From assembly GCA_946414595.1 (NCBI GenBank), contig CAMKPE010000001.1:62001-126000 (forward strand): DNA of 64,000 bases. Direction: 5' to 3'. This DNA comes from an uncultured Clostridium sp. GTDB taxonomy: Bacteria > Bacillota_I > Bacilli_A > RF39 > UBA660. The notes under the pieces are model-generated. The model was not told the origin of the DNA. It did no database searches and worked only from the letters and a program-made list of their open reading frames with translations. The translations under genes and the position numbers were made by a program. The number at the start of each line of letters is the position of its first letter. Within the stretch, counting starts at the first letter, position 1. This document shows positions 1 to 64,000 of this stretch, one piece after another.

Positions 1-1053
1 TCATTCTGGGATGTATCAAAACTAGATAAGATTAAGTTTGATACAGATGTAACACCAAACTTTAATAGAATAAAAGAAGAACAAAAATCAATACAAATGA
101 TTTCTCCAGCATATGGTGGAATAAGTTCAAATGTTGAATTTGAAATATTAACTGGAGGAAGTTTAAATTATTTCAGTAAAGGTTATACTCCTTATATGCA
201 ATTATTTAAAAAAGGAGTAAGTGATAATAATCCATCTATTATTCAAGAATTAAAGAATAATGGATATAAAACAAAAATATTAAATTCATCTGGAGCAGCA
301 ATGTTTAATTGTGATTATATCTATGACATTTATGGAGTAGATGAAAGAAATCACTTATATGATGAAATAGATCTTGGTGGAGATTATGTTACTGATGAAT
401 ATTTAACTGATCAAATAATTGAATATTTTGATAATAAAGATAAAGATGAAAAGATATTCTTCTTTACAATAACTATGGGTGGACATATGCCTTATTATGA
501 AGGAAGATATGAAAACTATGATGTTAATATTGTAGAAAGCCCATATAGTAAAGATGTTAATGAAGTAGTTCATTCTTATGCCCAAGGAATTTATTTAGCA
601 GATCAACAATTAGGAAGGTTATATGATTATATTCAAACACTAGATGAAGATACTGTAGTAATATTCTTTGGAGATCACTTACCACACCTAGCAACACCAG
701 ATGGAAATGATGCATTATTTAAAACTGGATACTTAAGTGATGATTATGACCTTGAAAGTGTTTATAATCAATTTAATACAACAGCATTAATAATGAGTAA
801 TTATGACATAGAATATGATGATACTAAATACTTAAGTCCTGATTTATTAATGACTTATGTATTAGGTAATATGGATTTAGAATTATCTAGTTTCTACCAA
901 TGGTTATTTACAACAATGGATACATTACCATCATCTAACTTTGTAGTATCTCAAGATAAAGATGGTAATAAGTTCTTTACTTTAGCACTTGATGGTAAAA
1001 TGAAAGAAATGTATGAACTAAGAAAAAAAGTTCAATATATGTTGTTTAAATAG
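1..1053 (+). CDS. LTA synthase-like sulfatase-fold phosphoglycerol transferase, 5' truncated
   Basis: The reading frame is open from base 1, so the N-terminus (probably membrane helices and the start of the catalytic domain) lies outside the window; 350 residues are visible. They match the extracellular alkaline-phosphatase-like domain of LtaS-type enzymes, which move glycerol-phosphate from phosphatidylglycerol onto wall or lipid acceptors. Visible hallmarks are the nucleophile region GGISSNVEFEILTG near residues 39-52 and the metal-binding FFGDHLPHL near 221-229. At the position where LtaS has a catalytic threonine this protein has serine (codon 124-126). A second family member at 19712-21862 keeps threonine. 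Family assignment is firm; the exact substrate is not known. Confidence 0.8.
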   Translation, partial: SFWDVSKLDKIKFDTDVTPNFNRIKEEQKSIQMISPAYGGISSNVEFEILTGGSLNYFSKGYTPYMQLFKKGVSDNNPSIIQELKNNGYKTKILNSSGAAMFNCDYIYDIYGVDERNHLYDEIDLGGDYVTDEYLTDQIIEYFDNKDKDEKIFFFTITMGGHMPYYEGRYENYDVNIVESPYSKDVNEVVHSYAQGIYLADQQLGRLYDYIQTLDEDTVVIFFGDHLPHLATPDGNDALFKTGYLSDDYDLESVYNQFNTTALIMSNYDIEYDDTKYLSPDLLMTYVLGNMDLELSSFYQWLFTTMDTLPSSNFVVSQDKDGNKFFTLALDGKMKEMYELRKKVQYMLFK

Positions 1054-1075
1054 GAGATTACATCTCCTTTTTTTT
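1053..1075 (+). terminator. Intrinsic terminator after LtaS-like gene
   Basis: GGAGAT, loop TAC, ATCTCC, then eight T. The first G is the last base of the TAG stop codon. Confidence 0.85.
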
Positions 1076-1115
1076 GTGCTATAATAAAGTGCACGTACAA
1101 ATATTAGGTGATTAT

Positions 1116-2954
1116 ATGATATTAGAGAAAATTGAAAAACCTAGTGATGTTCAAAAGTTAAAAATAAAAGAGAAAAAGATACTTGCAGAAGAAATAAGAG
1201 AATTCTTAATAGACAGTGTATCTAAAACTGGTGGACATCTCGCATCAAATTTAGGTGTAGTAGAAATTACTATAGCTCTTTTGTCATGTCTTGACTTAGA
1301 AAAAGATAAAGTAATATTCGATGTAGGACATCAAAGCTATGTTTACAAAATGTTAACTGGAAGAAAAGATCAGTTTGATAAATTAAGAAAGTATAAAGGT
1401 TTAAGAGGATTTCCATATAGAAAAGAAAGTAAATATGATTTCTTTGATACAGGGCATAGTAGTACTTCCATTTCTGCTGGTCTTGGAATGGCAAGAGCAA
1501 GAGACATAAAGAAGGAAGACTATAATATTGTATCTGTTATTGGAGATGGATCAATTTGTAGTGGAGAAAGTCTTGAAGCAATAAATGATTTAGGATTTAA
1601 TAAAACTAAAATGATAATAATTTTAAATGACAATGGAATGAGTATCTCATCAAATGTTGGAGGTATATCAAGTTATTTAAGTAGAATAAGTATTAATACA
1701 AGATACTTGAAAGTAAAAAATAAAATAAAACATAGTCTTGATGGAACTAAATTTGGAAGTGTTCCTGCAAAATATTTATCAAGAATTAAAGATGGTTTAA
1801 GAACTTTCTTAGTACCTTCTAAATATTTTGAGACTATGGGTCTTACTTATATCGGACCAGTTGATGGTCATGATTTAAAATTATTAACAAAAGTTATTAA
1901 TCAAGCTAAAAGGCTAGAAAAGCCAATTATAATACATGCAGTTACTAAAAAAGGATATGGATATCAAGATGCCATGGATAATCCTGACAAATATCATGGA
2001 GTATCAGCGTTTGATAAGGAAAAAGGTGTTGTCGATACAGAAAAAGTAACATATTCAACTGTTTTTGGTAAAACAATGGTTGAAATAGGTGAAAAAAATG
2101 ATAAGGTAGTTGCAATAACAGCAGCTATGAAAGATGGAGTACAACTTACTGAATTTTTTGAGAAATATCCTAATAGAAGTTTTGACGTAGGAATCTGTGA
2201 AGAACATGCAACAACTTTCGCTGCAGGTCTAGCAAGTGAGGGAATGGTTCCAGTATTCGCAGTATACTCGACATTTTTGCAAAGAGGATTTGACCAGTTA
2301 CTTCATGATGTGTGTATGCAAAACTTACCATCTGTTTTTGCACTTGATAGAGCAGGGTTAGTAGGAAGCGATGGAGAAACACATCAAGGTATTTTTGATT
2401 TATCATATTTATCACTAATGCCAAACATGGTTATTACTTCACCAAAGACAATGAAAGATCTACCTAAGTTATTAAACTGGGCAATTAAATCGAAAAAAGT
2501 AGTAGCCATTAGATACCCAAGAGGAGGAGACTATATTGATTTAAAAGAAATCAAGAAAGTTGAATTAGGTAAATGGGAAGAGATCAATGGTGGAGAAAAA
2601 GTTGCAATTATTGCCACAGGTAAAATGGTTCAAAAGGCATATCTTGCCAACAAAGAATATAAACTTAATGCAAGAATAATAAATGCAACATTTATAAAAC
2701 CATTAGATGAAGAATTATTAAATGAATTAATTAAAAAGAAATATAATATCTTAACTATTGAAGATAATGTCTTATATGGAGGTCTTGGTTCACTTATATC
2801 ATTCTATCTAATACAAAATGGATTTAAAGGAAGAATTAAATCAATGGGATTTGATGATAAGTTTATTGAACAAGGAACTATTGAAGAATTATATAATCAA
2901 GAAGGTTTATCTATTGAAAATATTAAAGAAGAAGTAGAATTATTAAAAAAATAA
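1116..2954 (+). CDS. dxs: 1-deoxy-D-xylulose-5-phosphate synthase
   Basis: Dxs condenses pyruvate and glyceraldehyde-3-phosphate, with thiamine diphosphate, into DXP, the first step of the MEP isoprenoid pathway and a precursor of thiamine and pyridoxal. The protein has 612 residues, normal for the family. It shows FDVGHQSYVYKMLTGR, the ThDP/Mg motif GDGSICSG..NDNG, a central GVSAFD linker and the transketolase segment DVGICEEHATTFAAGLA with the conserved catalytic Glu. The start at 1116 follows AGGTGAT; a longer in-frame ATG at 1074 lies in the previous terminator. A TATAAT at 1080-1085 may be its -10. It is a single-gene unit between two terminators. Presence of dxs implies the MEP rather than the mevalonate route. 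Confidence 0.95.
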   Translation: MILEKIEKPSDVQKLKIKEKKILAEEIREFLIDSVSKTGGHLASNLGVVEITIALLSCLDLEKDKVIFDVGHQSYVYKMLTGRKDQFDKLRKYKGLRGFPYRKESKYDFFDTGHSSTSISAGLGMARARDIKKEDYNIVSVIGDGSICSGESLEAINDLGFNKTKMIIILNDNGMSISSNVGGISSYLSRISINTRYLKVKNKIKHSLDGTKFGSVPAKYLSRIKDGLRTFLVPSKYFETMGLTYIGPVDGHDLKLLTKVINQAKRLEKPIIIHAVTKKGYGYQDAMDNPDKYHGVSAFDKEKGVVDTEKVTYSTVFGKTMVEIGEKNDKVVAITAAMKDGVQLTEFFEKYPNRSFDVGICEEHATTFAAGLASEGMVPVFAVYSTFLQRGFDQLLHDVCMQNLPSVFALDRAGLVGSDGETHQGIFDLSYLSLMPNMVITSPKTMKDLPKLLNWAIKSKKVVAIRYPRGGDYIDLKEIKKVELGKWEEINGGEKVAIIATGKMVQKAYLANKEYKLNARIINATFIKPLDEELLNELIKKKYNILTIEDNVLYGGLGSLISFYLIQNGFKGRIKSMGFDDKFIEQGTIEELYNQEGLSIENIKEEVELLKK

Positions 2955-2973
2955 AAAGCCATAAGGCTTTTTT
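2953..2973 (+). terminator. Intrinsic terminator after dxs
   Basis: AAAGCC, loop ATAA, GGCTTT, then a T run, directly after the stop codon. Confidence 0.8.
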
Positions 2974-3026
2974 CATTTGTTGCACTAACAATTATAATAT
3001 AATATACTTATAATAGTGGTGATAAT

Positions 3027-4262
3027 ATGATAGTAAATAGTGAAAACATAAAAGTAGTATCTGCAATTTGTCCAAATTGTGGAGCAAATATAGTTGGTTC
3101 TAGTTTAAGCCCAGCGTTAAAATGCCATTGGTGTAAAACTACTATACCTGCAAATTTATTTAATGTAACTGCTAAAGTACCAGATTATATATTGCCTTTT
3201 AAAATTAGTAAAGAAGAAGCTAAAAACAAATTAAATGAATATGTTGAAACAAAGAAAAAATTTGCAAAAGAAGAGTTTATAAATAACATCAATTCTGAAA
3301 TGATATCGCCTATATATTTACCATATATGCTAGTTGATGTAAAAGCACATATTTCAGCAACTGGAATAAGTGAATTAATATTAGATAAGGAACAAAAAAT
3401 AATTGGAAGAGATAAATACAATGTTGGAGTTTATGATATTAATAGAGAATTTGATTTAGCAGTTGATAATTTACTGATTGAATCGAGCCCTTCAGGTACT
3501 TTTAATCAGGTAAACTCATCTAGTAATGTTGTAAGTGCAGTTAGCCCTTTTGATACCGAAAACTGTGTTAAATTTAATGCTAATTACTTGAATGGTTATA
3601 CTTCAGAAAATAGGGAATTTGATATCATAGATATGAATACAGTTATTCCTGGAATTATTGATGAAATATCACAAAATATACTAGAGAAAGAAGACACTAA
3701 TACTTATGAAAGAGGAATATTATGGAATAATCCAACTGTAAATATTATTGGAACACAATGGAATTATGCTTATATTCCTATTTGGCTTTATTCGTATCAA
3801 GAAAAAGATGGCAACAAAATTAGAACATATTATATTGCTATAAATGGAAGAACCGGAAAGACAGTTGGAAGTATTCCAGCTAATGAAAAAAAGATAAAAA
3901 GTCATTCTAAAAACTATATTGTTATGGGAATAATCGCATTATTATCAATTTTCCTATTTTATAGTTTATTTTTAATAATTAAAAGTAATGATGAAATTTT
4001 TAAGGGAATATCATCATCATTTGTTTCAATAACCTCATTTCTACTCATAATTATTTTATTATTTTATTCTATGCATTATAGTGAAAAGAAATACGATATA
4101 AAAGAAAGTTTGATTAATGAAACTCAAAAGATGGATTATGTTAATAATGTTAAATATAAGCCATATAATATGGTAAAAAATGATATAGAAAAAGAAAAAT
4201 ATATAACCGGAGATCCTAATAATTATAATAAAACAAATATATCTGTAACAATATATAAGTAA
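3027..4262 (+). CDS. Zinc-ribbon membrane protein (paralogue 1)
   Basis: 411 residues. The N-terminus carries a zinc ribbon, CPNCG near 14-18 and CHWC near 33-36. A conserved middle domain follows (YILPFKISKEEAKNKLNEYV..., then MISPIYLPYMLVDV), and the C-terminus has two hydrophobic segments near 295-320 and 330-350 followed by a charged tail. This matches a family usually annotated only as TFIIB-type zinc ribbon-containing protein; no reaction is known to me. ATG 3027 follows GGTGATA. The next gene starts 17 bases downstream and encodes a paralogue, so the two are probably one operon from gene duplication. Confidence 0.8.
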   Translation: MIVNSENIKVVSAICPNCGANIVGSSLSPALKCHWCKTTIPANLFNVTAKVPDYILPFKISKEEAKNKLNEYVETKKKFAKEEFINNINSEMISPIYLPYMLVDVKAHISATGISELILDKEQKIIGRDKYNVGVYDINREFDLAVDNLLIESSPSGTFNQVNSSSNVVSAVSPFDTENCVKFNANYLNGYTSENREFDIIDMNTVIPGIIDEISQNILEKEDTNTYERGILWNNPTVNIIGTQWNYAYIPIWLYSYQEKDGNKIRTYYIAINGRTGKTVGSIPANEKKIKSHSKNYIVMGIIALLSIFLFYSLFLIIKSNDEIFKGISSSFVSITSFLLIIILLFYSMHYSEKKYDIKESLINETQKMDYVNNVKYKPYNMVKNDIEKEKYITGDPNNYNKTNISVTIYK

Positions 4263-4279
4263 AGAAAAAGGTGATTGTA

Positions 4280-5710
4280 ATGCAAGATATGACAAATTGT
4301 ACTAGTTGTGGTTCAAATGATATAAGTTTGGATATTAATCTTAGTAAATTAAAATGTAATCAATGTGGTCAAATCTATGAAAATGTAGAGATGAGTAATA
4401 AGTTTGAAGATATAGATAAATTAAATAATATTTCCATAAGTGGTGGTGCTCTTGATATCGCCGAATCCAATTCAAATTTAGTTATATATAAATGTGATAT
4501 ATGCAATACAGAAATTGTTACTAGTGAATTAAACAATAATGTAATATGTCCAACATGTCATAAAAAATTAGAAATTAATAATAGAGCAAGTGGAGAATTA
4601 AATGTAAGATATATATTGCCTTTTAGGATAAATAAAGATAATGCTGTTAATAAAATGAACGAATATATGAAAATAAATTCTAAATTTATTAATAATAATT
4701 TTGAAAAAAAATACAATGCTGATAACATAGTTGCATGTTTCATTCCTTTTACGTTGTTTGATATTGACTATAATTGTACATTTGAAGGACAAGCGGAAAG
4801 AAAAATAGATAGTATATATGATTCTGATAGCGGTACAACTTATTACTATGATGGATATGATATTATAAGAGGATTTGAAGTTGATGCAAAGCATTTATCT
4901 TTAGAAACAAAATCTAATTCGTTTACAGACAAAGAAAGTGCTTATAGTAATATGATTAGTGCACTTAATCCATATGATACTAATGAATTGATTGAATTAA
5001 AAGAAAAATATTTGAGAGATACAGTAGCAGAAATATTAACTTATAAGCGATTAGAATATGATGATAGGTTTAAAAATAAATTAATTAGCATAGGGAAATA
5101 TGCAATACTTGATAATCTTATTTATTATGATAGAGGCATAAAATGGAATAAAACTGATCTTGAAATAAAAAGTATTAATTGTTATGATGCTTATTTGCCT
5201 GTTTGGTTATATTATTTTAATGATGCTAAAGAAATTCATTATATAGCTATTAATGGAAGAACTGGAGAATTAGCAGTTCATGTACCATTTGACAAGAAAA
5301 AAGCTATTATAAAATCAATTGTTGAACCGGTTATCGTAGCAGCAGTATTTGACTTTTTCATGGGACTTCTTTTGATACCAATTTTCAGCATTCCAGGAAA
5401 ACTAGAAAATAATAATGCAATTTTTGAAAAAGTTCCATATATTATTTTAGGTGCAATAACTCTTACTATTTTAATTGGAGGATTTATCAAAACATATCAA
5501 GGAATAAAAATGTCATGTTTGGGAAATCATGAAGTGGGTGAAAATGACAGTAAAGCCATCTTCAAAACTAATATCACAAATAAAATTGATAATAAAACAT
5601 GCACTAATAAAAAATCTAGCATGTCAGTAATCAATGGAAGAAATGACAACTCTGATGAAAGAAGAAGAGAAAGATTTAAAAAGTCAGTTAATTATAAAGT
5701 TGTTAAGTAA
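4280..5710 (+). CDS. Zinc-ribbon membrane protein (paralogue 2)
   Basis: 476 residues. Two zinc ribbons lie at the N-terminus: CTSCG...CNQCG near 6-36, and CDIC...CPTCH near 72-96. The body is paralogous to the preceding protein: RYILPFRINKDNAVNKMNEYM matches YILPFKISKEEAKNKLNEYV, and YYDRGIKWN...YDAYLPVWLY matches YERGILWN...YAYIPIWLY. Hydrophobic stretches near 335-365 and 380-402 suggest a membrane anchor, and the tail is basic. ATG 4280 follows AAAAGGTGATT; an in-frame GTG at 4271 is inside that ribosome-binding site and unlikely to be used. Function unknown. The extra ribbon and the different tail suggest the copies have diverged in partner or substrate. Confidence 0.8.
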   Translation: MQDMTNCTSCGSNDISLDINLSKLKCNQCGQIYENVEMSNKFEDIDKLNNISISGGALDIAESNSNLVIYKCDICNTEIVTSELNNNVICPTCHKKLEINNRASGELNVRYILPFRINKDNAVNKMNEYMKINSKFINNNFEKKYNADNIVACFIPFTLFDIDYNCTFEGQAERKIDSIYDSDSGTTYYYDGYDIIRGFEVDAKHLSLETKSNSFTDKESAYSNMISALNPYDTNELIELKEKYLRDTVAEILTYKRLEYDDRFKNKLISIGKYAILDNLIYYDRGIKWNKTDLEIKSINCYDAYLPVWLYYFNDAKEIHYIAINGRTGELAVHVPFDKKKAIIKSIVEPVIVAAVFDFFMGLLLIPIFSIPGKLENNNAIFEKVPYIILGAITLTILIGGFIKTYQGIKMSCLGNHEVGENDSKAIFKTNITNKIDNKTCTNKKSSMSVINGRNDNSDERRRERFKKSVNYKVVK

Positions 5711-5737
5711 AAAGGATGAATCTAATCATCCTTTTTA
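5711..5737. terminator. Bidirectional intrinsic terminator
   Basis: AAAAGGATGA, loop ATCTAA, TCATCCTTTT lies between convergent genes, with A-rich and T-rich flanks suited to both strands. It overlaps the last codons of the minus-strand gene. Confidence 0.85.
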
Positions 5738-6628
5738 TATTTCATCATATTTAGAAAAGTCTGGAATAAAACTTTCAAGACATGTTTCATCTTCTTGAAC
5801 AAAAGCATTAACAATTCCTAAATCACATGCATAATCAATAATACTATTATATTCATTATCACTTAATTTGAAATTTAATTCTTTATATTTATCAATTTTC
5901 CTAACAGGAGTAAACTGATTCATTATACTAATATAAATATCATCTTTATAATTATCATACAAATATTTAAGAATTATTTTGGAGTCATCACTATGTTTAG
6001 GTAAAACAAGATGTCTTACAATAATTCCTTTTTTCATCAAATCATTTTCAAATATAGGTTTTCCAACTTGTCTATACATCTCTTTTAAAGCATCACCAAA
6101 AATAGAAAAATAATTATTAACTCCTGAAAACATTTTAGCAAGATTATCATCATAATATTTACAATCAGGAAGATATATATCAATAAGTCCATCTAATTCT
6201 TTTAATGAAGAAACATTCTCATAGCCACTAGTATTATATACAATTGGAATATTTAAGCCATTCTTCTTAGCTAGAATTAATCCTTCCTTAATTAGTGGAA
6301 TATAAATAGTAGGAGTAACTAAATTAATATTATTAGCGCCCATTTCTTGAAGCTTAAGACATATATCACTAAACTTTTCTACACTTATTTCTTTTCCATA
6401 ATTATTAGTAGAAATATCATAATTCTGACAAAAAATACACTTTAAATTACAACATGAAAAGAATATTGTTCCAGATCCTTTAGTACCTGATATTGATGGT
6501 TCTTCCCACATGTGTAGAGAGTATCTTGCAATCTTTATTTTATTTGTTGCTTTGCAAAATCCTAATTCACCATTATTTCTGTTTACTCCACACTTTCTTG
6601 GGCATAACATACACTTATCTAGATTCAT
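5735..6628 (-). CDS. PflX-like radical SAM protein
   Basis: 297 residues. It begins MNLDKCMLCPRKCG, a cysteine-rich ferredoxin-like start, and then has the radical SAM cluster SCCNLKCIFCQN (C-x3-C-x2-C) near residues 62-73. This layout is typical of the PflX / putative pyruvate formate-lyase activating enzyme family (COG1313). Radical SAM chemistry with a 4Fe-4S cluster is expected; whether it really activates a glycyl-radical enzyme is not known. The start at 6628 follows GGTGATTT on the minus strand; upstream in-frame codons to 6724 would overlap the divergent fhs gene and are rejected. Formate metabolism is an attractive link because fhs is divergent next door, but that is an inference. 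Confidence 0.85.
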   Translation of the reverse strand: MNLDKCMLCPRKCGVNRNNGELGFCKATNKIKIARYSLHMWEEPSISGTKGSGTIFFSCCNLKCIFCQNYDISTNNYGKEISVEKFSDICLKLQEMGANNINLVTPTIYIPLIKEGLILAKKNGLNIPIVYNTSGYENVSSLKELDGLIDIYLPDCKYYDDNLAKMFSGVNNYFSIFGDALKEMYRQVGKPIFENDLMKKGIIVRHLVLPKHSDDSKIILKYLYDNYKDDIYISIMNQFTPVRKIDKYKELNFKLSDNEYNSIIDYACDLGIVNAFVQEDETCLESFIPDFSKYDEI

Positions 6629-6679
6629 AAAAATCACCAAAGATATTATATCACATATACTAAATTGAAATAATTGTGT

Positions 6680-6685
6680 TATAAT
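6680..6685 (+). promoter_or_regulatory. Probable -10 box for fhs
   Basis: TATAAT lies 17 bases before the fhs start, in the 74-base divergent gap with the radical SAM gene. No good -35 at normal spacing is visible. Confidence 0.5.
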
Positions 6686-6702
6686 GTCAATGGGTGATTT
6701 TA

Positions 6703-8349
6703 ATGAATGATATAGAAGTAGCAAAAAGATGTATAAAAAAAGATATTAGAGAGGTAGCAGAACGCCTTGGACTTAATGAAGATCAAATAGAAATTTATGG
6801 TAAATATAAAGCTAAGATTAAGTTTAATGATGTTATGAGTGGTAAACAAGGAAAACTTGTATTAGTTACTGCCATTAACCCAACTCCATATGGGGAAGGT
6901 AAGACTACTGTATCTATAGGACTTGTTGATGCTTTTAATCACAACAATTTGAATGCTATTGGAGTGTTAAGAGAACCATCTTTAGGACCAGTATTTGGAC
7001 TTAAAGGAGGAGCAACTGGTGGAGGATATAGCCAAGTAGTTCCAATGGAAGATATTAATCTTCACTTTACTGGTGACTTGCATGCCATAACTAGTTGTAA
7101 TAACTTAATATCAGCAGCAATAGATAATCATATTTATCAAGGAAATGAATTAAATATAGATCCTACTAAAATATGTTTTAAAAGATGTGTAGATGTTAAT
7201 GATAGAGCATTAAGAAGAATTAGTTATGATATTAAAGATGGAATAATAGAGAATAATGGTTTCAATATCACAGCAGCATCAGAAGTAATGAGTATTTTCT
7301 GCTTAGCAAAAGACTATACTGAATTAAGAGAAAAACTTGGGAATATCATGGTTGCTGAAGATATAAATGGTAAACCAATATACACAAGAGACTTAAAACT
7401 AGAAGGATCACTTGTTACTTTACTAAAAGATGCATTTAATCCTAACTTAGTTCAAACACTTGAGAATAATCCAGTAATAATCCATGGTGGACCTTTTGCA
7501 AATATAGCACATGGATGTAACTCAATTGTTGCTACAAATCTTGGATTAAAACTTGCTGACTACGTAATAACAGAAGCAGGATTTGGTGCAGACTTAGGTG
7601 CAGAAAAATTTATGGATGTTAAATGCCCAATTGCAGGAATTAAACCTAATTGTATAGTTCTTGCAGTAACAACAAGAGCATTAAAACATAATGGTGGATG
7701 TCCAAAAGAAGAAATTAATGAACCTAGTGTAGATTATTTAATAGCAGGAATGCCTAACTTAGAAGTACATATAGAAAACCTTAAGAAATTTACTTCACAT
7801 ATAATCGTTGCACTTAACAAATTTGCAACAGATACTCCAGAAGAAATAGAAGCAATTAAAAAATATTGTAGCGAACAAGAAATAGAATTCTCAATATGTG
7901 ATACATATGAAGCAGGTGGAGTAGGAGCTATCGCACTTGCAGATAAAATCAAAACAATGTGTGAACTTGAAAGTGACTTTAAGCCACTTTATGATAAAGA
8001 TGAACCACTTGTTGAAAAGATTGAAAGAGTAATAAGAGAAATCTATCATGCTGGATTAATTAACTATTCTAAGGAAGCTGTTGAAAAACTAGAAATGATT
8101 AATCGTCTTGAAGAAAATAATTTACCAATATGTATTGCTAAGACTCAATATTCAATAAGTGATGATCCAAAGAAACTTGGATATCCAAAGGGATTTGAAG
8201 TAATGGTTAGAGATATTGAACTACATACAGGAGCAGGATTCATAACTGTTCTATTAGGTCAAATAGTAACAATGCCAGGACTTCCAAAAAGACCAAATTA
8301 TGAAATAATTGATATTGATGAAAATAATGAAATAGTTGGTTTATTTTAA
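6703..8349 (+). CDS. fhs: Formate-tetrahydrofolate ligase
   Basis: Fhs makes 10-formyl-tetrahydrofolate from formate, THF and ATP, feeding purine and fMet-tRNA synthesis. 548 residues, close to the usual 556. It has the ATP-binding loop TPYGEGKTTVSIGL near 63-76, REPSLGPVFGLKGGATGGGYSQV, and a conserved HTGAGFITVLLGQIVTMPGLPKRP near the C-terminus. ATG 6703 is preceded by GGGTGATT; a GTG at 6694 is inside that site. The gene ends 31 bases before the next start, and its terminator hairpin contains the next gene's start signals (see 8351-8396). Confidence 0.96.
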   Translation: MNDIEVAKRCIKKDIREVAERLGLNEDQIEIYGKYKAKIKFNDVMSGKQGKLVLVTAINPTPYGEGKTTVSIGLVDAFNHNNLNAIGVLREPSLGPVFGLKGGATGGGYSQVVPMEDINLHFTGDLHAITSCNNLISAAIDNHIYQGNELNIDPTKICFKRCVDVNDRALRRISYDIKDGIIENNGFNITAASEVMSIFCLAKDYTELREKLGNIMVAEDINGKPIYTRDLKLEGSLVTLLKDAFNPNLVQTLENNPVIIHGGPFANIAHGCNSIVATNLGLKLADYVITEAGFGADLGAEKFMDVKCPIAGIKPNCIVLAVTTRALKHNGGCPKEEINEPSVDYLIAGMPNLEVHIENLKKFTSHIIVALNKFATDTPEEIEAIKKYCSEQEIEFSICDTYEAGGVGAIALADKIKTMCELESDFKPLYDKDEPLVEKIERVIREIYHAGLINYSKEAVEKLEMINRLEENNLPICIAKTQYSISDDPKKLGYPKGFEVMVRDIELHTGAGFITVLLGQIVTMPGLPKRPNYEIIDIDENNEIVGLF

Positions 8350-8350
8350 A

Positions 8351-8396
8351 CAAAATGTCCATAATATTAAAGGTGATATTATGGACTTTTTTATTT
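8351..8396 (+). terminator. fhs terminator overlapping the DUF421 start
   Basis: A perfect 11-bp stem, GTCCATAATAT (8357-8367) and ATATTATGGAC (8376-8386), with loop TAAAGGTG, is followed by TTTTTTATTTT. The loop holds the ribosome-binding site and the 3' arm holds the ATG (8381-8383) of the following gene. It is a normal-looking intrinsic terminator and at the same time a potential translation-blocking hairpin. Confidence 0.75.
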
Positions 8397-9088
8397 TAGT
8401 AATTAAATCTATTTTTTCGTTATTAATATTATTTATATTTACAAATGCTTTAGGTAAGAAACAAATAAACCAATTTAATATGTTTGATTATGTAATAGGA
8501 ATATCAATAGGTAATGTAGTAGCAGAAATGACTGTTAATAAAGAGGTTGTCTTTATGGATGGAGTTATTGTTATGGCAGTATATTCATTTATTGATATTT
8601 TTATTTCTTTTATTATGACTAAAAGTATTATCTTAAGAAGATTAATAAGTGGTACTCCAACTGTATTAATGGAAAATGGGAAAATAATTGAAAAGGGGCT
8701 TAGGAAGTGTAAGTTAGATTTAAATGAATTCTTAGAAGAAGCAAGATGTAATGGATATTTTGATATAGCTAAAATAGAGTATGCCATTATGGAAACTAAT
8801 GGTAAGATAAGTTTCTTATTAAAGAGTAAATATGAACCAGTTACTATGAAAGATATTAAATTAAAGGCTGACTACGTTGGACTTTGTACTAATGTAATAA
8901 TAGATGGTAAGATACTTCCTAATAATTTGAAATGTATTAATAAAGATGAAAAATGGCTAAAAACAAGACTCAATAATATGAACTATACGAATATAAAAAA
9001 CTTGTTACTTGTAACTATAGATACCGATGAAAAACTGTCAGTTTTTGAAAAAAATATTGAGGCAAAATCTACCTCAAACTATGAATAA
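8381..9088 (+). CDS. DUF421 (YetF-type) membrane protein
   Basis: 235 residues. The N-terminus has about three transmembrane segments (residues 2-23, 36-55, 59-80). A soluble DUF421 domain follows, with GTPTVLMENGKIIEKGLRKCKLDLNEFLEEARCNGYFDIAKIEYAIMETNGKIS in the conserved region. Several Bacillus relatives (YetF, YkjA, YrbG) are spore- or germination-associated, which fits the other spore genes here; the biochemical role is unknown. The chosen ATG follows AAAGGTGAT, but that site sits in the terminator loop of fhs, so expression is probably unusual: either readthrough plus hairpin opening by the ribosome, or a separate promoter starting inside the hairpin. Confidence 0.85.
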   Translation: MDFFILVIKSIFSLLILFIFTNALGKKQINQFNMFDYVIGISIGNVVAEMTVNKEVVFMDGVIVMAVYSFIDIFISFIMTKSIILRRLISGTPTVLMENGKIIEKGLRKCKLDLNEFLEEARCNGYFDIAKIEYAIMETNGKISFLLKSKYEPVTMKDIKLKADYVGLCTNVIIDGKILPNNLKCINKDEKWLKTRLNNMNYTNIKNLLLVTIDTDEKLSVFEKNIEAKSTSNYE

Positions 9089-9089
9089 C

Positions 9090-9118
9090 TTGCAATTTTT
9101 AGTGTTTTGTGGTATAAT
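9090..9118 (+). promoter_or_regulatory. SigmaA-type promoter for phosphoesterase gene
   Basis: TTGCAA (9090-9095), 17-base spacer, TATAAT (9113-9118), about 28 bases before the start codon. Confidence 0.75.
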
Positions 9119-9146
9119 ATAGCGCAATTAATGGGGGTTAAGAGAA

Positions 9147-10190
9147 ATGAAAAATTTCAAAGTTAATTATATGCTTATAAACGATAAAACTACAAAGAAA
9201 TTCGTTATCGTTTCAGACTTACATAATTATTTTGGTGATAAGAAAGGTAGATTAGCAGAATCAATTAAAGAAGAAGAAGCTGATTTAATCATAGTAGCTG
9301 GTGACAACTTACAAGGATCTAAATATAGAAAAGAAAGACCTGTAGATAACTTCGAATATTTCTTAAGTGATATTTCAGAAGAAAGTCCAGTTGTTATAAC
9401 TAAAGGAAATCATGACTTAGTTGGATACACTAGAAAATCAAGAAGAGAATATAAGGCTCTTGAAGAAGCAAGACCTGGTATGGTATTCCCACTTGAAAAT
9501 GAAGTATTACCTTTTGATGATATGAGAGTAGTTGATTTCACACCATCTAGAGAAGCTTTTGCTCCATCTGGACAAGAAAGTGGATTAGCATTACGTACAT
9601 TCCTTGAAGATTGGTATACAAAAGGAAAAGTACCACCAAAAGATGGTAAGTTTAATATCTTATTATGTCACAATCCTAAGATAGCTGCTCAAGCAAGAAG
9701 TATTGCTGAACAAAATGAATTAGCAATTACTCCTGAAGAAAAAAATAACTTAGCAGCTATATCAGATATATTAGGAAGATATGATATGATTGCAAGTGGA
9801 CATTTACACAATGGATATTTAAGAGCAAAAAAAGTTGAAAAGAATCCAAAAAAATATCTTGACCAAGGATATTGGGAAATGCCAGTTGTTAAAAAAGCTA
9901 ATGGACATATCGCTTCAATAAGACCACTAGTTATGCAAAAAACTGATATGTGTCGTGGAGTAGTATATGTAGGTCAAGGACCTGAAAGAATTATTCAATT
10001 GCAAAATAATGAATATTATTTCTTAGCAAATAGATATGAACAAGCTATAGCAATAGAACCATATAAAGCAAATGTAATAATTCAAAATCATCATCTAACA
10101 CCAATAGTTATTTCAGGAGGAATTAATAAATTCTTCGGATTACCAATTGATCAAAGTGAAGTAACTGTTGTTAGATCATATAAAAGATAA
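9147..10190 (+). CDS. Calcineurin-like metallophosphoesterase
   Basis: 347 residues. The metallophosphoesterase motifs appear in order: VSDLHNYFG near 23-31, VAGDN near 52-56, TKGNHDL near 85-91, LCHNPK near 173-178 and SGHLHNGY near 216-223. These supply the two-metal site for cleavage of a phosphomonoester or phosphodiester. No signal peptide is visible, so it is probably cytoplasmic. The substrate cannot be read from the sequence. It is a single-gene unit with its own promoter and a terminator shared with the convergent dehydrogenase gene. Confidence 0.9.
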   Translation: MKNFKVNYMLINDKTTKKFVIVSDLHNYFGDKKGRLAESIKEEEADLIIVAGDNLQGSKYRKERPVDNFEYFLSDISEESPVVITKGNHDLVGYTRKSRREYKALEEARPGMVFPLENEVLPFDDMRVVDFTPSREAFAPSGQESGLALRTFLEDWYTKGKVPPKDGKFNILLCHNPKIAAQARSIAEQNELAITPEEKNNLAAISDILGRYDMIASGHLHNGYLRAKKVEKNPKKYLDQGYWEMPVVKKANGHIASIRPLVMQKTDMCRGVVYVGQGPERIIQLQNNEYYFLANRYEQAIAIEPYKANVIIQNHHLTPIVISGGINKFFGLPIDQSEVTVVRSYKR

Positions 10191-10203
10191 TAAAAAGGAA
10201 TAA

Positions 10204-10236
10204 AAAAAAGAATGTGCCCAGTGCATTCTTTTTTTG
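10204..10236. terminator. Bidirectional intrinsic terminator
   Basis: AAAAAGAATG and CATTCTTTTT form a 10-bp stem around TGCCCAGTG, followed by T in both directions, between convergent genes. Confidence 0.8.
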
Positions 10237-10239
10237 TTG

Positions 10240-11328
10240 TTATAATAAATTTTTCTTTACGTATTCATTTAAAGGTTTAATTTTAAATGTTGGTTCACCA
10301 ATTAAATCAGTAGTAACATATCCAGGTTCAGCATCAATAACATCTGGAATTCTGTTTACTATTGTAGCACACGTTAATTCAACAGTAGCAGGTCTATTAA
10401 CCACTATTGTTGTATCAGGTTCACCATAAACAGTCCATTCATTTTTATCGAAATCATCTTTTGAATAAACTTTACCAATACATTCAGATTCAATTGTAAT
10501 ACCTTCTTCTGTAGTAGTAGTAACTACCGCACTCATTCCAGTGGCATTTCCTTGTGGAATAGTCATACCTAAAGTACTTGACTCTAAATCTTCACTGTGA
10601 GTTTGTGGTACACATTTTTGTGTTTGGCCAGTAACTGTTAAACCAAGTTTTTCTGCTAGCCATCCGTTAACACTCCACATATATGAAGGTAAGAATTCGC
10701 ATTTATCGATCTTTTCCTTTCTTTCCTCATCTGTCATATTATCAGCACTTGCGATCTTTTCTTCGAATTCTTCTAATGTAAGCCCAGCTCCATGTGCTTC
10801 GGCTAATGCTATACCATATTCTTCTACGTTATAGCTAGAACTACCTTTTATTTTAGTAATTCTTTGAGTAGAAGCAGCAATTGCTGCGATAAGTTCTCCC
10901 CAGTATACATCTTGGTATCCACTACCAGTGATTGTACATCCAGTTTCTCTTGCTATTGCATTTAATGCCTTAGTAGATACAGGATTTGAATTAATAGGGA
11001 AGAATGCTTCTTCACATGTTGTAATTGCGTTTATTCCTAATTTTGCACATAGCTCTAGAGAAGAGTACAAATCATTAATTAAACTCATTGTAGTTACAAT
11101 ACAAATGTCTGGTTTAGTTTCCTTTAACATCTTTTCAGCATCATTAACAGATGTTACTAAAACTCCAGTAGGATTTCCTCCTAAAATTTCAGAAATATCT
11201 TTACCAATGATTTCTGGATTAATATCGATTGCACCTACAATCTCGCACCCCTTTTCAAGAGCGTATCTCATAGTGTATAAACTCATTTTTCCTACACCAT
11301 ACTGTACTACTCTTATTTTCCTTTCCAT
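10240..11328 (-). CDS. Probable 2,4-diaminopentanoate dehydrogenase (Ord-like) or related amine dehydrogenase
   Basis: 362 residues. The N-terminal Rossmann fold of the dihydrodipicolinate-reductase type begins VVQYGVGKMSLYTMRYALEKG and continues to IVGAIDINPEIIGKDISEILG; then come IVTTMSLINDLYSSLELC and a TGSGYQDVYWGELIAAI segment. This pattern matches the Ord/2,4-diaminopentanoate dehydrogenase family, which acts in clostridial ornithine fermentation (NAD(P)-dependent oxidative deamination). No other ornithine-degradation gene is in the window, so the substrate is uncertain. Start at 11328 is supported by AGGAGGTAG. It is transcribed alone. Confidence 0.65.
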   Translation of the reverse strand: MERKIRVVQYGVGKMSLYTMRYALEKGCEIVGAIDINPEIIGKDISEILGGNPTGVLVTSVNDAEKMLKETKPDICIVTTMSLINDLYSSLELCAKLGINAITTCEEAFFPINSNPVSTKALNAIARETGCTITGSGYQDVYWGELIAAIAASTQRITKIKGSSSYNVEEYGIALAEAHGAGLTLEEFEEKIASADNMTDEERKEKIDKCEFLPSYMWSVNGWLAEKLGLTVTGQTQKCVPQTHSEDLESSTLGMTIPQGNATGMSAVVTTTTEEGITIESECIGKVYSKDDFDKNEWTVYGEPDTTIVVNRPATVELTCATIVNRIPDVIDAEPGYVTTDLIGEPTFKIKPLNEYVKKNLL

Positions 11329-11457
11329 ATCTACCTCCTATTTAACTAAAATATACAACACGTTTTAGAATTAAACAATAAATATTACTTGTTATTTTTG
11401 TATATAATGTAAAGCAAAACTAAAAAATATGATACAATGTTTATAGAGGTGAGAAGC

Positions 11458-11904
11458 GTGAAAAAGATTTTATTATCATTACTAGTATTATGTCTAATAC
11501 CATTATTATCAGGATGCGGAAGTCAAAATAAGCTAAAATGTATTAACAAAGAAAAGATTTTTGATAGAATTTACAGTTTTACTTTTGATAGCAATGACGT
11601 ATTAGATACTGTAGCTTTGGATAACATTTATGACGTAAGTAAGAAAGAAATGCAATCTACTTGGAATTGTAAAAGTGAAGAAGAATGTTTGAAAATAGGT
11701 GAAGAAAAAGCTAAAGAATTTAAAGAATCATGTAAAGGTGATACTAGATACAAAAGCTGTGATTATGATATAAACGGAAGTATAATAACACTTACTGCAG
11801 AACTTACTAAAGAGACAATAGCAAGCGGAACTACTCTTAATGATAAATCTACTAAAGAGGAAGTAATAAAGGTGTTTAAAGACAGAAAATTTACTTGTGA
11901 ATAA
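11458..11904 (+). CDS. Small Cys-rich lipoprotein of unknown function
   Basis: 148 residues from a GTG start at 11458, which is correctly spaced from GAGGTGAG; an ATG at 11437 would place the signal peptide too far inside. The signal peptide has a clear lipobox, LLSGC, giving a mature N-terminal Cys for lipidation and anchoring on the outer membrane face. The mature part has further cysteines in CKSEEEC, SCKGDTRYKSC and the C-terminal TCE. No family recognised. Single gene between its upstream AT-rich region and its own terminator. Confidence 0.75.
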   Translation: MKKILLSLLVLCLIPLLSGCGSQNKLKCINKEKIFDRIYSFTFDSNDVLDTVALDNIYDVSKKEMQSTWNCKSEEECLKIGEEKAKEFKESCKGDTRYKSCDYDINGSIITLTAELTKETIASGTTLNDKSTKEEVIKVFKDRKFTCE

Positions 11905-11910
11905 TAAATG

Positions 11911-11939
11911 AGCAATTATATTAATAATTGCTTTTTTTT
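11911..11939 (+). terminator. Intrinsic terminator after lipoprotein gene
   Basis: GCAATTAT, loop ATTA, ATAATTGC and eight T. Confidence 0.85.
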
Positions 11940-11983
11940 ATTAATAATTATGTTATAATATTGTAATGAAAAAGAGGGATAGT

Positions 11984-12277
11984 ATGGAAAAATTATCTAG
12001 AGAAGAAGTATTACATGTTGCTAACTTAGCTCGTATTCATCTAGAAGAAGATGAAATTGAGAAGTTTAGAGTGCAATTAAAACAATTAATTGATGAAATA
12101 GATAAGATTAAAGATATAAAAGACTATGATGATGAGTTAATGATTTCACCTGTAGAATACAATTGTGAATTAAGAAGTGATGAGGAAGGAAAGATGCTAG
12201 ATTACAAAACTGCAATGAAGAATGTTCCTCACTCTACAGGAAACTTTGTGGAAGTACCGGTGATGTTAAATGAGTAA
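11984..12277 (+). CDS. gatC: Asp/Glu-tRNA amidotransferase subunit C
   Basis: 97 residues, typical of GatC, with the N-terminal LSREEVLHVANLARIHLEEDEIEKF helix. GatCAB converts misacylated Glu-tRNA(Gln) and Asp-tRNA(Asn) to the correct Gln and Asn forms. Start at 11984 follows GAGGGATAGT; the in-frame ATG at 11966 has no ribosome-binding site. First gene of a tight gatCAB operon; its stop overlaps gatA by 8 bases. A TATAAT at 11954-11959 may be the -10. Confidence 0.95.
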   Translation: MEKLSREEVLHVANLARIHLEEDEIEKFRVQLKQLIDEIDKIKDIKDYDDELMISPVEYNCELRSDEEGKMLDYKTAMKNVPHSTGNFVEVPVMLNE

Positions 12278-13727
12278 CTATTTAGATTTAAGTGTTAAAG
12301 AAATAAATAAATTACTAAAAAGTAAAAAGATTAAACCCATCGATTTAGTTAATGAAGCATTTGAAAGAATTGAATCAAATGAAGATTTAAATTGTTTTAT
12401 AACTTTAAATAAAGAAGAAGCTATTAAGAAAGCACAAGAATTAGAAAACAAAGAAGTAGATAATTTATTATTTGGTATTCCTATTGCTATTAAAGATAAT
12501 ATTTGTACTGAAGGATTATTAACTACTTGTGGATCAAAAATTCTTGAAAACTTTGTTCCTATTTATAATGCTACAGTAATTGATAAGATTAATGAAAAGA
12601 ATATGATTATTGTTGGTAAAACAAATATGGATGAGTTTGCAATGGGATCATGTTCTAAAACTAGTTATTTTGGAGCACCACATAATCCTTGGAATAAAGA
12701 AAAGATTACTGGAGGATCAAGTGGAGGAAGTGCTGCATGTATTTCAGCAAGACTTGTTCCATTTGCTTTAGGTAGTGATACAGGAGGATCAGTAAGACAA
12801 CCTTCTGCATTATGTGGAATAGTTGGAATGAAACCAACCTATGGAAGAGTATCAAGATACGGATTAGTAGCATTCGCATCAAGCTTAGATCAAATAGGAC
12901 CTATGACTAGAGATGTTGAAGAAAATGCCGAACTTTTAAACATTATTTGTGGAAAAGATGAAAAAGATTTAACTAGTGCAAATAAAGAAGATGAAGACTT
13001 TACAAGATTAATTGGTAAAGATATAAAAGGAATGAAAATAGCTGTTCCTAATTATTTCGTATCAGATGTAGTAACAAAAGAAGTATTAAATATATTTAAT
13101 GAAATAGTAGATTTATTAAAGAAGAGTGGATGTACTGTTGATTATGTAGATGTTCCATATATTGAAAATGCAGTTAACTTATATCAAATAATTGCTATGG
13201 GAGAAGCAAGTGGTAACCTTGCTAGATTCGATGGAGTTAAATATGGATATTCTTATGAGAATCCAAAAGATTTAGAAGAACTTTATACTAAGACAAGACA
13301 AATTGGTTTTGGTGATGAAGTTAAAAGAAGAATAATGGTAGGTTCATTCATTCTTAGTGGTGAAAATGCTAAAGTATATTACGATAAAGCATTAAGCATA
13401 AGAGATGATATTAAGAAAAGCTTTGATAAAGTATTTGAAAAATATGACTTTATCTTAGGACCTACAACTGCTGCAGTTGCTTACGATATTAAAGAAGAAT
13501 CAACAGATCCATTAAAGGCATTCTTAGATGATATCTTAGTAATACCTGTTAATATGGCTGGACTTCCTGGACTTAACTTACCAATAGGTTTTTCAAAAGA
13601 TAAACTACCAATAGGTATGCATATAGTTTCAAAAAGATTTGAAGAAGCTAAGATATATCAAATAGCATCTTTCTTAGAAAAGAAGTTAAAACTTAACTTA
13701 GATCCAAGAGGTGATAAGCATGAGTAA
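12270..13727 (+). CDS. gatA: Asp/Glu-tRNA amidotransferase subunit A
   Basis: 485 residues, normal length. The amidase signature is clear: GIPIAIKDNICTEG with the catalytic-triad Lys near residue 71, the glycine/serine-rich ITGGSSGGSAACISARLVPFALGSDTGGSVRQP segment near 143-178 with both catalytic serines, and GMKPTYGRVSRYG. It liberates ammonia from glutamine for the transamidation step. The start overlaps gatC by 8 bases, indicating translational coupling, and its own end overlaps gatB in the same way. Confidence 0.97.
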   Translation: MSNYLDLSVKEINKLLKSKKIKPIDLVNEAFERIESNEDLNCFITLNKEEAIKKAQELENKEVDNLLFGIPIAIKDNICTEGLLTTCGSKILENFVPIYNATVIDKINEKNMIIVGKTNMDEFAMGSCSKTSYFGAPHNPWNKEKITGGSSGGSAACISARLVPFALGSDTGGSVRQPSALCGIVGMKPTYGRVSRYGLVAFASSLDQIGPMTRDVEENAELLNIICGKDEKDLTSANKEDEDFTRLIGKDIKGMKIAVPNYFVSDVVTKEVLNIFNEIVDLLKKSGCTVDYVDVPYIENAVNLYQIIAMGEASGNLARFDGVKYGYSYENPKDLEELYTKTRQIGFGDEVKRRIMVGSFILSGENAKVYYDKALSIRDDIKKSFDKVFEKYDFILGPTTAAVAYDIKEESTDPLKAFLDDILVIPVNMAGLPGLNLPIGFSKDKLPIGMHIVSKRFEEAKIYQIASFLEKKLKLNLDPRGDKHE

Positions 13728-15132
13728 TTATAAAACTACTGTAGGAATTGAAGTTCATGCAGAATTAAAAACAAAAACAAAAATATTCTCAAATAGTGCT
13801 AATCATTATGGTAAGATGGCTAATACATGTACAAATGTAATAGATTTAGGATATCCTGGAACACTTCCAACAGTTAATGAAGAAGCAATACATTTAGGAC
13901 TAAGAGCAGCCTTAGTACTTAATTGTGAGATTAATAAACATATGCATTTTGATAGAAAGAATTATTTCTATCCAGATAATCCAAAGAACTATCAAATAAC
14001 ACAAAATAGAACACCTATTGGAGTTAATGGATATGTAGAAATTGATACAGAAAATGGTAAAAAGAAAATAAGAATACATGATATTCATATAGAGGAAGAT
14101 ACTTGTAAGAGTATCCATGCTGATAAAAAATCAATGCTTGATTACAATAGAGCAGGAGTACCTCTTGTTGAAATAGTAACTGAAGCAGATATGAATAGTG
14201 CTGAAGAAGCAGTTAAATATCTAGAAAAATTAAGAGAGTTACTTCTTTATGCTGATGTATCTGACTGTAAGATTGAAGAAGGAAGCATGAGATGTGACTG
14301 TAATGTTTCAGTTAGTAAAACAGATAAATTAAATACAAAAGTAGAAGTTAAAAACATTGGATCTATCTCTAATGTTGGAGTAGCCATCAAATATGAAGAA
14401 GAAAGACAAATCGCTTTATATGAAAAAGGTGAAACATTTAAAGAACAAACAAGAAGATTTGATGATAAAACTATGTCTACAATATTAATGAGAGTTAAAG
14501 AAACAGGAAATGATTATAGATATTTCCCTGAACCAGACATTCCTTTTATAGATTTAACTGATGAATATATAAAAGAAACAAAAGAAACTCTTCCAATGTC
14601 TGCGGAAGAAAGACGAAAAGTTTATAAAGAAGCTGGAATTAATGACATTAATATAGAAAAGATTATTCAAAATAGAAATATATCTGATTATTTAAATAAG
14701 TTTATTAAAAAGATAAACTTGGTAATTGCAAGTAACCTTCTATTAGGTGATATAGCAGCATACCTAAATAAAACTGAAATGACTCTTGAACAAACTAAAC
14801 TTACTGATGAAAAGTTTATAGATGTTGTTAACTACTTAGATAGTGGAAAGATTAATAGTAAGATATTTAAAGAAATTCTTGATGATATTATGGAATCTAA
14901 TGATTCAATAGATAAGATTTTAGATAATCATAATATTAAACAAATGGGTGAAGATGAAGTAATAGCAATCATTCAAGCTGTTATCGATAACAACGAACAA
15001 AGCGTTTTAGATTACAAGAATGGAAATGAAAGAGCTATTAAGTTCCTTATGGGTCAAATCATGAAAGAAACAAAAGGAAATGCTAATCCACAAATGGTTA
15101 CTGACAAATTAACAGAATTATTAAATAAATAA
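13720..15132 (+). CDS. gatB: Asp/Glu-tRNA amidotransferase subunit B
   Basis: 470 residues. GIEVHAELKTKTKIFS at the start and DYNRAGVPLVEIVTE near 142-156 are signature sequences; MRCDCNVSV and GNDYRYFPEPDIP follow, and the C-terminal YqeY-like helical domain ends MGQIMKETKGNANPQMVTDKL. It binds tRNA and activates the misacylated carboxylate with ATP. The start at 13720 follows AGAGGTGATA and overlaps the gatA stop by 8 bases; GatB completes the operon. Confidence 0.97.
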   Translation: MSNYKTTVGIEVHAELKTKTKIFSNSANHYGKMANTCTNVIDLGYPGTLPTVNEEAIHLGLRAALVLNCEINKHMHFDRKNYFYPDNPKNYQITQNRTPIGVNGYVEIDTENGKKKIRIHDIHIEEDTCKSIHADKKSMLDYNRAGVPLVEIVTEADMNSAEEAVKYLEKLRELLLYADVSDCKIEEGSMRCDCNVSVSKTDKLNTKVEVKNIGSISNVGVAIKYEEERQIALYEKGETFKEQTRRFDDKTMSTILMRVKETGNDYRYFPEPDIPFIDLTDEYIKETKETLPMSAEERRKVYKEAGINDINIEKIIQNRNISDYLNKFIKKINLVIASNLLLGDIAAYLNKTEMTLEQTKLTDEKFIDVVNYLDSGKINSKIFKEILDDIMESNDSIDKILDNHNIKQMGEDEVIAIIQAVIDNNEQSVLDYKNGNERAIKFLMGQIMKETKGNANPQMVTDKLTELLNK

Positions 15133-15153
15133 CTACGCAAGTAGTTATTTTTA
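15129..15153 (+). terminator. Intrinsic terminator after gatB
   Basis: ATAACTAC, loop GCAA, GTAGTTAT, then a T-rich stretch. The stem begins inside the stop codon. Confidence 0.75.
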
Positions 15154-15203
15154 TTTACAAAAAACAAAAATAAAAATATAATTAAATCAGAGTGAGGTAA
15201 GTA

Positions 15204-15881
15204 ATGGAAGAATTAGAAGTAATACCATTAATAGCTGGTGAATCAGAAAGCCATTATTTTTCCCTATTAAGGACATTAAGAGATAATGGTTATGAAGCAA
15301 TGGGTGAAATTAATGGTGTAAGATTTAATATAATGACTGGCGAAAGTGTTGAACAAGCATATGGAATTGCAAGTAGAAATCATGGTGTAAGCCAAGAGGC
15401 AATAGAAGAAAGAAGAAAAACTATAAGAGAACTTGCATTAACAAGAATTAAAGCATTTATAGCAGTAAATAAAGGTAATACTAAAATAACTACTAGCGAA
15501 ATTATTGAATTCTTAAGAAGCATTAGCAGTGCTACAAAAATGGCTGAAGGGTTAGACATCCCACAAGAATTGTGTGATGAAGTAATAGGAATATTACAAG
15601 AAGTTGGATATAAGCCAATTGAACCTGAAAAAGCATATTCAACAAGTAATGAAGAAGAAATAGAAGGTTACTCATCTATTCGTGTATGGGACGGTTGTCC
15701 AAATGTACCTGATAGTGAAGCCGATAGACTTCTTAAAGCATACCGTGAAGAATTTTCAACATACGTTATTGAAAATGCAATGTTACAATTAAAATCAGGA
15801 TCTCTTGACCGATTAATAGAATATTTCTGTCTTGAAGCAAGAGAAAGAAATATATCAGATCCAAGAGTATTTGATAAGTAA
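15204..15881 (+). CDS. Hypothetical protein, 225 residues
   Basis: No family recognised. No signal peptide or membrane segment, so it is probably cytoplasmic, and the composition looks mostly alpha-helical. A central segment EERRKTIRELALTRIKAFIA precedes a helical stretch, and a linker rich in Glu and Ser (about 130-152) leads to a C-terminal helical part. The start follows GTGAGGTAA. It is a single gene closed by a strong terminator. Confidence 0.7.
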   Translation: MEELEVIPLIAGESESHYFSLLRTLRDNGYEAMGEINGVRFNIMTGESVEQAYGIASRNHGVSQEAIEERRKTIRELALTRIKAFIAVNKGNTKITTSEIIEFLRSISSATKMAEGLDIPQELCDEVIGILQEVGYKPIEPEKAYSTSNEEEIEGYSSIRVWDGCPNVPDSEADRLLKAYREEFSTYVIENAMLQLKSGSLDRLIEYFCLEARERNISDPRVFDK

Positions 15882-15885
15882 AAAT

Positions 15886-15913
15886 AAAGCATCTAGAAAT
15901 AGATGCTTTTTTA
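15886..15913 (+). terminator. Intrinsic terminator, GAAA tetraloop
   Basis: AAAGCATCTA, loop GAAA, TAGATGCTTT, then T run. Confidence 0.9.
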
Positions 15914-15998
15914 ATTATGAAATATAGTTAATTTATATTCAAATTATTTAGTTTTTGTTGTATAATTAATAATGAATATCGATACATGAGGTGATTAC

Positions 15999-16745
15999 AT
16001 GGATTACATTAAAAAACATAAATTAACGTCATTTATTATTTTAGTATATATAGTCGTAATAGCATTTGGCTTTTTTATATACAATCTATTTATTGGAAGC
16101 AGTGGTCTTCCTGTATATGGAGATAGACTTGATGGAATTGAAGACGTTCCAATTTCAGAAGAGCAAACAGATAAGATAGTAAAAGACCTAGAAAGTGAAA
16201 AAGTTGTAGCAAAGGTTAAAGAACCATATCTATCTGGAAAAATATTTAAAGTGATTATCACTGTTACAGATAATACAAGTGTTGCAGATGGTAAAGCATT
16301 AGCAAGTAAAGTAACTGGTGTTTTAACAGAAGAACAAAAGAAATTCTATGATATAGAAATATTTGTAACAAAAGAATATTCTTGTACACTTGAAGCAACT
16401 GGTAATGTAGACGAAGAAGGAAACTTCGTAAGTGACGTTACAGTTAAGTTCCAAGATGATCTAAGTGATATTGATTCAGTAACTGATTATGGAATAAATA
16501 CAAAAGATGCTAAAGAATATAACAAAGATCAAAAGATTAAGATAACTGAAGATGGAGAACACATTATCTATGGATATACAAAAGATAAGGGTGGAGAATA
16601 CAAGTGTAGTATTAAAATAGTTAAAAAATCAGAAGGATCTTCTAGTAAAACTGAAACTATTAACTCAATAACAAACAGAAGTTACCCATTCATTGGATAT
16701 CAAAAACAAGGAACGGATAAACTAATTTGGACTAAAGATAGATAG
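15999..16745 (+). CDS. Membrane-anchored hypothetical protein
   Basis: 248 residues with one N-terminal transmembrane segment (about 11-33) and an extracellular remainder. The outer part has LPVYGDRLDGIEDVPISEEQ and a pair of single cysteines in YSCTLEA and YKCSIKI. No known family. GGTGATTAC precedes ATG 15999. First of five closely spaced genes (15999-22494) that include a sensor-like GGDEF protein and an LtaS-like enzyme, which suggests an envelope role. Confidence 0.75.
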   Translation: MDYIKKHKLTSFIILVYIVVIAFGFFIYNLFIGSSGLPVYGDRLDGIEDVPISEEQTDKIVKDLESEKVVAKVKEPYLSGKIFKVIITVTDNTSVADGKALASKVTGVLTEEQKKFYDIEIFVTKEYSCTLEATGNVDEEGNFVSDVTVKFQDDLSDIDSVTDYGINTKDAKEYNKDQKIKITEDGEHIIYGYTKDKGGEYKCSIKIVKKSEGSSSKTETINSITNRSYPFIGYQKQGTDKLIWTKDR

Positions 16746-16759
16746 AAATAGGTGAAACA

Positions 16760-18808
16760 ATGAAATTAAAGAAAAAATGGATAATAGGGATATTGGTAAT
16801 AATTCCAATTGCTATCTTTGTGGGACTATTCTATTATTTCTATGGTGAAGATAAAAACTCGTTCACAGTAGCAGATAATAAATGGATAGAAAAACATTTA
16901 TCAACAATAATAGATTTCAATGTTATAAATGATTATCCTGTATATAGCGATGGAGTATTTAGTAAATTTATAGATGACTTTAGTGTAGATACTGGATTTG
17001 AATTTAATAAGATTCAAAGAGCAAAAGAAGAAGATACAACATCTACTGGTTATAGATTTAGATTATTAAATAATCAAGATGTTTTAACAGATAATGATTT
17101 ATTATTACAAGAAGATGTTTATGTATTATTTGGAAAAGATGAAGAAAGAGTAGACTCAATTAAAGATTTAGGATCTAAGACTATTGGAGTATTAGATAGT
17201 GACTTTGATGAAATAATCTATTACTTAAAATCTTATAGTGAACTTAAATATAAGAAATATGAAACTTCAAGTGCACTATTCCAAGATTATGAAGATGGAA
17301 AAGTAGATTTAATAATCATTCCAAATACAATGTATTTAAATGAAACATTATTAAATGAAAAATATAATATTAAGTATATATTTACTGAATTAACTAAGAA
17401 GATAGTATTAACTCTTGCAGATGATAAACAAAACGAAGATATGAATAATATCGTTAGAAAGTATTTTAACAACTGGAAGAAGAAAAAATACAACGAAGTA
17501 TATAATAAAGCAGTATTAAATTACTATCTAGAAAAAGCAAATATAACTGATAAAGATAAAACTGAATTCTTAACAAAGACATATACTTATGGATTTGTAG
17601 AGAATTACCCATATGAAGTTATTCAAAAAGGTGATTTCAATGGTATAGCAGCAGAGTATGTTAATAGAATGCTTCGTCTTGCTAATACTGATTTCATTAC
17701 ATTTAAAGAATATGATTCAATTGAAGAATTAAAGAAAGATATAGATGCTGGAGAAGTAGATATTTATTTCAATTATTATGATTATGAAAACACTGAATAT
17801 AAGTCAACAATATCTACATTCGTCGAGAAGTATGTAGTTCTTGCAAAGACTGAAGATGAGTATGTAATCAATAGCTTTGAAGCAATGAAGAATAAAAAAG
17901 TTGCAATAATGGTTAATAACTCAATCTATAATTACTTCAAGGATAACAGTAAAGCACAATTAGTACCATCAGAATCAATAAGTGAATTGCTTGATAATGG
18001 TGAAGATAGCTTAATCGTTGTAGATAAAGAAGTATACGAATATTACAAGAATAGTAAGTTCAAAAAATATAGTGTATTATTTGAAGATACAATAACAAAT
18101 GAATACAAATTTATGATTCATAATGATGATACTAATAAAGTATTCTTTGAAATATTTAATTACATAATTGGAACTAATTCATATTACAATTATAGAAATA
18201 TTGGACTTAATGGATTAAATACTTCAGTACTAGAAAAGACAACATTTGAAGAGTTATACATAATCTTATTATCTGTCGTATTAATTCCAATTATTGTATT
18301 TGGAATACTATATTTGGTACTTAAGAGAAGAAAACAAGTTAAACAAATCAAAAAAGAAGATAGAAGAAAGTATACAGATATGCTTACTTCATTAAAGAAT
18401 AGAAACTATTTGAATCGTAATATAAAAGCATGGAATGATTCTCAAAAATATCCACAAGCTATTATATTGATAGATTTAAATAATGTTAAATATGTTAATG
18501 ATAATTATGGTCATGAACAAGGAGATAACTTAATTGTTGGAGCAGCAAGTGTCCTAATTAATACTCAACTTGAAAATAGTGAGATCATAAGAAGTGATGG
18601 TAACGAATTCTTAATTTATTTAGTTGGATATAGTGAACAACAAATATCAACTTACTCTAAGAAATTAGCTAAAGAATTTAAAACACTTCCATATGGGTTT
18701 GGTGCTGCAGTAGGTTATAGTATGATCTTAGATGAAATTAAAACTATTGATGATGCTATAAACGAAGCAACAATTGAAATGAAAAAGGATAAAGAAGAAT
18801 ACAAATAG
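16760..18808 (+). CDS. Tandem solute-binding / degenerate GGDEF membrane protein
   Basis: 682 residues: N-terminal transmembrane anchor (7-28), two extracellular solute-binding-like (SBP_bac_3) domains (about 40-260 and 275-500), a second transmembrane segment (about 510-530), then a cytoplasmic GGDEF-type domain. DGNEF in RSDGNEFLIYL replaces the GGDEF motif: the first Gly is Asp and the central Asp is Asn. Metal-ligand features ILIDLNNVKYVNDNYGHEQGD are kept. Active diguanylate cyclases need the central residues, so catalysis is doubtful and the domain may bind nucleotide or act as a scaffold. An inferred role is relaying an external ligand signal to the envelope genes of the same operon. 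Confidence 0.85.
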   Translation: MKLKKKWIIGILVIIPIAIFVGLFYYFYGEDKNSFTVADNKWIEKHLSTIIDFNVINDYPVYSDGVFSKFIDDFSVDTGFEFNKIQRAKEEDTTSTGYRFRLLNNQDVLTDNDLLLQEDVYVLFGKDEERVDSIKDLGSKTIGVLDSDFDEIIYYLKSYSELKYKKYETSSALFQDYEDGKVDLIIIPNTMYLNETLLNEKYNIKYIFTELTKKIVLTLADDKQNEDMNNIVRKYFNNWKKKKYNEVYNKAVLNYYLEKANITDKDKTEFLTKTYTYGFVENYPYEVIQKGDFNGIAAEYVNRMLRLANTDFITFKEYDSIEELKKDIDAGEVDIYFNYYDYENTEYKSTISTFVEKYVVLAKTEDEYVINSFEAMKNKKVAIMVNNSIYNYFKDNSKAQLVPSESISELLDNGEDSLIVVDKEVYEYYKNSKFKKYSVLFEDTITNEYKFMIHNDDTNKVFFEIFNYIIGTNSYYNYRNIGLNGLNTSVLEKTTFEELYIILLSVVLIPIIVFGILYLVLKRRKQVKQIKKEDRRKYTDMLTSLKNRNYLNRNIKAWNDSQKYPQAIILIDLNNVKYVNDNYGHEQGDNLIVGAASVLINTQLENSEIIRSDGNEFLIYLVGYSEQQISTYSKKLAKEFKTLPYGFGAAVGYSMILDEIKTIDDAINEATIEMKKDKEEYK

Positions 18809-18815
18809 AGGTATT

Positions 18816-19676
18816 ATGAAAGAAAAAGTTAAAAGATTCTTACATTACTTATATGTTAGTATTAGAAAGCCAGAAATGGAGGTTTTGCCTGGGAATCTGG
18901 CCTTTTTCTTTATGATGATGATTATTCCATTAATGACTATTATAGGAACAGTTATTGCAAACTTTGATATTGCAGATAGATCGCTTACTGATGCAATATA
19001 TACTAACTTTCCTAAAAACATAGCGGATTTAATAATATCAATCATGGGAGAAGGCTCATCAACTGTTAGTGTCTGGGTAATCTTAATCGGTTCACTTTTA
19101 CTAGCATCTAATGGAACTTATTCCATGATAGTAACATCTAATTCGATATATGGAATAACAAAAAGTAGTGCCATAAAAAATAGAATAAAATCAGTAGTTT
19201 TAGTTATTGTATTAGTACTTTTATTCACATTATTGTTAATAATTCCTACAATAAACTCACAAGTGTTGGGAGTAATTGCTAAGATAACTAAGACTAATAT
19301 GGCGACAAATATATATTTCATGCTCTATAGAATATTAAGGTATCCAATACTATTCTTATTCGTATTTATATTTGTAAAAATCTTATATAGATTTTCACCA
19401 AGTGGAAAGAATAGAAAAAGGACAAGTTATGGAGCAGTATTCACATCAGTATTATTGATGATATCAACATGGGGATATTCAATATATATTGAGTATTTCT
19501 CAGACTTCCAAACACTATATGGAGGAATCTCTAATATCTTATTCTTAATGATGTGGATAGATTTAATATCATACATCTTTGTGCTAGGAATGAATCTTAA
19601 TGCAGCACGTGAAAAGATGATGGTTGAGGATAAAGAGAAAAGCGAAAAAAAAGCTGGCAAGATTGAAAAAGAATAA
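18816..19676 (+). CDS. YihY/BrkB family membrane protein
   Basis: 286 residues with about six transmembrane segments and the family hallmarks: an N-terminal LPGNLAFFFMMMIIPLMTIIG segment and a late ISTWGYSIYIEYFSDFQTLYGGISNILFLMMWI segment. The family (formerly mis-called ribonuclease BN) is of unknown function, often linked to envelope or transport. ATG follows AGAGGTATT, 7 bases after the sensor gene's stop. The charged tail ends KEKSEKKAGKIEKE. Confidence 0.88.
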   Translation: MKEKVKRFLHYLYVSIRKPEMEVLPGNLAFFFMMMIIPLMTIIGTVIANFDIADRSLTDAIYTNFPKNIADLIISIMGEGSSTVSVWVILIGSLLLASNGTYSMIVTSNSIYGITKSSAIKNRIKSVVLVIVLVLLFTLLLIIPTINSQVLGVIAKITKTNMATNIYFMLYRILRYPILFLFVFIFVKILYRFSPSGKNRKRTSYGAVFTSVLLMISTWGYSIYIEYFSDFQTLYGGISNILFLMMWIDLISYIFVLGMNLNAAREKMMVEDKEKSEKKAGKIEKE

Positions 19677-19711
19677 GTATTTTGCTATAATTTACTAGGC
19701 GAGGTAGTGCT

Positions 19712-21862
19712 ATGAAAAAGACTATTAAAAAGAAAGAGAATAAAGAATTAAAAACTAAAAGAGTTAGAAAACCTAAAAAAGCAGATAATTCTAAAAAATC
19801 TTTTGTTTCTAGATTTAAAAGCAATATAAAAGAATTTAAAGAAAATCCTAAACAATACTTAATTGCTTTAACAAAGAAAACTAAAAGAATGGTTTTAGAT
19901 AATAGATTCTATTTTCTATTTGTATTATTAAATGTAATTAATGGTATGTTATTAAGAGCATTTACTTTAGGAAATGGAACTATATTTGATTTTGATGCAT
20001 TATTAGCAGATGCTGCATTTATGTTTGCAGTTGGATCTTTTGCTTTCTTATTTAATGAAAAAGGAAGATTCATTTATATGTTTATTATTACAACATTGTT
20101 AACTGCTATTTGTGTATTAAACTCTGCTTATTATACTTTCTATACATCTTTCTCATCTATCTCACTTATATCAACAGCAAGATTCATAACAGATGTTGGA
20201 GATGCTGTTGTAGAAAACGTATTACAACCAAAAGATTTAATATATATAATTATGCCTTTCTCATTATTATTTTTACATCGTAGATATAAGAAGGCTAATA
20301 AATTAAAATTATATAGAAGTAAGTTAGGATTCATTAAATCTTTAGGGCTTGGAGCACTTTGTGCCCTTATCTTTGGATTTACTTTAACTGGAACTGACGT
20401 AGGAAGACTTACAAAACAATGGAATAGAGAATATGTTGTTAAGAAGTTTGGTATCTATATTTATCACGTTAATGACTTAGTTAAAAGCTTAGAGCCAAAG
20501 TTTGCAGCACTTTTCGGATATGATTCAGCACTTAAAGAATTTAATGAATATTATGCTGATGTAAAAGAACCTACTAAGAATGAATATACAGGAATGTTTG
20601 AAGGAAAGAATATTTTAGTAATACATGGAGAAAGTATTCAAAACTTCTTAATTGGATTAGAATTCAATGGACAAGAAGTTACTCCAAACTTAAATAAACT
20701 TGCAAAGACTGGAATGTATTTTGATAACTTCTATACTCAAGTAAGTATTGGGACAAGTAGTGATACAGAGTTTACTTTAAATACTTCTTTAATGCCTGCA
20801 AGTTTAGGAACTGCATTCTCAGATTATGCAGATAAAGAATATGTATCAATTCCAAAATTATTAAAAGAAAAAGGATATTACACTTTTGCAATGCATGCCA
20901 ACAATGGTGAGTATTGGAATAGAAGAGTAATGCATAAAAATTTAGGGTATGATGAATTAATTGCTAAAGATCAATATGAAATAGATGAAGTAATTGGTCT
21001 TGGTTTATCAGATGAATCATTCTTTAGACAATCAGTACCAAAACTTAAAAAGATTGTTGAAGAACATGGAAAATATTATGGAACATTCATAATGCTTTCT
21101 AACCATACACCATTCTCAGAAACAGATAAATACGGTGAATTTGATGTTGATATTAAAGAAACTATAATCAATGAAAATGGTGAAGAAGAAGTAATTAGCT
21201 ATCCATATTTGGAAGATACTAAATTAGGTAATTACATTAAGTCTGCACATTATGCTGACTATGCTCTAGGAATATTCCTTGAAGAGCTAGATAAAGAAGG
21301 ATTACTTGAAAACACTGTAATAGTATTCTATGGAGACCATGATGCAAGACTTCCAAAGAACAATTATGTAAGAATGTATAATTACGATAAAGAAACTGAT
21401 TCAGTACTTGATGAAGAAGATCCTAATTATGTAGAATTTAATGATTATCATTACGAATTAAATAGAAAAGTACCATTCATAATTTGGACAAAAGATAGAG
21501 TAGATAAAGCTCAAACAATATCTTATACAATGGGAATGTATGACGTTATGCCAACACTTGGAAACATGTTTGGATTCTATAACAAATATGCATTAGGTCA
21601 TGATATCTTCAATATTAAAGATGACAATATAGTAATATTCCCAACAGGAAACTGGTTAACAAAAGATATGTATTACAACAACCAAAAAGAAGAATCATTT
21701 ATCTTATCTAACTCAGTAATTACACAAGAACAGATTGAAAGTAATAGAGAATATACAGATAAATTATTATCAGTATCTAACGATATTTTGGTATATGATT
21801 TGATAAGAAACTCTAAAGCACAAACTGTTGATGAAGCAAAATTATTAGAAGGGAAGCAATAG
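19712..21862 (+). CDS. LTA synthase family protein
   Basis: 716 residues: a Lys-rich cytoplasmic start (1-60), about five transmembrane helices (70-225), then the extracellular sulfatase-fold domain. Key motifs are ILVIHGESIQNFLIGLEFNG, the nucleophile region GTSSDTEFTLN with canonical Thr, SNHTPF and VFYGDHDARLP for metal binding. It should transfer glycerol-phosphate from phosphatidylglycerol, as LtaS does. The C-terminal region beyond the sulfatase domain is about 70 residues long. It is in the operon 15999-22494, 35 bases after the BrkB-type gene. Presence of two LtaS-like enzymes in one window suggests divided roles. Confidence 0.92.
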   Translation: MKKTIKKKENKELKTKRVRKPKKADNSKKSFVSRFKSNIKEFKENPKQYLIALTKKTKRMVLDNRFYFLFVLLNVINGMLLRAFTLGNGTIFDFDALLADAAFMFAVGSFAFLFNEKGRFIYMFIITTLLTAICVLNSAYYTFYTSFSSISLISTARFITDVGDAVVENVLQPKDLIYIIMPFSLLFLHRRYKKANKLKLYRSKLGFIKSLGLGALCALIFGFTLTGTDVGRLTKQWNREYVVKKFGIYIYHVNDLVKSLEPKFAALFGYDSALKEFNEYYADVKEPTKNEYTGMFEGKNILVIHGESIQNFLIGLEFNGQEVTPNLNKLAKTGMYFDNFYTQVSIGTSSDTEFTLNTSLMPASLGTAFSDYADKEYVSIPKLLKEKGYYTFAMHANNGEYWNRRVMHKNLGYDELIAKDQYEIDEVIGLGLSDESFFRQSVPKLKKIVEEHGKYYGTFIMLSNHTPFSETDKYGEFDVDIKETIINENGEEEVISYPYLEDTKLGNYIKSAHYADYALGIFLEELDKEGLLENTVIVFYGDHDARLPKNNYVRMYNYDKETDSVLDEEDPNYVEFNDYHYELNRKVPFIIWTKDRVDKAQTISYTMGMYDVMPTLGNMFGFYNKYALGHDIFNIKDDNIVIFPTGNWLTKDMYYNNQKEESFILSNSVITQEQIESNREYTDKLLSVSNDILVYDLIRNSKAQTVDEAKLLEGKQ

Positions 21863-21864
21863 AT

Positions 21865-22494
21865 ATGAGTAAAAGTAAAAAAGACAATAAAATAATAGTT
21901 TTTATTACAATAGGAATAGTTCTATTAATTGGTGCTGCCTTCTTAATGATTAAAAATAGTTTCAAAAAAACTCCAGTAAAAGAAGTAAAGAAACTAGATG
22001 ATATCAAAGTAAAAGAAATAGATTATACTTTGTATGATAATAAATCTGATCTATACAAAGATTACTTTGCTGAATTAAAAGAAGTGTTAACAAAAGATAA
22101 AGTTGATGATTTAGAATATGCTAAAGTAGTAGCAAAACTATTTGCAACTGACTTCTATTCATTAGAAGATAAAAAAACAAATACAGATGTTGGAGGACTT
22201 GATTTTATTCATCCTGATATGAAAGAAAACTTCATATTAAAGGCTACTGATACAATGTACAAATATGTTGAATCAAATGTTTATGGAGATAGAAAACAAG
22301 AACTACCAAAAGTTACAAAAGTTGAGATTAAAAATGCTGAAGCAAAACCATTAACATATGATAAATACACAGATGGATTAGGATACGTAGTAACTGTAAC
22401 AATTACATATGCAAAAGATTTAGGATTCCCTAAAGAAGTAACATTATCTATAATTCATCAAGAGAAAAAATTATATATAGTAGAAATAAAATAG
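21865..22494 (+). CDS. Membrane-anchored hypothetical protein
   Basis: 209 residues, one N-terminal transmembrane segment (about 9-30) and an extracellular part rich in Lys, Asp and aromatics, with DLEYAKVVAKLFATDFYSLEDKKTNTDVGGLDFIHPD in the middle. No family recognised. The ATG is 2 bases after the LtaS-like stop, so the two are translationally coupled; it may be an accessory to that enzyme. Last gene of the operon. Confidence 0.75.
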   Translation: MSKSKKDNKIIVFITIGIVLLIGAAFLMIKNSFKKTPVKEVKKLDDIKVKEIDYTLYDNKSDLYKDYFAELKEVLTKDKVDDLEYAKVVAKLFATDFYSLEDKKTNTDVGGLDFIHPDMKENFILKATDTMYKYVESNVYGDRKQELPKVTKVEIKNAEAKPLTYDKYTDGLGYVVTVTITYAKDLGFPKEVTLSIIHQEKKLYIVEIK

Positions 22495-22513
22495 GTTTAA
22501 TAAACCTATTTTT
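22490..22513 (+). terminator. Intrinsic terminator closing the envelope operon
   Basis: AATAGGTT, loop TAATA, AACCTATT, then T. The 5' arm overlaps the stop codon. Confidence 0.85.
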
Positions 22514-22527
22514 AGATAAGGGGAAAT

Positions 22528-23715
22528 ATGGAAAGAGTTATTTTAATAAAATATGGAGAATTAACTACTAAAAAAGGAAATAGGAATTTTTTTGTTCAAT
22601 TGCTTTATAAATGTATTCAAAATAAACTTGCTAACTATAATGTTAAGATTTTTAAAGACTTATCTAGAATGTATATTGAATTCAATGATAAAGACTTAGA
22701 TGAGATATTAAAAAGAGTTAATAATATATTTGGAATACATGAATATTTAGTAGCATACAAAATAAATACTGATGTTGAAACTATTAAAGAAAAAGTATTA
22801 GAAATAGTTAAAGAAGAAAAGTTTAATACATTTAAAGTAGAAACAAAAAGAAGTTATAAAGAATTTCCAATTAATAGCCAAGATTTTTCAAGACAGCTTG
22901 GTGGTTTAATTCTTAAAAATATTAATAATATAAAAGTAGATGTTCATAATCCAGAACTTTTAGTTAATGTAGAAATAAGAAAAGAATATACTTATATTTA
23001 TACAAATTATTATTATGGATTGGGAGGATATCCAAATAATACTTTAGGTAAAGGAATGCTTATGTTAAGTGGGGGAATTGATTCTCCAGTTGCCGCATAC
23101 CTTGCTATGAAAAGAGGAGTACATGTTGAAGCATTATACTTTGAAGCAATTCCTCATACAAGTATTAATGCAAGAAATAAAGTAATTGAATTATGTAAGA
23201 AATTATCTGTATATACATCAAGTATCAAACTACATATTGTTCCTTTTACAGAAATACAAGAAGCAATATATAAGACTGCAGATGAAGACTACGTTATTAC
23301 AATAATGAGAAGAATGATGTATAGAATAACTGAGCGAATGGCAAAAAGAAGAAGATGTTTAGCAATCATAAATGGTGAATCAATTGGTCAAGTAGCAAGC
23401 CAAACATTAACAAGTATGAGAGTTATTAATTCAGTTACTAACTACCCAGTAATAAGACCGGTCGCATGTCTTGATAAACTTGAAATAATGGAAATTGCAA
23501 GAAAGATTGATACATATGATATAAGCATATTACCATACGAAGATTGTTGTACTGTCTTCGTACCAAAACATCCAGTAATAAATCCAAAAATGGAATTATG
23601 CGAAGATATGGAAACAAGATTTGATTATCAAGAATTAATTAATAAAGCACTTAAAAATATTAAGACAATAACAATTACTGAACATGATAAAAACGAGTTT
23701 AACGATTTATTATAA
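22528..23715 (+). CDS. thiI: tRNA 4-thiouridine synthetase
   Basis: 395 residues without the rhodanese extension, as usual in Bacillus. ThiI makes 4-thiouridine in tRNA and can donate sulfur for thiamine. The N-terminal ferredoxin-like/THUMP domain (about 1-165) begins LIKYGELTTKKGNRNFF and contains DVHNPELLVNVEIRKEYTYIY. The PP-loop ATPase follows, with MLSGGIDSPVAAYLA near 178-192 and INGESIGQVASQTL near 290-303. The arginine in KGNRNFF is encoded by AGG (22582-22584) at a position where ThiI normally has Arg. GGGGAAAT precedes the start. The next gene encodes a SASP, the same neighbour order as in B. subtilis. Confidence 0.95.
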   Translation: MERVILIKYGELTTKKGNRNFFVQLLYKCIQNKLANYNVKIFKDLSRMYIEFNDKDLDEILKRVNNIFGIHEYLVAYKINTDVETIKEKVLEIVKEEKFNTFKVETKRSYKEFPINSQDFSRQLGGLILKNINNIKVDVHNPELLVNVEIRKEYTYIYTNYYYGLGGYPNNTLGKGMLMLSGGIDSPVAAYLAMKRGVHVEALYFEAIPHTSINARNKVIELCKKLSVYTSSIKLHIVPFTEIQEAIYKTADEDYVITIMRRMMYRITERMAKRRRCLAIINGESIGQVASQTLTSMRVINSVTNYPVIRPVACLDKLEIMEIARKIDTYDISILPYEDCCTVFVPKHPVINPKMELCEDMETRFDYQELINKALKNIKTITITEHDKNEFNDLL

Positions 23716-23720
23716 TTGAA

Positions 23721-23749
23721 GTATAAATTACTTAAAAAATCACATCCTA
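23721..23749 (+). promoter_or_regulatory. SigmaG-type promoter for the SASP gene
   Basis: GTATA at 23721-23725 (consensus GHATR), 17-base spacer, CATCCTA at 23743-23749 (consensus CATNMTA). It lies between the thiI stop and the SASP ribosome-binding site and would give a leader of only about 14 bases. The match is by eye, but in position and spacing it is what forespore genes carry. Confidence 0.6.
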
Positions 23750-23769
23750 TAAATGTAGGAGGTGAAACA

Positions 23770-23985
23770 ATGAAAAAAGGACAAAAGAAAAGAACTAGTT
23801 CAAAAAGAAGTTCTACTGCTAAAAGAAGTACTACTGATAATATGAAGTATGAAATAGCACATGAATTTGGTGTAAGCTTAGGTCCAGATTCAACTTCCCG
23901 TGCCAATGGAACAGTTGGTGGTGAAATTACTAAAAGATTAGTAAATCGTGGGAAAACAGGTGGAAGTGCTAGTAAGAATTCCTAA
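23770..23985 (+). CDS. Alpha/beta-type small acid-soluble spore protein
   Basis: 71 residues from ATG 23770, just after the strong ribosome-binding site AGGAGGTGAA. The conserved core is [20 protein letters not shown] then [14 protein letters not shown], which matches alpha/beta SASP including the GPR-protease region EIA.EFGV and the DNA-binding NG.VGGEITK.LV. These proteins coat forespore DNA, protect it from UV and heat, and are digested on germination. The N-terminal 24 residues are strongly basic (about 10 Lys/Arg), unlike the neutral N-terminus of B. subtilis SspA. The longer frame upstream is not needed. A forespore sigmaG-type promoter precedes it. Confidence 0.93.
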
Positions 23986-24000
23986 TATTAAAAACATAAA

Positions 24001-24029
24001 ATAGATAATTGTATATTATCTATTTTTTT
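24001..24029 (+). terminator. Intrinsic terminator after SASP gene
   Basis: ATAGATAAT, loop TGTAT, ATTATCTAT, then seven T. Confidence 0.85.
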
Positions 24030-24066
24030 ATGCTATACTAATATTATAGTAGGATAGAGGTACAGT

Positions 24067-25938
24067 ATGCAGGGGAAAATTGATGATATTGTGTTCAGTA
24101 TTGAACCGATTGAAAAATGTGACGAGGGATGTAATTATAAAATTAAATTAAAAATTCCTATGTCATTAGGTTGGATTGAAAATGTAAATTTTATAGCAGA
24201 TTCACCTGGGGAAAGCAGTGTTTTCCAAATTAAATTCAAAAGAAATGAAGGTGGATATGTTTACTTTGAAGGAGAAGCATTCCTTAAAACAAAAGCAATG
24301 TACTATTATTACTTCTCTTTAGAAGCAAATAAGAAGTTTAGATTTCTTAAAAGAAGAAATTATTTAGAAGATAATAATATAATCAATGAAGAAAAATGGA
24401 AGATGAGCGTTAACTTTGATGTCCCAGAGTGGGCACAAGGAAAGATTATGTATCATATCTTTGTTGATAGATTTAATAGAAATGAAAGCGTTAAAATGGA
24501 ACCTATGCCAAGAAGAACAATCCATTCATCATGGAAAGATGAGGTATCTGTTGGGCCAAATGAAAAAGGAGAATGGAATACAGATTTCTTTGGAGGAAAT
24601 ATCAAGGGGATTATAGATAAACTTGATTATATTAAATCTTTAGGAACTAGTATTATCTATTTAAGTCCAGTTGTATGGAGTCAATCAAATCATAGATATG
24701 ATGCAGCAGATTATGAGACAGTTGATCCTTATGCTGGAACAAATAACGATTTAAAAGAATTATGTGACAAAGCACATGCTATGGGGATTAAGATTATTCT
24801 TGATGCAGTATTTGATCACACTGGAAATGATAGTAAATATTTTAATGAATATAATACATTTGAAGAACCTGGAGCATTCCAAGGAAAAGAATCAAAGTAT
24901 TATCCATACTATATAAAATATATTACTGAAAATGAAACATATTTTAAACATTGGTGGAATATTCCGACTATGCCAGTATGTGATTGTAATAGCAAAGAAT
25001 GGCAACAATTTATATATGGAGAACACGGCGTAATAGACCAATGGTTTGAATTAGGAATAGATGGGCTAAGGCTTGATGTAGCAGATGAGTTATCAGATGA
25101 ATTTATTGAAGGAATAAGAAGAGCTGTTAAAAGAAATAAAGAAGATGGATTTATTCTTGGTGAAGTGTGGGAAAATCCAATGAGAAAAGGGAAAAAGTAC
25201 ATTTCATCAGGAAAAGAAATGGATTCAATAATGAATTATCACTTGATGAATGCATTAATAAAATATTTCAAATTTTGTGATATAAATAAATTAAACGAGG
25301 TAATTTATAATATTAGAACAGAATATCCTGAAGGAACTATTAATAGTTTAATGAATTTCACTTCTACTCATGATATATCTAGAATAATTGATGTATTAGG
25401 ATCAGATGCCTTCGGACCTTTTAAAGACCGTGCATGGGAAGTACCAAGTGGAGATAGACAGTGGCAAAAGAATTTTAGATTAACTCCTGAAGAATACAAG
25501 AAAGCAAAAGAAATATATAAAGCATATGTTTTCTCACTTGCATTCTTCCCAGGAAACCTATCAATCTTCTATGGAGATGAAGCAGGACTACAAGGAGTTG
25601 GAGATCTTTGCACAAGAAGAACATTTGATTGGAACAATATTGATAAAGAACTATTAACATTTTTCAAAAAAATTGGTAAAATAAGAAATGAAAATAGTTT
25701 CCTAGAACAGGCAGACTTTGATATAATAGATATAAATGATAGAATGATGATGTTCGAAAGAAGCAATGATGATGCAAGTGCGTTTGTTACAGTAAATAGA
25801 ACAGGTAATGATCAAAAACTAATATTACCTAAAGGATTCCAAGAACACACTGATGCATATTCATTAAATAACTCAACAAAAGAAATAATTAAACCCTATG
25901 GTGGTTTAGTATTAAAGAAAGTAAAAAGGAGAAGTTAA
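24067..25938 (+). CDS. GH13 alpha-glucan hydrolase (neopullulanase/cyclomaltodextrinase type)
   Basis: 623 residues. An N-terminal beta-sandwich (about 1-115, CBM34-like) precedes the (beta/alpha)8 catalytic domain. The four GH13 regions are visible: LDAVFDHTG, GLRLDVADE with the Asp nucleophile, GEVWENP with the acid Glu, and FTSTHDISR with the third Asp. A beta-sandwich C-terminal domain ends the protein. No signal peptide, so it probably acts on intracellular or imported maltodextrins. AGAGGTACAGT precedes the ATG. The next gene begins 2 bases after its stop, an operon link of unknown meaning. Confidence 0.9.
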   Translation: MQGKIDDIVFSIEPIEKCDEGCNYKIKLKIPMSLGWIENVNFIADSPGESSVFQIKFKRNEGGYVYFEGEAFLKTKAMYYYYFSLEANKKFRFLKRRNYLEDNNIINEEKWKMSVNFDVPEWAQGKIMYHIFVDRFNRNESVKMEPMPRRTIHSSWKDEVSVGPNEKGEWNTDFFGGNIKGIIDKLDYIKSLGTSIIYLSPVVWSQSNHRYDAADYETVDPYAGTNNDLKELCDKAHAMGIKIILDAVFDHTGNDSKYFNEYNTFEEPGAFQGKESKYYPYYIKYITENETYFKHWWNIPTMPVCDCNSKEWQQFIYGEHGVIDQWFELGIDGLRLDVADELSDEFIEGIRRAVKRNKEDGFILGEVWENPMRKGKKYISSGKEMDSIMNYHLMNALIKYFKFCDINKLNEVIYNIRTEYPEGTINSLMNFTSTHDISRIIDVLGSDAFGPFKDRAWEVPSGDRQWQKNFRLTPEEYKKAKEIYKAYVFSLAFFPGNLSIFYGDEAGLQGVGDLCTRRTFDWNNIDKELLTFFKKIGKIRNENSFLEQADFDIIDINDRMMMFERSNDDASAFVTVNRTGNDQKLILPKGFQEHTDAYSLNNSTKEIIKPYGGLVLKKVKRRS

Positions 25939-25940
25939 TT

Positions 25941-26690
25941 ATGGCTGAAGAAGAAAAGAAAACTAAAAAGAAACCAACAAATAGACCAGTAAAGAAACCA
26001 GCAGCTAAAGCAACAAAAGGTGTTAAAGCACCTACAAAGAAAACTACACCAAAAACTGTAGAAAAAAAACCTGTTAAAAAGGTAATACCAAAAGTAGAAC
26101 CTAAAAAAGAGGTTAAAGTTGAAGAGCCAAAGGTAGAAGTAAAGAAAGTTGAAGTAAGAGAAGAACCAATAAAAAAAGAAGAACCAATTAAACAAGAAAA
26201 GAAAACAACTAAAAAAGCAACATTTGGTCTTACAAAAAGAGAAAAGCTTCTAATTGGTTTAGTAATACTTACAATTGTTGCTACTGGTATTATGTACTAT
26301 GTAATGTTTGGAGCAAAATACTATCAATACAAAGCATCATGGGGAATACATCTTCCTGAATCATTAGAAGAAGTATATTCAGTTAAGAGTAAGAAAGATG
26401 AGTTTGGTGACTATAATACTTATCATATATTCAAATATGAAAATGAAGACGATGTTAAGAAAATAGTTAACTGGACAGCAATGGATTCTGAAACAATTCA
26501 ATATAAGAGCTATAAAGAAGCTACTAATGAATGGTTAAATGTTTTAGGAGTAGAAGAACAAAATAGACCAACATTCATAAACGTTGAATACTGGTATAAA
26601 AATGATGCTAAGAGTGATGAAATCATCATGATTAAAGATTCAAAAAATAAAAAGATATATTTATTAGAATATTTCTTAAAAGATGAATAA
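25941..26690 (+). CDS. Lys/Pro-rich membrane protein
   Basis: 249 residues. The first 95 residues are a low-complexity Lys/Pro/Val/Glu tract (KKPAAKATKGVKAPTKKTTPKT and similar), a likely cytoplasmic disordered tail. One transmembrane segment follows (about 108-128), then an extracellular domain of about 115 residues with WGIHLPESLEEVYSVKSKKDEFGDYNTYHIFKYE. No family recognised. AGGAG precedes the ATG. It is coupled to the GH13 gene. Confidence 0.75.
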   Translation: MAEEEKKTKKKPTNRPVKKPAAKATKGVKAPTKKTTPKTVEKKPVKKVIPKVEPKKEVKVEEPKVEVKKVEVREEPIKKEEPIKQEKKTTKKATFGLTKREKLLIGLVILTIVATGIMYYVMFGAKYYQYKASWGIHLPESLEEVYSVKSKKDEFGDYNTYHIFKYENEDDVKKIVNWTAMDSETIQYKSYKEATNEWLNVLGVEEQNRPTFINVEYWYKNDAKSDEIIMIKDSKNKKIYLLEYFLKDE

Positions 26691-26695
26691 AATAA

Positions 26696-26723
26696 AAACT
26701 TGTATTTGATACAAGTTTTTTTA
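26696..26723. terminator. Bidirectional intrinsic terminator
   Basis: AAAACTTGTAT, loop TTG, ATACAAGTTTT between convergent genes, with T runs on both sides. Confidence 0.88.
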
Positions 26724-27401
26724 TTCTTCTTCATTAAATCCTTTTTTAGTAAGATCCATTTCTATTCCTTCTTTTGCAAGAAATTCTGGTAACTCTTTTG
26801 CCCAACGCCCACTGTATTTAGCACCACATTGTTTTGGACCATCTCTAAACCATGACAAGGCTTTTACTTTATCAACTTGATAAATGTCATAGTTTAACAT
26901 ATGTTGAGCGCCTTCTAATCTCCATGGACTACATTCTTTTAAATATAAAATATCCATTAATTTTCTTTTATCCCATAAACCACATAAAAGGCTTAATCTG
27001 AAAGATGAATCAGGGCCTTTTTTCTTAAACCCAGGATATTCACAATCTAAGTCTCTTGGATCAAAAGATAATTCTAAATTAACATAAGCAACATTGTCTT
27101 TTACTATGTCATAACACTGTTTTAACTTATCTAAATTAACATAATCATCTAAGAAACAATCGTCACAAATAAAGATTACTTTTGATTCAGGAATATCTTC
27201 AAGCGATAAATAAATTCTAGTTGTCCACTCATCTAGTGGAAAATCATGATTAATTGTTTTCATAAGTGGACTATTTAAAGTTTCAGTAAATAAGTACGTA
27301 ACTGGATGATTAGGCCAATATTTATCTAAACATGTCATGAATGTAGGCCACACCTCATCATTTTTGTCACAACTGAAACATACAATTGCTAAATCATTCA
27401 T
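26721..27401 (-). CDS. Putative GT-A-fold glycosyltransferase-like protein
   Basis: 226 residues. It starts DLAIVCFSCDKNDEVWPTFMTCLDKYWPNHPVTYLFTE and has VIFICDDCFLDD near 75-86, a DxD-like element in the place a nucleotide-sugar enzyme would carry one. The later region contains ECSPWRLEGAQHML. This resembles small glycosyltransferases of capsule/teichoic type, but the match is loose. Soluble, single gene, convergent with the previous operon. Confidence 0.5.
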   Translation of the reverse strand: MNDLAIVCFSCDKNDEVWPTFMTCLDKYWPNHPVTYLFTETLNSPLMKTINHDFPLDEWTTRIYLSLEDIPESKVIFICDDCFLDDYVNLDKLKQCYDIVKDNVAYVNLELSFDPRDLDCEYPGFKKKGPDSSFRLSLLCGLWDKRKLMDILYLKECSPWRLEGAQHMLNYDIYQVDKVKALSWFRDGPKQCGAKYSGRWAKELPEFLAKEGIEMDLTKKGFNEEE

Positions 27402-27433
27402 ATTATCACCATAACAAATATATCATATTTAAA

Positions 27434-27463
27434 TTAACAATACTACTAGAAAAATGTTATAAT
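27434..27463 (+). promoter_or_regulatory. Possible sigmaA promoter for ackA
   Basis: TTAACA (27434-27439), 18-base spacer, TATAAT (27458-27463). Confidence 0.55.
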
Positions 27464-27499
27464 ATTTGATAAAATATTGTAGTGAAAAGAGGGATAAAT

Positions 27500-28681
27500 A
27501 TGAAAATAATGTCAATTAATGCTGGTAGTAGTTCACTTAAATTTTCTTTATTTGATATGACTACAGAAGAAGTATTAATTTCAGGTGTGTTTGAACGTAT
27601 TGGTATCGAAGGTGGTACTTATACATTAAAATATAAAGGAGATAAAATCAAAGTTGAACAAGAACTAGATTCTCATTCAACTGCAGTTAAAATATTACTT
27701 GAAAAGTTAATAGAATTACAAGTAATATCTACTTTAGAGGAAATCGAAGGAGTAGGACATAGAATAGTACATGGTGGAGATAAATATACTGAATCAGTTA
27801 TGGTTACTGATGAAGTTGTTGATGACATAATTAGATTTAGTGATTATGCACCACTACATAATCCTGCTCATGCTATATGTATTAAAGCATTTAGAGAAGT
27901 TTTACCTAAAACTCCAATGGTAGTAGTATTCGATACTGCTTATCATCAAACAATAGAAAAAGCAAGATTCTTATATCCAGTACCATATGAATGGTATGAA
28001 AAATATCATATAAGAAAATATGGGGCACATGGAACAAGTCATAGATATATTGCTCAAACATTAAAACAAGAATTAGGAAAAGATGACTTAGATATAATCT
28101 CATGTCACTTAGGAAATGGTGGAAGTATAACTGCAATTAAAGATGAAAAATGTGTAGATACTTCAATGGGATTCACACCACATGCTGGAATTATGATGGG
28201 AACAAGAAGTGGAGATATCGATGTATCATTAGTACCTTATATCATGGAAAAAGAAGGAAAGAGTGCTAGTGAAATCATGAATGACTTAAATAAAAAGTCA
28301 GGATTCTTAGGTGTTTCAGGAGTAAGTAGTGACTCACGTGATATCGAAAATGGTATTAAAGAAGGAAATGAAAGATGTATCCTTGCTGAAGAAATGTATG
28401 TTAACTCAATTGTTAAATATATAGCACAATACTATGTATTATTAGGACATGTTGATGCAATTGCATTTACAGCAGGAATTGGAGAAAATAGTCCAGAAAC
28501 AAGAGCAGCAGTAATTGAAAAATTAGCATGCTTAGGAATCAAGATTGATCCTGAAAAGAATAATATAAGAGGAAAATTTGCAAAAGTTAGTACTGATGAC
28601 TCAACAGTAGAAGTATATGTTGTTCCAACAGATGAAGAATTAATGATTGCAAGAGATACATTAAATTTAATAAATAGATAG
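27500..28681 (+). CDS. ackA: Acetate kinase
   Basis: 393 residues. AckA makes ATP and acetate from acetyl-phosphate, the energy-yielding step of acetate fermentation. Motifs: INAGSSSLKFSLF at the start, GHRIVHGGDKY, FDTAYHQT with the catalytic Asp, HGTSHRYIA, HLGNGGSI, MGTRSGDIDVSLVPY, and FTAGIGENSPETRAA near the end. The ATG at 27500 follows AGAGGGATA; an in-frame GTG at 27482 is upstream of that site. No pta is in the window. nrnA follows after 9 bases. Confidence 0.97.
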   Translation: MKIMSINAGSSSLKFSLFDMTTEEVLISGVFERIGIEGGTYTLKYKGDKIKVEQELDSHSTAVKILLEKLIELQVISTLEEIEGVGHRIVHGGDKYTESVMVTDEVVDDIIRFSDYAPLHNPAHAICIKAFREVLPKTPMVVVFDTAYHQTIEKARFLYPVPYEWYEKYHIRKYGAHGTSHRYIAQTLKQELGKDDLDIISCHLGNGGSITAIKDEKCVDTSMGFTPHAGIMMGTRSGDIDVSLVPYIMEKEGKSASEIMNDLNKKSGFLGVSGVSSDSRDIENGIKEGNERCILAEEMYVNSIVKYIAQYYVLLGHVDAIAFTAGIGENSPETRAAVIEKLACLGIKIDPEKNNIRGKFAKVSTDDSTVEVYVVPTDEELMIARDTLNLINR

Positions 28682-28690
28682 GAAGTAAAA

Positions 28691-29644
28691 ATGCTTAAAC
28701 AAATTTACGAAGAAATAAAAAAATATAATACTATTGTTATTGCAAGACACATTGGAGTAGATCCAGATGCATTAGGGAGCCAGTTTGCGCTTAAAGAAGC
28801 AATTAACTTAAATTTCCCAGATAAACTTGTTTATGCTGTTGGGAGTAAAAGCTCAAGATATAACTACTTTCCAAAACTAGATAGATATGAAATGACAGAT
28901 AATCAAAATGTATTACTAATTGTAGTAGATACTCCTGATAAAAAAAGAGTAGATATTAACAGATTAGATACATTCCCAAATATCTGTAAGATAGATCATC
29001 ATCCAATGATAGATAAATTTGGAGAGTTGGACTATATCGATACTAAAGCATCTAGTGCATCAGAATTAGTACTAAGATTCTTTAAAGAAAACAATATTGA
29101 AATAAATAAACAAATAGCAGAATTCTTATACTATGGAATAGCAAGTGATACTAATAGATTCTTATTTAATACTGACTATAAAACATTTCAAATAGTTAGT
29201 GATTTAATAAAAGAATACGATGTTGATGTTGAAGAATTATATTCACATCTATATGCTAGACCATTTAGTGAAGTAAGATTTCAAGGTTATATATCAGAGA
29301 ATTTAACATTAACTGAAAATGGTTTTGCTTATGTAATAATAAGCAATGATACATTAATTAAATATGGGGTTGATCCAAGTTCAGCAGGTAATATGGTTAA
29401 TAATTTTAACAATATTGATGAAGTAATCGCTTGGGCAACTATTTCAGAAGATGTTAAGAATAACTTGTTCAAGTTTAATATAAGATCTCGTGGACCAATA
29501 GTTAATACAATTGCAGAACGTTACAATGGTGGAGGTCATGCCTTAGCTAGTGGAGCAAGAGTAAAAACAATGGATGAAGTTCAATTATTAATTAATGAAT
29601 TAGATAATATCTGTAGAGTATATAACGAGAAAGAAGGAAACTAA
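28691..29644 (+). CDS. nrnA: DHH/DHHA1 phosphoesterase, NrnA type
   Basis: 317 residues. DHH motifs: ARHIGVDPDALGSQFAL near 19-35, VVDTPD near 79-84, KIDHHP near 98-103 and the metal site ASDTNRF near 152-158. The DHHA1 part ends in NGGGHALASGARV. NrnA degrades nano-RNA and dephosphorylates pAp. Its position between ackA and engB, with engB starting one base after the stop, indicates a three-gene unit. Confidence 0.9.
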   Translation: MLKQIYEEIKKYNTIVIARHIGVDPDALGSQFALKEAINLNFPDKLVYAVGSKSSRYNYFPKLDRYEMTDNQNVLLIVVDTPDKKRVDINRLDTFPNICKIDHHPMIDKFGELDYIDTKASSASELVLRFFKENNIEINKQIAEFLYYGIASDTNRFLFNTDYKTFQIVSDLIKEYDVDVEELYSHLYARPFSEVRFQGYISENLTLTENGFAYVIISNDTLIKYGVDPSSAGNMVNNFNNIDEVIAWATISEDVKNNLFKFNIRSRGPIVNTIAERYNGGGHALASGARVKTMDEVQLLINELDNICRVYNEKEGN

Positions 29645-29645
29645 T

Positions 29646-30230
29646 ATGAAAGTTGATAATGTTAACTTATATGTAAGTGCAGTAAGAAGAAGCCAATATC
29701 CAGAAGATAACCTTCCAGAGTTTATAATGCTTGGAAGAAGTAATGTTGGTAAAAGCAGCTTCATGAATACACTTGTTAATAGAAAAAACTTGGCTAGAAT
29801 ATCTTCAAAACCAGGAAAAACAAGTACAATTAATTTCTTTAATGTTGAAGATTCATTCTATTTAGTAGATGTTCCAGGATATGGATATGCAGATACATCA
29901 AAAGAAGAAATAAGAAAATTTGGATTAATGGTTGAAGAGTATCTACAAAAAAGAAAAGAGCTTAAAAGAGTATTCCTTTTAGTAGATTTTAGACATAGAC
30001 CAACAAATGATGATAAGTTAATGTATGACTTTCTAAAATATTATCAAATACCTGTTACAGTAGTAGCAACTAAAGCCGATAAAGTAAGTTCAAGGGAGAA
30101 AGAAAAGAACTTAAAAGAATTAAGAAACACTTTAGATGTTGTAGTAGGAGATAATATAGTATTATTCTCAAGTATCAGTAAGGTAGGAAGAGAAGAAATA
30201 TTAAAAATAATTGAAGATATAATAAAGTAG
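29646..30230 (+). CDS. engB: Ribosome biogenesis GTPase EngB/YsxC
   Basis: 194 residues, normal. G1 GRSNVGKSSFMNTL near 28-41, G2 region SSKPGKTSTINFF, G3 DVPGYGYAD, G4 ATKADK. EngB is an essential GTPase for 50S subunit assembly. Overlap-like spacing with nrnA suggests coupled translation. Confidence 0.96.
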   Translation: MKVDNVNLYVSAVRRSQYPEDNLPEFIMLGRSNVGKSSFMNTLVNRKNLARISSKPGKTSTINFFNVEDSFYLVDVPGYGYADTSKEEIRKFGLMVEEYLQKRKELKRVFLLVDFRHRPTNDDKLMYDFLKYYQIPVTVVATKADKVSSREKEKNLKELRNTLDVVVGDNIVLFSSISKVGREEILKIIEDIIK

Positions 30231-30254
30231 CACTAAAAAAGTGCTTTTTATTTT
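30229..30254 (+). terminator. Intrinsic terminator after engB
   Basis: AGCAC, loop of seven mostly A, GTGCT, then TTTTATTTT. The stem starts in the stop codon and is short. Confidence 0.65.
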
Positions 30255-30341
30255 ACATTTTTTATAGCCAATATGTGTAAAATTACTTTACTAGTAAAAA
30301 AATTGATAATATAATTAAAATAGAGGAAGAAGAGGATAGAT

Positions 30342-30992
30342 ATGGAAAAGACTAAGAGAGCACAAGATAAATTAGTATTATCAATTATCGGAGTTTCTGC
30401 AGGTATTGCCTTTTTAGGTGGAACTGCATATGGTGAGAGTTTTAAAGCTCGTAAAATTGGAGATAACGTTAAATATGTAGAAAATGAAGAAATAGTATCA
30501 GCTGGATATGGAAATAACAGTGGAACTTTAGGATTCGATGAATATAACATTATTTACGATGAAAATGAATATAGCTATACATTCATCTTTGATAACTATG
30601 CTGGATTAAATGATTCATATTTTGAAGTACGTTATGGTGATGATAGAAGTTCTATTAACCTTGTAAGAAACTATATAGCAGATAACCATACAGAAGGACA
30701 TTTAATTGAATTCGATCAAAATGTAGTAGATTCTTTTGTAGCAGGATTTGGAGATAACAACGATGAAGATGCAATATTCTTCATATTAGAAGACGGAAGC
30801 ATTGAATATATTCTTGTTGGAAGAGCAGTTAAAAACGATGACTACAGAACATTTAAGATTGATGAATTAACTAACGTAGTTAAACATTACAATGCTAATG
30901 CATGTAGCGATGTAACTTCAGTATGCAAGAGAACTGTACTTGTTCAATCAATGGATGGAACAATTTACGATTTAGAGAAATACGTTAAATAA
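30342..30992 (+). CDS. Exported hypothetical protein
   Basis: 216 residues with an uncleaved or cleavable N-terminal hydrophobic segment (about 11-30) and an extracellular domain. Its middle reads GNNSGTLGFDEYNIIYDENEYSYTFIF and the C-terminal part carries a Cys pair (NACSDVTSVCKRT). No family recognised. GAGGATAGAT precedes the ATG. Single-gene unit. Confidence 0.75.
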   Translation: MEKTKRAQDKLVLSIIGVSAGIAFLGGTAYGESFKARKIGDNVKYVENEEIVSAGYGNNSGTLGFDEYNIIYDENEYSYTFIFDNYAGLNDSYFEVRYGDDRSSINLVRNYIADNHTEGHLIEFDQNVVDSFVAGFGDNNDEDAIFFILEDGSIEYILVGRAVKNDDYRTFKIDELTNVVKHYNANACSDVTSVCKRTVLVQSMDGTIYDLEKYVK

Positions 30993-31012
30993 AGCACGAA
31001 AGTGCTTTTTTC
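30991..31012 (+). terminator. Intrinsic terminator, GAAA tetraloop
   Basis: AAAGCAC, loop GAAA, GTGCTTT and more T; the stem overlaps the stop codon. Confidence 0.85.
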
Positions 31013-31057
31013 TTTTGCCAAAAATAATTAATAACATAAAATACTTTAGGTGATAAC

Positions 31058-31450
31058 TTGAAATATCAATTATTAGATAATAATAAATTTTTAACAGAAA
31101 TAAATAATTCTTATATGCATCTAAATAAAGATAACCTATATGATTATTTAAAGAATATTCTAATAAAAGTTAAGAAGAAATATAACTATGATATATATGG
31201 CTACTATGATGTATTTATTTATGAAATAGGTAATTTAAAAACAGTTATTGAGTTTATTAAAAAAGATAAAGAAGATTTCTTTAAGAATAGTATTGATTTA
31301 AAGATTAATTATGTTAATAAAGATGTTAAAATATTATTAGATGATTATACTATCCTAAATAGATTTTCTATTTATTCAAAAGATATAAAAGATAAGGATA
31401 TAATTAAGATATGTGAACATTATTCTATAGAAAATCTTAATTTACAATAA
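31058..31450 (+). CDS. Hypothetical protein with TTG start
   Basis: 130 residues, soluble, very rich in Lys, Tyr, Asp and Asn. The only plausible start is TTG 31058, correctly spaced from AGGTGATAAC. No family recognised. The end of the gene overlaps the -35 of the der promoter (31441-31446). Confidence 0.65.
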   Translation: MKYQLLDNNKFLTEINNSYMHLNKDNLYDYLKNILIKVKKKYNYDIYGYYDVFIYEIGNLKTVIEFIKKDKEDFFKNSIDLKINYVNKDVKILLDDYTILNRFSIYSKDIKDKDIIKICEHYSIENLNLQ

Positions 31451-31469
31451 TATAAGGATATGCTATAAT
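31441..31469 (+). promoter_or_regulatory. SigmaA-type promoter for der
   Basis: TTTACA (31441-31446), 17-base spacer, TATAAT (31464-31469), with the -35 over the last codons of the previous gene. Confidence 0.7.
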
Positions 31470-31493
31470 ATACGAGAGTTAAGGGGTGATACC

Positions 31494-32798
31494 ATGAAAA
31501 TTCCAACAGTTGCCTTAGTAGGAAGACCTAATGTAGGTAAGAGTACTATCTTTAATAAACTAGTAGGAGAGAAGATTTCAATTATTGAAGATACTCCAGG
31601 AGTTACTAGAGACAGAATTTATAGTGAAGCAACATACAAAGATTACAAGTTTAATGTTATAGATACTGGTGGTATTGATGGATCTTTAGAAAAGTTTAAT
31701 GACGTTATTAAAATGCAAGCTGAAATAGCTATTGATGAATCTGACTTAGTATTATTCGTTGTAGACGGAAAAGAAGGATTAACATCAAACGATTTCTTAG
31801 TAAGAGATATGCTAAGAAACAGTGGAAAAAAAGTTATTGTAGTAATTAATAAAGTTGATAATAAAAAGTCTGAAGAAAATATTTATGATTTCTATGAATT
31901 AGGATTTGATACATATCTACCAGTAAGTGGAGAACATGGTATTGGATTCTTTGAATTAAAAGATGAAATAGTAAGTAATTTTCAAAAGAAAGAATACTAT
32001 ACTGAAGATAAAAGATTAAAATTCTCAGTTATTGGAAGACCTAATGTAGGTAAAAGTAGTTTAATTAATGCAATGCTTAATGAAGAACGTGTAATAGTAA
32101 GTGATGTTGCAGGAACTACAAGAGATGCAATAGATACAGTAATGAAGTATAATGACGAAGAATTTGTTATTATAGATACTGCAGGAATGAGAAAAAAAGG
32201 AAGAATATATGAAGCAATAGAAAAATATAGTCTTCTTCGTTCAATGAAAGCAATAGATAGATCAGATATATGTTTATTAGTAATTAATGCTGAAGAAGGA
32301 ATAATCGAACATGATAAACATATTGCAGGTTACGTTCTAGAAAAAGGAAAAGGATTAATAATTGTAGTTAATAAGTGGGATGCAGTTGAAAATCCTGACA
32401 AAAAAGAGTATATTAAAAAAGTAAGAGCAGAATTTCAATTCTTAAGTTATGTTCCAATCGTATTCACAAGTGCACTTACTAAAAAAGGTGTTCATACAAT
32501 AATGCCTGAAGTATTAAAAGTAAGTGAAAACATCAAAAGAGAAATAGCCACAAATGTATTAAATGATGTAATAACTGATGCATATATGTTGAATATACCT
32601 CCATCATATAAAGGGAAGAGACTTAAAATATACTTTGTTAATCAATCAGGAACTAAACCTCCAAAATTCACGTTCCATGTTAATAACAAAGGATTAGTAC
32701 ACTTCTCATATGAAAGATATTTGGAAAATAAATTAAGAGAGAACTTCGAACTTGAAGGGACACCAATAATCTTACAATTTAAGAACAGGAGTGAATAA
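31494..32798 (+). CDS. der: Tandem-GTPase ribosome assembly factor Der (EngA)
   Basis: 434 residues, normal. Two GTPase domains: first with GRPNVGKSTIFNKL near 9-22 and DTGGIDG; second with GRPNVGKSSLINAM near 180-193 and DTAGMRKKG. A KH-like C-terminal domain includes YFVNQSGTKPPKFTFHVN. Der is needed for 50S assembly. In B. subtilis der sits upstream of spoIVA and hbs; here the same three genes are in that order but separated by an island of other genes. A small gene starts one base after its stop. Confidence 0.97.
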   Translation: MKIPTVALVGRPNVGKSTIFNKLVGEKISIIEDTPGVTRDRIYSEATYKDYKFNVIDTGGIDGSLEKFNDVIKMQAEIAIDESDLVLFVVDGKEGLTSNDFLVRDMLRNSGKKVIVVINKVDNKKSEENIYDFYELGFDTYLPVSGEHGIGFFELKDEIVSNFQKKEYYTEDKRLKFSVIGRPNVGKSSLINAMLNEERVIVSDVAGTTRDAIDTVMKYNDEEFVIIDTAGMRKKGRIYEAIEKYSLLRSMKAIDRSDICLLVINAEEGIIEHDKHIAGYVLEKGKGLIIVVNKWDAVENPDKKEYIKKVRAEFQFLSYVPIVFTSALTKKGVHTIMPEVLKVSENIKREIATNVLNDVITDAYMLNIPPSYKGKRLKIYFVNQSGTKPPKFTFHVNNKGLVHFSYERYLENKLRENFELEGTPIILQFKNRSE

Positions 32799-32799
32799 A

Positions 32800-32997
32800 A
32801 TGATATTTAATACTGATTTAAATGCACAAAGAAATGCTTCTTATGAAGGAACAATTAAAAACCTAGAAAAAGCTCAACAATTACTTGATGAAAGATATAG
32901 AAATAAACAAGTAAGTGATGCTGATTACATTAAGAAGTCTAATGAAATCAAATCACAAATCGATAAGTATAAAGCTGTAATTGGAAGAGAATGGTAA
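32800..32997 (+). CDS. Small coiled-coil protein
   Basis: 65 residues from ATG 32800, after AGGAG that lies in the end of der. The sequence is helical with regular heptads (IKNLEKAQQLLDERYRNKQVSDADYIKKSNEIKSQIDKY). Soluble and unrecognised; it resembles SHOCT-like tails in having LDERYRNKQVSDADYIKK, but the match is weak. Coupled to der. Confidence 0.65.
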   Translation: MIFNTDLNAQRNASYEGTIKNLEKAQQLLDERYRNKQVSDADYIKKSNEIKSQIDKYKAVIGREW

Positions 32998-32999
32998 AA

Positions 33000-33027
33000 A
33001 AAGTATTAGGAAACTAATACTTTTTTT
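33000..33027 (+). terminator. Intrinsic terminator, GAAA tetraloop
   Basis: AAGTATTAG, loop GAAA, CTAATACTT, then T run. Confidence 0.9.
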
Positions 33028-33089
33028 ATTCAAAAAAAGACAAAAATATGGTATATTTAATGATATAGTAATAATAGAAGAGGTATGTT

Positions 33090-35741
33090 ATGAAAGAGAG
33101 AAAAGGGTTTACGCTAATTGAAATAATAGCAGCAGTAATTATATTGGGTATAATATCAATTATTGCAGTAATTACATATACAAATAGCATGCAAGAATTT
33201 AGAGAAAGTTATTATGTTTCTTTGGAAAGATCATTAACAGAATCAGGTAAAGAATTCTTTAATGATAATAGAAACTATAGACCAACTTCTATTTTTGCAG
33301 CACAAAAAGTACCAATATCAATTCTTGAAGCAAAATCATATATAGATGACATAATTGATTACACTGGAAAGAAATGTGATAAAAGTAGTTACGTAATAGC
33401 AATTAAGACATCAAAAAATGACTATGTTTACCATACTTGTTTAGTATGCTCAGAAGATACATATTCAAATTTGGAAGATAAATATTGTGATAGTGTATGG
33501 GATGATGCTACAACAGTAAGACCTTCACTTGAAGAATTTGATGACCTTTATGTATATAAAAACACTTCACAAGAAAAATTAAGAAATAAATTATTGGCGT
33601 CTGTATCTATCACTAAATATGATAGAAATGGTAACATTATTGAAACAGCTGATGGAGATGGAGTTGATGGAGTACCACAAATACTTCCAGAAAACATCGA
33701 TGTAGTTGATACATCAAAAATTGGAACATATATTGTTACTTATAAATACAATAACAAGAGTGTAGATAGAAGAGTTCATGTATATGAAAATAGTGAACCA
33801 GAAGTAGTTATTACAAAGACTAATAAATATGCAAAAACTATAGTAGAAGATGGGGTAACAGAAGATACAAAGACAACAGTTTACTCATCAGGTGATTGGG
33901 CACAAGATATTAATTTAAGCTTTACTCCAGGATCTAATTTCTATTCAGAATCTGGGCAAAAAGTTTCTCAATACCAATGGAATAAAGATGGTAAATGGCA
34001 AAAAATCTGTGACTCTATAGGAGCAGATGGAAGTTGTACTCTTGACTATAGAACAGAAATGAACGAAGAAATAGCATTCAGAGTTGTTGATACTGAAGGT
34101 AATATCAGTAAAGAAACTACAACTGTTGTAATAAGAATAGATAGAACTAACCCAACATGTACTTTAACAAAAGAAGGTACACCTGGAGTTAATGACTGGT
34201 TCCATTCAAATGTAATAGTTAAGTTCGATACAATTAAAGATCAACAAAGCATGATTTCTGAAGCTAAAAGTGGAATTGGATTTAACTCAATTAGAAGAGG
34301 AGTTGAAACTTACTCATCTTCATCAAGAACAAATAATGTAAGTCTTCAACATACAGATGAAAGTCAATATGTTTGGTACTATGGATTTGTTGAAGATAAA
34401 GCACAAAACTATGCAACATGTAGTACAAAACTAAGAAAAGACACAGTAGCACCATCATGTACAATAACTGGGCATGCAACACTTAACTGTTCAGATGCTA
34501 CTTCAAACTTAGTTAAAGTATACTTTGGAAAAGATGACAATAGTTCTGGAGGTACTGCACTAAATCGTGAAGATACATGGTCTGGAACTGGAACTGTTGA
34601 TTCAACAGGTGTCTGGTACTTAAAAGCAACAGATCATTCAGGAAATACATATCAAACATTCTCAAATTATTATTTAGTAACTTATAATAAAAATGGTGGA
34701 GATGCTGATCCTGCTAAAACTAGTGAGATAAAACGTGAGACTGAATCAGCTGACTTATCTCAAGTAGTTAGAAGAGAAGGATATAGGATGATTGGATGGC
34801 ATACATCTAGTACATCTACTACAGCACTTTCAACATATACAGTAAATAGTAACGTAACACTTTATGCAATTTACATAAAATGTGCAGCTGGTTACCATAC
34901 AAATACAAGTGGTAAAGGTTGTGAAGCTAACACTTATACTGTTACTTACAAAGCAAATGGTGGATCTGGTGCAGATCAAATACAAACAGTAACATTCGAT
35001 GCAGCATGGAAAACAAAAGCAGCAGTATTTACAAGAACTGGATTTACTCAAACTGGTTGGTCAACATCAGCATCTGGTACAATTACTCATAACTTAGACA
35101 CAGATCAAGGTGCTTATAAAACAGTTGGTAACTTAACATTATATGCAACATGGAGAGCAAACTGTTCATCTGGATATACATATCAATCAAACGGAACATG
35201 TTTAAAAACTTATACAGCAACAACTAACTATTCATGTAACTCTGGAGATTCAAGAAGTGGAACAACATGTTATCATTCAACAACATATGGAGCAACATAT
35301 ACTTACTCAGGAGGATGTTCTTGGGTAGATGATGGATGTCATGGACACTTTAGTAAGAATGACATTCAACAAGGTGTTGGAAATAAATCAGATATGCCAG
35401 AATGTACTGGATCAAATGGATTTACTGGTACTATAAAATGTGGATATGATTATCCATCAGGAACTTACTACAAGTGGCATGACTGTGGTAAAGGAAAACA
35501 TGGTAAAGTGAATGCTGCAGGAACTGGATACAATTGTTCAAATAACAATGGAGATAGATATACATATAAAGAGTCAGTATGTAAATGTTCTGGAACTGGA
35601 TCATATTCATGTAATTCAGGAGATTCATTAAGTGGATCAACATGTACACATACAACAACATATACAGCAACAACATACTATACATGTAATTCAGGAGACT
35701 CATTAAATGGAACAACATGTACAAGTGTATATACACCATAA
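33090..35741 (+). CDS. Giant type IV pseudopilin-like protein with InlB-type and Cys-rich repeats
   Basis: 883 residues. The start MKERKGFTLIEIIAAVIILG is a perfect prepilin signal (cleavage G/F, Glu at +5, then a hydrophobic helix). Downstream are a cystatin-like Cys pair (HTCLVCSEDTYSNLEDKYC), a DUF5011-like module (GTYIVTYKYNNKSVDRRVHVYEN), Ig-like modules beginning CTLTKEGTPGVNDWF and CTITGHATLNC, and two Listeria-Bacteroides (InlB B) repeats ending TLYAIY and TLYATW. The last 200 residues hold about 20 cysteines with a motif CNSGDSxxGxTC three times. Pilin-like secretion would need a PilB/PilC/PilD system; none is in the window. A displayed adhesin is an inference. First gene of the island between der and hbs. 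Confidence 0.85.
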   Translation: MKERKGFTLIEIIAAVIILGIISIIAVITYTNSMQEFRESYYVSLERSLTESGKEFFNDNRNYRPTSIFAAQKVPISILEAKSYIDDIIDYTGKKCDKSSYVIAIKTSKNDYVYHTCLVCSEDTYSNLEDKYCDSVWDDATTVRPSLEEFDDLYVYKNTSQEKLRNKLLASVSITKYDRNGNIIETADGDGVDGVPQILPENIDVVDTSKIGTYIVTYKYNNKSVDRRVHVYENSEPEVVITKTNKYAKTIVEDGVTEDTKTTVYSSGDWAQDINLSFTPGSNFYSESGQKVSQYQWNKDGKWQKICDSIGADGSCTLDYRTEMNEEIAFRVVDTEGNISKETTTVVIRIDRTNPTCTLTKEGTPGVNDWFHSNVIVKFDTIKDQQSMISEAKSGIGFNSIRRGVETYSSSSRTNNVSLQHTDESQYVWYYGFVEDKAQNYATCSTKLRKDTVAPSCTITGHATLNCSDATSNLVKVYFGKDDNSSGGTALNREDTWSGTGTVDSTGVWYLKATDHSGNTYQTFSNYYLVTYNKNGGDADPAKTSEIKRETESADLSQVVRREGYRMIGWHTSSTSTTALSTYTVNSNVTLYAIYIKCAAGYHTNTSGKGCEANTYTVTYKANGGSGADQIQTVTFDAAWKTKAAVFTRTGFTQTGWSTSASGTITHNLDTDQGAYKTVGNLTLYATWRANCSSGYTYQSNGTCLKTYTATTNYSCNSGDSRSGTTCYHSTTYGATYTYSGGCSWVDDGCHGHFSKNDIQQGVGNKSDMPECTGSNGFTGTIKCGYDYPSGTYYKWHDCGKGKHGKVNAAGTGYNCSNNNGDRYTYKESVCKCSGTGSYSCNSGDSLSGSTCTHTTTYTATTYYTCNSGDSLNGTTCTSVYTP

Positions 35742-35759
35742 AAAGAATGGAGATAGTAT

Positions 35760-36203
35760 ATGAATAAGAATACAAATAATAAAACTGAAAAGAAAGAAAG
35801 TCCAATAACAATAATAATATTCATCGGATTACTACTTGTTGCAATTGGAATTCCTGCAATATTCTTAAAAGATAGCAAAAAAGACGATAAGGAAGATATT
35901 ATTACATTAAGAAAAATACTTCCAGAAGAATTAAATAACAATACAGCAAAAGAAATATTACAATATGGACATGATACAATGCTAAAAAAAGAAAACTGGG
36001 AAGTAGTTAATGCAAGTCTATATGCAACAAACGATCTTAATGGATTTGTTATCAATTATGAAGCTAAAAACAATACAGGAACATGGTATAAACAAACAAT
36101 AATAACATACAAAAATGGTACATGGACAATAGATTTACCAGGATGGACTGAAGGAGAAAAAGATATTTCTTCATACGGAACATTCTATGGACACGAAGAA
36201 TAG
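35760..36203 (+). CDS. Membrane-anchored protein, paralogue of 37901-38545
   Basis: 147 residues: Lys-rich start, one transmembrane segment (16-36), then an extracellular domain ending QTIITYKNGTWTIDLPGW and GTFYGHEE. The same module (QTIIKYENGAWVIDLNGW) occurs in the protein at 37901-38545. Function unknown. GGAGATAGT precedes the ATG, 18 bases after the pseudopilin stop, so it may be co-transcribed with it. Confidence 0.75.
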   Translation: MNKNTNNKTEKKESPITIIIFIGLLLVAIGIPAIFLKDSKKDDKEDIITLRKILPEELNNNTAKEILQYGHDTMLKKENWEVVNASLYATNDLNGFVINYEAKNNTGTWYKQTIITYKNGTWTIDLPGWTEGEKDISSYGTFYGHEE

Positions 36204-36225
36204 TGCGAATAATTCGCACTTTTTC
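36202..36225 (+). terminator. Intrinsic terminator
   Basis: AGTGCGAA, loop TAA, TTCGCACT, then TTTT; begins in the stop codon. Confidence 0.85.
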
Positions 36226-36250
36226 TTTACACTAAAAATGACTAAAAACG

Positions 36251-36279
36251 TTGACACTCTTACAAAACAATAATAAAAT
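36251..36279 (+). promoter_or_regulatory. Strong sigmaA promoter
   Basis: TTGACA (36251-36256), 17-base spacer, TAAAAT (36274-36279), before the two small helical proteins. Confidence 0.8.
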
Positions 36280-36310
36280 TAAATTAGGTAATGATAGGAG
36301 GCTCGAGAAT

Positions 36311-36601
36311 ATGGCACTCAGCGTAACTACTGTAGGTGACATTAATACTGCAAAAGGTAGAATAGTATCTGCACAAGAAAAGTATGTAATGGCACTAGAA
36401 AAAATTAAAACACTTGTTACACAATCAGAACAAAGTTGGAATAGCGTTCAAGCAAAAGATAGTCGTGAACAAATATTAAAAGCAATAGATAATGAATTAA
36501 CAGAAAGAAAAGAAGAAATGCAAGCACAAATTAATTTCTTAACTGATACAGCTAGAATATTAGTTGAATCAGAAGAAGAAATTAAGAATGCTATGGTATA
36601 G
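36311..36601 (+). CDS. Small helical protein, WXG100-like size and fold
   Basis: 96 residues, all helical by composition, with a Trp near the centre (SEQSWNSVQAKD) where a WXG100 helix turn would be; the motif is W-N-S rather than W-x-G. The ATG at 36311 follows AGGAGG; an upstream in-frame TTG is the -35 of the promoter and can be dismissed. Secreted WXG100 proteins are exported by type VII systems, but no EssC-type ATPase is in the window. The next gene, also small and helical, follows after 8 bases. Confidence 0.75.
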   Translation: MALSVTTVGDINTAKGRIVSAQEKYVMALEKIKTLVTQSEQSWNSVQAKDSREQILKAIDNELTERKEEMQAQINFLTDTARILVESEEEIKNAMV

Positions 36602-36609
36602 GTGATTAT

Positions 36610-36975
36610 ATGAATTTATTTGAAACTATTAATCAACAAGCACTATCTGGTAATAACTTCAAAGATGGAAGTTCTTTAGATGTAAATCCAACTGAATTAA
36701 AATCATTATCTGCAAAACTATCTGAAGCAATTAATGAACTTGCTGAAGCTGATAAACAAGCAAGAATGGGATGGGAAGAAGCAAAAGTAGCACTTGGGCC
36801 TAAAATGACTGCCCAATTATCTGGAGCTTTTGAAAAAACAGATAACGCATATTACAATGCAATATTCCAATTAAATAAATACTCTAACTCTTTAGGAAGA
36901 GTATCAAATATTTGGGAAAGTGCAGAAGATAGAATAATGAAGGCAATTAATAACGTTGATCTTCCTATAAAGTAA
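36610..36975 (+). CDS. Small helical protein, WXG100-like partner
   Basis: 121 residues, predicted two long helices around a central ARMGWEEAKVALGPKM turn. AGGTGATTAT precedes the ATG. Its pairing with the previous gene, both helical and both with a central Trp, resembles heterodimeric ESAT-6/CFP-10 pairs, but sequence identity is too low to assert membership. Its terminator hairpin (36984-37016) overlaps the next gene's ribosome-binding site. Confidence 0.7.
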   Translation: MNLFETINQQALSGNNFKDGSSLDVNPTELKSLSAKLSEAINELAEADKQARMGWEEAKVALGPKMTAQLSGAFEKTDNAYYNAIFQLNKYSNSLGRVSNIWESAEDRIMKAINNVDLPIK

Positions 36976-36983
36976 ACAAAAAT

Positions 36984-37016
36984 AACCTCTTACATATAAT
37001 TATGTAGGAGGTTTTT
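36984..37016 (+). terminator. Terminator hairpin containing the next gene's RBS
   Basis: AACCTCTTACATA (36984-36996), loop TAAT, TATGTAGGAGGTT (37001-37013), then TTT. The 3' arm contains AGGAGG (37006-37011) and the T run is the spacer to ATG 37017. One T-G wobble in a 13-bp stem. The octamer CATATAAT at 36993-37000 could be a -10. Confidence 0.75.
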
Positions 37017-37256
37017 ATGTTTAAAGATTCACTATTTAGAAAAATAGAAGAAAAGACTAACGTTGATAAAAACACAATAATATCTCTTGCTAATAAATTA
37101 CAAAATGGAAACATGAAAGATGAAAAAACACTTAGTGATTTAATTGATGACTTAGAAGAATTAACTAAAACTAAAGTATCAGAAGAAAAGAAACAAAAGA
37201 TTATTAACACTATAATAAATGATAAAGTCCCTGATAATCTTGATAACATGGTATAG
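37017..37256 (+). CDS. Probable stage VI sporulation protein F (SpoVIF)-like protein
   Basis: 79 residues. The order KIEEKTNVDKNTIISLANKL, then MKDEKTLSDLIDDLEELTKTKVSEEKKQKIINTII, matches the SpoVIF family (short helical protein of the mother cell involved in coat assembly). I recognise the pattern from memory and could not align it. Its ribosome-binding site is inside the terminator hairpin of the previous gene, so it is probably silent in read-through transcripts and made only when a transcript starts in or after the hairpin. Close to spoIVA, which supports a spore role. Confidence 0.6.
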   Translation: MFKDSLFRKIEEKTNVDKNTIISLANKLQNGNMKDEKTLSDLIDDLEELTKTKVSEEKKQKIINTIINDKVPDNLDNMV

Positions 37257-37258
37257 AA

Positions 37259-37287
37259 TTGACAATTCTTATATAATATATTACAAT
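37259..37287 (+). promoter_or_regulatory. Strong sigmaA promoter
   Basis: TTGACA (37259-37264), 17-base spacer, TACAAT (37282-37287), about 20 bases before the start of the next gene. Confidence 0.8.
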
Positions 37288-37307
37288 TCAAAATAGGAGA
37301 TGGTAAT

Positions 37308-37781
37308 ATGAAAAGTAAGAACAATATTACTGGAATAATTATAGTATTTATATTGTTTGGATTCTTATCAGTAGGAGTATCACTTACTAAAATAGATAAG
37401 AAGAAAATGAGTACTTCTATTAATTCGTTTTGGAGTGTAGAACTATCTTCTATTGAAGCTAAAGGAACAAATGATAAAGCATATGACCAAGGATCATCTG
37501 TAAGTGATGAACAAATAATAATAAGACCATACTTAGAAGGAAAGAATTCTAAAGTAGAATATCTTGTTAATGTAAAGAATAAAGGAACTATTGATGCTTT
37601 ATTAGAAAATATTAAAATAATGAATTATAAAGATGAAGTTAATATAGAATTTGAAAATATATCTATTGGTGATACACTTGAAAGAAATAGTTCTAAGATA
37701 TTTAAAATAATAGTAACTAATAAAACAGATGATATAGAATCAAATTACATAATGATAGAATTAGACTATGCTAAGAAATAG
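37308..37781 (+). CDS. Exported hypothetical protein
   Basis: 157 residues with an N-terminal hydrophobic segment (8-26) and a beta-rich extracellular domain (SFWSVELSSIEAKGTNDKAY then KVEYLVNVKNKGTIDALLENI...IFKIIVTNKT). The domain has the look of a CalY/TasA-like or other Ig-like fold, but I cannot name it. GGAGATGGT precedes the ATG. Own promoter and terminator. Confidence 0.7.
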   Translation: MKSKNNITGIIIVFILFGFLSVGVSLTKIDKKKMSTSINSFWSVELSSIEAKGTNDKAYDQGSSVSDEQIIIRPYLEGKNSKVEYLVNVKNKGTIDALLENIKIMNYKDEVNIEFENISIGDTLERNSSKIFKIIVTNKTDDIESNYIMIELDYAKK

Positions 37782-37792
37782 CATAGTTTTTT
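37766..37792 (+). terminator. Intrinsic terminator
   Basis: CTATGCTA, loop AGAAA, TAGCATAG, then six T; the stop codon is in the stem. Confidence 0.88.
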
Positions 37793-37841
37793 AATGTAAT
37801 TTTCTTTTACGTAAACAAATGCCATATTTACACTATTTTTA

Positions 37842-37870
37842 TTGATATTTACACACCCCTTTACTATAAT
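37842..37870 (+). promoter_or_regulatory. SigmaA-type promoter
   Basis: TTGATA (37842-37847), 17-base spacer, TATAAT (37865-37870). Confidence 0.7.
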
Positions 37871-37900
37871 TTAATTATAAAATAGAAAAGGAGCGTATTT

Positions 37901-38545
37901 ATGGAAAATAAAGAAATTGTAAAAAAGAACAATACCCCTGTAATGGTAATAGCTTTTGCATTAGTATTAATATTAGCAGGTATAGGACTAATTGTAACTG
38001 GTAACAATAAGAGTTTATTAGGAGATAAAAAGAAAGAAACAGATAAACCTAGTAGTGAGTCTGAACCAAAATCAAATACTCCAGTAGAATTAAATGATGA
38101 CAAAGCATATGACTTATTGGAGCAAGAAAGAAAAGATAAATATGCTGAAGAAGCGTGGAAGTTAGGAAGAGTAATTCTTTTAGCACGTGGAGATAATAAT
38201 ACATTCTTAATATTATTCGATAAAGAATATGATACTAATACTGAAACACTTCAAACAATAATAAAATATGAAAACGGTGCATGGGTTATTGATTTAAATG
38301 GATGGCCTGAAGGATCAAGACCACTAGATGATTATAACTTCAAATATTATAATGAAACTCCTGTTGAAGAACCAACAGAAGAGCCACCAGTTGAGGAACC
38401 AAAAGATGAACCTATTGAAGAACCAACTGTAGAAGAACCAAAAGAGCCAACAGAAGAACCAAAAGCTGATGAGCCAATTACTCCAGATGAACAACCAGTA
38501 GGTAGTTCTGATGGTGGAGAACAAACTGAAAATCCAACTGAGTAA
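37901..38545 (+). CDS. Membrane-anchored protein with Pro/Glu-rich tail
   Basis: 214 residues: one transmembrane segment (13-33), a domain shared with 35760-36203 (TLQTIIKYENGAWVIDLNGW), then a tail of about 65 residues built on Glu-Glu-Pro repeats (PTEEPPVEEPKDEPIEEPTV) that would be extended outside the cell. AAAGGAGCG precedes the ATG. Function unknown. Confidence 0.75.
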   Translation: MENKEIVKKNNTPVMVIAFALVLILAGIGLIVTGNNKSLLGDKKKETDKPSSESEPKSNTPVELNDDKAYDLLEQERKDKYAEEAWKLGRVILLARGDNNTFLILFDKEYDTNTETLQTIIKYENGAWVIDLNGWPEGSRPLDDYNFKYYNETPVEEPTEEPPVEEPKDEPIEEPTVEEPKEPTEEPKADEPITPDEQPVGSSDGGEQTENPTE

Positions 38546-38559
38546 TCAGTTGTTTTTTT
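38535..38559 (+). terminator. Intrinsic terminator
   Basis: CAACTGA, loop GTAA, TCAGTTG, then seven T; stop codon in the hairpin. Confidence 0.85.
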
Positions 38560-38561
38560 AT

Positions 38562-38589
38562 GTATAAAAAAAATAATACCTCATATAAT
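38562..38589 (+). promoter_or_regulatory. SigmaE-type promoter for spoIVA
   Basis: GTATAAA (38562-38568), 13-base spacer, CATATAAT (38582-38589), close to the mother-cell sigmaE consensus (ATA core, CATACAMT). It lies just 28 bases before the start. No competing sigmaA -35 is seen. Confidence 0.55.
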
Positions 38590-38616
38590 TTATTGAATAG
38601 AAAGAAAGAGGTATAT

Positions 38617-40092
38617 ATGGATAAACAAGAAATAATTAAAAATATAGCATTAAGAACTGGTGGAGATGTTTATTTAGGTGTAGTAGGGGCAGTAAGAACA
38701 GGGAAAAGTACTTTTATAAAGAAAGTAATAGAAACTCTAGTAGTACCTAATATAAAAGATGAATATGAAAGAAAAAGAGCATTAGATGAAATACCACAAA
38801 GTGCTAGTGGTAAAACAATAATGACTATTGAACCAAAATTTGTTCCTAATACAGCAGCTAAAATTAATATTGATGACTTCTCATGCAATATAAGATTAAT
38901 TGACTGTGTAGGTTATCTTATAAATAATGTAAAAGGTGCTGAAGATGAAAACGGACCTAGAATGGTTAAATGTCCATGGTATGATGACGCTATTCCATTT
39001 ATAGAAGCAGCAGAACTAGGTACAGAAAAAGTAATAAAAGAACATTCTACAATAGGAATAGTAATTGCAACAGATGGTTCTATTGGAGAATTTGAAAGAA
39101 ATGATTATAAAGAAGCTGAAGAGCGAGTAGTAAGCGAATTGAAAAGTATTGGTAAACCATTCATTGTCGTATTAAATACAACTCATCCAATGTTTCCAGA
39201 AACAGAACGACTTGCAGATTCTTTAAAAGAAGAATATGGTGTTCCTGTACTTCCTATTAATATAGATACAATGAATGAAAAAGATATTTATAATATCTTA
39301 AAAGAAGCTTTATATGAATTTCCTATTCTAGAAGTAAGATATAACATGCCTGAATGGATTACTATCTTAAGTTCTAATAATCCTGTTAAGAAAAGCTTTA
39401 TTGATTCAATTAAAGAAAGTATTTGTGAAGTAGATAAGTTAAAAGATATAGAAAACATTACAAACAAGTTTCAAAATAATGATAATATTTCCAAGGCTTA
39501 TATCTCATCAGTTGATCCTTCAACAGGTATTGTAACAATTAACTTAGAAGCTAAAGATGAGTTATATAATGAAACGTTAAAAGGTATTATAAATACTGAT
39601 ATTAAAAATAAAGCGGAACTATTACAATTATTCCAAGACTACGATGAAGCTAAAAGAGAATATGATCAAATTAAATATGCTTTAAAGATGGTTAAACAAA
39701 CTGGTTATGGTGTTGCAAGCCCAACTTTAAAAGATATGAAACTAGATACACCTGAGATTATTAAACAAGGGAATAGATATGGAGTAAAACTAAAAGCAGT
39801 TGCTCCATCTATCCACATGATAAGAGTAGACGTTAATTCAACTTTTGAGCCAATTATTGGAAGTGAACTACAAAGTAAAGAATTAATTAACTACCTAATG
39901 AAAGATTACGAAACTAATCCACAAAACATATGGAAGAGTGAAATTTTTGGAAGAAGTCTAGATGTAATTGTTCAAGAAGGAATACAATCAAAGATATCTT
40001 TAATGCCTGAAAACATTAGATATAAACTATCCCAAACTTTAACTAAAATAGTTAACAAAGGATCAAATAATCTAATTGCTATAGTAATATAG
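38617..40092 (+). CDS. spoIVA: Stage IV sporulation protein A
   Basis: 491 residues, almost the same as B. subtilis SpoIVA (492). It is an ATPase that polymerises on the forespore surface to form the basement layer of the spore coat. The Walker A GAVRTGKST has Lys at residue 30 as in B. subtilis; DCVGY, YEDENGPRM-like AEDENGPRMV, STIGIVIATDGSIGEFERNDYKEAEERV, a central DALKMVKQTGYG-type ALKMVKQTGYGVASPTL, and the C-terminal FGRSLDVIVQEGIQSKISLMPEN match the family end to end. ATG 38617 follows AAAGAGGTAT; upstream in-frame codons are not used. hbs follows after one further gene, as in Bacillus order. Confidence 0.97.
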   Translation: MDKQEIIKNIALRTGGDVYLGVVGAVRTGKSTFIKKVIETLVVPNIKDEYERKRALDEIPQSASGKTIMTIEPKFVPNTAAKINIDDFSCNIRLIDCVGYLINNVKGAEDENGPRMVKCPWYDDAIPFIEAAELGTEKVIKEHSTIGIVIATDGSIGEFERNDYKEAEERVVSELKSIGKPFIVVLNTTHPMFPETERLADSLKEEYGVPVLPINIDTMNEKDIYNILKEALYEFPILEVRYNMPEWITILSSNNPVKKSFIDSIKESICEVDKLKDIENITNKFQNNDNISKAYISSVDPSTGIVTINLEAKDELYNETLKGIINTDIKNKAELLQLFQDYDEAKREYDQIKYALKMVKQTGYGVASPTLKDMKLDTPEIIKQGNRYGVKLKAVAPSIHMIRVDVNSTFEPIIGSELQSKELINYLMKDYETNPQNIWKSEIFGRSLDVIVQEGIQSKISLMPENIRYKLSQTLTKIVNKGSNNLIAIVI

Positions 40093-40101
40093 CAATTTTT
40101 T
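40074..40101 (+). terminator. Intrinsic terminator after spoIVA
   Basis: AATTGCTATA, loop GTAA, TATAGCAATT, then T; overlaps the last codons and the stop. Confidence 0.88.
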
Positions 40102-40134
40102 GTTATATAATTATATTATGATAGGAGGATATAT

Positions 40135-40812
40135 ATGGAAGAAGAAAAGAAAAGTGGGAACAAAACTATATCAATAATAATACTTGTAGTAGGAATGATT
40201 ATTGCGTTTGTATGTGGTTTCTTATTAAGTGGAGTATTATCTTCTAGTGATAATAAAACTAATAATACTAATGAAAATGCAAACACTAATACTAATGCGA
40301 ATACAAATACAAATACAGTAGTTAATACTACTCCTGAACCTTTGGTAGATAATGAACCTGTTCCAGAAGGATATGATGCAATTTCATTTTATGGTAAAGC
40401 AACAGTAAGGGGATATGTTACAGTTGAAGAAGTAGAACATGATGATGTTCACGGACCTGTGGGACCAGATTACAATCCTGAAAAATATGAAATGGTTGTA
40501 TTCCACATAGAAGAATCAGATAATAATAAATTCTTAAAATGTCTAGAAACATATGGTTCACATGGAAATACATTCGCAAAAGAAAAAGCATTTTCTATAG
40601 GATGTGTTGAAGATGGAAAGTTATGGCATTACAATGATTCTGATGAATTTGGAATGAAAAAATATTCGTTAAATGAAACAGATACTAGTAAGATTATGAA
40701 TTCTAAAAAAGATTCTCTAATAACACTTGAAATAGAAAGATATAAGTTTACTAGTGGTGGTGGAGCACCTAAATGTTACTCACATATTTCAACTATTGCA
40801 ATAAAAGAGTAA
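40135..40812 (+). CDS. Membrane-anchored protein with Asn/Thr linker
   Basis: 225 residues: one transmembrane segment (about 11-33), an Asn/Thr-rich linker (NTNENANTNTNANTNTNT), then an extracellular domain of about 150 residues with GYDAISFYGKATVRGYVTVEEVEHDDVHGP and three Cys. No family recognised. ATAGGAGGATAT precedes the ATG. The linker resembles the longer NT tract in the dockerin protein near the end of the window. Confidence 0.75.
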   Translation: MEEEKKSGNKTISIIILVVGMIIAFVCGFLLSGVLSSSDNKTNNTNENANTNTNANTNTNTVVNTTPEPLVDNEPVPEGYDAISFYGKATVRGYVTVEEVEHDDVHGPVGPDYNPEKYEMVVFHIEESDNNKFLKCLETYGSHGNTFAKEKAFSIGCVEDGKLWHYNDSDEFGMKKYSLNETDTSKIMNSKKDSLITLEIERYKFTSGGGAPKCYSHISTIAIKE

Positions 40813-40943
40813 AAAAGGCCTAAAAAAAGGTTAAAAATGGTGTAAATTCGTTGAAAAATAAACAAAATATATTGCTTTTGGTATGAATATATGATAATTT
40901 GTATATGTAAGCATACTGTGCTTAAAAAATGGAGGTAATAAAA

Positions 40944-41216
40944 ATGAAAAAAGCAGAATTAGTTGAAGCAATTGCTGAAAAAACTGGTTTAACTAAAGCT
41001 GATGCAAATCGTGCTTTAGAAGCTACTTTTGAAGTAATTACAAAGGCATTAAAGAAAGGTGAAAGAGTTCCAGTAGCTGGATTTGGAACTTTCAACGTAA
41101 CTAAGAGAAAAGCTAGAGAAGGACGTAACCCTCAAACAGGAGCAACTGTTAAGATTCCTGCAAGAAAGGCTGTTACATTTAAAGCTGGAACTGCATTAAA
41201 AGACGCAGTAAACTAA
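40944..41216 (+). CDS. hbs: DNA-binding protein HU
   Basis: 90 residues, typical. MKKAELVEAIAEKTGLTKADANRAL, then GFGTFNVTKRKAREGRNPQTG and IPARKAVTFKAGTALK are conserved. It compacts and bends DNA. The start at 40944 follows GGAGGTAAT. Own terminator. The order spoIVA...hbs is conserved with Bacillus. Confidence 0.97.
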   Translation: MKKAELVEAIAEKTGLTKADANRALEATFEVITKALKKGERVPVAGFGTFNVTKRKAREGRNPQTGATVKIPARKAVTFKAGTALKDAVN

Positions 41217-41227
41217 TACAGTTAAAG

Positions 41228-41249
41228 AAAGAGCAATAGCTCTTTTTTT
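41228..41249 (+). terminator. Intrinsic terminator after hbs
   Basis: AAAGAGC, loop AATA, GCTCTTT, then more T. Confidence 0.88.
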
Positions 41250-41294
41250 GATGCTTTTATTTACTTTCTTTGATATAATGAAAATGGTGATTAC

Positions 41295-42389
41295 ATGTTA
41301 AAACAAGCATTAAAAATATTAAATACTATTGAAGATAACGGGTATAAAGCATATATAGTAGGAGGATTTGTAAGAGATTATGTATTAGGTATTAATTCAC
41401 TTGATGTAGATATTGCAACTAATGCAACACCACAACAGATAATGGGATTATTTCCTAATTCAGTCCTTCCAAAAGAAGAATATGGATCAATTACTATATA
41501 TATAAAGAATGATAGATTTGAAATAACTACTTTTAGACGTGAAATAAAATATATTAATAATAGAAAACCAATTGAAATAGAATATATAGATGACTTAATT
41601 GAAGACTTACAACGAAGAGACTTTAGAATGAATACTCTATGTATGGATAAATTTGGAAGAATACTTGATTACTTTGATGGAAAAAAAGATATTGAAAATA
41701 AAGTTATCAACACAGTAGGTAATAGTGATGATAAATTTTCACAAGACTCATTAAGAATTCTAAGAGCAATAAGATTTGCTACAATTCTAAATTTTGGTTT
41801 AAGTAATGAAGTAAAAAGTGCTATAATAAAAAACAAAAGTTTATTAAGGAATTTATCTTATTCACGTAAGAAACAAGAATTAGATAAAATCTTCTCAAGC
41901 GTTAACTGTAAATATGGAGTAGATCTATTGTTAGAATTAGGACTAGATCAAGACTTGGAAATATATAATCTAGATAAAATAAATATTACTAGTGACATAA
42001 TTGGTACATGGGCTTCTTTAGAGTTCAGCGATAAATATACACAAGAATTCTCAAGTAGTGAAAAATCAATTATAAAAGATATTAAAGAAGTATTAAAGAC
42101 TGGAATCACTAGTGATACATTATATAGATATGGATTATATACTAATCAGATAGTAGCAGCTATGCTTGGATATGATAAATCTAAAATAGTAGGTATCTAT
42201 GAAGCACTTCCTATTAAATCTAAAAAAGAAATAGATATATTAGGTAGTGATATAGAAAAAATCTTAAATAGAAAGCCTGGTATTTATATAAGAGAAATAT
42301 ATAACAGATTAGAAGAAGAAATATTAAATCATAGATTAGATAATGAAAAATCTAAGATAGAGGAGTTTATTATCAAGAACTATAGCTAG
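41295..42389 (+). CDS. cca: CCA-adding tRNA nucleotidyltransferase
   Basis: 364 residues. N-terminal nucleotidyltransferase head: YIVGGFVRDYVLGINSLDVDIATNAT with the DxD metal site, and LQRRDFRMNTL. Neck and helical body follow (DSLRILRAIRFA). It adds or repairs 3'-CCA of tRNA. GGTGATTAC precedes the ATG. dnaD starts 10 bases after its stop. Confidence 0.93.
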   Translation: MLKQALKILNTIEDNGYKAYIVGGFVRDYVLGINSLDVDIATNATPQQIMGLFPNSVLPKEEYGSITIYIKNDRFEITTFRREIKYINNRKPIEIEYIDDLIEDLQRRDFRMNTLCMDKFGRILDYFDGKKDIENKVINTVGNSDDKFSQDSLRILRAIRFATILNFGLSNEVKSAIIKNKSLLRNLSYSRKKQELDKIFSSVNCKYGVDLLLELGLDQDLEIYNLDKINITSDIIGTWASLEFSDKYTQEFSSSEKSIIKDIKEVLKTGITSDTLYRYGLYTNQIVAAMLGYDKSKIVGIYEALPIKSKKEIDILGSDIEKILNRKPGIYIREIYNRLEEEILNHRLDNEKSKIEEFIIKNYS

Positions 42390-42399
42390 GAGGTGTATT

Positions 42400-43071
42400 A
42401 TGAAATATGGAAAATTAATGAATATAGTTAAATCAGGTAATATTGTAATACCTATATATATTTATAAAGAATTTTCTAAATTAGATATAGACCTAGAAAC
42501 ATTTATATTCTTAATGTATATACATGGAAAAGGTAATAATATACCACTTGATGTTAATAGATTAAGTGAAGAGTTTTTAACTGATGTTAAATCTATAATG
42601 AACTATATATCTATTCTTCAAAAGAAGAAGTTAATAGAGATTAAAGTAGTTAAAAATGAAAAGAATGTTATGGAAGAATTTATCTCTCTTGATATGTTCT
42701 ATGAAAAACTTTCTTTATTAGAAGTAGGAGAGTTAACTAAGAAAGAAGAAGATGAATCAGATGTATTCCAAACACTTGAAAAAGAGTTAAATAAACAATT
42801 ATCTCCTATAGAAATAGAAATAGTTAAAGCGTGGAAAGAGAATAACTATAGCGATGAAATAATAAAAGAAGCTATAAAAGAAGCAGTAATTAATGGAGTA
42901 GCTAATTTAAGATATATTGATAAGATATTATATGAATGGGCTAAAAAAGGTATAAAGACAAAAGAAGATGTAGAAAAGAATAGAAAAGAGTTTAGAGATA
43001 AGGAAAAAGAAAAGCCAAAGAAAGTAGATGTATTTGACTACGATTGGATGGACGATGATGAAGAATCATAA
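42400..43071 (+). CDS. dnaD: DNA replication initiation protein DnaD
   Basis: 223 residues. Winged-helix N-terminal domain (about 1-100) with IPLDVNRLSEEFLTDVKSIMNYI, then the DDBH2-type C-terminal domain near 125-200 (FQTLEKELNKQLSPIEIEIV to NLRYIDKILYEWAKKGI). DnaD loads the replicative helicase with DnaB and DnaI. AGGAGGTGTATT precedes the ATG. dnaD-nth adjacency is conserved in Bacillus. Confidence 0.93.
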   Translation: MKYGKLMNIVKSGNIVIPIYIYKEFSKLDIDLETFIFLMYIHGKGNNIPLDVNRLSEEFLTDVKSIMNYISILQKKKLIEIKVVKNEKNVMEEFISLDMFYEKLSLLEVGELTKKEEDESDVFQTLEKELNKQLSPIEIEIVKAWKENNYSDEIIKEAIKEAVINGVANLRYIDKILYEWAKKGIKTKEDVEKNRKEFRDKEKEKPKKVDVFDYDWMDDDEES

Positions 43072-43687
43072 TGAAATAGAAGAATATTTAGATTCTTTAT
43101 ATCCTAATCCTAAATGTGAATTAAATTATAATAAAGATTATGAACTTTTAATAGCAACTGTTCTATCAGCGCAAACTACTGATAAAAGAGTTAATCAAGT
43201 AACTGAAATATTATTTAATAAATATAAAGATTTAGAAGCTTTATCTAAAGCAGATATAAAAGATATTAAAGAGATTATTAAACCTATAGGAATGGTTAAT
43301 AAGAAAAGTGAATTTGTAATAGAAATAGCTAAGTATTTATTAGATAATTGTAATGGTATTGTACCTAATGATAGAGAAGAGTTATGTAATATTCCTGGAG
43401 TAGGTAGAAAGACTACTAATGTTGTATTAAGTAATTTATATGATTATCCAGCGATAGCTGTTGATACTCATGTTTCAAGAGTTAGTAAAAGACTTAATCT
43501 TGCTAAAGATAATGATGATGTATTAACAATAGAAAAGAAGTTAATGAAGACTTTTGATAAAAAGAAATGGTCTAAACTCCATCATCAAATGGTTTTATTT
43601 GGAAGATACCATTGTAAGTCAGTTAAACCTGAATGTAATAATTGTAATTTAAAGAATATTTGTAAGTATTATAAAAAGACATTTTAA
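43055..43687 (+). CDS. nth: Endonuclease III
   Basis: 210 residues. Bifunctional DNA glycosylase/AP lyase for oxidised pyrimidines. Helix-hairpin-helix IPGVGRKTTNVVLSNL near residues 113-128, catalytic Lys in TT(T)DKRVNQVT region, Asp in AVDTHVSRVSKRL, and a C-terminal 4Fe-4S cluster C-x6-C-x2-C-x5-C (CKSVKPECNNCNLKNICKYY). The start (43055 or 43058) lies inside the end of dnaD, a 17-base overlap, so translation is coupled. Confidence 0.94.
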   Translation: MMKNHNEIEEYLDSLYPNPKCELNYNKDYELLIATVLSAQTTDKRVNQVTEILFNKYKDLEALSKADIKDIKEIIKPIGMVNKKSEFVIEIAKYLLDNCNGIVPNDREELCNIPGVGRKTTNVVLSNLYDYPAIAVDTHVSRVSKRLNLAKDNDDVLTIEKKLMKTFDKKKWSKLHHQMVLFGRYHCKSVKPECNNCNLKNICKYYKKTF

Positions 43688-43699
43688 ATGTCTTTTTTT
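43675..43699 (+). terminator. Intrinsic terminator after nth
   Basis: AAAGACAT, loop TTTAA, ATGTCTTT, then T; stop codon in the loop. Confidence 0.85.
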
Positions 43700-43712
43700 C
43701 ATATATTAAAGT

Positions 43713-44375
43713 ATGAATAATGTTCTATTAAGTTTTATTGTTACTTCTATTGCAGGACTTTCTACTCTTGTTGGTTTCTTGTTTATTTTTATTAAATCTA
43801 AGAATACTAATAGACTAATTTCTAATTGTTTATTATTTTCTTCTACTGTTATGCTTATCATCTCTTTATTCGACTTAATACCGTCTTCTTATGCATATTT
43901 AATAAAAGTATATCTATTTATACCAACCATGATAATTATCGCTATATCGGCCTTATTTGGGGCATTATTGATGCATGCGATTAATAGGTCTTTTGAATGT
44001 GATAATAATCTATATAAAATAGGCTTTATTTCGATGATTGCACTAGTAATACATAATATACCAGAAGGAATAATAACATTTATAACAACAAATAATAACA
44101 CAAGAATTGGGCTGGTTTTAACTCTTTCAATAGCTCTACATAATATCCCTGAAGGTATTGCTATATCTATACCAATTTATTACAGTACTAAAAGTAAAAG
44201 AAAAGCATTCTTATATACTTTAATATCTTCTGTATCAGAACCACTAGGAGCTTTAATAGCATTCTTTCTAATAAGTTATATCAACAATATATATTTCTTT
44301 TCTATAATACTTTCTATTACTGCAGGTATTATGATCTATCTAGCAATTTATGAACAAAAAAAAAGAAGCATTTAG
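43713..44375 (+). CDS. ZIP-family metal transporter
   Basis: 220 residues, about eight transmembrane segments. The two ZIP signature stretches are clear: IHNIPEGIITFIT near 110-122 and ALHNIPEGIAISIPIYY near 138-154, with the metal-binding His/Asn/Glu. It moves zinc or a similar divalent ion inward. No ribosome-binding site is visible before ATG 43713, only AT-rich sequence after the nth terminator, so initiation may be weak or leaderless. Confidence 0.88.
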   Translation: MNNVLLSFIVTSIAGLSTLVGFLFIFIKSKNTNRLISNCLLFSSTVMLIISLFDLIPSSYAYLIKVYLFIPTMIIIAISALFGALLMHAINRSFECDNNLYKIGFISMIALVIHNIPEGIITFITTNNNTRIGLVLTLSIALHNIPEGIAISIPIYYSTKSKRKAFLYTLISSVSEPLGALIAFFLISYINNIYFFSIILSITAGIMIYLAIYEQKKRSI

Positions 44376-44385
44376 CTTCTTTTTA
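44358..44385. terminator. Bidirectional intrinsic terminator
   Basis: AAAAGAAGC, loop ATTTA, GCTTCTTTT between convergent genes; the TAG stop of the ZIP gene is in the hairpin. Confidence 0.88.
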
Positions 44386-47232
44386 TCATCCACTATTATC
44401 CTCTTCGGATTCACTGCCCCTGACTCGTACAACTCTTGTTACAGTACTACTGAATGTATTGTACTCAACAACATATTTAATTGTATAAGTGTCAGGATCG
44501 CTAGTAGAAATATTTGCTACGTTGTGTCCAGCTTTATCTGTTACGGATATTCTTACATTAGTTGGAGTAACTGTTGCTCCATCTTTAGTAAGTTTTAAAT
44601 CGCTCTTAGATGGATTTGCATCATGTGCATCAAGTGCCTCATTAAGATTATATGTCTTATCATCTGGTGTTGTGAATGTTAATACATAATTACTATTGTC
44701 ATGATAATCAATTGTATCAATAACACCAGCACTATCTACTGCAGCATTACTTCCATAAGCAGCAGCAACTCTATATGTTCCATTTGGATTTGTAACATTA
44801 TTTAATATCATATAATTATTCTTAGTAAATCCTAAGTAATCTTTTCCTTTATAAACTCTATATCCAAATTCTCCATATACTGAAGTTAAGTCTTCTCCTT
44901 CAGGAGCAGATTTATTCCATTTTAATGTAACTGTTTGAGTAGATGGATCATAACTTGCATGGAATCCGGTTACATCTTTTAATCTTTTATAAATATCTGA
45001 TACTTCAGTAGGTTCAGTACCTTTCTTGAAGTATTCGTATACTATCTTATCTGATGGTGTATAAGCACTTGGTAATTTAGGTTCTCTATCAACATTATTT
45101 GATAATTCTACACCAACTTTAACAACTGTATTAGGAACAGAAAAGTCTTGACCATTATGTTTAAATATTTTGCTTCCTAATGCTGTAAACAATCCTTTAC
45201 GTTGGGTATAAGCAGAAGTAGCTGTTGTGTAATATTTATCATTGATTGGTTCATAACCATACCATAATGATATTACTGTTTCTGGATCGTATCCAACAAC
45301 CCAAGCATCATTAATAGCTGAGTTTGGAAGACCATGAGCATAAAGTATTTGTGATGTATAGTTTGTAGTTCCTGTCTTAGCAGCTACGTTAACACCTGGT
45401 ATTTTAGCAGCTCCAGATAATCCACTGTTAACTGCAGTCTTTAATACGTCAGTTATCATAAACGCAGTAGCACTACTCATAACTTGTTTTCTTTCAGAAT
45501 CATCATGAGTTACAACTACACCACTATCTCTAAATACAATCTTATTAATTGTATATGGTTCTATGTAATATCCACCATTAGCAAAGGCTGCATATGCACC
45601 AGCTAACTCTAGTGGGTTAGATCCATTAAATGATCCAATTGAGTAAGCTTCGTGTAAGAAGTTGCTTTCTACTGAAGCTTTCTCTAATGTAATTCCTAAA
45701 TTTGTAGCAAATTCTATAATCTTTTGGTTATTAACTTGTTGGAATGCCTTCAAGGCTGGAATATTTCTTGACTGCGCTAGGGCAGTTCTTAATGTAATTA
45801 TTCCCATATAACTACGGTCAGAGTCCCTTATTTCTTGACCTGAACTATAGTAATACTTCGAGTCATCAAATAATTTATATGTTGACCAGTTATTATATTC
45901 AATACCAGGACCATAGTCGAATATTGGTTTTGCAGTTGATCCAATCTGACGTTTAGTTCCTGTTGCATAGTTAAATAATCTGTTACCATTTTGGTTTCTT
46001 CCTGCACCAATAGCAGTTATCTTACCAGTTCTTGCTTCAACTACAGCAATACCAGCTTGAACTTCTGGGTTTTCCCATCTATATGTTTTACCACTTAATA
46101 CATCATCTACAACTTGTTGATAATCAGAATTCATATTTGTATAAATCTCTACTGATGTAGTATGTGGGTTAACTCCATATTTCTTATTAGCTTCATCAAC
46201 AACTGTATTTAAATATGACCAATATTTTTGTTCTGTATTTTGAGGATTTAATAAACTTGCAACTGGAATAGCGTTAGCAATTTCATATTCCTCTTCAGTA
46301 ATATATCCATGTCTTAACATTAATGATAAAACTGTTTGACGACGCTCTTGAGCAGCATCAGGATATTTGAACGGATCATATGTTGTTGGAGCTTGGAATA
46401 GTCCAATTAACAATGATGATTCAGCAATTGTTAAATCTTGAGCATGTTTATTAAAGTATGTTCTTGCACCTTGCTCAATTCCATAAGAGTTATTTCCTAA
46501 GAAGTGGTTATTTAAGTAGAACTCAATAATCTCTTGTTTAGAATAATTCTTTTCTATTTTAAATACTGCCATATAAATATCAGTAAATTTACGAACGATA
46601 CCTGCAAAACCTTTAGTTACTTTTGCATTCTCTTTATTATAACTATTCTTTGCAACCTGCATTGTTAATGTAGAAGCACCACCGGCATTAGAATCTCCCA
46701 TACCTTGTTTTAGTGATGCAAGAATAAATCTTGGAGCATCAAATCCATTATGTTGGAAGAATCTTGAATCCTCTGTTGCTATTAACGCATCTACTAAAGC
46801 TTCATTTAATTGATCGTAAGTAATAATTTCACGTTTTTCTGTACCTAACTCTGCTATTTGAACACCCTTACTATCGTAAATCTTAGTAGTTTGTGTCATT
46901 GTTAATGCTTCTTCATTAAATTCAGGAGCATTTTCAACAATGTAGTTTAAAAACCATGCAACACCACCTACGGCTGCTATTGCACCAAGAAGAAATAATA
47001 TTGCAAAGGAATTAATTAAAATCCTAAACCATTTCTTTTGTTTCTTCTTTTCTAATAATTTAGAAACCCATATAATTAACAAAACTCCCAAAACCATTAT
47101 TGCAGTAAAAGCAAGATTCATAAAAATTAAACCAAGTATTACCATTATTGCAACAAAAATAGCTAATTCTTTAACACTATTTTTTATATGTATTTTAGTA
47201 TTTACAACTTTCTTTTTCTTTTTATTTGCCAT
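44386..47232 (-). CDS. ponA: Class A penicillin-binding protein (PBP1A)
   Basis: 948 residues. Bifunctional peptidoglycan synthase. The start has about three hydrophobic segments before residue 95, more than the usual single anchor. Glycosyltransferase domain: TEDSRFFQHNGFD with catalytic Glu, GGASTLTMQVAKN. Transpeptidase domain: STAK (SxxK), SRN (SxN) and KTGTTNYTSQ (KTG). A C-terminal fibronectin-III-like module (about 735-830) and a DUF5011-like Ig module (to VTRVVRV) end the protein. The stop is TGA, followed immediately by TAA, the only TGA stop in the window. recU overlaps the start by 11 bases, as in Bacillus. Confidence 0.96.
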   Translation of the reverse strand: MANKKKKKVVNTKIHIKNSVKELAIFVAIMVILGLIFMNLAFTAIMVLGVLLIIWVSKLLEKKKQKKWFRILINSFAILFLLGAIAAVGGVAWFLNYIVENAPEFNEEALTMTQTTKIYDSKGVQIAELGTEKREIITYDQLNEALVDALIATEDSRFFQHNGFDAPRFILASLKQGMGDSNAGGASTLTMQVAKNSYNKENAKVTKGFAGIVRKFTDIYMAVFKIEKNYSKQEIIEFYLNNHFLGNNSYGIEQGARTYFNKHAQDLTIAESSLLIGLFQAPTTYDPFKYPDAAQERRQTVLSLMLRHGYITEEEYEIANAIPVASLLNPQNTEQKYWSYLNTVVDEANKKYGVNPHTTSVEIYTNMNSDYQQVVDDVLSGKTYRWENPEVQAGIAVVEARTGKITAIGAGRNQNGNRLFNYATGTKRQIGSTAKPIFDYGPGIEYNNWSTYKLFDDSKYYYSSGQEIRDSDRSYMGIITLRTALAQSRNIPALKAFQQVNNQKIIEFATNLGITLEKASVESNFLHEAYSIGSFNGSNPLELAGAYAAFANGGYYIEPYTINKIVFRDSGVVVTHDDSERKQVMSSATAFMITDVLKTAVNSGLSGAAKIPGVNVAAKTGTTNYTSQILYAHGLPNSAINDAWVVGYDPETVISLWYGYEPINDKYYTTATSAYTQRKGLFTALGSKIFKHNGQDFSVPNTVVKVGVELSNNVDREPKLPSAYTPSDKIVYEYFKKGTEPTEVSDIYKRLKDVTGFHASYDPSTQTVTLKWNKSAPEGEDLTSVYGEFGYRVYKGKDYLGFTKNNYMILNNVTNPNGTYRVAAAYGSNAAVDSAGVIDTIDYHDNSNYVLTFTTPDDKTYNLNEALDAHDANPSKSDLKLTKDGATVTPTNVRISVTDKAGHNVANISTSDPDTYTIKYVVEYNTFSSTVTRVVRVRGSESEEDNSG

Positions 47233-47797
47233 TTATACCTCCCAGTATCTTATCTATGACCTTTAAATAATCTAGTCTAGGTATATAAGATATATCTACA
47301 ATAAAACCTTTTTCTTCAAAATAATTTAAGGGAATAGATTTTCTATCATTATTCTTTAAGAAATCTATAAAATCATTACCCATTAATATAAAGTTTTTAT
47401 TTAAAGAAACAAATCTTACTATTAAAAAAACTATTCCACCATTATCATTAATATTCTTAATGTGACTTATTTGATGTTTATGTATATTAGATAAAGGAAA
47501 AGAAGTCTTGCTAGTAGTTTCTTTAGCTTCAAAGTCAATATACATACCTTTATATAAACCATTATAATCTGTAGTAGATGGTTCTTTAAAGAATGCTTCT
47601 TTGATAATCATACTATTGTTTTTATAATCAACTTTAGTAACTTGAATAGGAGTAGGCTTCTTATAGATATAAGCTATCTTCTTATCAACATAGTATTGAT
47701 TAGTTAAGTTTATATCACTTTCAAGACCCATACCTCTATTATCAAACTTTATATAATTTTCTGTGTTGTTATTCTTAACTCCCTTAGGATAATTCAT
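47222..47797 (-). CDS. recU: Holliday junction resolvase RecU
   Basis: 191 residues. The nuclease core reads GLESDINLTNQYYVDKKIAYIYKKPTPIQV, KEPSTTDYNGLYKGMYIDFEAKET with the catalytic Asp/Glu/Lys arrangement, and HKHQISHIKNI. It resolves recombination intermediates and is paired with ponA in Bacilli. Start at 47797 follows AGGTGATTTT; the ORF extends to 47806, without support. Upstream is a 176-base gap to gpsB. Confidence 0.93.
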   Translation of the reverse strand: MNYPKGVKNNNTENYIKFDNRGMGLESDINLTNQYYVDKKIAYIYKKPTPIQVTKVDYKNNSMIIKEAFFKEPSTTDYNGLYKGMYIDFEAKETTSKTSFPLSNIHKHQISHIKNINDNGGIVFLIVRFVSLNKNFILMGNDFIDFLKNNDRKSIPLNYFEEKGFIVDISYIPRLDYLKVIDKILGGINGK

Positions 47798-47919
47798 AAA
47801 AATCACCTAGATGTTTATATACATCCTTAAATGATTATACTATATATTAAAATATTTTTCTATATTTTTGAGACATATTTCATCTTTATAATTTAGCCGT
47901 TATTTTAGTGCTCTTATAT

Positions 47920-47948
47920 TTGACAAACAAAGTATTTTATAAGATAAT
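47920..47948 (+). promoter_or_regulatory. SigmaA-type promoter for gpsB-rnpB
   Basis: TTGACA (47920-47925), 17-base spacer, GATAAT (47943-47948). The rest of the recU-gpsB gap (47798-47973) shows only AT-rich DNA. Confidence 0.75.
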
Positions 47949-47973
47949 AAGAAAGTAAGGGATTGGTGTTATT

Positions 47974-48318
47974 ATGTATCAAGAACAATTTAATTTATCT
48001 CCAAAAGATATTTTAGAAAAAGAATTCAAAATAGACACGAGAGGTTATAGATTAAAAGAAGTAGATCAATATCTTGATCTTATTATCAGTGATTATGAGC
48101 AATTCTTTAAAATTCTTAAGGAAAAAGATAAAGAAAAGGAAGAATTGTTAGATGAGATAATGTCTTTAAAACAAGAGAACAGAAATCTTAAAACTAGCTT
48201 GGAAATAGCTAAGACTAGCGATGATGAAGAAGGAAATTCAAACAAAGCTGTTTCAAATGTTGATATTATGAAAAGATTATCTCAACTTGAAAAAATAGTT
48301 TATGGTAAAGATGAATAA
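47974..48318 (+). CDS. gpsB: Cell division protein GpsB
   Basis: 114 residues. Close match to Bacillus GpsB: LSPKDILEKEFKIDTRGYRLKEVDQYLDLIISDYE at the membrane-associated N-terminal coiled coil, and DIMKRLSQLEKIVYGKDE at the trimerising C-terminus. GpsB links PBP1 to the division/elongation machinery; the neighbouring divergent ponA fits. The stop codon touches the predicted 5' end of rnpB. Confidence 0.95.
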   Translation: MYQEQFNLSPKDILEKEFKIDTRGYRLKEVDQYLDLIISDYEQFFKILKEKDKEKEELLDEIMSLKQENRNLKTSLEIAKTSDDEEGNSNKAVSNVDIMKRLSQLEKIVYGKDE

Positions 48319-48678
48319 TACTTTAGGCAAACGCTATATCGCATGATATAGAGGAAAGTCCATGCTCGCAGAATCTGTGATGATTCTAGTGTTCGTGCTA
48401 GGGGAAAAAATAACCCTAGGTAGTAGAAATACTAACGGCGACGAATTAACCTAAGTCTTCGGATATGGTTATAGTAGTCATAAAGTGTCATAGTGACGAA
48501 TAAGTTGGAAACGACGGATGTGGAACGTGATAAACCCCACGAGCGAGAAACTCAAATTTTGGTAGAGGAGCTTTAATTAGGGAATAAGAACCGAGTTAGG
48601 GGCCAAATAAGGCAGATAAATGTTTGCCACCTAGAAATAGGTACAGAACATGGCTTATTAAGTATTATTTATTTTTTT
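48317..48678 (+). ncRNA. rnpB: RNase P RNA (type B)
   Basis: The catalytic RNA of RNase P, which matures tRNA 5' ends. The conserved GAGGAAAGTCCATGCTCGC core begins at about 48352; the internal GTCTTCGGATATGG is like Bacillus; CCCCACGAGCGAGAAACTCAAATTTTGGTAG (about 48535-48566) and ACAGAACATGGCTTA near the 3' end are hallmarks. P1 is AATACTT (48317-48323) with AAGTATT (48660-48666), followed by a T-rich tail that may act as terminator. The 5' end therefore overlaps the gpsB stop codon. Order gpsB-rnpB is as in B. subtilis. Confidence 0.93.
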
Positions 48679-48690
48679 AATGAGGTGTTT

Positions 48691-49176
48691 ATGAAAGAGC
48701 TTGGTGAGTATTTAAAAGAGACAAGAATAAACAACGGTGTAAGTATTGACGAAGCAGCTCAAGACTTAAATATCGATAGCTTCTTACTAGAAAGTATAGA
48801 AGAGGGTAATACAAGAGCATTTAAAGATGTATTATCTATGAAAGATAAAGTTAAAGACTATGCTAAATACTTAGGCTTGAAATCAGAAGAAGTAACAGAT
48901 GAGTTTAATGATTATTTATTTGAAAAGACTTCTAAAATATCTCTTCAAGATATAATAGATGCCGATAAAAAGGGAAACAAAGAAACTAAGAAAATAGCTT
49001 CTCCTTATACAATTATTAAACCTAAGAAAAAGAGTAAAATGCCTATTCTTGTTGGTTTATTAACAGTAGTAATAATAATGTTAATGATAATAATAGTATT
49101 TAGTTTAATTAGACCTAAAGGTAAGATTATTACTAACGAATTAAGAGATAGAGGTGTATTATATGAACTTGCCTAA
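48691..49176 (+). CDS. RodZ-like helix-turn-helix membrane protein
   Basis: 161 residues: an N-terminal HTH domain (about 1-75; GEYLKETRINNGVSIDEAAQDLNIDSFLLESIEEG), a Lys-rich linker, one transmembrane segment (about 117-138), and a very short extracellular tail. The layout matches YmfM/RodZ, which anchors MreB for rod shape; the extracellular domain of RodZ is missing, so this is a short form. ATG 48691 follows GAGGTGTTT. It overlaps pgsA by 14 bases, and in Bacillus ymfM is also upstream of pgsA. Confidence 0.82.
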   Translation: MKELGEYLKETRINNGVSIDEAAQDLNIDSFLLESIEEGNTRAFKDVLSMKDKVKDYAKYLGLKSEEVTDEFNDYLFEKTSKISLQDIIDADKKGNKETKKIASPYTIIKPKKKSKMPILVGLLTVVIIMLMIIIVFSLIRPKGKIITNELRDRGVLYELA

Positions 49177-49771
49177 TAAGTTAACTATTACAAGATTGAT
49201 ACTATCAGTATTGATAATAATTATATTATGTACTCCGTTTTATGATTTAGGTATAGATATACCTAAAGGTCCAGTAATTGAAGGTAATGAACTTCCATGG
49301 ACTTATATAGTAGCTGGTGTATTATTTGTAATAGCAAGTATAACTGATTACTTAGATGGACATATAGCAAGAAAAAGAGGGCTTGTTACAAACACTGGAA
49401 AAATGTTAGATGCAATAGCTGATAAAGTATTAGTAAACTCAGTATTAATAATACTTGCATCATCTAGCAAAAATGGTGTTCATGTAATAATCCCAGTAAT
49501 AATAGTATTAAGAGATATAATTGTTAATGCAATTAAAATGGAAGCAGCATCTCGTGGTAAAGTAGTAGCAGCAATTGGAAGTGGAAAAATTAAGACAGCA
49601 GCACTTATGATTGGTATTACACTTAAGTTCTTTGGAAACATGCCATTCGAACTTAAATCATGGGCAGTAGCAGACTTCTTCTTATACTTTGCAACAATCA
49701 TGTCAATCGTATCTATGATCCAATACTATAAGATAAATAAAAAACTAATTATAGATGAAAATAGTAAGTAA
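49163..49771 (+). CDS. pgsA: CDP-diacylglycerol-glycerol-3-phosphate 3-phosphatidyltransferase
   Basis: 202 residues, several transmembrane segments. The CDP-alcohol phosphotransferase signature DYLDGHIARKRGLVTNTGKMLDAIADK (D-G-x2-A-R...G-x3-D-x3-D) is complete at about 57-83. It makes phosphatidylglycerol-phosphate, the precursor of the lipid that LtaS-type enzymes consume. Start at 49163, where GAGGTG lies in the end of the RodZ-like gene; the in-frame ATG at 49154 is closer and less well spaced. Confidence 0.95.
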   Translation: MNLPNKLTITRLILSVLIIIILCTPFYDLGIDIPKGPVIEGNELPWTYIVAGVLFVIASITDYLDGHIARKRGLVTNTGKMLDAIADKVLVNSVLIILASSSKNGVHVIIPVIIVLRDIIVNAIKMEAASRGKVVAAIGSGKIKTAALMIGITLKFFGNMPFELKSWAVADFFLYFATIMSIVSMIQYYKINKKLIIDENSK

Positions 49772-49776
49772 AAAAT

Positions 49777-49805
49777 AGGATTTCTTAATAGAAATTCTTT
49801 TTTTT
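49777..49805 (+). terminator. Intrinsic terminator after pgsA
   Basis: AGGATTTCT, loop TAAT, AGAAATTCT (one G-T pair), then T run. Confidence 0.82.
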
Positions 49806-49835
49806 ACCCTTATTTTACACAGTAAAAATTAAAAT

Positions 49836-49849
49836 CGAACAAATGTATG
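49836..49849 (+). promoter_or_regulatory. Candidate LexA (SOS) box before recA
   Basis: CGAACAAATGTATG matches 12 of 14 positions of the Bacillus box CGAACRNRYGTTYC. It lies just upstream of the -35 element of recA. Confidence 0.55.
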
Positions 49850-49857
49850 AAAAAGTA

Positions 49858-49886
49858 TTGCAATTTAATTTTAATTAGTGTATGAT
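49858..49886 (+). promoter_or_regulatory. SigmaA-type promoter for recA
   Basis: TTGCAA (49858-49863), 17-base spacer, TATGAT (49881-49886). Confidence 0.7.
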
Positions 49887-49920
49887 AATTTTGTAAGTAA
49901 ATATGTGGAGGAATATTAAT

Positions 49921-50937
49921 ATGGCAAACGTAGATAAGGATAAAGCACTTGAACAAGTGTTAAATGATATAGAAAAACAATTTGGTAAAGGATCAATAAT
50001 GCGTCTTGGTGAAAGTAAGCATATGGAAGTAGATGTATGCTCAAGTGGTTCTTTATCACTTGATATAGCACTAGGAGTAGGAGGATATCCTAAGGGAAGA
50101 ATTATAGAAATATATGGACCTGAATCTAGTGGTAAAACAACTTTTGCATTACACGCAATTGCAGAAGTACAAAAGAAGGGTGGAAGAGCAGCATTTATCG
50201 ATGCAGAACATGCTCTTGATCCAACATATGCTAAGAACTTAGGAGTTAATATAAATGAGTTATTACTATCTCAACCAGATACAGGAGAACAAGCATTAGA
50301 AATATGTGAAGCCCTAGTTAGAAGTGAAGCAGTAAGTATTATAGTAATTGACTCAGTAGCAGCATTAGTACCACAAGCAGAAATTGATGGTGAAATGGGT
50401 GACTCACATGTAGGTCTTCAAGCAAGACTTATGAGCCAAGCATTAAGAAAATTATCTGGTGCTATTAACAAGACAAAAACAATTTGTATTTTCATAAATC
50501 AATTACGTGAAAAAGTTGGAGTTATGTTTGGGAACCCTGAAACAACTCCAGGAGGAAGAGCACTTAAATTCTACTCAACAATAAGACTTGAAGTAAGAAG
50601 AAGCGAACAAATTAAAGTTGGAGATCAAGTATTAGGAAGTAAGACTTCAATTAAAGTTGTTAAAAACAAAGTTGCACCTCCATTCAAAACTGCAAACGTA
50701 GATATTATGTATGGCGAAGGTGTATCTAAAGAAGGAGAATTAATTGAACTTGCAAGCAATGCTGGAATAATCGAAAAGAGTGGAGCATGGTTTGCATACA
50801 ACGGTGAAAAGATTGGACAAGGAAAAGAAAATGTTAAATTACTTCTTAAAGAAAACAAAGAATTATGTAATGAAATTGAAGAAAAAACTAGAGAATATTA
50901 TGGTGTCGGAACAAAAGATACTAAAAAAGATAAGTAA
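49921..50937 (+). CDS. recA: Recombinase RecA
   Basis: 338 residues. ATP-dependent strand exchange and SOS co-protease. [30 protein letters not shown], Walker [14 protein letters not shown], Walker [11 protein letters not shown], and [22 protein letters not shown] are all standard. ATG 49921 follows GGAGGAAT. Own promoter with a possible LexA box, and own terminator; rny follows, as in Bacilli. Confidence 0.98.
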
Positions 50938-50940
50938 TTA

Positions 50941-50969
50941 AAAGTTAATCATAGCGATTAACTTTTTTC
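50941..50969 (+). terminator. Intrinsic terminator after recA
   Basis: AAAGTTAATC, loop ATAGC, GATTAACTTT, then T. Confidence 0.88.
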
Positions 50970-50982
50970 TTACAAAAAAACT

Positions 50983-51011
50983 TTGACTTTATTTAGTAAA
51001 CATCCTACAAT
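50983..51011 (+). promoter_or_regulatory. SigmaA-type promoter for rny
   Basis: TTGACT (50983-50988), 17-base spacer, TACAAT (51006-51011). Confidence 0.75.
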
Positions 51012-51081
51012 AGAAGTAGTGATATTAAATTTTAATTAAATAAATTTTTAATATACAAATAGAAAAAATGGAGGAAAGAAT

Positions 51082-52632
51082 ATGGATATTTTGATCTCTA
51101 TTTTGCTAGTTGTAGTTGGAGTGTCAGTAGGGTTTTTAGTTAATTACCTTATTAACAATAATAAGGTAAATAATTCTAATAAAAAAGCTGAAGAAATAAT
51201 TGATAAAGCTAAAAAGGATGCTGAAAAAGCTAAGAGAGATTCGCTTTTTGAAGCAAAAGAAGAAATTCACAAATTAAAAATCGAAGCAGATAAAGAAGTT
51301 AAAGAGAAAAAAGAAGAACTTAAAGTTTCTGAAGATAGACTAATTCAAAGAGAAAATAACATGGATAAACGTGATGAGTTATTCCAAAAAAGAGAATTAG
51401 CATTAGAAGAAAAAGAAAAATCAATTATAGAATCTCAAAAAGATATCCAATTAGAATATGCAAAAATAGATGAACTAAAACAACAAGAACTTGATCAACT
51501 TTCTAAGATTTCTAAGTTATCTAAAGATGAAGCTAAGAAACTTGTTATGAAGAAAGTTGAAGAAACAATGTCAAAAGAAATATCTGAGTATATTAAAGAG
51601 CGTGAAGATGAAGCTAAACTTGAAGCTGATAAGAAAGCTAAAAATTTAATTGCTATTTCTATGCAAAGATATGCTGCAGACATTGCAAATGAACAAACTG
51701 TAACAGTTGTAAATCTTCCTGATGATGAAATGAAGGGAAGAATAATTGGTAGGGAAGGAAGAAACATAAGAACTATTGAAGCTATCACTGGTGTAGATTT
51801 AATTATTGATGATACACCTGAAGCAGTAGTACTTTCATCATTCGACCCACTAAGAAGAGAAATCGCAAGAGTAACACTTGAAACATTAATTAAAGATGGA
51901 AGAATCCATCCAACAAGAATTGAAGAATTATATGATAAAGTATGCAAAGAAATGAAACAAAAGATTGTTGAATTTGGTAATGATGCTTTATTTGAATTAG
52001 GACTTACTAAAGTAGATCCTGAATTAATCGAAATAATTGGTAAATTGCATTTTAGAACAAGTTATGGACAAAATGCATTACAACATTCAATTGAAGTTGC
52101 ACATTTATCTGGATTACTTGCTAGTGAATTTGGAGAAAACGTACAACTTGCTAAAAGAGCTGGATTACTTCACGACATTGGAAAAGCAATTGACCATGAA
52201 GTTGAAGGAAGCCACGTTGAAATTGGTGTTGATATAGCAAAAAGATTCCATGAAAATGATGTAGTAGTTAATTCAATTGCATCACACCATGGTGATACTG
52301 AAGCTAAGTCAACAATTGCTGTAATAGTAGCAATTGCTGATGCTTTATCTGCATCACGTCCAGGAGCAAGAAATGACTCATTAGAAAACTATATCAAGAG
52401 ACTTGAACAACTTGAAAATGTTGCAAATGATATGCCAGGAATTGACAAGACATTCGCAGTTCAAGCAGGAAGAGAATTAAGAGTTATAGTTAAACCTGAA
52501 GAAGTTGATGATTTAGGAGCTCATAAGATTGCAAGAGACGTTAAAGAGAAGATTGAATCTACAATGCAATATCCTGGAACTATTAAAGTTACAGTAGTAA
52601 GAGAAACAAGAGCACAAGAAGAAGCAAAATAA
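51082..52632 (+). CDS. rny: Ribonuclease Y
   Basis: 516 residues. N-terminal transmembrane segment (1-25), long charged coiled coil (about 30-200), KH domain ([31 protein letters not shown]), and HD domain with [13 protein letters not shown] and [21 protein letters not shown]. Membrane endoribonuclease starting mRNA decay. ATG follows GGAGGAAAG. Its terminator hairpin overlaps its stop. Confidence 0.97.
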
Positions 52633-52645
52633 TGCTTCTTTTTTT
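52621..52645 (+). terminator. Intrinsic terminator after rny
   Basis: GAAGCA, loop AAATAA, TGCTTC, then T; the stop codon is in the loop. Confidence 0.8.
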
Positions 52646-52685
52646 GCAAATATGTTATACTTTTATAAAGATAGGAGAGATGAAG

Positions 52686-53411
52686 ATGAAAAAAATATTA
52701 ATGGTATTATTGTTATCAATATTATTATTACCAATGGTTGTTAAAGCAGATGCATTTAAGCCAAGTATATACTATGACCATGATGTTAAAGTAGGGGATA
52801 CTGTAGACGAATATATATTATTCTATACTATGAATATAGGAGAATTTGAAGTAGATTATGATTCTCAGTATTTATCAATTACAAAAGATAATATTAAAAT
52901 TATATACGAAGGGAATAATTTGCTTAATAATAGTGAATTTGCTACTGTAGAAATAACAAATGGGAAAATCTTATTCAATATTAAAAAATTACCAGAACCA
53001 GAGCATGTTGTAGATGGTGATTTGGCAAGAGATTCAATTTATAATTCAATTGAATTGTCATTTATAGCATTAAAAGAAGGAGAAACTAAAATTACTACTC
53101 CATCAATGTATGAAAGAGAAAACTTTCCTTATTATGGAACATCTGCTAGTATAACAATAACTAAAAAAGACCAACCTGTAGAACCTCCAAAAGAACCTGA
53201 TGAAACGGAAGGGCAAGAAAAACCTGTAGATCCTCCAAAGGGGGATAAGAATAAAGACTTAGCATTCTATGGATCTTTACTTGTAAATGTTCTACAATTA
53301 ATAGCAATTATCATTTTAGTAGTTGTTGGTAAGAAAAGAAGTAAAGCAAAACAAGAGCCAAAGATTGAAGTAGTAGAAGAACCAAAAGAAGAAATAGAAA
53401 AAACAAAATAA
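52686..53411 (+). CDS. Membrane-anchored protein with cohesin-like domain
   Basis: 241 residues from ATG 52686 (8 bases after AGGAG). Signal peptide (KKILMVLLLSILLLPMVVKADA), then a beta-sandwich of about 140 residues that reads like a cohesin: KVGDTVDEYILFYTMNIGEFEVDYDSQYLSI early and SIELSFIALKEGETKITT late, the typical positions of a cohesin's first and last strands. A Pro/Glu linker (PVEPPKEPDETEGQEKPVDP) leads to a transmembrane segment (about 200-222) and a basic cytoplasmic tail. The fold call is by pattern only. A second cohesin-like membrane protein (57544-59106) and a dockerin protein (59115-61358) are nearby. Confidence 0.6.
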   Translation: MKKILMVLLLSILLLPMVVKADAFKPSIYYDHDVKVGDTVDEYILFYTMNIGEFEVDYDSQYLSITKDNIKIIYEGNNLLNNSEFATVEITNGKILFNIKKLPEPEHVVDGDLARDSIYNSIELSFIALKEGETKITTPSMYERENFPYYGTSASITITKKDQPVEPPKEPDETEGQEKPVDPPKGDKNKDLAFYGSLLVNVLQLIAIIILVVVGKKRSKAKQEPKIEVVEEPKEEIEKTK

Positions 53412-53414
53412 TAA

Positions 53415-53445
53415 AAATATCCACATATTTGTGGATATTTTTTTA
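53415..53445. terminator. Bidirectional intrinsic terminator
   Basis: AATATCCACA, loop TATT, TGTGGATATT, with T on both strands, between convergent genes. Confidence 0.88.
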
Positions 53446-55116
53446 TCTTTTAATATCTAATATTACTGGTAAGATAATTGGCTTTCTTGCTGTTAGTTCA
53501 TATATGTAAGGGAATAGGTCAGCAGTTATTTGACTCTTAATATCATTAAATGAGACATTTCCTTCTTTTAATTTTTCAAGTATTATCTTTTCAGCCATTG
53601 CTTCTATTTTACTAAGCAATTCTTCATTTTCATTTATTAATACGAATCCTCTTGTTGTTATGTTAGGGTGTATTAATAATTCTTTTTTCTTCATATCTAT
53701 GTTTGCAATTACTACAAGTATTCCATCACTAGCCATAACTTTTCTATCGTGAAGTACTGCACTGTTGATTTCTTCAAGTCTATTACTATCGATAAATACG
53801 TCACTTGCTTGTACAGGAACATCTTTTGTAATTACGTGATTATCAAGACTTAATACATCACCATTTCTAAGTACGAATGTGTTTTCTTTTGGAATACCAC
53901 AATCAATACCTAAGTTAGCATGGTTCTTAAGCATTCTATAATCACCATGGAAAGGCATTAAATACTTAGGCTTTATTAATCTTATCATAAGCTTTAATTC
54001 TTCCATGTTAGCGTGTCCTGAAGTATGTATATCTGATAAAGATTGAGTTGTATATACTTCTACACCTTGTAGATATAATTTATTAATTGTATGACCAATA
54101 CTCATAGCGTTACCAGGTATTGGTGAAGATGAGAATACTACTACATCATCTGGTCTTAATTTAATTTGTTTATGTGTCCCATTAGCAATTCTAGATAAGG
54201 CTGCTAGTGGTTCACCTTGAGAACCAGTACATAATATTGTAACTTCTTGAGGTTTTAAGTTATTTGCCTCATCTGGATCAATCAAGATATCTGGATGTTC
54301 AATATAACCACCTTCAATAGATATCTTAATATTGTTTTCCATACTTCTTCCGAATACGCATATCTTTCTACCATGGTTATAACATGTTTCTACTATATGT
54401 TTTAATCTATATATATTTGAAGCGAATGTTGCAATTATTATTCTTTGTGTAATATGTTTATCAAATATGTCATTTAATGCATTATCTACTCTTGCTTCAC
54501 TTAAACTAATACCTTCGTTTAAAGCATTTGTAGAGTCACTGATTAATACGTCAACACCTTCTTCACCAATTCTTGCCATTTTATGTAAGTCAGCGATTGG
54601 TCCGATAGGAGTAAAGTCAAACTTGAAGTCTCCTGTTGTTACAATATTTCCATCTGGTGTCTTAACAAGAATTCCATGTGAATCTGGAATAGAGTGGGTA
54701 GTTCTAAAAAACTCCACTTGGAAATGATTAAACTCTAATACTGTTTTATCATCATATGCATATAAATTATCATATCTTATTTCTCTATCTTGTAATTTTA
54801 ATCTAATTAATTCTTTAGCTTGATTTGGGGCATAAATAGCCGGTATTTCTAATGATTGCACTAAAAATGGAATAGCACCAATATGATCTTCATGACCATG
54901 TGTTATAAGAAGTGCCTTAATCTTATCTTGATTTTGTTTTAAAAAAGAAAAGTCTGGTAAGACATAGTCTATACCTAAAAGCCCAGCATCTGGGAAACTA
55001 ATACCTGCGTCAATAATAAGAATTTCGTCATCATGCATTACACAATACATGTTTTTTCCGACTTCACCCAAACCACCTAAAATAATTATTTTAGTGTCGT
55101 TTGTTTTTTTAATCAT
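53443..55116 (-). CDS. Ribonuclease J
   Basis: 557 residues. Metallo-beta-lactamase/beta-CASP nuclease: LGGLGEVGKNMYCV start, the metal motif HGHEDHIGAIPFL near 73-85, TGDFKFD, and SGHANMEELKLMIRLIKPKYLMPFHGDYRML near 370-400. It degrades mRNA 5' to 3' and matures rRNA. The start at 55116 fits the usual N-terminus; the AGGAG is 13 bases upstream, a rather long spacing. A -35/-10 pair lies on the minus strand at 55165-55193. Only one RNase J gene is in the window (rnjA or rnjB not distinguished). Confidence 0.93.
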   Translation of the reverse strand: MIKKTNDTKIIILGGLGEVGKNMYCVMHDDEILIIDAGISFPDAGLLGIDYVLPDFSFLKQNQDKIKALLITHGHEDHIGAIPFLVQSLEIPAIYAPNQAKELIRLKLQDREIRYDNLYAYDDKTVLEFNHFQVEFFRTTHSIPDSHGILVKTPDGNIVTTGDFKFDFTPIGPIADLHKMARIGEEGVDVLISDSTNALNEGISLSEARVDNALNDIFDKHITQRIIIATFASNIYRLKHIVETCYNHGRKICVFGRSMENNIKISIEGGYIEHPDILIDPDEANNLKPQEVTILCTGSQGEPLAALSRIANGTHKQIKLRPDDVVVFSSSPIPGNAMSIGHTINKLYLQGVEVYTTQSLSDIHTSGHANMEELKLMIRLIKPKYLMPFHGDYRMLKNHANLGIDCGIPKENTFVLRNGDVLSLDNHVITKDVPVQASDVFIDSNRLEEINSAVLHDRKVMASDGILVVIANIDMKKKELLIHPNITTRGFVLINENEELLSKIEAMAEKIILEKLKEGNVSFNDIKSQITADLFPYIYELTARKPIILPVILDIKR

Positions 55117-55164
55117 AAAATTTAATAAACTCCTTTCTTTCATTTATAAAGAACTAACTATGAA

Positions 55165-55193
55165 ATTATACTATGAAAAATCTTTTTTGTCTA
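55165..55193 (-). promoter_or_regulatory. SigmaA-type promoter for RNase J gene
   Basis: On the minus strand TAGACA, 17-base spacer, TATAAT. Confidence 0.65.
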
Positions 55194-55198
55194 GGTTT

Positions 55199-55234
55199 AA
55201 GAAAAGAAAAGAAGTGAAATATTTATCACTTCTT
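55199..55234 (-). terminator. Terminator of the surface operon
   Basis: On the minus strand AAGAAGTGA, loop, TCACTTCTT, then T; overlaps the LCP gene's stop codon. Confidence 0.75.
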
Positions 55235-57519
55235 TATTCGCTTCCTCCACCAGAATCTTCGTTGTCACCAGGAGTCTCTCCACCTGGGTTTTCACCACCT
55301 GGATTTTCACCACCTGGGTTCTCTCCACCTGGGGTTTCACCACCCGGATTTTCACCACCCGGATTTTCACCACCTGGGTTCTCACCTGGATTTTCACCAC
55401 CTGGAGTTTCTCCTCCTGGATTACCTGTATTTGGTTCTTCTTCCTTTGGATTAGAATATGTTATTTCTAGTGTTAATCCACCATCTAGTATTTCTTTTAC
55501 TGTAGTTCCTTTAGCAATTGATTGTTTTACTATCTCATTCTTTGGTCTAGAAGAAGTAGTGTCATATGCTGGGTGATAATCAATCATATTTGAAAATCCA
55601 TTAACCCAAGTCTTGAAATAATCTACATCTTTACCTACAAAGTCTGGAACAATACATTTTTCGTTTTCTTCATCTACTAAGCAGTCAACTTTATCTGCAT
55701 TTGCAGAACCACCTTTTCTTGCGATCTTTAATATAATCTTACCATTAGGTATTAAATCAATTCTTTTTGATGCTGGATATTGTTGTTCTAATACAATGTT
55801 ATCTCCTTTATTAGATTCAGTATATTGTATTTCTGCAGTAAGACCATTACTCTTTAACCATTCTTGAGCTTTAGATAATGTCCATCCAGTCATATCAGGA
55901 AGTAGGGTATACTTCTTAGTATCGTAATATCCTTTTCCTACAACTTTTATTTGATAGTTCTCATTAATCTTATATGAGAATGTTTTAATTAAGTCTTGTT
56001 TCTTACCAGAAAGGTTATTCTTAATTGCTTTCTTAACTTCTGATAAACTTCTTTGATTTAAGATGTAATCCCAAAGTACTAAACCGCTTCTTTCATCATA
56101 AATCATTTGACCATCACCATCTAAGTATAGTTTTTCGATAGTAATTATTGAATCACTTGATGATGATAGTAATACATCTTTTCCTACGTTGTAGAAAGAG
56201 AAGATTGTTGATTCACTCATATTAGTATCAAAGTTCTTAGATATTACTGCTAAAATCTTCTCTAAGTCTCCAATACTACTAAAGTTCTTCATCTTATCTA
56301 ATATAGCTTGAATTACTTCTTGTTGATGTTCTGCTCTTACAAAGTCATTTCTAGTTCCTGTTGTCCATTCTTTGCTACAGTAGTTAGCGTTGCTCTTTCT
56401 GTTTCTTGCGTATGCTAATGCTTGTTCACCATTTAATGTTTGATGACCAGCATTTATATATACCATCTTTTTTCCAAATTCTCTTTTACTGTTTTGTTCA
56501 CATATCTTATAAGGCACATCTATTTCGATACCACCTAAAGCATTAACTAAATCAACAACACCAGTAAAGTTAATCTTCATATAGTAATCTATTTTTACAT
56601 CTAAGAAATTTTGTATTGTATTGATAACACATTTAGCTCCACCTGAAGCTGAGTGAGTTATTTTATTATCTACATTATTCATACATGTAATAGGTACATA
56701 ACTGTCTCTTGGAATACTTAACATAGTTGCATGCATTGTAGTTGGATTAAATGTAACTAATATTAATGAATCTCCATTAAATGAATCAGCATTTTGTAAT
56801 CCATTTACTGTTGAATCTATTCCTATTAATAATATAGTAATTGGTTCAGATACATCTTTAGAACTTCCACTTAATTGTACTTCTTCTTTTGTAACTTCTT
56901 TTTGAGAAGTATCTACTGCTACAACTTTTTCTCCAATATCTTCAAAGTTTTCATCTGTACTATATATATCTACAAAATTTGTTTGTAAGAATATATAACT
57001 TACTTTACCATCATATAGATCAAGTATCATCTTACGATAATCTTGATATTCAACTAATTCATTATTCTTATCTAATGAATATTTTTTAATTATATCATCT
57101 GCTAGATTATGTTCTTCTTCAGTATTAACACCAATCTTAGCATCTTTTAAAGTACTTAACTTAACATCTTTATTTTCTTTTAATGTTACTAAACTTATTG
57201 AATATACAACTTTCTTATTTAAGTTAGAGAAGTATGAATATATTCTATTAAGATTAAATCCTAAGAAAATAAATAGGATAGAGAAGAGTAGAAACACAAT
57301 AGATGCCACTATCTTTCCTTTCTTCTTTTTCTTCTTTTTAGAGAAGAATAATTTAACAAATACAAATATATCTATTATTAAGATTACTCCAATAACAAAA
57401 TATCTTATTCCTGTTTCTATTTTCTTAAACAATAATATTGATTGAATCAAGTATATGGATGCAATTATAAAAACAATTGCGAGTATACTGCTATATTGTA
57501 TTTTTGTTTTTTTCTTCAT
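55234..57519 (-). CDS. LytR-CpsA-Psr family protein with PASTA domains and Pro/Gly repeat tail
   Basis: 761 residues. Two or three N-terminal transmembrane segments and a linker lead to an LCP domain (about 225-405): ILLIGIDSTVNGLQNADSFNGDSLILVTFNP, LSIPRDSYVPITC, GGIEIDVPY, LNGEQALAYARNRKSNANYCSKEWTTGTRNDFVRAEHQQEVI. LCP enzymes attach teichoic acids or glycans to peptidoglycan. Two PASTA domains (about 540-615 and 630-700) follow, LPDMTGWTLSKAQEWLKSNGL and VPDFVGKDVDYFKTWVNG. The tail (to 761) is a PGGEN-type repeat. PASTA on LCP is unusual. Downstream gene of the operon with the dockerin and cohesin-like genes; GGAGGTATT precedes the ATG. Confidence 0.88.
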   Translation of the reverse strand: MKKKTKIQYSSILAIVFIIASIYLIQSILLFKKIETGIRYFVIGVILIIDIFVFVKLFFSKKKKKKKGKIVASIVFLLFSILFIFLGFNLNRIYSYFSNLNKKVVYSISLVTLKENKDVKLSTLKDAKIGVNTEEEHNLADDIIKKYSLDKNNELVEYQDYRKMILDLYDGKVSYIFLQTNFVDIYSTDENFEDIGEKVVAVDTSQKEVTKEEVQLSGSSKDVSEPITILLIGIDSTVNGLQNADSFNGDSLILVTFNPTTMHATMLSIPRDSYVPITCMNNVDNKITHSASGGAKCVINTIQNFLDVKIDYYMKINFTGVVDLVNALGGIEIDVPYKICEQNSKREFGKKMVYINAGHQTLNGEQALAYARNRKSNANYCSKEWTTGTRNDFVRAEHQQEVIQAILDKMKNFSSIGDLEKILAVISKNFDTNMSESTIFSFYNVGKDVLLSSSSDSIITIEKLYLDGDGQMIYDERSGLVLWDYILNQRSLSEVKKAIKNNLSGKKQDLIKTFSYKINENYQIKVVGKGYYDTKKYTLLPDMTGWTLSKAQEWLKSNGLTAEIQYTESNKGDNIVLEQQYPASKRIDLIPNGKIILKIARKGGSANADKVDCLVDEENEKCIVPDFVGKDVDYFKTWVNGFSNMIDYHPAYDTTSSRPKNEIVKQSIAKGTTVKEILDGGLTLEITYSNPKEEEPNTGNPGGETPGGENPGENPGGENPGGENPGGETPGGENPGGENPGGENPGGETPGDNEDSGGGSE
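55266..55427 (-). repeat. Coding 15-base repeats (PGGEN type)
   Basis: About ten units of a 15-base repeat encode Pro-Gly-Gly-Glu-Asn/Thr in the tail of the LCP-PASTA protein. Copies differ at wobble bases. Confidence 0.8.
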
Positions 57520-57543
57520 AATACCTCCATTAAAAAAAGAAGA

Positions 57544-59106
57544 TTATTTCTTTTTCTTTTTTGAACTATTTGAAATATCTTCTTTTATTTTATCATCTTT
57601 TTCAATAAAATGCTCTAATTCTTCACCAAAAGATTCATTTTTTTTCTTTTTTGTAGTTTTTTTCTTCTTTTCTTTGATTTCAACTTCTTTGATATTTTCT
57701 ATCTTTTCAGTCTTATCTTCTTTTATTTCATCTTCTTCAATAAAAGCATCTTGTATAGAAGGTTCTTGTTTTTCTTCTTCTTTAACTTCTTCTATATCTT
57801 CTTTTTCAGCCTTTTCTTTCTTTTTCTTTTTAGGTTTTTTGATACTGCTTATTAATAATACTATATAAGTAATTATTAGTAGGGCACCTAAACCAATTAT
57901 TACATATGTATATTTATTATTTTTACTTTCTAGTGAATCTATTTTATCAAGCAATTCTTGATTGAATAATTGAATAGTATTTTCTTTTTTATTATATTGA
58001 TATAAGTTTTCTTCACCACTAGCTATGTTAATACCATTTATTAGATAGAAATCATTATTCGTTTCACTTTTATATGCAACTAATTCTTCTTCCCCAATTT
58101 TAATTGTTGATTTAACATAACCTTCAGGAATATTTTTTAGTGCAGTTGTAGTTATTATTATTGAATCAAATGAATATTCTTTATATATTGTATAATTATC
58201 ATTTTTATATTGATATAATTCAATATTTCCTTCACTATCTTTTAATCCAACTAGGGTAGTGTCAGTAGCCTTGTTGAAGAATGCTGGAATATCTTCTTCT
58301 TCGCCAATTTTAATTGCTGTTTCATCAAAGTTAGTATTTGGCTTCTCAATTAATTCTTTCTTTCTTACAACGTTATATTCTTCATCATCTACTTTTACTA
58401 CTATTGGTGTAAGTTCTTTAACTGTTACATCAATTGTATAAGTTTTACTGCTTCCGTTTTGTGCAGTAACTTTAATGTTTATTTTATTAACACCTTCAAC
58501 TAAATCATGTTTACCAAGACCTTCAACTGATGAAGTACCATCTTCTTTAGATCCAGATATGTTAATTGATCTAACATCATTTTCTAATATTAATGCATAT
58601 TGAGTTGTATTTTTATTAAATGCTGGTGAAATATTAAATCCATCAACTTTTAAACTTGATAAGTTATTATTCTTACTATAACTAGCTTCAAGTTGAGCTT
58701 GTGTAATTATTGTTACATTCTTTGAAGTAGTACCTGTATATGAGAAATTGTTGAAGTTCCAATCGATTGCTTCGTATATATTGAAATTGAAATATGCAGT
58801 ACCACTTGATTTAGCTCTAAACTTAAAAGTATAAGTTACAGATTTCTTTGATCCATCAAATACAGGTGCTGCATTTAATGTTCCACTTTCTAGTGATAAT
58901 TTATTAGTATCATAAGTAACACCATATCTTAAACTTCCAAGTAGTTCTGATGAGGATACTGTTACTGTATAAGTAATAGTATTTCCTACAACAACTCTTG
59001 ATGATGATGCACTAATTGATACTTTTAATGATGCAGCATGTACTTTTAATACTACTGCAGCAATTATAATTGCTATTATATAAACTGTTCTTCTTATGTA
59101 TTTCAT
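57544..59106 (-). CDS. Membrane-anchored cohesin-like / cadherin-like protein
   Basis: 520 residues. Signal peptide (RRTVYIIAIIIAAVVLKVHA), cohesin-like module about 26-140 (SSSRVVVGNTITYTVTVSS, GVTYDTNKLSLESGTL, YTFKFRAKSSGTAYFNF), a cadherin-like beta-sandwich about 155-235 (LSSLKVDGFNISPAFNKNTTQYAL ... VTAQNGSSKTYTIDVTV), a linker domain, one transmembrane segment about 395-417 (YVIIGLGALLIITYIVLLI) and a Lys/Glu-rich cytoplasmic tail. It follows the dockerin gene with 8 bases between them, and its ribosome-binding site AGGTGG overlaps that gene's stop; both carry the same cadherin-like module. This suggests it is a membrane receptor for the dockerin. Confidence 0.75.
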   Translation of the reverse strand: MKYIRRTVYIIAIIIAAVVLKVHAASLKVSISASSSRVVVGNTITYTVTVSSSELLGSLRYGVTYDTNKLSLESGTLNAAPVFDGSKKSVTYTFKFRAKSSGTAYFNFNIYEAIDWNFNNFSYTGTTSKNVTIITQAQLEASYSKNNNLSSLKVDGFNISPAFNKNTTQYALILENDVRSINISGSKEDGTSSVEGLGKHDLVEGVNKINIKVTAQNGSSKTYTIDVTVKELTPIVVKVDDEEYNVVRKKELIEKPNTNFDETAIKIGEEEDIPAFFNKATDTTLVGLKDSEGNIELYQYKNDNYTIYKEYSFDSIIITTTALKNIPEGYVKSTIKIGEEELVAYKSETNNDFYLINGINIASGEENLYQYNKKENTIQLFNQELLDKIDSLESKNNKYTYVIIGLGALLIITYIVLLISSIKKPKKKKKEKAEKEDIEEVKEEEKQEPSIQDAFIEEDEIKEDKTEKIENIKEVEIKEKKKKTTKKKKNESFGEELEHFIEKDDKIKEDISNSSKKKKK

Positions 59107-59114
59107 ATAACCAC

Positions 59115-61358
59115 CTATCCCTGACTAATATTAGCTGCACCTAATAATTGTTTTTGAATTAATAATATATCTACTACTGTTATTTTATTATCTTTATTTG
59201 TATCAGCAGCAGTAAGGAAGCATCCGGTTAATTTAGTAAATCCTAATATATGCTTTTGAACTACTAATAGGTCTGCAACTGTTATTGTTCCAGTTCCATC
59301 AATATCACCATATATTACTATTTCAACTGTTTTAGTATTTCCACCTTCTGAAATAACTACTTTATCACCAGTAACAACTGTACCACTTGTTTTGGGTTTT
59401 CCATTCTTATCAGTGATATTAATTGATACTGTATTATAAGTCTTAGTCAAATTATTAATTATTGTATTAACACTTGTTCCAAATGTAACCTTAGATAAAT
59501 ATTTATCTGTGTAATTATATCCTGATGACTTTAATACGTTATTTAAATCAACAGTAGGTTGTGTATTGGTATTAGTGTTGTTGTTATTGTTATTATTTGT
59601 ATTGTTTGTATTAGTGTTAGTATTAGTATTTGAATTTGTATTAGTGTTATTATTTGTATTCGTATTAGTATTAGTATTAGTATTTGTGTTAGTGTTAGTG
59701 TTTGTATTTGTGTTTGTATTTGTGTTTGTATTTGTGTTTGTATTTGTATTTGTATTTGTATTGTCATTATTACCTGTATTTTGATCTACTGGTTTAGCAG
59801 CTCTTTTAACTGTTACTGTATAAGTTCTTACTGAACCATTTTGTGCAGTTACTTCTACTTTAAATACTGTTGTATCACCAGTAAGATTTAAAGTACCAAC
59901 TCCTTTAATAGTAGCTTTACTATTTACTTTTTCAGCTTCAATCTTAACTGTTTCAGAGTAAGGTACATTTACTGTATAACTTAATGTATCACTATTAAAG
60001 TTTGTAACAAGTGATCCATTTACTTTTAATGATTTTAGCCAGTTATTTGGATTCCCAAGTTTTGGAAGTGTAGTTGATTCTGGCATATTATCATATATTG
60101 GAATTGCAAATACAAAATCTTTTTCAATTAATCCAAAATTCTTATAAGAATTATAAGTAGATATTGCTGGAGAAACTAGGGCAGATACATTAGTTGTATA
60201 TTGGTGCCATGTTCCTTTTGTTGCAGTAGGAGCTAAGTTAAACTTTTGGAAATATGAAGTATATTGTCCACAGTTAACATAGTTTCTAGAAATAATTGTT
60301 GAACCATTAACAATTGATTTCTCTTGTGTATTCCATCCTGCATTCTTAGCATATCTTAATGATTGTAATTTAGGATTGTTTGATGATGATGCTCCAATAT
60401 TGAAGAAGTTATAATAATTTGAATAATCAACTCCTTCAATAACTCCAGCTTTTCCGTTTGTACATATATTAGTATTTGACGTACCAACTTCTTGTCTTGA
60501 TAAAGCTGCTAAATATATTGGTGAAACATTTGATGCTTCAGCACCTTTAATAAACAAGTTAGCAAATTGCTTTAAGAAATCTGAAGATAGAGTATATTTA
60601 ACTACATCCAAAGTTTGATAACTAGGGTAGTAGAATAATTCTTCAAACATAAATATTTGTTTTTCATCTAAGAAGTTTCTTGGATCTAAGTAATAAGCAA
60701 TTGTTTGTCTATTAGCTTGGAACCAATATGTTCCATCGTGTGCAATAAACTTATCAGTATTGTGATTATAATCAGCAGTAGCAGTTGATAAATATCCTTC
60801 ATATCCGTTATTAGCATATGTCGGATTAACATTTAACAAACTTGTTCCTGATTGATCTTGAGAGTTTAGTGCAGAATTCCAGTTATAATTAGATTTGACT
60901 CCTTTAAAAATCCATGATGGATGTGTTTTATGAAGTGCTCTTAATTTAACTTTATATGATTCAGGGAATTTCTGACTAGTTAAGTATTCTTCAAATTCTT
61001 GATCAGTCATATGAGCCATTCTTTCACCTGTTGGTGTAAGTGGAGTTTCAACTTTTTCCTTTGTTTCAATATCAGCAATATAAGTTGAACATACATAACC
61101 TTGAATGTTACTTGAATTGATTATTTTAACCCATTTGTCACTACAACCATTACCACTTGTAGAATACTCAAGTATAGTAACGTAAGTATTATAAATAGCA
61201 GTACCAACTTTGTTGTATCCAGTTCCTGGACCACTTCTAATATTTAGGTTGTTAGTGGCTGCAACTCTACCTGTTGTAATCTCTTCAGCACTAGCATAAG
61301 TAATAGGTACTAGCAATAAAGTGAAAATCAATAGGTAAAATAAAGCTTTCCTCTTCAT
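59115..61358 (-). CDS. Glucosaminidase with SH3, cadherin-like and dockerin domains
   Basis: 747 residues. Signal peptide (1-25); bacterial SH3 (about 28-95; NNLNIRSGPGTGYNKVG); glucosaminidase-type hydrolase (about 110-430) with LSRQEVGTSNTNIC and WFQANRQTIAYYLDPRNFL; cadherin-like domain (about 440-530); an Asn/Thr repeat linker (about 530-605); a small beta domain; and a C-terminal dockerin (about 684-747) with both calcium loops intact: DIDGTGTITVAD and DTNKDNKITVVD. It should cut peptidoglycan glycan strands and be docked to a cohesin. First gene of the minus-strand operon; the cohesin-like gene follows with 8 bases between. AGGTGGATT precedes the ATG. Confidence 0.88.
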   Translation of the reverse strand: MKRKALFYLLIFTLLLVPITYASAEEITTGRVAATNNLNIRSGPGTGYNKVGTAIYNTYVTILEYSTSGNGCSDKWVKIINSSNIQGYVCSTYIADIETKEKVETPLTPTGERMAHMTDQEFEEYLTSQKFPESYKVKLRALHKTHPSWIFKGVKSNYNWNSALNSQDQSGTSLLNVNPTYANNGYEGYLSTATADYNHNTDKFIAHDGTYWFQANRQTIAYYLDPRNFLDEKQIFMFEELFYYPSYQTLDVVKYTLSSDFLKQFANLFIKGAEASNVSPIYLAALSRQEVGTSNTNICTNGKAGVIEGVDYSNYYNFFNIGASSSNNPKLQSLRYAKNAGWNTQEKSIVNGSTIISRNYVNCGQYTSYFQKFNLAPTATKGTWHQYTTNVSALVSPAISTYNSYKNFGLIEKDFVFAIPIYDNMPESTTLPKLGNPNNWLKSLKVNGSLVTNFNSDTLSYTVNVPYSETVKIEAEKVNSKATIKGVGTLNLTGDTTVFKVEVTAQNGSVRTYTVTVKRAAKPVDQNTGNNDNTNTNTNTNTNTNTNTNTNTNTNTNTNTNTNTNTNTNNNTNTNSNTNTNTNTNNTNNNNNNNTNTNTQPTVDLNNVLKSSGYNYTDKYLSKVTFGTSVNTIINNLTKTYNTVSINITDKNGKPKTSGTVVTGDKVVISEGGNTKTVEIVIYGDIDGTGTITVADLLVVQKHILGFTKLTGCFLTAADTNKDNKITVVDILLIQKQLLGAANISQG
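59118..59309 (-). other. Dockerin domain coding region
   Basis: Two 12-residue calcium loops with D/N at positions 1, 3 and 12, spaced by helices (DLLVVQKHILGF, DILLIQKQLLG), at the C-terminus of the glucosaminidase. Confidence 0.85.
59540..59775 (-). repeat. Coding hexanucleotide tandem repeat (Asn-Thr linker)
   Basis: Long run of imperfect 6-base units encoding Asn-Thr. On the plus strand 59701-59760 reads as exactly ten TTTGTA/TTTGTG units. The 6-base unit keeps the frame, so slippage would change linker length, not gene expression. Confidence 0.9.
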
Positions 61359-61429
61359 AATCCACCTCCATTCTACTTAACAAAATTATACAATAAATTA
61401 CGCTTAATTGCCACTTTATTATACAAAAA

Positions 61430-61456
61430 TAGACACTATAATACACAATTAGACAC
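61430..61456. repeat. Direct repeat TAGACAC in the divergent gap
   Basis: TAGACAC at 61430-61436 and 61450-61456, 20 bases apart (two helical turns), in the 208-base gap between divergent surface genes. This gap (61359-61566) otherwise holds AT-rich DNA with possible -10 boxes on both strands and a ribosome-binding site for the plus gene. Confidence 0.4.
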
Positions 61457-61566
61457 GAAAAAAGCCATATTGAATAAAAATCAAAATGATTATATAGTAA
61501 TTATAGTAATAATAATTAACAAAATTATGTTATTATATAAAGCTAAGAAAGAAGGTGAGTTCTATT

Positions 61567-64000
61567 ATGAAAAAGTTATTAACAATGTTGTTATTAATTC
61601 TTTTTATTACTCCAATAAGTGCTAATGCATTAGGAAAAGAACCACTTTCTTTTTATAATTATGAAAATGATTATGAACTTTATTATGGATATCCAATTGC
61701 AAATGGTAATGAAGAATACGAATATAATAAAATAATTGAATTTCAAGATTACTTATTTATGGCTAGAAGAAGTAATGTATTCTATCAAAATCTTTCTAGG
61801 TATAAAGACGTAAGAAAGATAGTTGTTTTCTTAAATAAAAATAGATCACAAGATGCTACTATTACTCTAATCTATACAACAGATAAAGTTAATAAAGTAT
61901 CTAAAACTGTATCAAAAGATGATGAATATGTAATTGTAGATATTCCTACAAGTACGTTTAGAGATTTAAAAATTAAATTTAAAAGTAAAAATATATATGT
62001 TCCAATCCAAATTAAAGGAGTAGAGTTGTTAACTAAAAATGGAAATATATTAACTGATCAAGATGTAAGTGTTTATACTCTTTCATTAAATCATTACGAT
62101 AGAAAAACTTATGATAAAAATACTGAAGGAAAAGTAACATTAAATGGTGAGACAAAAAGTTTTAATATAACAGGAATAGATAAAAAGACACCAAGTGTTA
62201 AAATAAAAGCTTCTAAAAAAGATAGCAATGAAGAAGTTAAAAGTTCTAAATGGACAAATGAAGGACTTAATTTCTCTTTCTATGATTTAGAAAGTGGTTT
62301 TAGTGGTGCAACAATCTATTATTGCCAAGATGTTAATAATACTTGTATTCCAAGAACAGTTTATAGAAAAGAAATAACAAGTTATAACATTCTAAATGGA
62401 ACTTATTATATTAGATATCAAGTTGTAAGTAACTCAAGAGCAAAAAGTGAAATATATTCTTTTGAAGCAAATGTTGAAACAAAAACTCCTGAAGCCGAAA
62501 TAGAAGTGTTAAAAACAAAATCAAGACTATACATAAATAGCGATGAATGGTCTAGTGAAGATGTAATGTTTAGAGTAACTGAAACATCTTCAATGAAAGG
62601 AGTAACTGTATACTACTGTGAAGATCAAGATAATACTTGTACTCCAAATATAAAAGTAGAAGGTACTGAATTTATTGAGCAAGAAAGAGAAAATGGAACC
62701 TATTATATTCGTTATTATATGGTAAATAGATCTAATCTTAAATCAACTGTTAAATCATTTAAATTAAAAATAGATAAAGATATTCCAAAAGTAGATTTAA
62801 AAGTAATTAAAGATAATGAAGAACTTGAAAATAACTATGACTGGTTAGATAATTATTTATCTTATATTTTGATTGATAATTCAGAAGGTATAAGTGAAAG
62901 AAAAATAACTTATTGTAAAGATTTAAATAATATATGTATTCCAAATATTGAAATAAATAGCAATGAATTAATTGATGAATTTAACAATACTAATGGTAAA
63001 TATTATTTTAGATATAAAATAGAAAACGAATCAGGTTTAGAAAGTGAAATATATTCTTATGAAGCTAAAGTAGATGCAAAACCAACATCTGTTTACTTAA
63101 TTGCAAGAAATGATAAAGAATTAGTACAAACTGATTCATGGTCTAATAAAGGTCTTACATTCGAATTCTTAAAAAATGATGTTTATAGTAAATCAGATAT
63201 TTATTATTGTATTGATACAGAAAACGATTGTATTCCAGATACTCTAATAGAAGAAAACACAATAATCAAAGATTATGTAGATGCAAAAGGAATATACTAC
63301 ATAAGATATAAAACAATTAATGAAGCAAATGTTGAATCAGAAACATTCTCTTATACTGCTAAAGTAGATGAAGAAATACCTGATGTTGATATTGAAGTAT
63401 CAAATGGTGAAAAAGTATTAAATGATACATGGCAAAGTAGCAAAGTATCATTCAAATTTGTTACTAAAAATGTTGGAGCAAGTAATACTAAAATCTATTA
63501 TTGTATAGATGAAAATAACACATGTACTCCAGATATAAAAATAGAAAATGAAAAAGAAGTATCAAGTGATAAAGAAGGTATTTATTACATTAGGTACTAT
63601 ATAGAAAATGATTTAAATGTTAAATCTAATATAAAAACATTTATTGTTAAAATTGATTCAGTAAAACCAATATGTATGATTACAAAAAGTACCAACGAAT
63701 GGACAAATCAAAATATTACTTTAACTATTAATACTGTTTATAGTGGAATAAGTAATGTATCTTCATATTCTTGGGATGGCATTAATTTTAATAACAATAG
63801 TACAAAAGAAATAAGCGAAAACGGTCATATTGATGGATATGTTAAAAATAGTGCTGGAGTAGTATCAAAATGTTCTATAGAAGTAGAAAATATTGATAAA
63901 GAAAAACCATCATGTGAGTTAACTGCAATAGGTACAAATAATGATGATACTTATGTAGATGAAGTAACAATTAAGTTTGCTAAAGTTAATGATAACTATG
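61567..64000 (+). CDS. Large exported repeat protein with Cys pairs, 3' truncated
   Basis: The frame is open from ATG 61567 (AAGGTGAGT upstream) to the window end, over 810 residues. A signal peptide (KKLLTMLLLILFITPISANA) begins the protein. After about 180 residues there are five Ig-like repeats of about 95-100 residues, each with YYC-x-D-x2-N-x-C-x-P (YYCQDVNNTCIP, YYCEDQDNTCTP, TYCKDLNNICIP, YYCIDTENDCIP, YYCIDENNTCTP), a conserved Trp early and GxYYIRY. Then come modules PICMITKSTNEW and PSCELTAIGTNN like those in the pseudopilin (33090-35741). Likely a surface or matrix protein; C-terminus and anchor are unknown. Confidence 0.85.
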   Translation, partial: MKKLLTMLLLILFITPISANALGKEPLSFYNYENDYELYYGYPIANGNEEYEYNKIIEFQDYLFMARRSNVFYQNLSRYKDVRKIVVFLNKNRSQDATITLIYTTDKVNKVSKTVSKDDEYVIVDIPTSTFRDLKIKFKSKNIYVPIQIKGVELLTKNGNILTDQDVSVYTLSLNHYDRKTYDKNTEGKVTLNGETKSFNITGIDKKTPSVKIKASKKDSNEEVKSSKWTNEGLNFSFYDLESGFSGATIYYCQDVNNTCIPRTVYRKEITSYNILNGTYYIRYQVVSNSRAKSEIYSFEANVETKTPEAEIEVLKTKSRLYINSDEWSSEDVMFRVTETSSMKGVTVYYCEDQDNTCTPNIKVEGTEFIEQERENGTYYIRYYMVNRSNLKSTVKSFKLKIDKDIPKVDLKVIKDNEELENNYDWLDNYLSYILIDNSEGISERKITYCKDLNNICIPNIEINSNELIDEFNNTNGKYYFRYKIENESGLESEIYSYEAKVDAKPTSVYLIARNDKELVQTDSWSNKGLTFEFLKNDVYSKSDIYYCIDTENDCIPDTLIEENTIIKDYVDAKGIYYIRYKTINEANVESETFSYTAKVDEEIPDVDIEVSNGEKVLNDTWQSSKVSFKFVTKNVGASNTKIYYCIDENNTCTPDIKIENEKEVSSDKEGIYYIRYYIENDLNVKSNIKTFIVKIDSVKPICMITKSTNEWTNQNITLTINTVYSGISNVSSYSWDGINFNNNSTKEISENGHIDGYVKNSAGVVSKCSIEVENIDKEKPSCELTAIGTNNDDTYVDEVTIKFAKVNDNY

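What the first reader, a model, noticed from the sequence alone, without database searches (positions are those of the whole stretch)
57544..61358. Dockerin-tagged wall hydrolase next to a membrane-anchored cohesin-like protein
The glucosaminidase at 59115-61358 ends in a dockerin with both calcium loops intact (seen). The gene after it, 8 bases downstream and with its ribosome-binding site over the first gene's stop, encodes a signal peptide, a cohesin-like module and a membrane anchor. Cohesin-dockerin pairs are known from cellulosomes and a few clostridial toxin/adhesin complexes. A minimal pair holding a peptidoglycan hydrolase on the cell's own membrane, with an LCP-PASTA protein in the same operon, looks like a distinct wall-remodelling or hydrolase-restraining device. 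The interaction itself is inferred.
Basis: partly seen in the sequence, partly recalled or inferred. Interest (0 to 1): 0.8.

Follow-up and report, generated by a model that had tools for sequence, protein, structure and literature searches.

The report
Wall-cutting enzyme docked to membrane anchor
Small-genome gut bacteria, and at least one Clostridium-class relative, carry a conserved gene pair: a secreted wall-cutting enzyme with a dockerin 'plug' and a membrane protein with a matching reduced cohesin 'socket'. They thus seem to use the cellulosome's coupling system, one enzyme to one anchor, to hold a wall hydrolase at their own cell membrane.

Summary
59115-61358(-) encodes signal peptide, SH3, SagB-like glucosaminidase (catalytic Glu290 kept), cadherin-like domain, Asn/Thr linker and type I dockerin, the only dockerin found in this genome. 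The next gene, 8 bp on, encodes signal peptide, cohesin-like module, cadherin-like domain, further ectodomain, one membrane helix and a Lys/Glu tail. The module's AlphaFold model matches solved cohesins (Z 12, rmsd 2.3-2.5 Å) but is a reduced cohesin of about 110 residues. The pair is ancient: 80 of 80 related loci have a dockerin gene directly upstream of the anchor, and it recurs in other Bacilli families and Vescimonas (Clostridia). All 48 family genomes with the anchor have a dockerin; 9 of 12 without it have none. The dockerin's cohesin-contacting positions are mirrored between its repeats and co-vary with the cohesin module (partial Mantel r 0.66) but not with the anchor's other domains (about 0). 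Co-folding gave no confident interface (pTM 0.58), so binding is strongly inferred, not shown. Best reading: dedicated, cargo-swappable tethering (GH73, GH25, M6 peptidase seen), probably for membrane-proximal wall remodelling like SagB-SpdC; restraint is not favoured. No prior description found in the searched library.

The parts
59115..61358 (-). Secreted SagB-like (GH73-type) glucosaminidase ending in a type I dockerin, 747 aa
61287..61358 (-). signal peptide of the hydrolase (residues 1-24); no other hydrophobic helix in the protein
   Evidence: hydropathy
61077..61250 (-). bacterial SH3_3 domain (residues 37-94)
   Evidence: Pfam 42.4 bits
60108..60767 (-). glucosaminidase catalytic domain (residues about 198-417), catalytic Glu290 at 60489-60491
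   Evidence: phmmer to 6fxo, 6u0o, 6fxp with the Glu aligned; residue number
59799..60062 (-). cadherin-like beta sandwich in the hydrolase, related to the one in the anchor
   Evidence: anchor profile hit at G000:C1:121799-122062; blastp in orthologues
59142..59312 (-). type I dockerin (residues 683-739): two F-hand repeats, DIDGTGTITVAD and DTNKDNKITVVD
   Evidence: Pfam; fold; repeat symmetry across the family
59111..59116 (-). AGGTGG ribosome-binding site overlapping the hydrolase stop codon
   Evidence: sequence
57544..59106 (-). Membrane-anchored cohesin-like protein, 520 aa
59032..59106 (-). signal peptide of the anchor (residues 1-25)
   Evidence: alignment
58699..59031 (-). reduced cohesin module (residues 26-136)
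   Evidence: profile hit 20.1 bits; relatives over the cut-off; AlphaFold and VIA match to 2jh2, 2vo8, 2w1n, 1g1k
58423..58662 (-). cadherin-like beta sandwich PF12733 (residues 149-228)
   Evidence: Pfam 29.2 bits; 40 of 40 relatives
57937..58410 (-). conserved third ectodomain region of unknown function (residues 233-390)
   Evidence: alignment; well-predicted beta structure
57844..57915 (-). single transmembrane helix (about residues 398-421), followed by a Lys/Glu-rich tail to residue 520
   Evidence: hydropathy
55234..57519 (-). LCP-PASTA protein, likely same transcription unit; an optional neighbour, not a core part
   Evidence: Pfam; directly next in 29 of 80 related loci
61385..61414 (-). 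promoter-like site upstream of the hydrolase (10 of 12 matches)
   Evidence: consensus scan only
55208..55235 (-). terminator-like hairpin just after the LCP-PASTA gene
   Evidence: consensus scan only

Best explanation
The two genes encode an enzyme and its dedicated dock. The glucosaminidase is exported with no membrane anchor of its own. Its C-terminal type I dockerin, in either of two equivalent orientations, plugs into the reduced cohesin at the tip of the co-translated single-pass membrane protein. This holds the hydrolase on the outer face of the cytoplasmic membrane, on a long Asn/Thr linker, where it can trim nascent or inner-wall glycan strands. It would thus do by a non-covalent plug what the S. 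aureus SagB-SpdC complex does by membrane helices. Shown here: architecture, conserved adjacency, co-occurrence, coupled loss, dockerin and cohesin-like folds, specific co-variation of the dockerin's contact residues with the cohesin module. Inferred: direct binding, calcium dependence, and the wall-remodelling role.
For: (1) In 80 of 80 related loci the anchor directly follows a gene ending in a dockerin, median gap 10 bp. (2) In the family, 48 of 48 genomes with the anchor have a dockerin, while 9 of 12 without it have none; Fisher p 1.5e-8, not phylogeny-corrected. (3) In G244, a single-contig relative, the anchor lacks the cohesin module and the genome has no dockerin. (4) The anchor module matches solved cohesins 2jh2, 2w1n and 2vo8 at Z 12, rmsd 2.3-2.5 over 110-113 residues, and 1g1k at rmsd 2.1 with 28% identity; the dockerin matches 8x39 at Z 12, rmsd 1.4. 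(5) The two dockerin repeats are mirrored at the positions known to contact cohesin (kappa 0.76-0.96 at 10, 11, 14, 17, 18; about 0-0.16 at 4, 6, 7, 8, 16, 19; contact positions from PMC4728124). (6) Those residues co-vary with the cohesin module after control for the other anchor domains (partial Mantel r 0.66; 0.42 in the most uniform subset), against 0.25 for other dockerin residues and about 0 for contact residues against the cadherin domain; 15.6% of contact-cohesin column pairs are in the top 2% of APC-corrected MI, against 1.4% and 0.1% for the other domains. (7) The other cohesin protein of this genus occurs in G010, which has no dockerin, so it is not the obligate partner. (8) Cargo differs between relatives: GH25 lysozyme in L196, M6 peptidase in L079. 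(9) The catalytic Glu is retained.
Against: The 220-residue co-fold of dockerin, linker and cohesin gave pTM 0.58, about what two undocked domains would give (the comparison value is my estimate); it was a single chain joined by a signal peptide, with only 20 paired rows and no positive control. The cohesin module is about 30 residues shorter than classical cohesins and below Pfam's cut-off in this protein; non-cohesin beta sandwiches score almost as high (Z 10-11). Dockerin loop 1 lacks an acidic ligand at position 5. Non-contact dockerin residues also co-vary weakly with the cohesin (r 0.25). No functional data exist for the wall role.
Confidence: 0.77

Rival explanations
1. The anchor restrains the hydrolase: docking sequesters or inhibits the glucosaminidase, and undocking (for example on calcium loss) releases an active autolysin.
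For: Single-pass anchor of an enzyme that could damage the cell's own wall, translated with it. Calcium-ligand loops make a calcium switch conceivable.
Against: The same anchor type goes with a GH25 lysozyme and an M6 peptidase, which an enzyme-specific inhibitor would not. A long Asn/Thr linker separates dockerin and catalytic domain, so docking need not block the active site. Co-variation is confined to the cohesin module.
Confidence: 0.12
2. The dockerin's partner is another cohesin in the cell, such as the C6 protein, and the neighbouring module is a mere spacer.
For: The C6 protein has a stronger Pfam cohesin match (32.2 bits) and is also membrane-anchored.
Against: The C6-type cohesin occurs in G010 without any dockerin, while the neighbour's presence tracks dockerins. 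The dockerin contact face co-varies with the neighbour's module. Coupled absence in G244.
Confidence: 0.07
3. The hydrolase and anchor work together but do not touch; both modules bind other things (wall sugars, host glycans) and are co-inherited for expression reasons.
For: Cohesin-like beta sandwiches resemble carbohydrate-binding and adhesion folds. The co-fold did not dock.
Against: Co-variation is specific to dockerin contact positions and the cohesin module and absent for the adjacent domains of the same protein; shared expression alone would not give this.
Confidence: 0.08
4. The pair is part of a nutritional cellulosome- or mucinolysome-like complex for foreign glycans.
For: Gut and rumen habitat. 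Cohesin-dockerin pairs usually serve such complexes.
Against: One dockerin and no multi-cohesin scaffoldin match in this genome. The enzyme is of a peptidoglycan hydrolase family. The anchor has one cohesin and no carbohydrate-binding module match.
Confidence: 0.04

Closest known systems
Type I cohesin-dockerin pairs of cellulosomes (C. thermocellum CipA with its enzymes; surface anchors such as SdbA)
   Same: Two-repeat type I dockerin with mirrored contact residues; cohesin-like beta-sandwich partner; enzyme on one protein, anchor on the other.
   Different: One enzyme and one cohesin per anchor, encoded side by side; no scaffoldin or carbohydrate-binding module; direct transmembrane anchor instead of SLH domains; cargo is a peptidoglycan hydrolase; cohesin shortened by about 30 residues.
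S. aureus SagB-SpdC peptidoglycan release complex (PMC10581084)
   Same: SagB-like GH73 glucosaminidase held at the membrane by a second protein; proposed role on nascent strands.
   Different: SpdC is a membrane protein of the CAAX-protease type and SagB is itself membrane-associated; here the link is a dockerin and a single-pass beta-domain protein. NCBIfam SagB scores 71 bits, far below its 425-bit cut-off.
Non-cellulosomal cohesin modules of Clostridium perfringens glycoside hydrolases (PDB 2jh2, 2vo8, 2w1n)
   Same: Closest solved folds to the anchor's module; use outside cellulosomes.
   Different: Those cohesins sit on secreted carbohydrate-active enzymes; here the cohesin sits on a membrane protein and the target is most likely the cell's own wall.
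Vescimonas fastidiosa KI236_RS09680/RS09685
   Same: Same pair, 10 bp apart: SH3, glucosaminidase, dockerin; then signal peptide, short cohesin-like module, cadherin-like domain, helix and charged tail.
   Different: Second dockerin repeat degenerate; annotated only by domain, with no role assigned.

Membership tests
Type I dockerin | two F-hand repeats matching Dockerin_1 | tested here: met
   39.8 bits against 22.9, full profile 1-57
Type I dockerin | calcium ligands in both loops | tested here: inconclusive
   loop 2 intact; loop 1 has Thr at position 5; most relatives have Asp there
Type I dockerin | dockerin fold | tested here: met
   8x39 Z 12.0, rmsd 1.4 over 68; 4uyp Z 11.2, on the close homologue L086
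Type I dockerin | internal symmetry of cohesin-contacting residues (dual binding mode) | tested here: met
   kappa 0.76-0.96 at positions 10, 11, 14, 17, 18 against about 0-0.16 at 4, 6, 7, 8, 16, 19
Type I dockerin | calcium-dependent binding to a cohesin | not testable with these tools
   needs an assay; co-variation supports it
Cohesin | cohesin beta-sandwich fold | tested here: met
   2jh2, 2w1n, 2vo8 Z 12, rmsd 2.3-2.5; 1g1k rmsd 2.1, 28% id; other beta sandwiches at Z 10-11
Cohesin | Pfam PF00963 gathering score | tested here: not met
   20.1 bits against 24.1 for this protein; several orthologues exceed it. Hence 'cohesin-like', not filed as a classical cohesin
Cohesin | classical nine-strand, about 140-residue module | tested here: not met
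   about 110 residues, eight strands in the model
Cohesin | binds a dockerin | not testable with these tools
   single-chain co-fold inconclusive, pTM 0.58
Cellulosome | scaffoldin with several cohesins and many dockerin enzymes | tested here: not met
   one dockerin; two cohesin-type matches on separate proteins plus one weak hit to an unrelated short ORF
GH73 glucosaminidase | catalytic Glu in the homologous position | tested here: met
   Glu290 aligned with the Glu of 6fxo, 6u0o and 6fxp
SagB-SpdC complex | SagB equivalog score, SpdC CAAX-type membrane partner | tested here: not met
   71 against 425 bits; partner has a single helix

The most novel reading that the evidence does not exclude
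Cohesin-dockerin docking has an old housekeeping use, older than or independent of cellulosomes: one-to-one, operon-encoded membrane tethering of cell-wall hydrolases, with swappable enzyme cargo, across many uncultured Bacilli and some Clostridia.
Probability: 0.4. Interest if true: 0.78.

Novelty: new variant of a known kind. Interest (0 to 1): 0.64.

Why it matters
It would move the cohesin-dockerin system from digestion of food polysaccharides to maintenance of the cell's own wall. It gives a clear two-protein system, with a close parallel in SagB-SpdC, for asking how bacteria keep a glucosaminidase at the membrane. It also offers over a hundred natural cognate pairs, with reduced cohesins and at least two dockerin specificity classes, for studying partner specificity. 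A cultured species, Vescimonas fastidiosa, carries the pair, so it can be tested.

Tried and rejected
Co-folding: two AlphaFold2 jobs used loci where reading through the hydrolase stop codon gives one natural chain (L086 as target). Foldseek alone ranked other beta sandwiches above cohesins; VIA-align put cohesins first. The sortase question: two sortases are present, so the dock does not replace a missing sortase system. The LCP-PASTA gene as a fixed operon member was rejected (29 of 80). The G000:C1:50610 cohesin hit belongs to a short ORF resembling TasA-type proteins, not a cohesin. Literature searches for dockerin with glucosaminidase, peptidoglycan hydrolase, cadherin-like or Mollicutes found no description of the pair; the library lacks most subscription journals, so this is not proof of novelty.
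Full report
What is there. The window carries, on the minus strand, a 747-residue secreted protein (59115-61358) followed after 8 bp by a 520-residue membrane protein (57544-59106) and, 24 bp later, by an LCP-PASTA protein (55234-57519). The first has a signal peptide, an SH3_3 domain, a glucosaminidase domain whose best relatives are the S. aureus autolysin and SagB structures, a cadherin-like domain, an Asn/Thr linker and a type I dockerin. Glu290 aligns with the conserved Glu of the solved enzymes. Apart from the signal peptide it has no hydrophobic segment, so nothing obvious in it but the SH3 domain and the dockerin would keep it on the cell. The second has a signal peptide, a cohesin-like module (26-136), a PF12733 cadherin-like domain, a conserved third ectodomain region, one helix and a Lys/Glu-rich tail. 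The ribosome-binding site AGGTGG overlaps the first gene's stop. A promoter-like site precedes the hydrolase and a terminator-like hairpin follows the LCP gene; these are consensus matches only.

Is the module a cohesin? By sequence it is borderline: 20.1 bits against a cut-off of 24.1, but orthologues in other species pass the cut-off, and 8 of 40 family members hit the Cohesin model on their own at E up to 0.1. The AlphaFold model of the close homologue L086 (the same locus as L037: 75% identical in this module, 79% in the dockerin) has pLDDT around 97 there. VIA-align places C. perfringens cohesins first (Z 12, rmsd 2.3-2.5 over 110-113 residues) and C. cellulolyticus 1g1k at rmsd 2.1 with 28% identity. 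Unrelated beta sandwiches reach Z 10-11, so fold alone is not decisive. The module is about 110 residues, some 30 shorter than classical cohesins. I call it a reduced, cohesin-like module. The dockerin part matches solved dockerins at Z 12, rmsd 1.4.

How conserved is the pair? A protein search of 97 genomes found the anchor throughout the home family of small-genome Bacilli. In 80 loci fetched from named metagenome-assembled genomes (rumen, gut and other sources, labelled mostly Bacilli, Mollicutes or Tenericutes), every anchor gene had a dockerin-ending gene directly upstream, median gap 10 bp. In two other Bacilli families six of seven anchors checked have the same arrangement. Vescimonas fastidiosa, a cultured Clostridia species, has it too. 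The enzyme is nearly always a glucosaminidase, but in L196 it is a GH25 lysozyme, and in L079 an anchor of this type is followed by a dockerin-bearing M6 metallopeptidase. In this genome the hydrolase holds the only detectable dockerin.

Do anchor and dockerin depend on each other? Across 60 genomes of the family, all 48 with the anchor have at least one dockerin; of 12 without it, nine have none and three have weak or unrelated ones (Fisher p 1.5e-8 without correction for relatedness). G244, a single-contig genome of another family, has an anchor whose signal peptide runs straight into the cadherin-like domain, with no cohesin module, and no dockerin match anywhere. A second membrane-anchored cohesin protein in this genus (G000:C6) is present in G010, which has no dockerin, so it does not depend on the dockerin; G010 is 87% complete.

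Does the dockerin contact the module? Type I dockerins contact cohesin through positions 11, 12, 18, 19, 22 and 23 of each repeat (PMC4728124; also 15 in R. flavefaciens, PMC5429695), which are 10, 11, 17, 18, 21, 22 and 14 in my numbering. Across 107 pairs the two repeats of one protein match each other at 10, 11, 14, 17 and 18 with chance-corrected agreement 0.76-0.96, but near zero at several calcium-loop and exposed positions. This mirror symmetry is the mark of dual binding. Distances at the contact positions track distances in the cohesin module after controlling for the two neighbouring anchor domains (partial Mantel r 0.66; 0.56 in long cohesins; 0.42 in the most uniform subset). Other dockerin residues give only 0.25, and contact positions show nothing with the cadherin domain. 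Column by column, 15.6% of contact-cohesin pairs lie in the top 2% of APC-corrected mutual information, against 1.4% and 0.1% for the other two anchor domains. In the restricted set the top pair is dockerin 14 with cohesin Gly57. By the YD motif, my own alignment places Gly57 next to the strand-3 contact residues of known cohesins, where R. flavefaciens dockerin position 15 meets Ala-38. All eight strongly shortened cohesins pair with Tyr-(Val/Ile)-Lys-Asn dockerins, which no long cohesin does. These tests reduce but do not fully remove the effect of shared ancestry.

What argues against. The direct test I could run, a single-chain co-fold made from a natural read-through of the stop codon in L086, gave confident domains but pTM 0.58, about what I estimate undocked domains would give. 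The construct was poor (signal peptide as linker, 20 paired rows, no positive control), so I treat it as inconclusive. Dockerin loop 1 has Thr at a calcium-ligand position.

Mechanism. The best-supported account is a dedicated dock. The exported hydrolase is captured by its partner's cohesin and held on the membrane's outer face, with the Asn/Thr linker letting the catalytic domain reach the inner wall. The swap of enzyme families in relatives fits tethering better than restraint. The nearest functional parallel is SagB-SpdC (PMC10581084), where a membrane protein positions a GH73 glucosaminidase on nascent strands. That parallel concerns what it may work like; the partner protein is unrelated. 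Binding, calcium dependence and wall role remain to be shown.

Verdict. It is a new variant of a known kind, and I found no earlier description in the searchable library.

Noticed in passing
L082:4002-5441 (G000:C6, own genome): A second membrane-anchored protein with an above-threshold cohesin, cadherin-like domains and a helix, next to a polysaccharide deacetylase-like gene; its relative occurs in G010, which has no dockerin, so its ligand is unknown.
   Followed up: partly
L079:3983-8105 and L080:3596-6218: Anchor of the same type followed by an M6 (immune inhibitor A-like) metallopeptidase; in L079 it ends in a dockerin.
   Followed up: partly
L196:2992-5889: Anchor preceded by a GH25 lysozyme with a dockerin instead of the glucosaminidase; the same genome (G176) also has the glucosaminidase version (L203).
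   Followed up: partly
L201:3878-4924 (G244): Anchor homologue that lacks the cohesin module, in a single-contig genome without any dockerin match.
   Followed up: yes
window 52632-53411 (+): Signal peptide, beta-rich domain and C-terminal helix, no Pfam family; looks like another small membrane-anchored beta-sandwich protein, just after the gene at 51082-52632.
   Followed up: no
window 61555-64000 (+), runs off the window: Large repetitive surface protein with weak Ig-like matches, divergently transcribed from the hydrolase.
   Followed up: no
window 57937-58410 (-): The anchor's third ectodomain region (residues 233-390) is highly conserved, looks like two repeats of about 75 residues and has no named family; its role is open.
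   Followed up: no
G014:C4:102723-103238: Three identical-scoring dockerins in tandem in one ORF, in a genome without a full-length anchor.
   Followed up: no
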